Shown: positions 1 through 20,048 of the stretch, piece after piece
Layout of the letters: each line of letters starts with the position of its first letter
How positions within the stretch are numbered: position 1 is the first letter of the stretch
Source of the DNA: a virus
DNA length: 20,048 nucleotides
IMG/VR virus record: IMGVR_UViG_3300023172_000262
Span: 1 to 20,048 of that record
Direction: 5' to 3' (one strand)
Made by a program: the position numbers and the translations under genes
Notes under the pieces: generated by a model
What the model was told of the DNA's origin: nothing
Databases searched by the model: none
Seen by the model: the letters and a program-made list of their open reading frames with translations, nothing else

Positions 1-1194
1 TTTTGGATTAGTAATTTTCTTCCAACCTACTTTTGTTTTTACTAAAACATTATCTGCTGTTTTAAAATCTACTCCAGCAGAACCAGTAGCCTCCGCAACC
101 TCTTTTTTGTGTTTTTGTATTAACATATATGACATATTAGCAGAAATAATAAGTAAAACTGCCAACGGATCAAATACAAATATGATCGCAATTATAACCC
201 ACCTAACTGCGTTTTCTAATATGTCTGTGTTCGCCTCTTGTCCATATATCATCTCTGCAATATATTTAAGTGGTCCAACTTCCGCTTCCAATTTACGATA
301 AGTTGACTCTAACTCAAATTTTTCAGAATTCAATTTTGTGATTTCATCTTCAGATGTTATTATGGTCGATTGCAATCTTTCTATTCTAACGGTATCGGTC
401 TCATCTAAACCGTCTGTAGTGATTCTCACCCTAAGTCTATCAATTAATTCTTGACTCTTGCTCAATTGTTCTGTTTCTTTTGAACGCAATTCAGTAATCT
501 TGGCACGGGCAACATCCAAAACATCATCAACCCTACCTTCTTCTCTTTCCCTATACTCAGTGACCTTTTTGGCGGTTTCTGGACCATATTTACCATCTGG
601 TAGAGTACCAATCAAAGATTGTAATGAACGAATGTCATTGTTTCTCACATATTCTTCTAATAAATCTAAGTTTTCATTAGCAGAATTTATTATTTCATTT
701 TGTTCGTCCACTAACTTTTGAAAGTTGGTTTGTACAGTTTCTATACGTTCTTCTTCTGCCGAAATTTGTTCATTAATTTCTTTGTTTTTAGTTATATCTT
801 TGTTTTCTAACTTTTCAATATTTTCTTCTGATGTTGATATTAAAGTGGACAACCGTATTATCTTACGATCAATCTGTTCTATTTTCGCAATATTTTCTTC
901 GGCCTCGGCAGTTTGTTCTATGTGCGCAGAAGATAAGAATCCAAAAATACCCATACTAGTTATTAGCATCAAAACTATAACGGCGGATGTAAGATAAATT
1001 TTAAGTAATCTTGGCGCAACATTCCAATGTCTGTGAAGCCAGACAGCGGTAACAAGTTTACCAACCTCAAGGACACCACCCATGATTATGATTGGTACTA
1101 ATGCGGCCGCAAAAATCTTTGACAGGCCTATAATTGAATAATAGGCAGCAACTCCACTGATGCTGATTGCCACCAAAAATGTTAAGAGAGTCAA
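1..1194 (-). CDS. Membrane-anchored coiled-coil protein with peptidoglycan-binding-like motif, 3' end cut by window
   Basis: The frame stays open for 398 codons and runs off the window, so the C-terminus is missing. The start is TTG at 1194: a stop lies four codons upstream (1206-1204) and AGGAG (1205-1201) sits 6 nt before it; the first in-frame ATG comes only at residue 38. Residues about 3-50 and 66-90 are hydrophobic (two or three membrane segments), about 95-320 are charged and heptad-like (long coiled coil), and about 325-355 form another membrane segment. In the middle, near residues 187-212, LIGTLPDGKYGPETAKKV resembles the repeat of PG_binding_1 domains (DG-x-x-GP-x-T). It begins 2 nt after the gp59 stop, so it is probably cotranslated with gp59. 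Function unknown; a virion or envelope-associated role is only a guess. Confidence 0.8.
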   Translation of the reverse strand, partial: MTLLTFLVAISISGVAAYYSIIGLSKIFAAALVPIIIMGGVLEVGKLVTAVWLHRHWNVAPRLLKIYLTSAVIVLMLITSMGIFGFLSSAHIEQTAEAEENIAKIEQIDRKIIRLSTLISTSEENIEKLENKDITKNKEINEQISAEEERIETVQTNFQKLVDEQNEIINSANENLDLLEEYVRNNDIRSLQSLIGTLPDGKYGPETAKKVTEYREREEGRVDDVLDVARAKITELRSKETEQLSKSQELIDRLRVRITTDGLDETDTVRIERLQSTIITSEDEITKLNSEKFELESTYRKLEAEVGPLKYIAEMIYGQEANTDILENAVRWVIIAIIFVFDPLAVLLIISANMSYMLIQKHKKEVAEATGSAGVDFKTADNVLVKTKVGWKKITNPK

Positions 1195-1195
1195 T

Positions 1196-1864
1196 TTATT
1201 CTCCTAGATTATGTCCATACTCGTCATAGTAATCATCTAAGATGATATTCTTAAACAAATCTTTATAATAATCTATATTTATGTTCAAAAAGACAGAATA
1301 ATTTTTACACTTCTTTTTAAACATAGGAAAGTAAATAGAATCACTTATTTTTTCTTCTTGTGTGTTTAATATGTCAAACATTTCATCAAAGATAATGAAA
1401 GTTTCCAAAGATATTTCACCCAAGTTTTCCATTTTCATAATAAATGGATATTGTCCTTTTATAGATTTGAAAATATTATCAAATCTTAAATCATTTTCTA
1501 CTGCCTTGTTTATAATTTTATAAACATCTTCTTTAAAATTATAAGACATACTCTGAACTCTACGTTTCCATTGTTTATACGATTCGAGAGTTTCGTCGTC
1601 TAATAAGTTACCTGTCCACATATACTCACTATTTAAATTAAGGTAAGTTGCAAGTAAAAATTCTTCAAGTTCTTTTTTCGTAAATCTACGAGAAAGTTCT
1701 TGAAAGGTAGATTTATCTTGTCTCTTATGAAACGCAGATTCTTTTAGGCTAGTTTTTCCTTTATATTGTTTATAATCATAATCGCCTTGGAAATGAGATT
1801 TCATTGCTACATATATTTTAAAGGCTTCGAAATCATCCATCTTTCTACTCGACAATATCATCAT
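1196..1864 (-). CDS. 59: gp59-like loader of replicative helicase
   Basis: This 222-residue protein resembles T4 gp59 (217 aa), which loads the gp41 helicase onto forked or gp32-coated DNA. What I recognise is the collinear pattern: FKIYVAMKSHFQGDYD near residue 15, a KRQDKSTFQELS segment near 48, MWTGNLLDDETLESYKQW near 81, then FKEDVYKI and SLETFIIFDE, each matching the T4 protein in order and spacing. The start overlaps the gp33 stop as ATGA, and no clear Shine-Dalgarno is visible, so translation is probably coupled to gp33. A second ATG follows directly. The 59-33 neighbourhood is the same as in T4. Confidence is high for family; helicase partner is outside the window. Confidence 0.88.
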   Translation of the reverse strand: MMILSSRKMDDFEAFKIYVAMKSHFQGDYDYKQYKGKTSLKESAFHKRQDKSTFQELSRRFTKKELEEFLLATYLNLNSEYMWTGNLLDDETLESYKQWKRRVQSMSYNFKEDVYKIINKAVENDLRFDNIFKSIKGQYPFIMKMENLGEISLETFIIFDEMFDILNTQEEKISDSIYFPMFKKKCKNYSVFLNINIDYYKDLFKNIILDDYYDEYGHNLGE

Positions 1865-2085
1865 AGTGGTAATCGTGTTACAGTTTTAGGAATCATATTT
1901 AGATTTTCGGCTTCGTATTGTATTTTCTCTTTTAAATTAGATGAAACCAATTTAGATACAGATTCTACATCCAAATCATTTTCTTCGCAATACTCTAGAA
2001 TTGCCTCGATATAAGACAATCCAAATTCTTTTGCATATTTTTCTATTTCATTACAGAATTCTTTAGTACTTTTCACATTTAACAT
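1861..2085 (-). CDS. 33: gp33-like late-transcription co-activator
   Basis: This 74-residue acidic protein resembles the conserved C-terminal half of T4 gp33 (112 aa), which links RNA polymerase to the sliding clamp for late transcription. Matching blocks are AKEFGLSYIEAILEYCEEN (residues 18-36) and the following EKIQYEAENLNMIP segment. The N-terminal portion of T4 gp33 is missing, as expected for a shorter marine homologue. The start ATG follows AGGAG by 6 nt. It overlaps gp59 by 4 nt. The presence of T4-type late promoters (TATAAATA) elsewhere in the window fits its role. Confidence 0.85.
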   Translation of the reverse strand: MLNVKSTKEFCNEIEKYAKEFGLSYIEAILEYCEENDLDVESVSKLVSSNLKEKIQYEAENLNMIPKTVTRLPL

Positions 2086-2094
2086 AAAAATCTC

Positions 2095-2577
2095 CTACTT
2101 TCCTTTTATTCTATAAAAAATGTGAGAACCAATTTGAGTTATTCTATCAAGTGTTGGAGCCCAATAAGGTTTTACATATGTCGCATGATAATGTGTTGCA
2201 CCTTCGGTTATTCCAATATATTCACCATGAATATAAAAGTCCCTAGCATATTTTCTAGATTTTTCCCACGAATCAGAATTAGAAGGAACATCTGATTTAC
2301 CATCACAATACCAACTAAACTGACAAGTTCTTTTTCCTACTTCATATCCGTCATGCACAACTCCACATATTGTGTTTGGATACTTAGAATGATTAACTCG
2401 ATTTAAAACAACATCTGAAACAGCCATCGCATCTGCAAGAGATGAGGCATGTGTCTCAAAGTAAATATTCAGTGCCAAACATTCTATTGACTTTTCGTCT
2501 TCTATAGTATAAGGACCAGTAGCATTACTACTACTGGCCAAACTTCCTACGACTAATGCAAGGATTAGTTTTTTCAT
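2095..2577 (-). CDS. Exported SleB/CwlJ-type cell-wall hydrolase
   Basis: The start is placed at the ATG at 2577 because it begins a good signal peptide (MKK, hydrophobic stretch, then SSSNA); an ATG 45 nt upstream has no ribosome site and would put charged residues before the signal. The mature part carries the Hydrolase_2 (SleB/CwlJ) pattern: ALNIYFE (Glu41 the probable catalytic acid), AVSDVVLNRV, YPNTICGVV, and CQFSWYCDGK. This family cuts peptidoglycan glycan strands. Length 160 aa is normal for a bare catalytic domain. The signal peptide means it is sent to the periplasm, unlike the cytoplasmic M15 endolysin at 11947, so this phage carries two different wall enzymes. It has its own sigma70-like promoter at 2613-2641. 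Confidence 0.88.
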   Translation of the reverse strand: MKKLILALVVGSLASSSNATGPYTIEDEKSIECLALNIYFETHASSLADAMAVSDVVLNRVNHSKYPNTICGVVHDGYEVGKRTCQFSWYCDGKSDVPSNSDSWEKSRKYARDFYIHGEYIGITEGATHYHATYVKPYWAPTLDRITQIGSHIFYRIKGK

Positions 2578-2612
2578 TTTACTGCTCTCATTTGTTATTT
2601 CGTATGAGAACA

Positions 2613-2641
2613 AATCTAACATATTATTTCGAATATGTCAA
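2613..2641 (-). promoter_or_regulatory. Sigma70-like promoter of the cell-wall hydrolase gene
   Basis: TTGACA at 2641-2636, 17-nt spacer, TAGATT at 2618-2613 (4 of 6 to TATAAT). The RNA would start near 2606, and its first bases can fold (TCTCAT with ATGAGA) around the region just before the start codon. Confidence 0.6.
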
Positions 2642-2652
2642 GCTGTATTAAG

Positions 2653-2874
2653 TTAGTCTTTTTTAGAAACAAAAGAATACATTTCTTTTGCTTTTTCCAT
2701 TAGTTCATCCATAGAATAAGGTTGGCAAGATTTGTGAAATTCTTCAGCCGTTGCTTTATTTGCCTCGAACTGCTGTCTCCAAAAGTCCATATTAATTTGG
2801 TACTGTTGATCCATGTAGTCTTTTGCAAGTTTGAGCATATCTGCTCTGATTTCAAATGGGTTTTTGTTTGACAT
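2653..2874 (-). CDS. Small conserved phage protein, function unknown
   Basis: 73 residues starting MSNKNPFEIRADML. The ATG at 2874 follows AGGAG (2885-2881) by 6 nt, which settles the start; a further upstream in-frame TTG is part of the promoter region. The protein is mostly helical with many Gln, Met and aromatic residues (YMDQQYQINMDFWRQQ) and no Cys pair, signal peptide or membrane segment. Similar small proteins starting NPFEIR are, as far as I recall, common in T4-like marine phages, but without a known job. A late-type promoter lies just upstream. Confidence 0.75.
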   Translation of the reverse strand: MSNKNPFEIRADMLKLAKDYMDQQYQINMDFWRQQFEANKATAEEFHKSCQPYSMDELMEKAKEMYSFVSKKD

Positions 2875-2905
2875 TTTTTTCTCCTGTGTTGTGTGTGTCA
2901 AATTG

Positions 2906-2913
2906 TATTTATC
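2906..2913 (-). promoter_or_regulatory. Late-type promoter GATAAATA
   Basis: GATAAATA differs from the T4 late consensus TATAAATA at the first base. It lies about 35 nt upstream of the small gene starting at 2874. It also overlaps the 3' end of the neighbouring gene at 2909. Confidence 0.5.
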
Positions 2914-3160
2914 GCCTTTCTAATTCCGAAATTCTTTTTTCCAAAGAATCTATCTGATATGCGATATTCGGATACTTTTTGCGCCATGCATTTTCAGTAT
3001 CCAGAATCTTTAAGTTATATCTATCCGCGGCCCAATCGTAAAATTGTTCCATTTTTTTATAGAACCATTTTCCCATTTTTGTATTTTCAAACCATGCGTT
3101 TGTAGCTCCGCCCAAAATACTTCCTGCGATTGCAGATAATGCCCAAAACCATAAAGTCAT
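2909..3160 (-). CDS. Small membrane-anchored protein with C-terminal coiled coil
   Basis: 83 residues. A hydrophobic, Gly/Ala-rich N-terminal segment (about residues 2-22, with AGSILGGA) is followed by a charged helical body and a short C-terminal heptad region (IDSLEKRISELERR). The ATG overlaps the stop of the nuclease gene as ATGA, and GGAG lies 8 nt upstream. Topology is most simply one membrane helix with a cytoplasmic tail. No family with known function was recognised; holin or spanin roles cannot be supported. Confidence 0.78.
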   Translation of the reverse strand: MTLWFWALSAIAGSILGGATNAWFENTKMGKWFYKKMEQFYDWAADRYNLKILDTENAWRKKYPNIAYQIDSLEKRISELERR

Positions 3161-3834
3161 TTTATATTCTCCATGTATTCTGTTACCATATCTCTCATTT
3201 GCATTATGTGTTTATCTCTTTTAGATGTAAACACTTCTGGTTCATCAGAACCATCTACCGCAGCGATGATAACGAGATTATTTATAGGAATTTTATATCT
3301 TTCCTCAAACATTACCGCATATGCGGAGGCCTGTCTAAAATATTTTTCTAGTTTCCCGTATGGATCGCCTTTCATTGATTGTCTCGAAGTTTTAAAGTCG
3401 ATGATAGATAACTTGCCGTCAAACTTGGCGACACAATCGACCGTGCCAGCAAGTTCTAAATGATCTGAATACATGGATTGTTCTTGCAAGTGAATATCGT
3501 CTACTGATTCGTCCAATACTGGTTTTAGTATTCTAAAGAGTTCCATATCAGTAGGTAAAAGTTTTTTAAAATCTATATCAACATTATTTAAATAATCTTC
3601 ACAAAGATGGTGGACAGCCGTACCTCGTCTGGCCGCCTGAGTTGTTATCTTATTTGCAGTCTCTGCACCAACTCTTTCTCTCCACTGTTTTATACCCTTT
3701 GCAGAAAACCAGCCAAGTACAGTTGTCACCGAAGGATATTTGTTGCCTTCTGGTGTAACGTACATACGTTTACCGTTAACATTTTCTGTGATTAGTTTAG
3801 AATGTTCAAGATTCAAATCAACATGATTAAACAT
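3157..3834 (-). CDS. PD-(D/E)XK nuclease (RecB/Cas4-like exonuclease fold)
   Basis: 225 residues. The active-site signature of the PDDEXK superfamily is intact: HH in GTAVHHLCED (75-76), Glu118, GTVDC with Asp133, IIDFKTS with Asp146 and Lys148, and the RQASAYA motif near 168-174. This is the single-domain layout of T4-like marine-phage exonucleases, related to lambda-exonuclease and RecB nuclease domains. It likely trims or degrades DNA, either host DNA or recombination ends; which one is not visible here. Weak ribosome site (AAAG) before the ATG. It is upstream of, and overlaps, a small membrane protein gene. Confidence 0.85.
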   Translation of the reverse strand: MFNHVDLNLEHSKLITENVNGKRMYVTPEGNKYPSVTTVLGWFSAKGIKQWRERVGAETANKITTQAARRGTAVHHLCEDYLNNVDIDFKKLLPTDMELFRILKPVLDESVDDIHLQEQSMYSDHLELAGTVDCVAKFDGKLSIIDFKTSRQSMKGDPYGKLEKYFRQASAYAVMFEERYKIPINNLVIIAAVDGSDEPEVFTSKRDKHIMQMRDMVTEYMENIK

Positions 3835-3844
3835 AAATTACTTT

Positions 3845-4744
3845 CTACTTGTCTTTCATTCCCATAAGTTGAGATAATGTCTTACCTCTTGGAATTTTTT
3901 TCATTATCATATCATACAGTTTTTGTTTGATTGCAGCACCCTGCAACTGACCACCAGGCCCCTTTTTGATATCTTTCAACATAGGTTTGCCTTCTTTTTT
4001 CACTGTGGTATATTCAAAGTCTTTGACTGTGAGATTACCTTTTGCGTTTTTAATAGGATTACCTTGTTGATCCGTATAAAATACTGTATGTTCCTTTCCA
4101 CCCATAATAACATGAACAGAACCATCCATTCCAGATGGCAATCCGCCCTCAATAAAACCAAGTACAGTTTTTGCAGCACCTTCATGAGTCTGTAAAAGAA
4201 TATCATCTGGCACAACTCTTGACCTTGATTTATTTTGTTTCACTGCGACCGAATAATCAGTGAGAACCCAAACTAAATGAATGTCTTTGGGATCATACCC
4301 TACAGACAATAGTGAAGGCAATACATCTGTTATGTGTCCAACCTTTTTCATTGTAACATCAAAAACGATATTTGGCAAGCGTCCTTTTTCTAAATCTTGT
4401 AAAAGTAAGGATATTGTCTTATCCTTTAGATTTAATTCTTCTACATGTTTGTGTAGTTTAAATACATCGTCTGGATTACGCAAATCTAAATTAAGTAATT
4501 CTGGTTTTGATCTTTTGATTTCATTTATTTTAAGTAATAGTCTTTTCCATTCATCAACATCTCTTACTTTAAATTTTTCGCCTTGCATAAAATTAGCAAG
4601 ACTAAATCCTTTACCAGAACCAGCACCACCAGCTAAAAATACAATTTGATTATATTTTGAACCTTTTCCAACAATAACTTGTTTTTCTTCTAGATATTCT
4701 TCTAGTAGCAATTCTTCTCTTATATCTACAAAACTCTTAGTCAT
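3845..4744 (-). CDS. P-loop kinase-like protein (zeta-toxin/AAA-like)
   Basis: 299 residues. A Walker A motif GGAGSGKG lies at residues 40-47, preceded by a strand (QIVFLA) and followed by a DVDEWKR segment typical of zeta-like small-molecule kinases. IVFDVTMKK near residue 127 could supply the Walker B strand, and the Arg/Lys-rich KSRSRVVPDD near 172 could be the lid. The C-terminal 90 residues hold a beta-rich part (HVIMGGKEHTVFYTDQQGNP) and a basic tail not usual in zeta kinases. The start shares its A with the upstream stop (TGATG). Substrate unknown; nucleotide or sugar-nucleotide phosphorylation is possible. Confidence 0.72.
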   Translation of the reverse strand: MTKSFVDIREELLLEEYLEEKQVIVGKGSKYNQIVFLAGGAGSGKGFSLANFMQGEKFKVRDVDEWKRLLLKINEIKRSKPELLNLDLRNPDDVFKLHKHVEELNLKDKTISLLLQDLEKGRLPNIVFDVTMKKVGHITDVLPSLLSVGYDPKDIHLVWVLTDYSVAVKQNKSRSRVVPDDILLQTHEGAAKTVLGFIEGGLPSGMDGSVHVIMGGKEHTVFYTDQQGNPIKNAKGNLTVKDFEYTTVKKEGKPMLKDIKKGPGGQLQGAAIKQKLYDMIMKKIPRGKTLSQLMGMKDK

Positions 4745-5181
4745 CAGTTATTTCCGTTCTTAATTTCTTGTATTGCTTCTGCATTCTTATTTATATTTTG
4801 ATTTTGTCCTAAATCTATCAGATGTTGTAATTTTCTGGCCTTTTCTGCATCACTATCAAGATGCAAGTCTTTATTAATTATTTTTTCAAGTTTCAAAAAA
4901 GGAATTCTAGAATTTGGGACGTATCTCCAAGTATATCCCCTGTCACTATAAACACCAAATACAGTTTCCATCGCACCTATTTTTACAATAATTGCCTCTG
5001 CACCATCTAATAAAACTTTATCGCCTTCGTTAAAGGAGTTGTTCATTTTGAACGTGAACCCCTTAACGAATGCGTCTACAAAATTTTTAACCCAAAGGGC
5101 AATAATAAGAGATAAGAGTACTCCTATCCATGGCAACAATAGGTTTGTTAAATCCATAGATAAAGAATTTAAATCTGACAT
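4744..5181 (-). CDS. Short MscS-like mechanosensitive channel domain protein
   Basis: 145 residues. One strong membrane helix (about 14-32) is followed by a second amphipathic segment (VKNFVDAFVKGFTFKMN) and a beta-domain like that of MscS: FNEGDKVLLDGAEAIIVKIG, then VFGVYSDRGYTWRYVPNSRI. Full-size MscS has about 286 residues with three membrane helices and a large C-terminal cage; here only one helix and the beta-domain remain, with a polar Asn-rich tail. AGGAGGT before the ATG is the strongest ribosome site in this stretch. It may form a minimal oligomeric pore or interfere with host channels; both are inference. Confidence 0.72.
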   Translation of the reverse strand: MSDLNSLSMDLTNLLLPWIGVLLSLIIALWVKNFVDAFVKGFTFKMNNSFNEGDKVLLDGAEAIIVKIGAMETVFGVYSDRGYTWRYVPNSRIPFLKLEKIINKDLHLDSDAEKARKLQHLIDLGQNQNINKNAEAIQEIKNGNN

Positions 5182-5203
5182 TTCAACCTCCTAGTGGAGT
5201 TGA

Positions 5204-5533
5204 CTATTCCATAGCTACTTGCTCTTCCCCCATAATATTTTTCATTTCTTCAATACAAAAATCCATATCTTCTATCAAGGGATTTTCAATATTTAATTGC
5301 CTGTCAACTGCCGCCTGTATGTACATATTTATAAAAGATAAATCGTCTGTAATTTTTTTACTACTTACATCAAATCCATGATAACATAAAACATCACATA
5401 ACATGTATAGTAGCTCATTTGATAATTCATTTGAATATTCTATTGTATCTCTATATGCAGAAAATTTTAATCCTTTTGAATTTGCTTCTCTTTTTAATTC
5501 AAATAATTCTTTTGCGTTTATTAGATTATTCAT
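5204..5533 (-). CDS. Conserved hypothetical phage protein
   Basis: 109 residues, acidic, all-helical by appearance. It has no membrane segment, Cys motif or recognisable fold. AGGAG lies 7 nt before the ATG. The C-terminal half is rich in Glu and Met (DMDFCIEEMKNIMGEEQ). It sits between phoH and the MscS-like gene with short gaps and no promoter between them, so it belongs to the same transcript. Confidence 0.72.
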   Translation of the reverse strand: MNNLINAKELFELKREANSKGLKFSAYRDTIEYSNELSNELLYMLCDVLCYHGFDVSSKKITDDLSFINMYIQAAVDRQLNIENPLIEDMDFCIEEMKNIMGEEQVAME

Positions 5534-5548
5534 GACATTCTCCTACAA

Positions 5549-6262
5549 TTAAATTAAACCTTGTTCTGTTTTTTTGATAATATAAGATTTGACCAAATCA
5601 CTTCTCACAATATCATCTTTATTAAATTCAATAAAAGAAAATTGTTCTATTTGTTTAACAATATTGATAAACTTCATGAGTCCCTCTCTTTCATCTGAAA
5701 ATTCAAAATCACTTTGTCTAAAATCTCCACAAAAAATAACTCTACAATTATTTCCAATTCTGGTAATAATAGAATCAAGTTCGTGAAAGGTCATATTTTG
5801 ACATTCATCAATAATAATTAAAGTATCCTCAAGAGTTATCCCCCTGATATACGAAGTGGTCATAAAATTTACTATGGATTTTTTTCTGAGTAATTCGTAG
5901 GCATCTCCTCTCTGAAATAATGAGTTAAAGATAGACTTATATGGAGCCTCATAGACTTCTACTTTTTGTTCTTCGGTGCCGGGCAAGAAACCAATATCTC
6001 TAGTAGGGACAACGCTTCTTACGACTGTTAAATTTTTGTACTGTGGTGGTGGATTCATCAATTCCTGTATTGCTAAATAACAGGCAATATAACTTTTACC
6101 TGTACCAGCAAAACCATGTAAAAATAGATGTTCACCATCATTAAATTTTGTAAAAACTTTTTCTTGTGTATCTGTGATGGGTAATATTGTTTGTAGAGTA
6201 AAGTGTGATTCGTTTAGCGCAAATTTATTATTTTTTCTTTTTTTAGTTTGTGCTCTACTCAT
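5549..6262 (-). CDS. phoH: PhoH-like ATPase
   Basis: 237 residues covering the whole PhoH family domain. Walker A is GFAGTGKS at 50-57, the family motif VVRSVVPTRDIGFLPG follows near 80, and Walker B is LIIIDECQNM near 148-157; CRVIFCGDFRQSDF is the sensor-like strand. PhoH-like proteins are frequent in T4-like marine phages, where a link to phosphate stress has been proposed but not settled; RNA-related helicase or ATPase roles are also proposed. AAGGAG precedes the ATG by 9 nt. No Pho-box-like repeat was seen upstream. Confidence 0.92.
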   Translation of the reverse strand: MSRAQTKKRKNNKFALNESHFTLQTILPITDTQEKVFTKFNDGEHLFLHGFAGTGKSYIACYLAIQELMNPPPQYKNLTVVRSVVPTRDIGFLPGTEEQKVEVYEAPYKSIFNSLFQRGDAYELLRKKSIVNFMTTSYIRGITLEDTLIIIDECQNMTFHELDSIITRIGNNCRVIFCGDFRQSDFEFSDEREGLMKFINIVKQIEQFSFIEFNKDDIVRSDLVKSYIIKKTEQGLI

Positions 6263-6276
6263 TAAGTATGGCTCCT

Positions 6277-6552
6277 TTATAATTGGCTAAGTCTGCCCTC
6301 CGTCGTTTTTCCTGGCATCTTTTTCACCTTATCTAAGACTCCCTCCTTAAAGTCTCTTGGTGGTCTTCTACTATCTGCATTGCCGTGAATGAAGGGGTCT
6401 CCAAGTGAGAACGTAGAAAGGGCCTGTGAGATACAGTTTTCCTCATTACATTTTGGACATGGAGATTGTATCGGAATTTCTCTTTCCGAAAGTTTGCGAA
6501 TTTCTGTAAAAGAATGTTCGCATTTTTTACAGTTGTATGTATAAGTTGGCAT
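6277..6552 (-). CDS. FmdB-type zinc-ribbon protein
   Basis: 91 residues beginning MPTYTYNCKKCEHSF, the hallmark start of the FmdB/CxxC putative regulatory family. Two Cys pairs (CKKC and CPKC, plus a further Cys in NEENC) would bind one zinc. The ATG at 6552 has GAGG 5 nt upstream; a longer frame beginning at 6600 overlaps the lipase gene and has no ribosome site. The C-terminal half is basic and proline-rich (SRRPPRDFKEGVLDKVKK). A nucleic-acid-binding or assembly-factor role is possible. Small FmdB-like proteins are common in tailed marine phages. Confidence 0.85.
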   Translation of the reverse strand: MPTYTYNCKKCEHSFTEIRKLSEREIPIQSPCPKCNEENCISQALSTFSLGDPFIHGNADSRRPPRDFKEGVLDKVKKMPGKTTEGRLSQL

Positions 6553-6559
6553 AATAACC

Positions 6560-7333
6560 TCAAATATATTTTTTATATGTTGATAGTTTATGATCGTCAA
6601 TTAAATCCAATAATGGTCTTTTCGAAAATAAACTACCAAGTCTCGCTTTCCATCTTTTCTTTATAAAAGTAAATATACTATCTACTTTATAACATTTTTC
6701 TTGTTGTTTGTCAACATGATATAAATCTCCCATATGAGAATATAGGAATCCAAAAGGAACTGATGGCACAATATCTGCACCACATACATGTCTATATATT
6801 TTTGATTGAACATTTTTTTTATACTTTTTATTCCCAACTCTTGGTTGGCCGAAAGTATATACCTGACAAATATATTTAGACCTAGCTGCAGCGACTGTGG
6901 CAAGGGCGCCACCTAACGAATGTCCTGTTAAGTATACCACATCACCATAAGTGTGTAGTAAGTCTATATGGGTTTCTACTGACTTCCATATCTTATCCAA
7001 TCCTAATTTAAATCCCATATGGACCAACCCCTGTTTTTCTCCACCAACAGGAATTAGATTAAGATCTGTTATGATATCTTTAGGTTCCTCTGTGCCTCTA
7101 AATGCCACAATAATCGAGCCAGGCGACTTGATTATCATCGCCTCAGTTCCATCTACGTCGAAAAATTTTAATTCTGTTTTGTTGTAATTTTGTAATATAT
7201 TTCTTACAACTTTTTGATTGTCTGTCATATACACCAACTCGCATATATTGCAAAGGTGTTTTGCAGTATCTTTGTGATAAAATTCGTGCCTAGGTACAAT
7301 AGTATTTTTTGAAAAGTATTCTTGCAATTCCAT
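6560..7333 (-). CDS. Class-3 lipase-like alpha/beta hydrolase
   Basis: 257 residues. Lipase_3 hallmarks are present in order: AFRGTEEPKDIITDL (oxyanion region, about 78-92), HMGF (105-108), the nucleophile elbow GHSLGGA (Ser139), TFGQPRVGN (160-168), the acid in CGADIVP (Asp187) and a late His in DDHKLSTY (His248). The triad is therefore complete. No signal peptide is seen. The start is the second of two ATGs (7333): GGAG abuts the first ATG but lies 6 nt before the second. Substrate probably acylglycerols or phospholipids; a lysis or membrane-remodelling job is inferred. A 7-bp stem upstream can cover part of the ribosome site. Confidence 0.87.
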   Translation of the reverse strand: MELQEYFSKNTIVPRHEFYHKDTAKHLCNICELVYMTDNQKVVRNILQNYNKTELKFFDVDGTEAMIIKSPGSIIVAFRGTEEPKDIITDLNLIPVGGEKQGLVHMGFKLGLDKIWKSVETHIDLLHTYGDVVYLTGHSLGGALATVAAARSKYICQVYTFGQPRVGNKKYKKNVQSKIYRHVCGADIVPSVPFGFLYSHMGDLYHVDKQQEKCYKVDSIFTFIKKRWKARLGSLFSKRPLLDLIDDHKLSTYKKYI

Positions 7334-7335
7334 GG

Positions 7336-7378
7336 CCATCTCCGCACAAAGACATAATTCTATTTTTATTTAGTGCGG
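7336..7378 (-). promoter_or_regulatory. Hairpin overlapping ribosome site of the lipase gene
   Basis: TCCGCAC and GTGCGGA form a 7-bp stem with a 20-30 nt AT-rich loop. The 3' arm contains the GGA of the GGAG ribosome site, so folding would limit translation of the lipase. No U-run follows, so it is not a terminator. Confidence 0.45.
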
Positions 7379-7392
7379 AAATTTTTTCAAAA

Positions 7393-7692
7393 CTACTGTT
7401 TTGGGAAGTTTATTACGTTTTCTCCAACTGATTTTTTTGTCTCATCAGATTTAACAACAGATAGTAAATCTTGTATCAAAGCATCAAGTTTTTCATCTGG
7501 CCATTCTGTGGTTATATTACCGACACAATCGGAAACTGTAATGAAAGTATCTTCATCATCAAATTCATATTCTGTAAATTCATCATAATCGATGATATCT
7601 ACTTTACTTTCAATATTTTCTAATCTTTCGTTCATTTCATCCAACTGTGTGCAGATATTAATTAACGCTTCTTCGATTTTTCTGTATGACAT
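7393..7692 (-). CDS. Small acidic coiled-coil protein, function unknown
   Basis: 99 residues from MSYRKIEEAL. GGAG lies 6 nt before this ATG; an ATG 12 nt earlier overlaps the ribosome site and is unlikely. The N-terminal 35 residues are a heptad helix (LDEMNERLENIESKVD), followed by a very acidic stretch (DYDEFTEYEFDDEDTF). Such strongly acidic phage proteins may mimic DNA, but nothing specific supports that here. It has its own promoter with TTGACA and TATATT, so it can be made early. Confidence 0.7.
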   Translation of the reverse strand: MSYRKIEEALINICTQLDEMNERLENIESKVDIIDYDEFTEYEFDDEDTFITVSDCVGNITTEWPDEKLDALIQDLLSVVKSDETKKSVGENVINFPKQ

Positions 7693-7716
7693 GCGAATCT
7701 CCATATAATTAATATT

Positions 7717-7745
7717 AATATATTACATAAATTTTAAAATGTCAA
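7717..7745 (-). promoter_or_regulatory. Sigma70-like promoter
   Basis: TTGACA at 7745-7740, 17-nt AT-rich spacer, TATATT at 7722-7717. It faces the coiled-coil protein gene at 7393-7692, with a leader of about 18 nt. Confidence 0.75.
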
Positions 7746-7748
7746 GCC

Positions 7749-7976
7749 TTATTGATAAACCTTTACATTTTTAGGATTGACTAAGACTGGTTTGCAATAT
7801 GCTGTAGCCCTATGATCTTCTGGCACATTTCTATAATATTTGTAATTTCCAAATCTTTTTACGATTTCACTAGCAAAATAATTACATCTATTAATATCAT
7901 AAAAATGCATTGGTGGGTCATTTACAGGAGATTTTCCAAGGATTAGAATCAATACAAATAAATGTGTTACTTCCAC
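7749..7976 (-). CDS. Small protein with hydrophobic N-terminus, function unknown
   Basis: 75 residues using the second of two adjacent GTG codons (7976); the first (7979) is equally possible. GGGAG lies 7-10 nt upstream, inside the 3' end of the preceding gene, which it overlaps by about 10 nt. The N-terminus is a short hydrophobic run (HLFVLILILG) followed by PVNDPPMHFYDINRC, NYFASEIVKRFG and AYCKP. Two Cys residues (in INRC and AYCKP) could form a disulfide if the protein is exported. I think I have seen similar small exported proteins in T4-like marine phages, but no function is known. Confidence 0.65.
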   Translation of the reverse strand: MEVTHLFVLILILGKSPVNDPPMHFYDINRCNYFASEIVKRFGNYKYYRNVPEDHRATAYCKPVLVNPKNVKVYQ

Positions 7977-8452
7977 CACCCGGCTCCCAAACCCATGAAC
8001 CAGACACCACCAACAACTATACCAAAAAGACTAAGTACTAATAATATTACAGCACAATTTTCAAAGAAAGCTTGTCTTGCTTCTTGTTGTCTATAGATTG
8101 TTTCTTCTCTTTCCTTGCGTATTTTTCTACGCAATTCGATCATTTCTTTCCAAGTGCCATATCCAAAACGAATATTGAGCATATCTTGCAATTGTTTCTC
8201 TTGTTCTTCCATTTTTTTCTTATGAACAAGAATCTCTAGTGCCTCCTGCTCAACAGAACCACTATTAAAAAGCTTTGTAAAAAGTGGAGGATTTTTTCTT
8301 TGAGTTTCCGCTCTACTTAAATCTGCAGCGGCACCATACCATTTTCCAAGTTGTCCGACAACATCTTCCAACTCTCTACCGGCATGTACTAACTTCTTAA
8401 CGCCATTAAATGCTGCCGTTGCAGCTCCTATAGCTGTAATTGGATCTATCAT
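7967..8452 (-). CDS. Structural-type membrane protein with helical body
   Basis: 161 residues. The N-terminus MIDPITAIGAATAAFNGVKKLV is hydrophobic/amphipathic; the middle (about 70-125) is a strongly charged helix (KKKMEEQEKQLQDM, ELRRKIRKEREE); the C-terminus (about 129-158) is a membrane helix with Gly/Trp (LLVLSLFGIVVGGVWFMGLGAGWW). Proteins with this N-terminus are conserved in T4-like marine phages without a known function. GAGG lies 7 nt before the ATG, and a perfect late promoter lies 27 nt upstream, so it is a late, possibly virion or lysis-associated, protein. Confidence 0.75.
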   Translation of the reverse strand: MIDPITAIGAATAAFNGVKKLVHAGRELEDVVGQLGKWYGAAADLSRAETQRKNPPLFTKLFNSGSVEQEALEILVHKKKMEEQEKQLQDMLNIRFGYGTWKEMIELRRKIRKEREETIYRQQEARQAFFENCAVILLVLSLFGIVVGGVWFMGLGAGWWK

Positions 8453-8478
8453 AAATTTTCCTCTCTCTTCTCGAGGAA

Positions 8479-8486
8479 TATTTATA
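8479..8486 (-). promoter_or_regulatory. Late promoter TATAAATA
   Basis: Exact match to the T4 late consensus, about 27 nt upstream of the start at 8452. It begins inside the T-tract of the terminator at 8486-8516, so end of one unit and start of the next are fused. Confidence 0.75.
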
Positions 8487-8516
8487 AAAAGATGCCCTAG
8501 AAATTTCTAGGGCATC
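8486..8516 (-). terminator. Rho-independent terminator with perfect palindrome
   Basis: Positions 8491-8516 are a perfect 26-bp palindrome (arm GATGCCCTAGAAA), giving an 11-bp or longer stem, followed on the minus strand by TTTTT. It closes the unit coming from the tmRNA, tRNA-Pro and MazG genes. A second copy of TGATGCCCTA lies about 40 nt upstream and could compete for the same arm. Confidence 0.85.
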
Positions 8517-8555
8517 AAACTACTAACCGTAGTAGTCGGCGGATGTGTTAGGGCA

Positions 8556-8819
8556 TCACCCCTTAGTTATTATGCACGATCCATTGAAACAATCTTGAAA
8601 TAAAAGTGTATCCCCAATATCCCAACCCATCTGGTTCATTATTTCTATAGGAATAGGCAAAATTAAATTATCATCTTCGTCAGTTTCAAGAGTCACTACA
8701 AAACTTGATTTTTTATTTTCTTCTTTTTCCATCCTCAACATATACTCATGATATCTTTCTTGTTTCAAGTGTTCACCATATTCTTTGATTTGGGCCCTGT
8801 CTGTGTTTTTATTAACCAC
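8556..8819 (-). CDS. AbrB/SpoVT-type DNA-binding-domain protein
   Basis: 87 residues. The start is GTG (8819) with AAGGAG 9 nt upstream; no in-frame ATG lies before the domain. Residues 1-36 are a charged helix. Residues 38-86 show the swapped-hairpin AbrB/MazE pattern: FVVTLETDEDDNLILPIPIE, then MNQMGWDIGDTLLFQDC. This domain normally dimerises and binds DNA as a transition-state regulator or antitoxin; in phages it may bind host or phage promoters. No toxin gene is adjacent. It overlaps the upstream gene by 8 nt. Confidence 0.8.
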   Translation of the reverse strand: MVNKNTDRAQIKEYGEHLKQERYHEYMLRMEKEENKKSSFVVTLETDEDDNLILPIPIEIMNQMGWDIGDTLLFQDCFNGSCIITKG

Positions 8820-9042
8820 TTACATATACTCCTTTTGGGCGATAAAAGTGTTTTTGATTATGTATCTTTCCTTGCAGTTCTCTAATAACTTTAATCTCTG
8901 CCTCTATTGCATCTACACTTGATTGTTTTTCAACTAACGCAATTCTTTTATTTAGTCTACCAAGTCTATATGATAGTGCATGTTCAATCCAATGAATATC
9001 ATCAACATCAAAAGACCATCCATCAATTTTCGGTTTATTCAT
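8812..9042 (-). CDS. Small helical protein, function unknown
   Basis: 76 residues. A central helix of basic and acidic heptads (LGRLNKRIALVEKQSSVDAI, then EIKVIRELQGKIHNQ) follows a Trp-rich N-terminus (GWSFDVDDIHWIEHA). AGG lies 7 nt before the ATG. It overlaps both neighbours by 8 nt and sits between the MazG-like and AbrB-like genes, so the three are cotranslated. No family recognised. Confidence 0.72.
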   Translation of the reverse strand: MNKPKIDGWSFDVDDIHWIEHALSYRLGRLNKRIALVEKQSSVDAIEAEIKVIRELQGKIHNQKHFYRPKGVYVSG

Positions 9043-9298
9043 TTATCAACCTACTCCATTTTTTAAGTTTGTTTCTTTTGCATTCAATTCTTTCTTCACA
9101 TTCGACCCAACTAAACATATCCCATTCATGAGCGAGATTAATCATAGCCATCACATCTCCAAGTTCATCTTTAAATTCTTTTCTATCATAGTCGCCTTTG
9201 CGAATACATTTAGAACACTCTTGGATTAATTCACCACATTCTTCCATAAGAATGATTAGTAACTCATCTCTTTCGTCTTTGAATTGTTTGATATTCAC
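9035..9298 (-). CDS. MazG-like nucleotide pyrophosphohydrolase
   Basis: 87 residues, the single-domain all-alpha NTP pyrophosphatase form. The metal site is visible: E20-x-x-E23 in EECGELIQ and E45-x-x-D48 in KDELGDVMAM. Such enzymes hydrolyse (d)NTPs or alarmone-like nucleotides; phage copies have been proposed to lower stress nucleotides and keep the host growing, but this is debated. The start is GTG, overlapping the upstream stop as GTGA, with a weak GGGG site, so translation is probably coupled. Confidence 0.85.
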   Translation of the reverse strand: MNIKQFKDERDELLIILMEECGELIQECSKCIRKGDYDRKEFKDELGDVMAMINLAHEWDMFSWVECEERIECKRNKLKKWSRLINE

Positions 9299-9468
9299 TT
9301 TAACCCCAAGTCCATCTGAACAAGAATCATCGTATCATCAACTTTTACTGCAACATACGTGTTTGATTGTTGAACACCTAATTGCTTATAATCTTGGTTC
9401 CCACCTTCATACAAACGAATGTTTCCATCTGTGTCTGTGTACCATTCTGGTTTACTTCTTCTATCCAT
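9295..9468 (-). CDS. Small hypothetical protein next to tRNA-Pro
   Basis: 57 residues from MDRRSKPEWY. GGAG lies 6 nt before this ATG; an ATG 12 nt upstream overlaps the ribosome site. The sequence is beta-like (WYTDTDGNIRLYEGG, TYVAVKVDDTMILVQ). It begins 15 nt after the tRNA-Pro CCA end, so it must be freed from the tRNA by processing. No family recognised. Confidence 0.68.
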   Translation of the reverse strand: MDRRSKPEWYTDTDGNIRLYEGGNQDYKQLGVQQSNTYVAVKVDDTMILVQMDLGLK

Positions 9469-9483
9469 CAATATCTCCATTAT

Positions 9484-9560
9484 TGGTCGGAGTGGCAGGA
9501 TTCGAACCTACGACCCCTTGTACCCAAAACAAGTGCGCTACCAGACTGCGCTACACTCCG
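9484..9560 (-). tRNA. tRNA-Pro (anticodon TGG), CCA encoded
   Basis: 77 nt. Acceptor CGGAGTG pairs perfectly with CACTCCG, discriminator A, then encoded CCA. D-arm GCGC/GCGC, anticodon stem CTTGT/ACAAG with loop TTTGGGT (anticodon TGG), 5-nt variable loop, T-arm GTAGG/CCTGC with TTCGAAT. It reads CCA and related Pro codons, which are common in this AT-rich phage. Confidence 0.96.
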
Positions 9561-9745
9561 TTTATAATGTGTGGGTAGGATTACCGATTACCTACATCTA
9601 CTCGCACTGAGCGCTCTGGCTAACTCACTTTCAAACTACACTGCATCCGCTAAGACAGGGAGCTACCCTCTTCGTGTATACCTTAGTGGCACGCTTACCA
9701 CTTATTCAGTCACCACATTTCAATCCGTCGATTGAAATTCTTTAT
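9561..9745 (-). other. Structured leader upstream of tRNA-Pro, unexplained
   Basis: About 185 nt with no convincing reading frame, richer in G+C than its surroundings. It follows the promoter at 9748-9776. It holds a 9-bp stem with CGTC/GACG-type loop (9717-9738) right at the expected RNA 5' end, a GTGG/CCAC hairpin (about 9686-9701), an AGGG/CCCT hairpin (about 9655-9668), and a tandem GGATTACC/GATTACC-type duplication near 9577-9592 flanked by GTAGG/CCTAC. No T-loop is present, so it is not a tRNA. It may be a small RNA or a processing leader. Confidence 0.4.
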
Positions 9746-9747
9746 AT

Positions 9748-9776
9748 AAGATATCCTATTCTTCCAATTTTGTCAA
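9748..9776 (-). promoter_or_regulatory. Sigma70-like promoter for the tRNA-Pro unit
   Basis: TTGACA at 9776-9771, 17-nt spacer, TATCTT at 9753-9748 (4 of 6). It lies inside the 3' end of the small gene at 9756-9965. Confidence 0.5.
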
Positions 9777-9965
9777 GCGGGTTTCTAGAACTTTTTTATA
9801 TTCTTCTTCAAAACCCTCCAACCAAATTTCCATATCTTCGCCCTCAAAATCATACCACACTCTTTTAAAATATCCATTAGCGGAATCCATTATAGTATTG
9901 TGTGGCGCATTTAGGTGTCCCTTGACCAACCAAAACAGACGATATGATTCTTTAATTGAAAGTAT
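9756..9965 (-). CDS. Small gene with possible AUA start, function unknown
   Basis: The frame reads like a real protein over 69 residues (KESYRLFWLVKGHLNAPHN, then GYFKRVWYDFEGEDMEIWLE, and EEYKKVLETRLTKLEE), but its only ATG is at residue 26 (9890) and has no ribosome site. A strong AGGAG (9977-9973) lies exactly 7 nt before an in-frame ATA at 9965-9963, so an AUA start is the best fit; a mutation or sequencing change of ATG is the other reading. The minimal alternative is 9756-9890 (44 aa). It overlaps the upstream gene by 14 nt. Rich in aromatic and acidic residues; no domain recognised. Confidence 0.5.
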   Translation of the reverse strand: MLSIKESYRLFWLVKGHLNAPHNTIMDSANGYFKRVWYDFEGEDMEIWLEGFEEEYKKVLETRLTKLEE

Positions 9966-10425
9966 AAGTTGTCTCCTGATAAAGTGTAATAGTATTACCA
10001 GGCCGAGAATTCATTGTCAATGTGATAGTTTCATTACCATACTTGGCGGTAACTACATAACCAGTTATTTTATTTACATAAGTATTTGTGTATTGTGTCT
10101 CGCATCTTTGTTGCGTAGTATATCCTGTAGTTGTATTATTTTGTGTGAGTAACCCACCAATTACTGCACCGGCGGCTGCACCCCTATCACTATTTGTTGT
10201 TGTACCGCCAATGAGTCCACCAATAATCATATTGGTCAAAACATTTCCTTGATTTGATTGTTGAATTGGAACTGATACATTATGACAAACTCTATGTGGA
10301 GTTGACTCCGCGAAAGATCTGTATACAGGTTCGATTGATACTACTTTTGCAGTTATGTATTGTCCAGCAAAAACTGGACTACACATAACTAAGGATAAAG
10401 CGGCAAGTTTTATTTTACCTAACAT
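9952..10425 (-). CDS. Exported glycine-zipper protein (17-kDa antigen-like)
   Basis: 157 residues. A signal peptide (MLGKIKLAALSLVMCSPVFA) ends at AFA-type residues about 20, with one Cys at 15 but no clear lipobox. The centre, residues about 63-95, is a glycine-zipper membrane segment (NMIIGGLIGG, GAAAGAVIGGLL) as in Rickettsia 17-kDa antigen and SlyB-like outer-membrane proteins. The C-terminal half has beta-type sequence (GYVVTAKYGNETITLTM) and a Cys pair with the N-terminal domain. It is likely inserted in the envelope and could alter host surface or block superinfection. GGAG precedes the ATG by 7 nt. Confidence 0.82.
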   Translation of the reverse strand: MLGKIKLAALSLVMCSPVFAGQYITAKVVSIEPVYRSFAESTPHRVCHNVSVPIQQSNQGNVLTNMIIGGLIGGTTTNSDRGAAAGAVIGGLLTQNNTTTGYTTQQRCETQYTNTYVNKITGYVVTAKYGNETITLTMNSRPGNTITLYQETTYTFN

Positions 10426-10442
10426 TTATGTCTCCTATTTTT

Positions 10443-10478
10443 TACGACTACTTCTGTTTCTAAGTGAGCCGTCAACTC
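10443..10478 (-). repeat. Hairpin repeat copy B
   Basis: 36 nt, 29 identical to copy A at 10875-10910. Arms ACGGCT (10472-10467) and AGTCGT (10449-10444) pair with one G-U, and inner ACTT/AAGT extends the stem. It lies between the two exported-protein genes, 18 nt before the second start. Confidence 0.7.
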
Positions 10479-10486
10479 ACCACTAT

Positions 10487-10840
10487 TTAGAAAGTAAATG
10501 ATGCACCAATCGTTACATCACCAATTTCCCACTCATCATTAGTTGTGGTCTTTGTATAAGCTTCCAGACCATCTACCCACTTTACAGGCACAGTGATTTT
10601 ATAATCCATTCCTGTAAATTCAATATTTTCAATATCAAATGTTTGGGGCCCAACTTCTACAACACCAAGACCAAAGTCCCAAGAAGCGTCCAAATCCCAT
10701 GTAAATACATTTACATCAGTTTCTAGATTTCTTTCGGCGGTGATCTCATTATCGATAGAAAGACCATTACCCAATTCCCAAGCGTTCGCCGCAGTTGACA
10801 AACCAAGTGCAATTGCACCAGTCAAAATTAAACTTTTCAT
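10487..10840 (-). CDS. Exported beta-rich outer-membrane-type protein
   Basis: 117 residues. The signal peptide MKSLILTGAIALGLSTAANA is clear (cleavage after ANA). The mature part alternates polar and hydrophobic residues (NVFTWDLDASWDFGLGVVE, YKITVPVKWVDGLEAYT) and ends GDVTIGASFTF with a terminal Phe, which is the usual C-terminal signature of Gram-negative outer-membrane beta-barrel proteins. The size allows about 6-8 strands. AAGGA lies 9 nt upstream of the ATG. It is directly downstream of tmRNA on the same transcript. A role in altering the host outer membrane is inference. Confidence 0.78.
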   Translation of the reverse strand: MKSLILTGAIALGLSTAANAWELGNGLSIDNEITAERNLETDVNVFTWDLDASWDFGLGVVEVGPQTFDIENIEFTGMDYKITVPVKWVDGLEAYTKTTTNDEWEIGDVTIGASFTF

Positions 10841-10874
10841 TTATTGATTTCCTTGTTTTATTATAGTTTTAAAA

Positions 10875-10910
10875 TGCGACTATTTCTGTTGCCAAGTAAG
10901 TCGCCAACTC
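10875..10910 (-). repeat. Hairpin repeat copy A
   Basis: 36 nt, 81% identical to copy B. Arms GCGACT (10904-10899) and AGTCGC (10881-10876) form a 6-bp stem. The first pair is G-C here and A-U in copy B, a compensating change that supports selection on the stem. It follows the tmRNA tag stop and precedes the next gene start by 35 nt. Confidence 0.7.
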
Positions 10911-11195
10911 CGTTAGAATCAAGCTGCTAGAGCTGTCTCTACAGGTGCAAAATTATCGTTTGCATTTAGTTTTGTTGACCGAATAACGTAGGTCATCACG
11001 GCAATCTACTCTCATCTCTACTCACCTGTCGATCCTAGTTCGCCCCCATCATAAATGCACTAACTTCAGTCTCCCATACGGGCAACCTATGTTCTGCATA
11101 ACTTCCTGATGCAGCAGGACGTAGTGCATTTATGGTGGAGGCGTTGGGTACTGCCCCCAAGTCCAGTATGTGTGTCGAATCGTATCAATGATTAC
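10876..11195 (-). ncRNA. ssrA: Circularly permuted (two-piece) tmRNA
   Basis: The acceptor piece comes first in the transcript: T-arm TTGGG/CCCAA with loop GGCAGTA (11160-11144), then CGCCTCC (11143-11137) and encoded ACCA ending at 11133. After an 85-nt intervening segment, the coding piece starts at 11047 with GGGGGCG, which pairs over 7 bp with CGCCTCC, followed by GAACTAGGATCGACAGG, the typical tmRNA 5' signature. The tag frame is 10963-10919, resume codon GCA, giving ANDNFAPVETALAA and stop. UUGCCG and CGGUCAA upstream can form pseudoknot PK1. The intervening segment is bracketed by an 11-bp inverted repeat (11052-11062, 11122-11132), likely for processing. It would rescue stalled ribosomes and tag proteins. 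The outer ends are estimates; the coding piece may end before 10876. Confidence 0.93.
11052..11132 (-). repeat. Inverted repeat of the tmRNA intervening segment
   Basis: TAAATGCACTA and TAGTGCATTTA are exact complements (11 bp), separated by 59 nt. The 3' arm begins directly at the CCA end of the acceptor piece. It brings the mature ends together before excision of the intervening segment; a smaller CTGCAT/ATGCAG hairpin lies inside. Confidence 0.85.
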
Positions 11196-11202
11196 GATTT
11201 TA

Positions 11203-11231
11203 TTTATACACTATATTGAATAAAATGTCAA
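11203..11231 (-). promoter_or_regulatory. Consensus promoter of the tmRNA unit
   Basis: TTGACA at 11231-11226, 17-nt spacer, TATAAA at 11208-11203. The -10 region is also a full T4 late motif TATAAATA (11208-11201), so the unit may be read both early and late. The RNA begins with an AATCGT/ACGATT hairpin (about 11199-11178). Confidence 0.85.
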
Positions 11232-11248
11232 TAGATTTTTTCTAAAAA

Positions 11249-11683
11249 TTAAGCAGTGACAATATTATCACACCTGTTGTAAATTTCTGATTCTAAACTA
11301 TGTGCTTCCGTTTCCCATGGCCGCAAATGATAATCCAAGTCAGTTGGAAAAACTTCTTTTTTCCAAACCATAGTTCTGCCAGTTGGTTGGGACAATTCTT
11401 TTCTGCAATATTGTCTAACGTGAATCATTTCGTGACACAAGGTCGTTGCAAAATCCTCTTTTGTCATACTACTATCAAGTCTGATAGTGAATTCTCTATC
11501 GTCTTCGTGCATAACATCGCCGCAAACTCCTTCATCTTCTAAAAGGTTTTTGTAGAGCTCGATGTTAACTACGACATTTTCCATTCTAGGAAATAAAACT
11601 TGTTTTGCAGCACTTGCAAATTTCTCCGCAAGTGCTCTTTTTGATTTTGTTGAACCGAAGATATATAATTCTAAGTCTCTCAT
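11249..11683 (-). CDS. SprT-like zinc metallopeptidase-type protein
   Basis: 144 residues. The zinc motif HEMIH is at 84-88 (CHEMIHVRQY), and a third ligand is likely Glu124 or Glu126 in RPWETEAHSLE. Upstream lie a helix-rich N-terminus and the strand FTIRLDSSM, as in SprT/wss-type and related small phage peptidases. It could cleave a host protein or a DNA-protein crosslink. The start is unusual: there is no ribosome site, and the -10 of its promoter ends only 9 nt before the ATG, so the mRNA would be almost leaderless. Confidence 0.78.
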   Translation of the reverse strand: MRDLELYIFGSTKSKRALAEKFASAAKQVLFPRMENVVVNIELYKNLLEDEGVCGDVMHEDDREFTIRLDSSMTKEDFATTLCHEMIHVRQYCRKELSQPTGRTMVWKKEVFPTDLDYHLRPWETEAHSLESEIYNRCDNIVTA

Positions 11684-11692
11684 TACAAGAAT

Positions 11693-11721
11693 ACTATAAA
11701 CGAATCATTCGCCGTTGTCAA
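11693..11721 (-). promoter_or_regulatory. Sigma70-like promoter giving a near-leaderless mRNA
   Basis: TTGACA at 11721-11716, 17-nt spacer, TATAGT at 11698-11693 (5 of 6). The ATG of the zinc peptidase gene is 9 nt downstream of the -10. Confidence 0.75.
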
Positions 11722-11947
11722 GCACTTTATTATTCTTTTTTATATATTTTAATGGCGAAAAATTATCGGGATTGTATCCTTCGTTTTCTAATATTTTTCT
11801 AGCTCTAATCACTTCATATCTATGATACGAATCTTTACTGTCTTTCCATTCTCGCATTACTTTTTTCGCGTAGTTTATTTCATAGTAACTATATAATCCA
11901 AATGAATCAGCTTCGGCGGGATTATCTGGCCACCATTCTTCAGACAT
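11705..11947 (-). CDS. Small Trp/Tyr-rich protein, function unknown
   Basis: 80 residues starting MSEEWWPDNPAEADSFGLYSYYE. It is hydrophilic, with a basic helical middle (AKKVMREWKDSKD) and no membrane segment. Its ATG shares one base with the endolysin stop (TAATG), so it is cotranslated with it. The promoter of the next gene lies in its 3' end. No family recognised. Confidence 0.7.
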   Translation of the reverse strand: MSEEWWPDNPAEADSFGLYSYYEINYAKKVMREWKDSKDSYHRYEVIRARKILENEGYNPDNFSPLKYIKKNNKVLDNGE

Positions 11948-12414
11948 TAACGCAACTCGAAATGTGGACCATCAATAAATGGTCTTTTGCCCTCACTGCG
12001 CCGCAAGTCTACATATGCATTCATAGCATCTTCCATAGAACCTGGCCAAGATCTAATGTCATCAATATGCCACGCAGCACCCCAACGAATTTTTACACCG
12101 TGCTTTACTGCGGCGTTTTTCATTGCATCAGCGAGATCATCATAAACATTCAATTCCCAAACACCTTGACCATCCACATAAGCCATCAGATCGACTGCAT
12201 GTGAATATCCGTCTTCTTGAATGAGATGTTTTGATTTCATTGTTTGTGAGCGTCCAGACTCATACAATTTTTTCTGCTCTTCTAGTGTACGAACTCCGTA
12301 AATAACTCCGAAGTCGACCTTGGTCGTTTCAATCGCCGAGCGCACGACTTGGACCATGTCTGGATGTACACCTTCTAGTTTAGATAAAGATCTACTTGAA
12401 AGTTTAAATGCCAT
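11947..12414 (-). CDS. Endolysin: M15-type L-alanyl-D-glutamate peptidase
   Basis: 155 residues, the single-domain VanY/M15_4 endopeptidase. Zinc ligands are visible: His63 in MKSKHL, Asp75 in SHAVDL, and His151 in GPHFEL near the C-terminus; FGVIYGVRTLEEQKKLYESG is the usual N-terminal motif. The SKH-to-D spacing is 12 residues. It cuts the peptide stem of peptidoglycan at lysis. No signal peptide, so it needs a holin or similar. GAGG lies 9 nt upstream of the ATG. A late promoter and a 10-bp hairpin form its leader. Confidence 0.92.
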   Translation of the reverse strand: MAFKLSSRSLSKLEGVHPDMVQVVRSAIETTKVDFGVIYGVRTLEEQKKLYESGRSQTMKSKHLIQEDGYSHAVDLMAYVDGQGVWELNVYDDLADAMKNAAVKHGVKIRWGAAWHIDDIRSWPGSMEDAMNAYVDLRRSEGKRPFIDGPHFELR

Positions 12415-12432
12415 ATTATTATCCTCAATTTA

Positions 12433-12455
12433 GGCGAGAACATTATGTCCTCGCC
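12433..12455 (-). promoter_or_regulatory. 5'-terminal hairpin of the endolysin mRNA
   Basis: Arms GGCGAGGACA and TGTTCTCGCC pair over 10 bp (one G-U) with a TAA loop. The late promoter places the RNA 5' end at or just before this stem. It ends 18 nt before the GAGG ribosome site. Confidence 0.6.
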
Positions 12456-12458
12456 GTT

Positions 12459-12466
12459 TATTTATA
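12459..12466 (-). promoter_or_regulatory. Late promoter TATAAATA
   Basis: Exact T4 late consensus at 12466-12459, 45 nt upstream of the endolysin start. Confidence 0.75.
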
Positions 12467-12498
12467 TAATTAATTCACTTTAATTTTCTTATATTTCT

Positions 12499-12687
12499 CT
12501 AGAGATTTTTACGCAGTTTTTTCGCTTGCATCATGCATGCTTTTGCTTCTTCGTGCAATCCCTGTCTGGCTAGTGCTGATGCTGCTCTTGCATAACCAGA
12601 AATTTCACAAAATTTATAAAACCCAGACCAAACATTAGACGCCATAGAGGACATCTCATTTCTTAAATGAAATAAAGTATCTGTCAT
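12499..12687 (-). CDS. Small helical protein paired with DUF1127 gene
   Basis: 62 residues from MTDTLFHLRNEM; the ATG shares a base with the upstream stop (TAATG) and GAGG lies 9 nt before it. It contains ISGYARAASALARQGLHEEAKACMMQAKKL, a pattern I associate with short alphaproteobacterial proteins encoded with DUF1127, where Arg/Ala helices precede the domain. It does not itself show the LSRLDDRxLxDIG core. It may be a degenerate partner of the next gene upstream. Confidence 0.7.
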   Translation of the reverse strand: MTDTLFHLRNEMSSMASNVWSGFYKFCEISGYARAASALARQGLHEEAKACMMQAKKLRKNL

Positions 12688-12932
12688 TATACCCATCCTC
12701 TTAAATTAGAATTTATCATATCTGCTCTGGCTCTAATATCTCTGAAATATTCTTCTCTAATGTCGTTATAATGTTTATCTGCAATGAAACGAATATCACC
12801 TCTGTTTATTCCAATATCTTCTAAATCTTTATCATTGAGTTTGCTCAACTCGACGATAGTATTTTTTCTACTACGAGTAGCCTCGTATCTATTTTGCCAA
12901 TTTGAATATAATCTTACAAATGTCTCAAACAT
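12687..12932 (-). CDS. DUF1127 (YjiS-like) protein
   Basis: 81 residues. Residues about 27-47 (IVELSKLNDKDLEDIGINRG) match the DUF1127 core, L-x-x-L-x-D-x-x-L-x-D-I-G-x-x-R-x-D-I. This domain is widespread in alphaproteobacterial chromosomes and has been linked to RNA and phosphate or carbon metabolism, but rarely reported in phages. Host origin is likely. GGAG lies 10 nt before the ATG, and a strong promoter (12984-13011) precedes it. Confidence 0.82.
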   Translation of the reverse strand: MFETFVRLYSNWQNRYEATRSRKNTIVELSKLNDKDLEDIGINRGDIRFIADKHYNDIREEYFRDIRARADMINSNLRGWV

Positions 12933-12983
12933 TTTTTTTATTCTCCCAATGTGATAAATGTGTGTGTAAGTAATTATTACCTA

Positions 12984-13011
12984 ATAATATATAGGAGAGA
13001 ATGTTTGTCAA
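12984..13011 (-). promoter_or_regulatory. Sigma70-like promoter of the DUF1127 pair
   Basis: TTGACA at 13011-13006, 16-nt spacer, TATTAT at 12989-12984 (5 of 6). Confidence 0.75.
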
Positions 13012-13018
13012 ACACCCC

Positions 13019-13065
13019 CCTTTACCTCTGGTAAGAAGTAAAGGTCGTTATGCACTAAATGCATA
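13019..13065 (-). other. Two hairpins between transcription units
   Basis: ATGCA/TGCAT (13049-13065) and CCTTTAC/GTAAAGG (13019-13044) form two stems behind the stop of the upstream gene. No U-run follows, so a terminator call is not supported; they may stabilise the 3' end of the mRNA. Confidence 0.4.
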
Positions 13066-13070
13066 CCTAT

Positions 13071-13289
13071 TTAATTTTCATTAAAATCGAATTCCAATTG
13101 CTCGGGCTCTATTTCAACACCAAGATATCCTTGAGTGGAGTACATAAATCTTTGAAATTTTTCTATTATATCTTCTATAGATTGAGAACCATCTATTTCC
13201 CATGTAATGTCTTCCGATATTATATAATCTTTTCTTACATAGTAATTAAAAGTATACTTAGACTCTACATTCATAATACTAAAATCCAT
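13071..13289 (-). CDS. Small acidic protein translated behind a leader peptide
   Basis: 72 residues, acidic, beta-then-helix by appearance (KYTFNYYVRKDYIISEDITW, then SIEDIIEKFQRFMYS). No family recognised. The ATG at 13289 has no ribosome site of its own but lies 6 nt after the stop of the Phe-rich leader peptide, so reinitiation is the likely route. Same promoter as that peptide. Confidence 0.7.
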   Translation of the reverse strand: MDFSIMNVESKYTFNYYVRKDYIISEDITWEIDGSQSIEDIIEKFQRFMYSTQGYLGVEIEPEQLEFDFNEN

Positions 13290-13295
13290 AATTTT

Positions 13296-13358
13296 CTATA
13301 TAATGAAGGTGTAGAAGCTAAAGACTGTTAGAAAGTTGAGAGAGAAAAAACAGAACAT
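13296..13358 (-). CDS. Phe-rich leader peptide within a long hairpin
   Basis: 20 codons: ATG (13358), then seven Phe among hydrophobic residues (MFCFFSLNFLTVFSFYTFII), and TAG at 13298-13296. AGGAG lies 8 nt upstream. The frame lies largely in the 37-nt loop and 3' arm of a 16-bp stem. It could control the following gene by coupling or attenuation, or act as a tiny membrane peptide. Confidence 0.5.
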   Translation of the reverse strand: MFCFFSLNFLTVFSFYTFII

Positions 13359-13376
13359 TTCTTTAACTCCTACACC
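13308..13376 (-). promoter_or_regulatory. 16-bp stem-loop at the mRNA 5' end
   Basis: Arms 13376-13361 (with GGTGTAGGAG) and 13323-13308 pair over 16 bp, two of them G-U, with no bulge. The 5' arm holds the AGGAG ribosome site of the leader peptide. The promoter at 13386-13414 puts the RNA start just before it. Confidence 0.8.
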
Positions 13377-13385
13377 ATAAGAACT

Positions 13386-13414
13386 AATATATCATACAAA
13401 ATATAATATGTCAA
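13386..13414 (-). promoter_or_regulatory. Sigma70-like promoter
   Basis: TTGACA at 13414-13409, 17-nt spacer, TATATT at 13391-13386. Just downstream of the stop at 13422. Confidence 0.78.
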
Positions 13415-13421
13415 TAGGTTT

Positions 13422-13838
13422 TTATTTCCAAAGGCCTATTTTTTTCCAACATTCATCAACTAGTTCATAGTAATTTTTATTAATTGACCAGATAATTTGT
13501 AGACATCCATATAACAACCAAACCCCACCTAACTCATTTAAAAACCTTCCCCACTTTTTTATGGATGGTTTCATAGAAATGTATAGTTTTTGTACAGATT
13601 CGCCACGGCCAACGTAAAGAGCTTCCGCTTCTAGTAATTGCATTCTATATAAAATATCCTCTAACGCACTACTAACATCATATTCTTCTTTAAATTCTTC
13701 CGGCGTGTCTTTAAAAAATGTTATTCTAACTTTATATCCTGTCACCACACCACTTAAAGTATTCGAAACCAATTCGATTTCGGGTTTTTGTGTCATTGCA
13801 CTTTCTGCATTTTGCGATATAGAGTCTAAATTAACCAT
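13422..13838 (-). CDS. Hypothetical protein, C-terminal hydrophobic segment
   Basis: 138 residues. The first 80 are hydrophilic with beta-like VRITFFKDTPEEF; residues about 99-121 (LNELGGVWLLYGCLQIIW) are hydrophobic and may be membrane-associated. AAGG lies 6 nt before the ATG, 3 nt after the stop of the gene upstream. No family recognised. It closes the unit from the fibre region. Confidence 0.7.
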   Translation of the reverse strand: MVNLDSISQNAESAMTQKPEIELVSNTLSGVVTGYKVRITFFKDTPEEFKEEYDVSSALEDILYRMQLLEAEALYVGRGESVQKLYISMKPSIKKWGRFLNELGGVWLLYGCLQIIWSINKNYYELVDECWKKIGLWK

Positions 13839-13841
13839 TTA

Positions 13842-14483
13842 TTACCTTGATTGCATTTCATATCTGTCGAACGTGCGGTGGGCAATCATATATTTCTGAT
13901 TTACATCCAATCTTTGTATGAATCTAATATGCCATTCACCACTTTCTCTATAATATTTAGATTCCTCGATAAAATCTTGACGGCCATTATAAGATTCTTC
14001 ACTACCCAAGTAGTCAAATTCTTTTTCTTGAGTGAAATGATAGTTTAATATATTAAATTTATTAGTTTTATTTACAAAATAATGTTTGTATGATGTTATA
14101 ATATCATTTTGAGAATCATAAAAAAATCCAAACCCCTGATATTTGTATTCTTCTTCGTTTGGCATCTCATAATTAAATGGATAATCAACTGCAAAAGGAA
14201 AAATAGTTGCATAACGACCATTAATATACATTCTATATACTCCAGTAGATATAGAATCTACATCAATTCCAAATTCTCCACCATCATAGATAAGTTCTAT
14301 TAACCAATTTGAAAGTTTTACACCAGATAAAGTCATATATTCTTCTAAATAGTCAGAGTTTAAAGCAATTATATGAGATTTTACAGTAGTATTAATACCA
14401 AAAATATTTCTTTTTGTTCTTTTTGCAACACAAATCGATTTAATTTTTTCTTTTATCTGTTCCGGCACATTATAGTTGTCCAT
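13842..14483 (-). CDS. Hypothetical protein next to fibre genes
   Basis: 213 residues, rich in Tyr, Phe and Asn, low in Ala. Features: VKSHIIALNSDYLEEYM, GGEFGIDVDSISTGVYRMY, and GEWHIRFIQRLDVNQKYM. No signal peptide, membrane segment or known motif was found. Location directly behind the structural cluster suggests a fibre chaperone or tail accessory, but nothing in the sequence proves it. GGAG lies 11 nt upstream. Confidence 0.7.
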   Translation of the reverse strand: MDNYNVPEQIKEKIKSICVAKRTKRNIFGINTTVKSHIIALNSDYLEEYMTLSGVKLSNWLIELIYDGGEFGIDVDSISTGVYRMYINGRYATIFPFAVDYPFNYEMPNEEEYKYQGFGFFYDSQNDIITSYKHYFVNKTNKFNILNYHFTQEKEFDYLGSEESYNGRQDFIEESKYYRESGEWHIRFIQRLDVNQKYMIAHRTFDRYEMQSR

Positions 14484-14489
14484 TTTATA

Positions 14490-15284
14490 TTAAACTCCCT
14501 TCACAATCAAATTTCTTGGTGACAAAACATGCCTAATGATACGGCCATCATCATCATTTCTATATATTCGGGCGGCCCATCTCAAACTTAACTCAGTTCC
14601 GTGTATATTAGGGTCAACCAAATAATTAAGTTCTGGCATGACAAATGGAGTATGTCCTGTTTTCATATGAGAACCGCCTGTTCCCTGTTGAAAAAATATT
14701 AAATTATTATCTGCGCCCTCTAGTCGTAAACCCAAGTTTTGAATTCCACTACCATCTGGGTAATTATATCCCTGTTCATCCCAATCACTTCTTATCATAT
14801 CATTTGCGGCTGTTACAATAACTCTGGAAGGCCTTCCAGGCGGAATTGAAAAATAATAGGCAACTTCATCCAATTGACTTACGTGAAAATAAGTTTTGTT
14901 TGTTTTTCCAACCAAACTGTTCCAATTACTTCGTGTACCTTCACGGGTTGGCCCGCCTAATTCTTCGCCCTTATATGGATCGTTTAGTCGATAAGTATAT
15001 GCCCACCAGTAAGGGTGTGCATTATATGGTGCGTTTACTATGTAATCGGAAAAGTCGTCATAATCTATTCTAGCTTCTTGTCCGTAAAAATCTGAAAAAC
15101 TAATTGGGTTGGGATGAGTTGGAACACCAGACGCATATTGATTATCTGGAACATATATTGGATCTTGACCAGCATATCCGCCACGATAAAAATCGCCAAG
15201 GTTATGCGTAGCAGGTCTTGGTAGATGAAAAAATTCTCTACCAATTTCCGTTATAGCAAGTTTACCCTCTAATTTTAACACCAT
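14490..15284 (-). CDS. Structural/tail-fibre protein with ISFSDFYG motif
   Basis: 264 residues, rich in Gly, Asn, Asp and aromatic residues. Near the N-terminus it has LGDFYRGG and PISFSDFYGQ (about 28-70), a motif common in marine-phage virion proteins, and a beta-rich rest (YYFSIPPGRPSRVIVTAAND, LGLRLEGADNNLIFFQ). The start overlaps the upstream stop as TAATG. Part of the late structural unit 13842-17652; likely a fibre or tip adhesin. Confidence 0.75.
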   Translation of the reverse strand: MVLKLEGKLAITEIGREFFHLPRPATHNLGDFYRGGYAGQDPIYVPDNQYASGVPTHPNPISFSDFYGQEARIDYDDFSDYIVNAPYNAHPYWWAYTYRLNDPYKGEELGGPTREGTRSNWNSLVGKTNKTYFHVSQLDEVAYYFSIPPGRPSRVIVTAANDMIRSDWDEQGYNYPDGSGIQNLGLRLEGADNNLIFFQQGTGGSHMKTGHTPFVMPELNYLVDPNIHGTELSLRWAARIYRNDDDGRIIRHVLSPRNLIVKGV

Positions 15285-15523
15285 TATAAAATAATTCCAA
15301 ATGCAGTGATATCTCCAGTCACAGTTAAATTACCAGCTGTATCCAATTTCATTTTCTTTTCTTCATTATAAAGCCAAACAAGAGCTCCGTTTGGTTCTTG
15401 CTGCATCCTCCAACCGACCACTTCAGTAACCTCCCACTGATCAGTTGCCTCTGTATAACTCCATACTACATTACCAATAGAGTGTATTTGACCATTCACT
15501 GGATTTTCTGGAAAATTTGCCAT
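15284..15523 (-). CDS. Short fibre-type structural protein
   Basis: 79 residues. The N-terminal FPENPVNGQIHSIGNVVWSY, then ATDQWEV, matches the start of the next protein (FPxxPxxGxxH ... Y ... W), a module frequent in tail fibres. The C-terminus ends in beta-like LDTAGNLTVTGDITAFG. GAGG lies 8 nt upstream of the ATG. A small linker or fibre module is likely. Confidence 0.72.
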   Translation of the reverse strand: MANFPENPVNGQIHSIGNVVWSYTEATDQWEVTEVVGWRMQQEPNGALVWLYNEEKKMKLDTAGNLTVTGDITAFGIIL

Positions 15524-15546
15524 TTATTTATCCTCTATATTGTTCA

Positions 15547-16080
15547 TTAACTATAATATATATTTGTGATGTGGGTCGTGTTTTTATCACTACTTGTTGA
15601 TTGTGCCTGAACTTGAATAGAAGTTACTGTACCAGAACCAACCCAAGATGTGCCTGGCAGCGTAACATTATTATTATTATAACCTGAGTGGAGAAAATAT
15701 GTTCCCGATCCAGTAGTGGCATCAATATAAATTAAATAATCAAAATCGATTACACTTCCATCGCCGTCGTTCTGCACTGATCCGGCCGCTCTTTGCGTGC
15801 CATTTACGAATAACTTTGCCTGACCTTGACTATTGTTTCCACTGCTTGCGCTTCCTTGTATTAAGATACCTTTAGTTCCAGATGGTATTGTTGCACTACT
15901 ATTTGAGGTGCCATTATTACTACCTGTAGCACTTACAACTTCGGTTGAACTCCAATCACCAAAACTACCACCGCCGCCATCTTGACTGACCCATATATTG
16001 TCGGATGTAAATGTGTACGTTGGGCCCGAAGAGGCGAGTTGATGTGTATCGCCGACACTTGGACTTGCTGGAAATGTCAT
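15547..16080 (-). CDS. Tail fibre/adhesin-type protein, Ser/Gly/Asn-rich
   Basis: 177 residues. It begins with the same module as the downstream gene (MTFPASPSVGDTHQLAS, TYTFTSDNIWVS), a GGGG linker (35-38), then a Ser/Thr/Asn/Gly-rich beta domain (SATGSNNGTSNSSATIPSG) with no Cys. This looks like a receptor-binding tip: variable, low in charge. AGGAG lies 6 nt upstream. Confidence 0.75.
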   Translation of the reverse strand: MTFPASPSVGDTHQLASSGPTYTFTSDNIWVSQDGGGGSFGDWSSTEVVSATGSNNGTSNSSATIPSGTKGILIQGSASSGNNSQGQAKLFVNGTQRAAGSVQNDGDGSVIDFDYLIYIDATTGSGTYFLHSGYNNNNVTLPGTSWVGSGTVTSIQVQAQSTSSDKNTTHITNIYYS

Positions 16081-16089
16081 ATTATTCTC

Positions 16090-17652
16090 CTATGTAACCT
16101 GTATCCAATTGCTTCCATCATATACATGGAGTTTTCCAGTTGTGATGTTATCAAACCAAAAATCTCCTGACGAAAGTGGAATTGATTGACCACCAATATT
16201 TGTTCTTTCGGTTGGCATCGTACCACTCACAATAGATGCGCCCAATATAGATAGAAGACCAGAATCATCAGTAAAGTCTGTAATATCAACTGGTGCATTG
16301 AGAAGATCTTCGTAAAGTCCGGTCGATGCAACCGTAGCAAGTTGCGCAATAATGTCTGCAACGTCTATAATATCATTTCTAAAGATTATATAAACAGCTT
16401 CTGCACCTTCTTCTAAGTTTTCTGTCACAAACAATCGAACACTACGATCATCCGAAAAGGTGTTTTTCCATTTTGCAGTTGTGCCCCCTCTTGCATATTC
16501 AAATCCACCACCTGTCTCTTGAATAGAAACATAGTCAACATTCGCTTCTGAATACTTACTTTGCGAGTTAAAGACAACAATCGTGCATCCCTGTGGTACA
16601 ACCAATGGGTCTAAAATCGCATTTCCAAGCTGACTAGAAAAAGTTCCCATTGTATCTACAGTATCACCAGTTCCAGTCAGTCCAGTACCACCACTTGATG
16701 TAGGGACATTGATCAGATCGTTATAGTCACCAGAGAATGCTACTGGAGAAAAAAGAGATGCATCAATACTTCCACCACCACCAAGATCTTTTAGAATATT
16801 TGGCATTGTTTCAATCCATGCATCACCAGTCCACATTAGAAGATCGCCTTCGTTCGTATTAAACCACATGTCGCCTGGATATTTAATAGTTGGTTCTACT
16901 TCACCATATGTGTTTAACATTGTCGAATAATAGCTTGCATAGTCATGATAACCATCACCATTATGTGCCTCTTGTCTCAGAACAGAGACTGGTCGAATTG
17001 GTTGATTGTTAGAATTTAAAAGATGCTCAACTGTTTTGTTTTCGTCATTTCGAATGACTTTCAAGTTCGCTTCCATCAAATCCATAGTCTTGAAAATACC
17101 ACGCACATTAATCAATTCAACAACATTCGAATCCACAATTGAAAATCGAACTGTACCAAATGCATCCTGTCTTTCCTGATAGACCACATCTCCAGCATTT
17201 AGAGTTGTATTATAATTGAGTGTCAATTCTGTAGGTTTTCCTTCGTCCCATCTCAAAACACTACCATTCACTGGTTCGTTTTGATTGTAAACATCACCCA
17301 ATTGACCTGTATTAATTCCCGCCAACTTTCCAACCTCCACATTTACTGTCATAGGAACGATATTCGTATCAATTCCATAACAGTCTTTTATTTCCTGAGC
17401 TTCCGCAATTGCAATCTCTTTTGTGTTACAAACACGAATATAACTTTGATCTTGAAGAAATCCACCCCAATTGTTTCGAGTCACTCTATGCGACAATGTT
17501 GTAGGAAGAACCATCCAACAGCCTACAGGTAGAGTCAAAACATCATAACGCTCATTAAAGAGGCGATCACCATACTGAGTATTTCTACCAATTCCTACAT
17601 TCTCATGAAAGACAGTCGTAGGATTGTGAATTTCCGGCTGCGTATGAGGCAT
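16090..17652 (-). CDS. Large tail-fibre/structural protein
   Basis: 520 residues from MPHTQPEIHNPTTVF. AAGGAG lies 9 nt before this ATG; further upstream in-frame codons overlap the late promoter and are excluded. The body has beta-rich repeats, and GDxWFxxxxGxLxxxxGxxWI occurs twice (YPGDMWFNTNEGDLLMW near 257, GDFWFDNITTGKLHVY near 500), plus a GGGG linker and Gly/Thr-rich segment (TSSGGTGLTGTGDT). It is the first and longest gene of the late structural unit and probably the shaft of a fibre. Confidence 0.8.
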   Translation of the reverse strand: MPHTQPEIHNPTTVFHENVGIGRNTQYGDRLFNERYDVLTLPVGCWMVLPTTLSHRVTRNNWGGFLQDQSYIRVCNTKEIAIAEAQEIKDCYGIDTNIVPMTVNVEVGKLAGINTGQLGDVYNQNEPVNGSVLRWDEGKPTELTLNYNTTLNAGDVVYQERQDAFGTVRFSIVDSNVVELINVRGIFKTMDLMEANLKVIRNDENKTVEHLLNSNNQPIRPVSVLRQEAHNGDGYHDYASYYSTMLNTYGEVEPTIKYPGDMWFNTNEGDLLMWTGDAWIETMPNILKDLGGGGSIDASLFSPVAFSGDYNDLINVPTSSGGTGLTGTGDTVDTMGTFSSQLGNAILDPLVVPQGCTIVVFNSQSKYSEANVDYVSIQETGGGFEYARGGTTAKWKNTFSDDRSVRLFVTENLEEGAEAVYIIFRNDIIDVADIIAQLATVASTGLYEDLLNAPVDITDFTDDSGLLSILGASIVSGTMPTERTNIGGQSIPLSSGDFWFDNITTGKLHVYDGSNWIQVT

Positions 17653-17672
17653 TTCTTTTTGCTCCTTTCTGC

Positions 17673-17680
17673 TATTTATA
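17673..17680 (-). promoter_or_regulatory. Late promoter TATAAATA
   Basis: Exact late consensus 17680-17673, about 20 nt upstream of the fibre start at 17652. It drives the structural unit. Confidence 0.8.
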
Positions 17681-17743
17681 TAAAACTTCTGAGAGACTTT
17701 TTCGCGCCAGCGAACGCGCTTGACCACTAGTTGCATAAAGTGC

Positions 17744-17772
17744 TTGACACCCTTGTTATTTTCTGTTAGTTT
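17744..17772 (+). promoter_or_regulatory. Possible promoter of the plus-strand unit
   Basis: TTGACA at 17744-17749, 17-nt spacer, but the -10 (TAGTTT) is weak. TTATAA lies slightly further downstream. Confidence 0.4.
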
Positions 17773-17800
17773 ATAAGAGTAATCAGAGAGGTGATTCGTT

Positions 17801-17947
17801 ATGTACAAAGTTTCTTACAAAGTCTTCGGCAAATGGTGGTTCGACAAAGAGTTCGCCGACTATGCTTCTGCCAAAAAGTTTTTCCACTCCATACGGAAAA
17901 GCACCAAAGTGACGCAAACAAAACTGGAGGTTCCCACAGATGCTTAA
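17801..17947 (+). CDS. Small basic plus-strand protein
   Basis: 48 residues, MYKVSYKVFGKWWFDKEF then ADYASAKKFFHSIRKSTKV. GAGGTG lies 7 nt before the ATG. Basic, with several Phe/Trp/Tyr, resembling small early proteins of T4-like phages that I cannot name. It is the first of three tightly linked plus-strand genes, the only ones in the window. Confidence 0.72.
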   Translation: MYKVSYKVFGKWWFDKEFADYASAKKFFHSIRKSTKVTQTKLEVPTDA

Positions 17948-18029
17948 TTCGTTACTCTCAATGACCGTTTCGGTTCTCTCCACAACACTTTCTGTGATTG
18001 TTATGATAGGGCTTCTGGCACTCCTCTAA
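17940..18029 (+). CDS. Tiny single-span membrane protein
   Basis: 29 residues, almost all hydrophobic (VLSTTLSVIVMIGLLALL). GGAGGT lies 8 nt before the ATG, which overlaps the previous gene by 8 nt. One membrane helix with no charged residues; could be a holin-like, toxin-like or regulatory peptide. Size alone makes it easy to miss. Confidence 0.55.
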   Translation: MLNSLLSMTVSVLSTTLSVIVMIGLLALL

Positions 18030-18061
18030 GCCCTAAATAACTCTCAGAGGAGACTGAGAGT
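18008..18061 (+). promoter_or_regulatory. Tandem hairpins, second displaying a ribosome site in its loop
   Basis: Hairpin 1: AGGGCTT (18008-18014) with AAGCCCT (18028-18034). Hairpin 2: ACTCTCAG (18040-18047) with CTGAGAGT (18054-18061), 8 bp, loop AGGAGA. The loop is the Shine-Dalgarno of the TTG-started gene. No U-run follows. Confidence 0.65.
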
Positions 18062-18246
18062 TGCAACCAAAAAAAGAGATTAGCCTAGCAGATAAAGTCT
18101 TGCTAGGCATTATTTTTATTGTCTGGTTGGATGCTGCCTATCTGAAGCACACAGAGAGCACTTCGAGAAAATTTTTCAAACTTTTAGAACCCATCACAAC
18201 TAAAGTACATGTCATAATAAGGTTTGGACTTCCTCCACCGAGATAG
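18061..18246 (+). CDS. Small membrane protein with TTG start
   Basis: 61 residues. TTG at 18061 has AGGAG 8 nt upstream, in the hairpin loop. The N-terminus is charged (QPKKEISLADK), then one membrane helix (about 13-29, VLLGIIFIVWLDAAYL), then a basic tail (TSRKFFKLLEPITTKV). The last 35 nt overlap the convergent minus gene at 18212. Function unknown. Confidence 0.6.
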   Translation: MQPKKEISLADKVLLGIIFIVWLDAAYLKHTESTSRKFFKLLEPITTKVHVIIRFGLPPPR

Positions 18247-18520
18247 ATTGAATATTCTCTCCAGTTAAACTTGCAATCTTTATCAGAAGCATATCACATT
18301 CATCCAGAGACAACCAACCTCTCACACCATCAGACTCTGTAATCCCAGGCAGAGAAACAAACTCCGAAGAACTCTTACTTAAAACTGCCATTTCATAGAG
18401 ATCTTTATCAGACCCATATCCATCATCTATCACAGATATAATATACTCAGATGTTTGAAACTCACATCTATTTCCAAGGCCATACTGATCTTTCGTTTTC
18501 CAGAAAAACCTGTGTTTCAT
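18212..18520 (-). CDS. Small hypothetical early-type protein
   Basis: 102 residues from MKHRFFWKTK. AAAGG lies 7 nt before this ATG; an upstream ATG (18538) is less likely. The protein is mixed alpha/beta (EFQTSEYIISVIDDGYG, WLSLDECDMLLIKIASLTG). No family recognised. It starts 23 nt after the tRNA-Arg CCA end and is convergent with the plus-strand unit. Confidence 0.7.
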   Translation of the reverse strand: MKHRFFWKTKDQYGLGNRCEFQTSEYIISVIDDGYGSDKDLYEMAVLSKSSSEFVSLPGITESDGVRGWLSLDECDMLLIKIASLTGENIQSISVEEVQTLL

Positions 18521-18542
18521 TCTGATACCTTTCTGCATTGTT

Positions 18543-18619
18543 TGGCGGTCGCGGAAGGACTCGAACCCTCAACCTACTGATTAGAAGTCAGTTGCTCTAT
18601 CCAGTTGAGCTACGCAACC
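18543..18619 (-). tRNA. tRNA-Arg (anticodon TCT), CCA encoded
   Basis: 77 nt. Acceptor GGTTGCG/CGCGACC (one G-U), D-arm GCTC/GAGC, anticodon stem ACTGA/TCAGT with loop CTTCTAA (anticodon TCT), T-arm GAGGG/CCTTC with TTCGAGT, discriminator G and encoded CCA. It reads AGA/AGG, the Arg codon preferred in the AT-rich genes here. Confidence 0.96.
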
Positions 18620-18769
18620 TATATCGAAATTTTGCCGCAAAAAAAATTTTTTTTCGGATAACCCTTCGAAGCTTCTCTGAGTTTCGAGGGGGCTGTCTAT
18701 AGACTTGAAACCCCGATCGCTATGGGACCCTCAGATAAAGTCTTCACCAGTCTTCGGGGGAGGGGGTCG
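18620..18769 (-). other. GC-shifted spacer with hairpins, unexplained
   Basis: 150 nt between a coding stop and tRNA-Arg. It holds a CCG-A8-T8-GCGG palindrome (18633-18656), GAAGCTTC and GTCTATAGAC palindromes, GGGG/CCCC runs, and AGTCTTC twice 10 nt apart. No tRNA T-loop and no promoter was found. Confidence 0.4.
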
Positions 18770-18970
18770 CTAAGTGAACATCAGAGGCCACCTCTCATAT
18801 AATTCTGAGCCGTCCCATAATGAGACTTCTCCGTTCGAATCCTCAAAGGTCGCCTGAAGATCGTCGCCATACTTACAGCGAACCTCGACGATTTCTCCGA
18901 GGCCAGGCACTGTCATGCCTCTGGCGTCCCAGAGATTTTCCATAAAAGTTTTAAGATCCTGTGTATTCAT
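18770..18970 (-). CDS. Small hypothetical protein
   Basis: 66 residues from MNTQDLKTFMENLWDARG; ATG (18970) has GGAA 8 nt upstream and overlaps the previous gene by 20 nt. An ATG 27 nt later (18943) is an alternative. Beta-rich (GEIVEVRCKYGDDLQATFED), acidic, ends WPLMFT. No family recognised. Confidence 0.62.
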   Translation of the reverse strand: MNTQDLKTFMENLWDARGMTVPGLGEIVEVRCKYGDDLQATFEDSNGEVSLWDGSELYERWPLMFT

Positions 18971-19328
18971 AAGGCTGATTCCATTTCCCAATGTTGATAT
19001 CAATATAATATGCCGTGTCGAAGTAATCAATCATGGCATCAGAGTTGTCATACCACTTTGTAGGTCCACTACTATAGGCACCTTGCATAGCAGCAAGAAG
19101 ATGGTTCAGAAAATATTTGGCTTTACCAGACCAATGAGAATCAATCCAATATGTATTGACTTGTCCATATCCGTCACGCAAATCAAAATCAATATCACCT
19201 GATTTGATATTCACACATAATGTACTGTGATTGTTCACAGAAATAGAACCTTTCATTCCGAATTGTTTCAGAACGTCCTTAATGGCAGGAGCAAGTTCTT
19301 TTTTCATTTGTTGAGACATATATGCCAT
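18951..19328 (-). CDS. Conserved phage protein, LPD29-like pattern
   Basis: 125 residues starting MAYMSQQMKKELAPAIKDVL. The pattern KELAPAIKDVLKQFGMKGSI then HSTLCVNIKSGDIDF resembles LPD29-type proteins that I recall from many phages and plasmids, of unproved role (a polyvalent-protein domain linked to host take-over). AGGTG lies 6 nt before the ATG. Strong promoter upstream. Confidence 0.75.
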   Translation of the reverse strand: MAYMSQQMKKELAPAIKDVLKQFGMKGSISVNNHSTLCVNIKSGDIDFDLRDGYGQVNTYWIDSHWSGKAKYFLNHLLAAMQGAYSSGPTKWYDNSDAMIDYFDTAYYIDINIGKWNQPYEYTGS

Positions 19329-19355
19329 CGAATCACCTTTCTTATCTTCAAGACC

Positions 19356-19384
19356 TTTATAACATATCTGTCAGATGGCGTCAA
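19356..19384 (-). promoter_or_regulatory. Sigma70-like promoter
   Basis: TTGACG at 19384-19379, 17-nt spacer, TATAAA at 19361-19356. Confidence 0.75.
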
Positions 19385-19602
19385 GCTAAATCTTTGAGAA
19401 TTCTTCCGATATCTTCATCTTTGAATTTTCCAGAGGCAACATAATTTCGAAATGCTTTACAAGATTTCTCACAGGAAGTTCGAAGCTCACATTTCAAACA
19501 AGGCTCATCAGGAATATCAGGAAACCCTAAGAAAACTTCAGGATGTTCTGAAGGTTCTCCAATACCCATATATGATTCCGAATCATATCCAACACTTATC
19601 AT
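19381..19602 (-). CDS. Small Cys-rich, zinc-ribbon-like protein
   Basis: 73 residues from MISVGYDSESYMG. AAGGA lies 7 nt before this ATG; a further upstream TTG frame is just the -35 box. Four Cys in CLKCELRTSCEKSC (35-48) may bind a metal. The rest is acidic. No named family recognised. Confidence 0.68.
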   Translation of the reverse strand: MISVGYDSESYMGIGEPSEHPEVFLGFPDIPDEPCLKCELRTSCEKSCKAFRNYVASGKFKDEDIGRILKDLA

Positions 19603-19634
19603 AATCTTATCCTTATCATCATTGGTCACCGACC

Positions 19635-19663
19635 AGTATACAGCTGTCAAGGGGTTTTGTCAA
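19635..19663 (-). promoter_or_regulatory. Sigma70-like promoter with a second -35 copy
   Basis: TTGACA at 19663-19658, 17-nt spacer, TATACT at 19640-19635 (5 of 6). A second TTGACA lies inside the spacer (19650-19645). Confidence 0.7.
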
Positions 19664-19808
19664 GCATTTTTTTAAACTTTTTTGAGATTTTTTGGATAAT
19701 CCTCGGCGGCACTTGGAGGCTCGCTCGGCGAATCACACCAGAGATTAAGTTTCGCATAGATTTTTTCGAATCTGCATCTGATTCCCAAAGTATACCATAT
19801 AATCCCAT
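19647..19808 (-). CDS. Possible small basic protein
   Basis: 53 residues, MGLYGILWESDADSKKSM then LISGVIRRASLQVPPRI and KKFKKMLDKTP; very basic C-terminus. The ATG has only GGAA at 6-7 nt. The stop overlaps promoter elements. Reading-frame quality is fair, no domain. Confidence 0.4.
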   Translation of the reverse strand: MGLYGILWESDADSKKSMRNLISGVIRRASLQVPPRIIQKISKKFKKMLDKTP

Positions 19809-19832
19809 AGATTTCCAAGACTATCCAAAGGG

Positions 19833-20033
19833 TTATTTTCGGTCATTCATTATGAGTTCATCATTACTCTGTATGTATTTTAGAGGCTGTCCTTCTCTAT
19901 GAAGTCTCAGACATTCCTTCGAGCAATACCATGTCTGACCGTCTACTGTATGTCCACAGTAAGTATCCATTGCTTTATGTAAGCCATTCTTTAATGGAAT
20001 AAAAAATAAATGATGTTTTTTACATTGGGTCAC
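19833..20033 (-). CDS. Small zinc-binding-like protein
   Basis: 66 residues with GTG start (20033); TAA lies five codons earlier. No clear ribosome site; ATG at residue 22 is the alternative. Cys/His clusters (CKKHH, YCGHTVDGQTWYCSKECLRLH) suggest a zinc ribbon or FYVE-like knuckle. No family name. Confidence 0.6.
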   Translation of the reverse strand: MTQCKKHHLFFIPLKNGLHKAMDTYCGHTVDGQTWYCSKECLRLHREGQPLKYIQSNDELIMNDRK

Positions 20034-20048
20034 AGTGTATCTATCTTA

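Follow-up and report, generated by a model that had tools for sequence, protein, structure and literature searches.

The segment cut out of a permuted tmRNA gene is usually treated as spacer, and the locus described here raises the question of whether this view holds for a tmRNA gene carried by a phage. The locus lies within a viral DNA of 20,048 nucleotides (IMG/VR record IMGVR_UViG_3300023172_000262; this whole stretch is called the window), a 20-kb contig with genes almost all on one strand. A preliminary description of the window, made from the sequence alone, had recognized a complete circularly permuted tmRNA on the minus strand of a T4-like phage. It had also caught an inverted repeat around the intervening segment (IVS) and missed that the enclosed segment is a conserved RNA.

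Two of the checks proposed in that description, ARAGORN and the Rfam alpha_tmRNA model, were run and both agree with it. ARAGORN called a permuted tmRNA (tmRNA*) at 10828-11229 on the minus strand with the tag ANDNFAPVETALAA, and RF01849 alpha_tmRNA matched 10873-11235 (minus) at 130 bits (cut-off 50, E 1.1e-35). With a further 120.9 bits against RF04321 tmRNA_permuted (cut-off 47), the window tmRNA clears the gathering cut-off of both alpha-type permuted models. The right-hand ARAGORN boundary, 10828, runs into the next ORF, which starts at 10840, and the Rfam match ends at 10873. A promoter-like sequence (11203..11231, minus) is formed by TTGACA (11231-11226), a 17-nt spacer and TATAAA (11208-11203). 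Read off the sequence, it agrees with the consensus at 11 of 12 positions, in line with the consensus promoter first claimed, and it is absent from the list of a stricter promoter scan because that scan accepts only T as the sixth base of the -10 box. The RF01849 consensus shows UAUAUU where the window has TATAAA, and the first ~40 positions of the model align to the promoter sequence (window 11200-11235, UAUAUU being the -10 box), so that the alpha_tmRNA model seems to take in DNA upstream of the transcript.

The acceptor piece is encoded first (11133..11200, minus; from ARAGORN, Rfam and the sequence). It has a 5' hairpin, AATCGTA/TACGATT (11199-11193 / 11184-11178), a T arm (11160-11144), the acceptor 3' strand (11143-11137) and A73 with an encoded CCA (11136-11133), the CCA end being 11133; its 5' end, for which the sequence gives no defined position, we infer. 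The coding piece (10873..11047, minus) consists of the acceptor 5' strand GGGGGCG (11047-11041), the mRNA-like part and a 3' hairpin. GGGGGCG and CGCCTCC form an acceptor stem of 7 pairs, among them a G3-U70 wobble, with G1 at 11047. The acceptor-first order, encoded CCA and 7-bp acceptor pairing given in the preliminary description are thus all present, and the sequence places the mature ends that it predicted at 11133 (CCA) and 11047 (5' end). The signature it named, GGAUCGAC, is common to the window and alphaproteobacterial permuted tmRNA. The tag frame with its TGA stop (10919..10963, minus; ARAGORN and sequence) reads as first described from 10963 to 10919, and its resume codon, stop and hydrophobic degron end are all present, the tag ending in ALAA. 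Between the mature pieces lies an IVS of 85 nt (11048..11132, minus), predicted to be removed at maturation and enclosed by the 11-bp inverted repeat already noticed, TAAATGCACTA/TAGTGCATTTA. That the locus is a real permuted tmRNA can be regarded as practically certain.

Prophages often integrate into tmRNA genes, and the phage loci score lower with Rfam (54-175 bits) than bacteria do (mostly 143-313 bits), as might be expected if the tmRNA were a piece of a host gene in decay, such as the relic of an attachment site, instead of a functional gene. We consider this highly improbable, however. All parts of the gene are intact, the tags differ between many distinct phages yet remain degron-like, a promoter-like sequence is present, no integrase was seen in the window, and the gene-order position is that found in related phages. 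The resume codon, stop, tag and G3-U70 acceptor pairing are intact in the window and in nearly all related sets, the G3-U70 count in relatives not being independent because G3-U70 was required when the sequences were extracted. We therefore retain the functional gene, and predict with good confidence that it acts in ribosome rescue; a putative take-over of this process by the phage copy, as first suggested, is plausible. A search of 20 phage records, fragments among them, gave no SmpB, and host SmpB is therefore assumed.

The T4-like character originally proposed is supported, as to replication and transcription genes, by a T4 gp33-like late-transcription coactivator (1861..2085, minus; PF16805, E 2.3e-23; phrog_254) and a T4 gp59-like helicase loader (1196..1864, minus; PF08993/PF08994; phrog_269, E 4.5e-51). 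The block PhoH - nuclease - gp33 - gp59, with the tmRNA nearby, is common to the window, phage Melnitz and many viral contigs. Models for gp23 and gp20 had no match in G121, a possibly incomplete relative of 141 kb, and capsid genes lie outside the window. PhoH, a PD-(D/E)XK nuclease, a cell-wall hydrolase, an endolysin-like protein, tRNA-Pro and tRNA-Arg are also encoded in the window, as is a class 3 lipase family protein (PF01764, 6560-7339). The best named relatives of the endolysin are roseophages, from which a roseobacter-type host may be guessed. Directly upstream of the tmRNA is a SprT-like/metallopeptidase-like ORF assigned by homology (11249..11683, minus), and directly downstream, 32 nt away, is a 117-aa ORF (10487..10840, minus) without a match in Pfam or PHROG, which is kept beside the tmRNA in related contigs at 55-65% identity.

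A phage-borne two-piece tmRNA is not new as a kind of gene. Phage Melnitz carries a two-piece SsrA, and the paper on it (PMC9004378) counts 53 two-piece tmRNAs in a phage database, 50 being marine or aquatic. For phage-encoded tmRNA, ORFs in the IVS and such RNAs near tRNAs, the open-access literature gave only the Melnitz paper and tmRNA database papers. Two pattern scans of viral contigs, with at least 120 matches each, gave more than 200 viral loci with the permuted tmRNA pattern. Of 15 loci missed by ARAGORN and checked with Rfam, 14 were confirmed as tmRNA; in the fifteenth, the motif stands at the edge of the stored stretch. We placed 273 mature tmRNAs on a FastTree tree, which, built from ~240-nt RNAs, is weakly resolved and tentative, and on which host and phage tmRNAs separate with a minimum of 4 changes, 1 of them forced by well-supported branches. 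Since these changes are so few, the phage tmRNA lineage tentatively looks old rather than freshly captured. The alpha type given in the preliminary description is upheld; the capture from an alphaproteobacterial host that it suggested is, as a recent event, weakly supported, since the tree separates host and phage copies.

Phage-type permuted tmRNAs with long IVSs also stand on two contigs assigned to cellular organisms, L321 (PBDU01000009.1, Euryarchaeota MAG) and L323 (NHBR02000136.1, Muricauda MAG). Both are probably phage contigs that were mis-binned, a point of possible relevance to the tmRNAs reported in archaeal genomes. Rhizobium rosettiformans W3 (L333, G004:C4:7579-7946) has a second, weak-scoring permuted tmRNA with tag AKYEASNDNVAFEDIRVAA besides its normal chromosomal one; the second copy is possibly prophage-borne.

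The IVS of the window folds into a closing stem and three hairpins, all on the minus strand. The closing stem of 11 bp (11052..11132) pairs 11132-11122 with 11062-11052, has compensatory changes in 6 of its 11 pairs, and is followed by UGAU (11051-11048), which puts A at -2 and U at -1 of the predicted RNase P site. Within it are hairpin 1 (11104..11119; stem 11119-11115/11108-11104, loop CUGCAU 11114-11109), hairpin 2 (11091..11102; stem GUU/AAC 11102-11100/11093-11091, loop AUGCAG 11099-11094) and hairpin 3 (11068..11087; 11087-11085/11070-11068 and 11082-11080/11075-11073). The stem of hairpin 2 has 3 bp in the window and 4 bp in most other sequence types. The 6-nt loops of hairpins 1 and 2 are fully complementary, CUGCAU/AUGCAG in the window and, for example, CUGCAA/UUGCAG or CUGUAA/UUACAG elsewhere, with the complementarity always intact.

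Among 13 sequence types, all five stem pairs of hairpin 1 and all four of hairpin 2 have changed on both sides, as have 2 of the 6 loop-loop pairs, which, unlike hairpins 1 and 2, were partly selected for because the loop motif is fixed in the patterns used to find the copies. Hairpin 3 (helix 4 of the alignment) is paired in 97% of cells, with one pair changed on both sides. In the core of the 13 types, aligned as short, hand-chosen segments without the 0-2-nt linker and with the crossing loop pairs included, 98.5% of cells are paired compared with 72.7% in shuffled alignments, and 52 cells are doubly changed compared with 16.4. The core covariation score is 0.719 against 0.203 for shuffled alignments, was reached in none of 500 shuffles, and collapses when the partners are slid. 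The full element, including one free-standing copy, is likewise 98.5% paired, with 9 pairs changed on both sides (0 of 500 shuffles). The folding energy of the IVS, with the loop-loop pairs left out, is moderately low (z -2.2). We are confident, nearly to the point of certainty, that the IVS is a conserved structured RNA.

Hairpins 1 and 2 abut, with a linker of 0-2 nt, so that an intramolecular kiss would be strained; the loop pairing may be intermolecular, or may be an alternative to hairpin 2 (an H-type pseudoknot). As the first reading of the element, an H-type pseudoknot was set aside because the covariation of hairpin 2 favours two hairpins with complementary loops. A 26-codon frame from the ATG at 11130 was likewise rejected as a gene: it has no Shine-Dalgarno sequence, in the relative L295 a compensatory change in the stem puts a stop in frame, and substitutions track the RNA pairing.

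Rfam 15, GOLLD and ROOL included, has no credible family match in the window IVS or in a free-standing copy. A DNA search of annotated phages with the window or a free-standing element returned tRNA genes only, or nothing. The element-type IVS pattern was found in 0 of 385 sampled alphaproteobacterial genomes, with a pattern that demands CTGYAA and would miss the loop variant of the window. As far as Rfam 15 and the open-access literature show, both the IVS element and the cassette behaviour set out below are undescribed.

A scan for one sequence type that is independent of tmRNA, together with a scan of the collected loci, gave 102 copies of the element in tmRNA IVSs and 18 free-standing copies in tRNA leaders. 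Almost all of the other 25 matches are these copies read on the opposite strand, a truncated IVS or one likely chance sequence that is present twice in the collection, and an earlier scan of shuffled sequence gave 0 matches. Each of the 18 free-standing copies sits immediately 5' of the tRNA that opens a cluster (Trp in 16, Cys in 2) and behind a terminator-like hairpin. Measured from hairpin 1, the tRNA 5' end is 73-80 nt away in these leaders, once 117, and in IVSs the mature 5' end is 57-83 nt away, mostly 69-73. In 286 of 362 genes the IVS ends in UGAU, and A(-2)U(-1) is, according to one paper, optimal for RNase P of E. coli (PMC9433436). The common rule of placement is just 5' of the predicted RNase P site, once per genome. 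Exactly one copy was present in each of the 16 phage contigs checked, and three contigs with a tRNA-leader copy also have a permuted tmRNA, the IVS of which (29, 54 and 65 nt) is without the element. One copy with two possible addresses makes the element look like a gene of its own and not a helper of the tmRNA or the tRNA.

A helper role would nonetheless suit the position of the element, which is always directly 5' of the predicted RNase P site, has a closing stem that continues the acceptor stem, and bears UGAU at the cut; leader structure affects RNase P cleavage (PMC9433436). The element would then be a processing or folding aid in cis that holds the precursor halves and tunes cutting by RNase P/RNase Z, and the excised RNA would be degraded. 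We judge this unlikely, because IVSs are unrelated or shorter in the tree neighbours of the window tmRNA and in other tmRNAs that share 92-94% identity with element-bearing ones. Closely related tmRNAs without the element imply that it is not needed for tmRNA maturation. Most tRNAs in tRNA operons are also without it, and neither a single copy per genome nor covarying complementary 6-nt loops would be needed for such an aid. The reading we favour for the element is instead a small RNA released by tRNA processing.

The slot itself is variable. By simple rules, the 167 distinct IVSs among the matches listed in the two tmRNA-pattern scans divide into 38 short, 17 with the element, 52 with ORFs and 60 other long ones, and in related phages the slot holds small ORFs, other RNAs or almost nothing. 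Mature tmRNAs that are 92-95% identical bear unrelated cargo, and IVSs that are 95-98% identical occur in tmRNAs only 81-84% identical (L379/L071, L501/L295). On the 273-tmRNA tree, the class of cargo switches at least 64 times, and for the element class at least 11 changes are forced by well-supported branches. The IVS behaves as an exchangeable cassette.

These near-identical IVSs in diverged tmRNAs, together with the forced class changes and the two kinds of location, could also have been left by a small mobile or selfish sequence passing by recombination from one phage tRNA-like gene to another, its RNA structure serving its own spread. The single copy per genome speaks against this, no recombinase or endonuclease is known to accompany the element, and homologous exchange via conserved flanks needs neither loop complementarity nor single-stranded structure. 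Such an origin has, in our estimate, a small probability, and it is compatible with the favoured reading, a released small RNA, and not exclusive of it.

Protein-coding cargo is also present. ORFs of at least 30 codons led by a Shine-Dalgarno sequence occur in 57 of 125 IVSs of at least 90 nt, compared with 8.3 (maximum 13) when the interior is shuffled; the set includes loci found with the family-A pattern, and family A is therefore overstated. In four IVS ORF families the changes are biased towards the third position; the counts for positions 1/2/3, made pairwise and thus not independent, are for example 32/10/60, 118/83/221 and 54/46/109. A small single-helix membrane-protein-like family (KWMFKAYIVWSICADI...), with no Pfam or PHROG match above cut-off, is found in many phage tmRNA IVSs (L211, L213, L230, L267, L031 and others), where its stop codon falls at the last IVS bases; free copies stand outside tmRNA in L413, L440 and L420. 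The idea that family A proteins are general tRNA-leader cargo was dropped because only some free copies adjoin a tmRNA or tRNA. In L097, L025, L096, L010, L231, L113 and L273, the IVS ORF stops at a TAG inside the mature coding piece (GGGGGCGAANTAG), so that an RNase P cut would leave a nonstop mRNA, possibly a link to the tmRNA's own task. A second recurrent IVS sequence, apparently structured and unrelated to the window element, is shared by L034, L104, L109, L251 and L307 (ACTCGTTRTRTCCAC...GACGCTAAAGG...AACT). Isolated phages with filled IVSs are Melnitz and the roseophages DSS3P8 and V10.

We propose, as the somewhat more probable course of events, that one transcription unit yields two RNA products, a functional two-piece tmRNA and a separate, released IVS RNA. 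The precursor would fold so that the acceptor strands of both pieces pair, RNase P would cut at 11048/11047, and 3' processing would expose the CCA at 11133. The G3-U70 acceptor would be charged with alanine, host SmpB would bring the alanyl-tmRNA to stalled ribosomes, and the tag would send the product to proteolysis, with ribosomes staying available during infection. The excised 85-nt IVS would be a separate phage non-coding RNA, its 3' end made by tRNA-processing enzymes acting on its host transcript; that it persists as a stable small RNA with a function of its own we put at even chances. More generally, the IVS of phage permuted tmRNAs is probably a general cargo slot. Its cargo in the window would be a new class of small phage RNA, one per genome, always just 5' of an RNase P site (of a tmRNA or a tRNA cluster) and released by tRNA processing, and elsewhere small proteins, some with a stop inside the mature tmRNA.

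By itself the tmRNA is ordinary, and what is new is the IVS element and the cassette behaviour. The IVS of the window is not spacer but a structured RNA that is conserved and has a distribution of its own. In many marine phages related to this one, the segment is a cassette, either protein-coding or RNA, that is swapped between otherwise similar tmRNAs. If our reading is true, the tmRNA gene is a carrier transcript for phage cargo, with small-RNA output tied to tRNA processing. The element is a defined RNA for which one structural prediction, the 6-nt loop-loop pairing, is sharp, and because Melnitz, DSS3P8 and V10 have been isolated, the role of the IVS is open to study in culture.

Melnitz EXVC044M is like the window in having a permuted alpha-type tmRNA in a T4-like marine phage with the PhoH/PD-(D/E)XK nuclease/gp33/gp59 neighbourhood, and the mature RNAs are about 82% identical. 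It differs in that a glutamine riboswitch (RF01739) lies directly 3' of its tmRNA, whereas positions 10600-11500 of the window gave no match to RF01739, even at E 5. The Melnitz IVS (about 10035-10176 of locus L002) has 142 nt with an unannotated ORF led by a Shine-Dalgarno sequence, in contrast to the structured RNA of the window; this ORF (MFKWLSKTRLVVITRDYFRERNRKADAKIPKYLSG...) has relatives in other phage IVSs. Alphaproteobacterial tmRNAs of RF01849/RF04321 share gene order, acceptor pairing, signature and tag type with the window. In 30 bacterial sequences the IVS is short, with a median of 36 nt (range 10-76), whereas phage IVSs are longer (median 86 nt, range 9-266, among the matches listed in the two tmRNA-pattern scans) and often have RNA elements or ORFs inside.

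Other small phage RNAs invite comparison. The pRNA of phi29 multimerises via complementary loops on two arms, and T4 RNAs C and D are small phage RNAs in a tRNA cluster; the element, which has no Rfam match, resembles these without further relation being claimed. GOLLD and ROOL are phage-encoded RNAs with kissing loops that are often near tRNA islands (PMC12286853). They are hundreds of nucleotides long, whereas the IVS element, with no Rfam match to either, has about 80 nt and stands in tmRNA IVSs or tRNA leaders. Like the element, they are phage non-coding RNAs near tRNA genes with loop-loop pairs.
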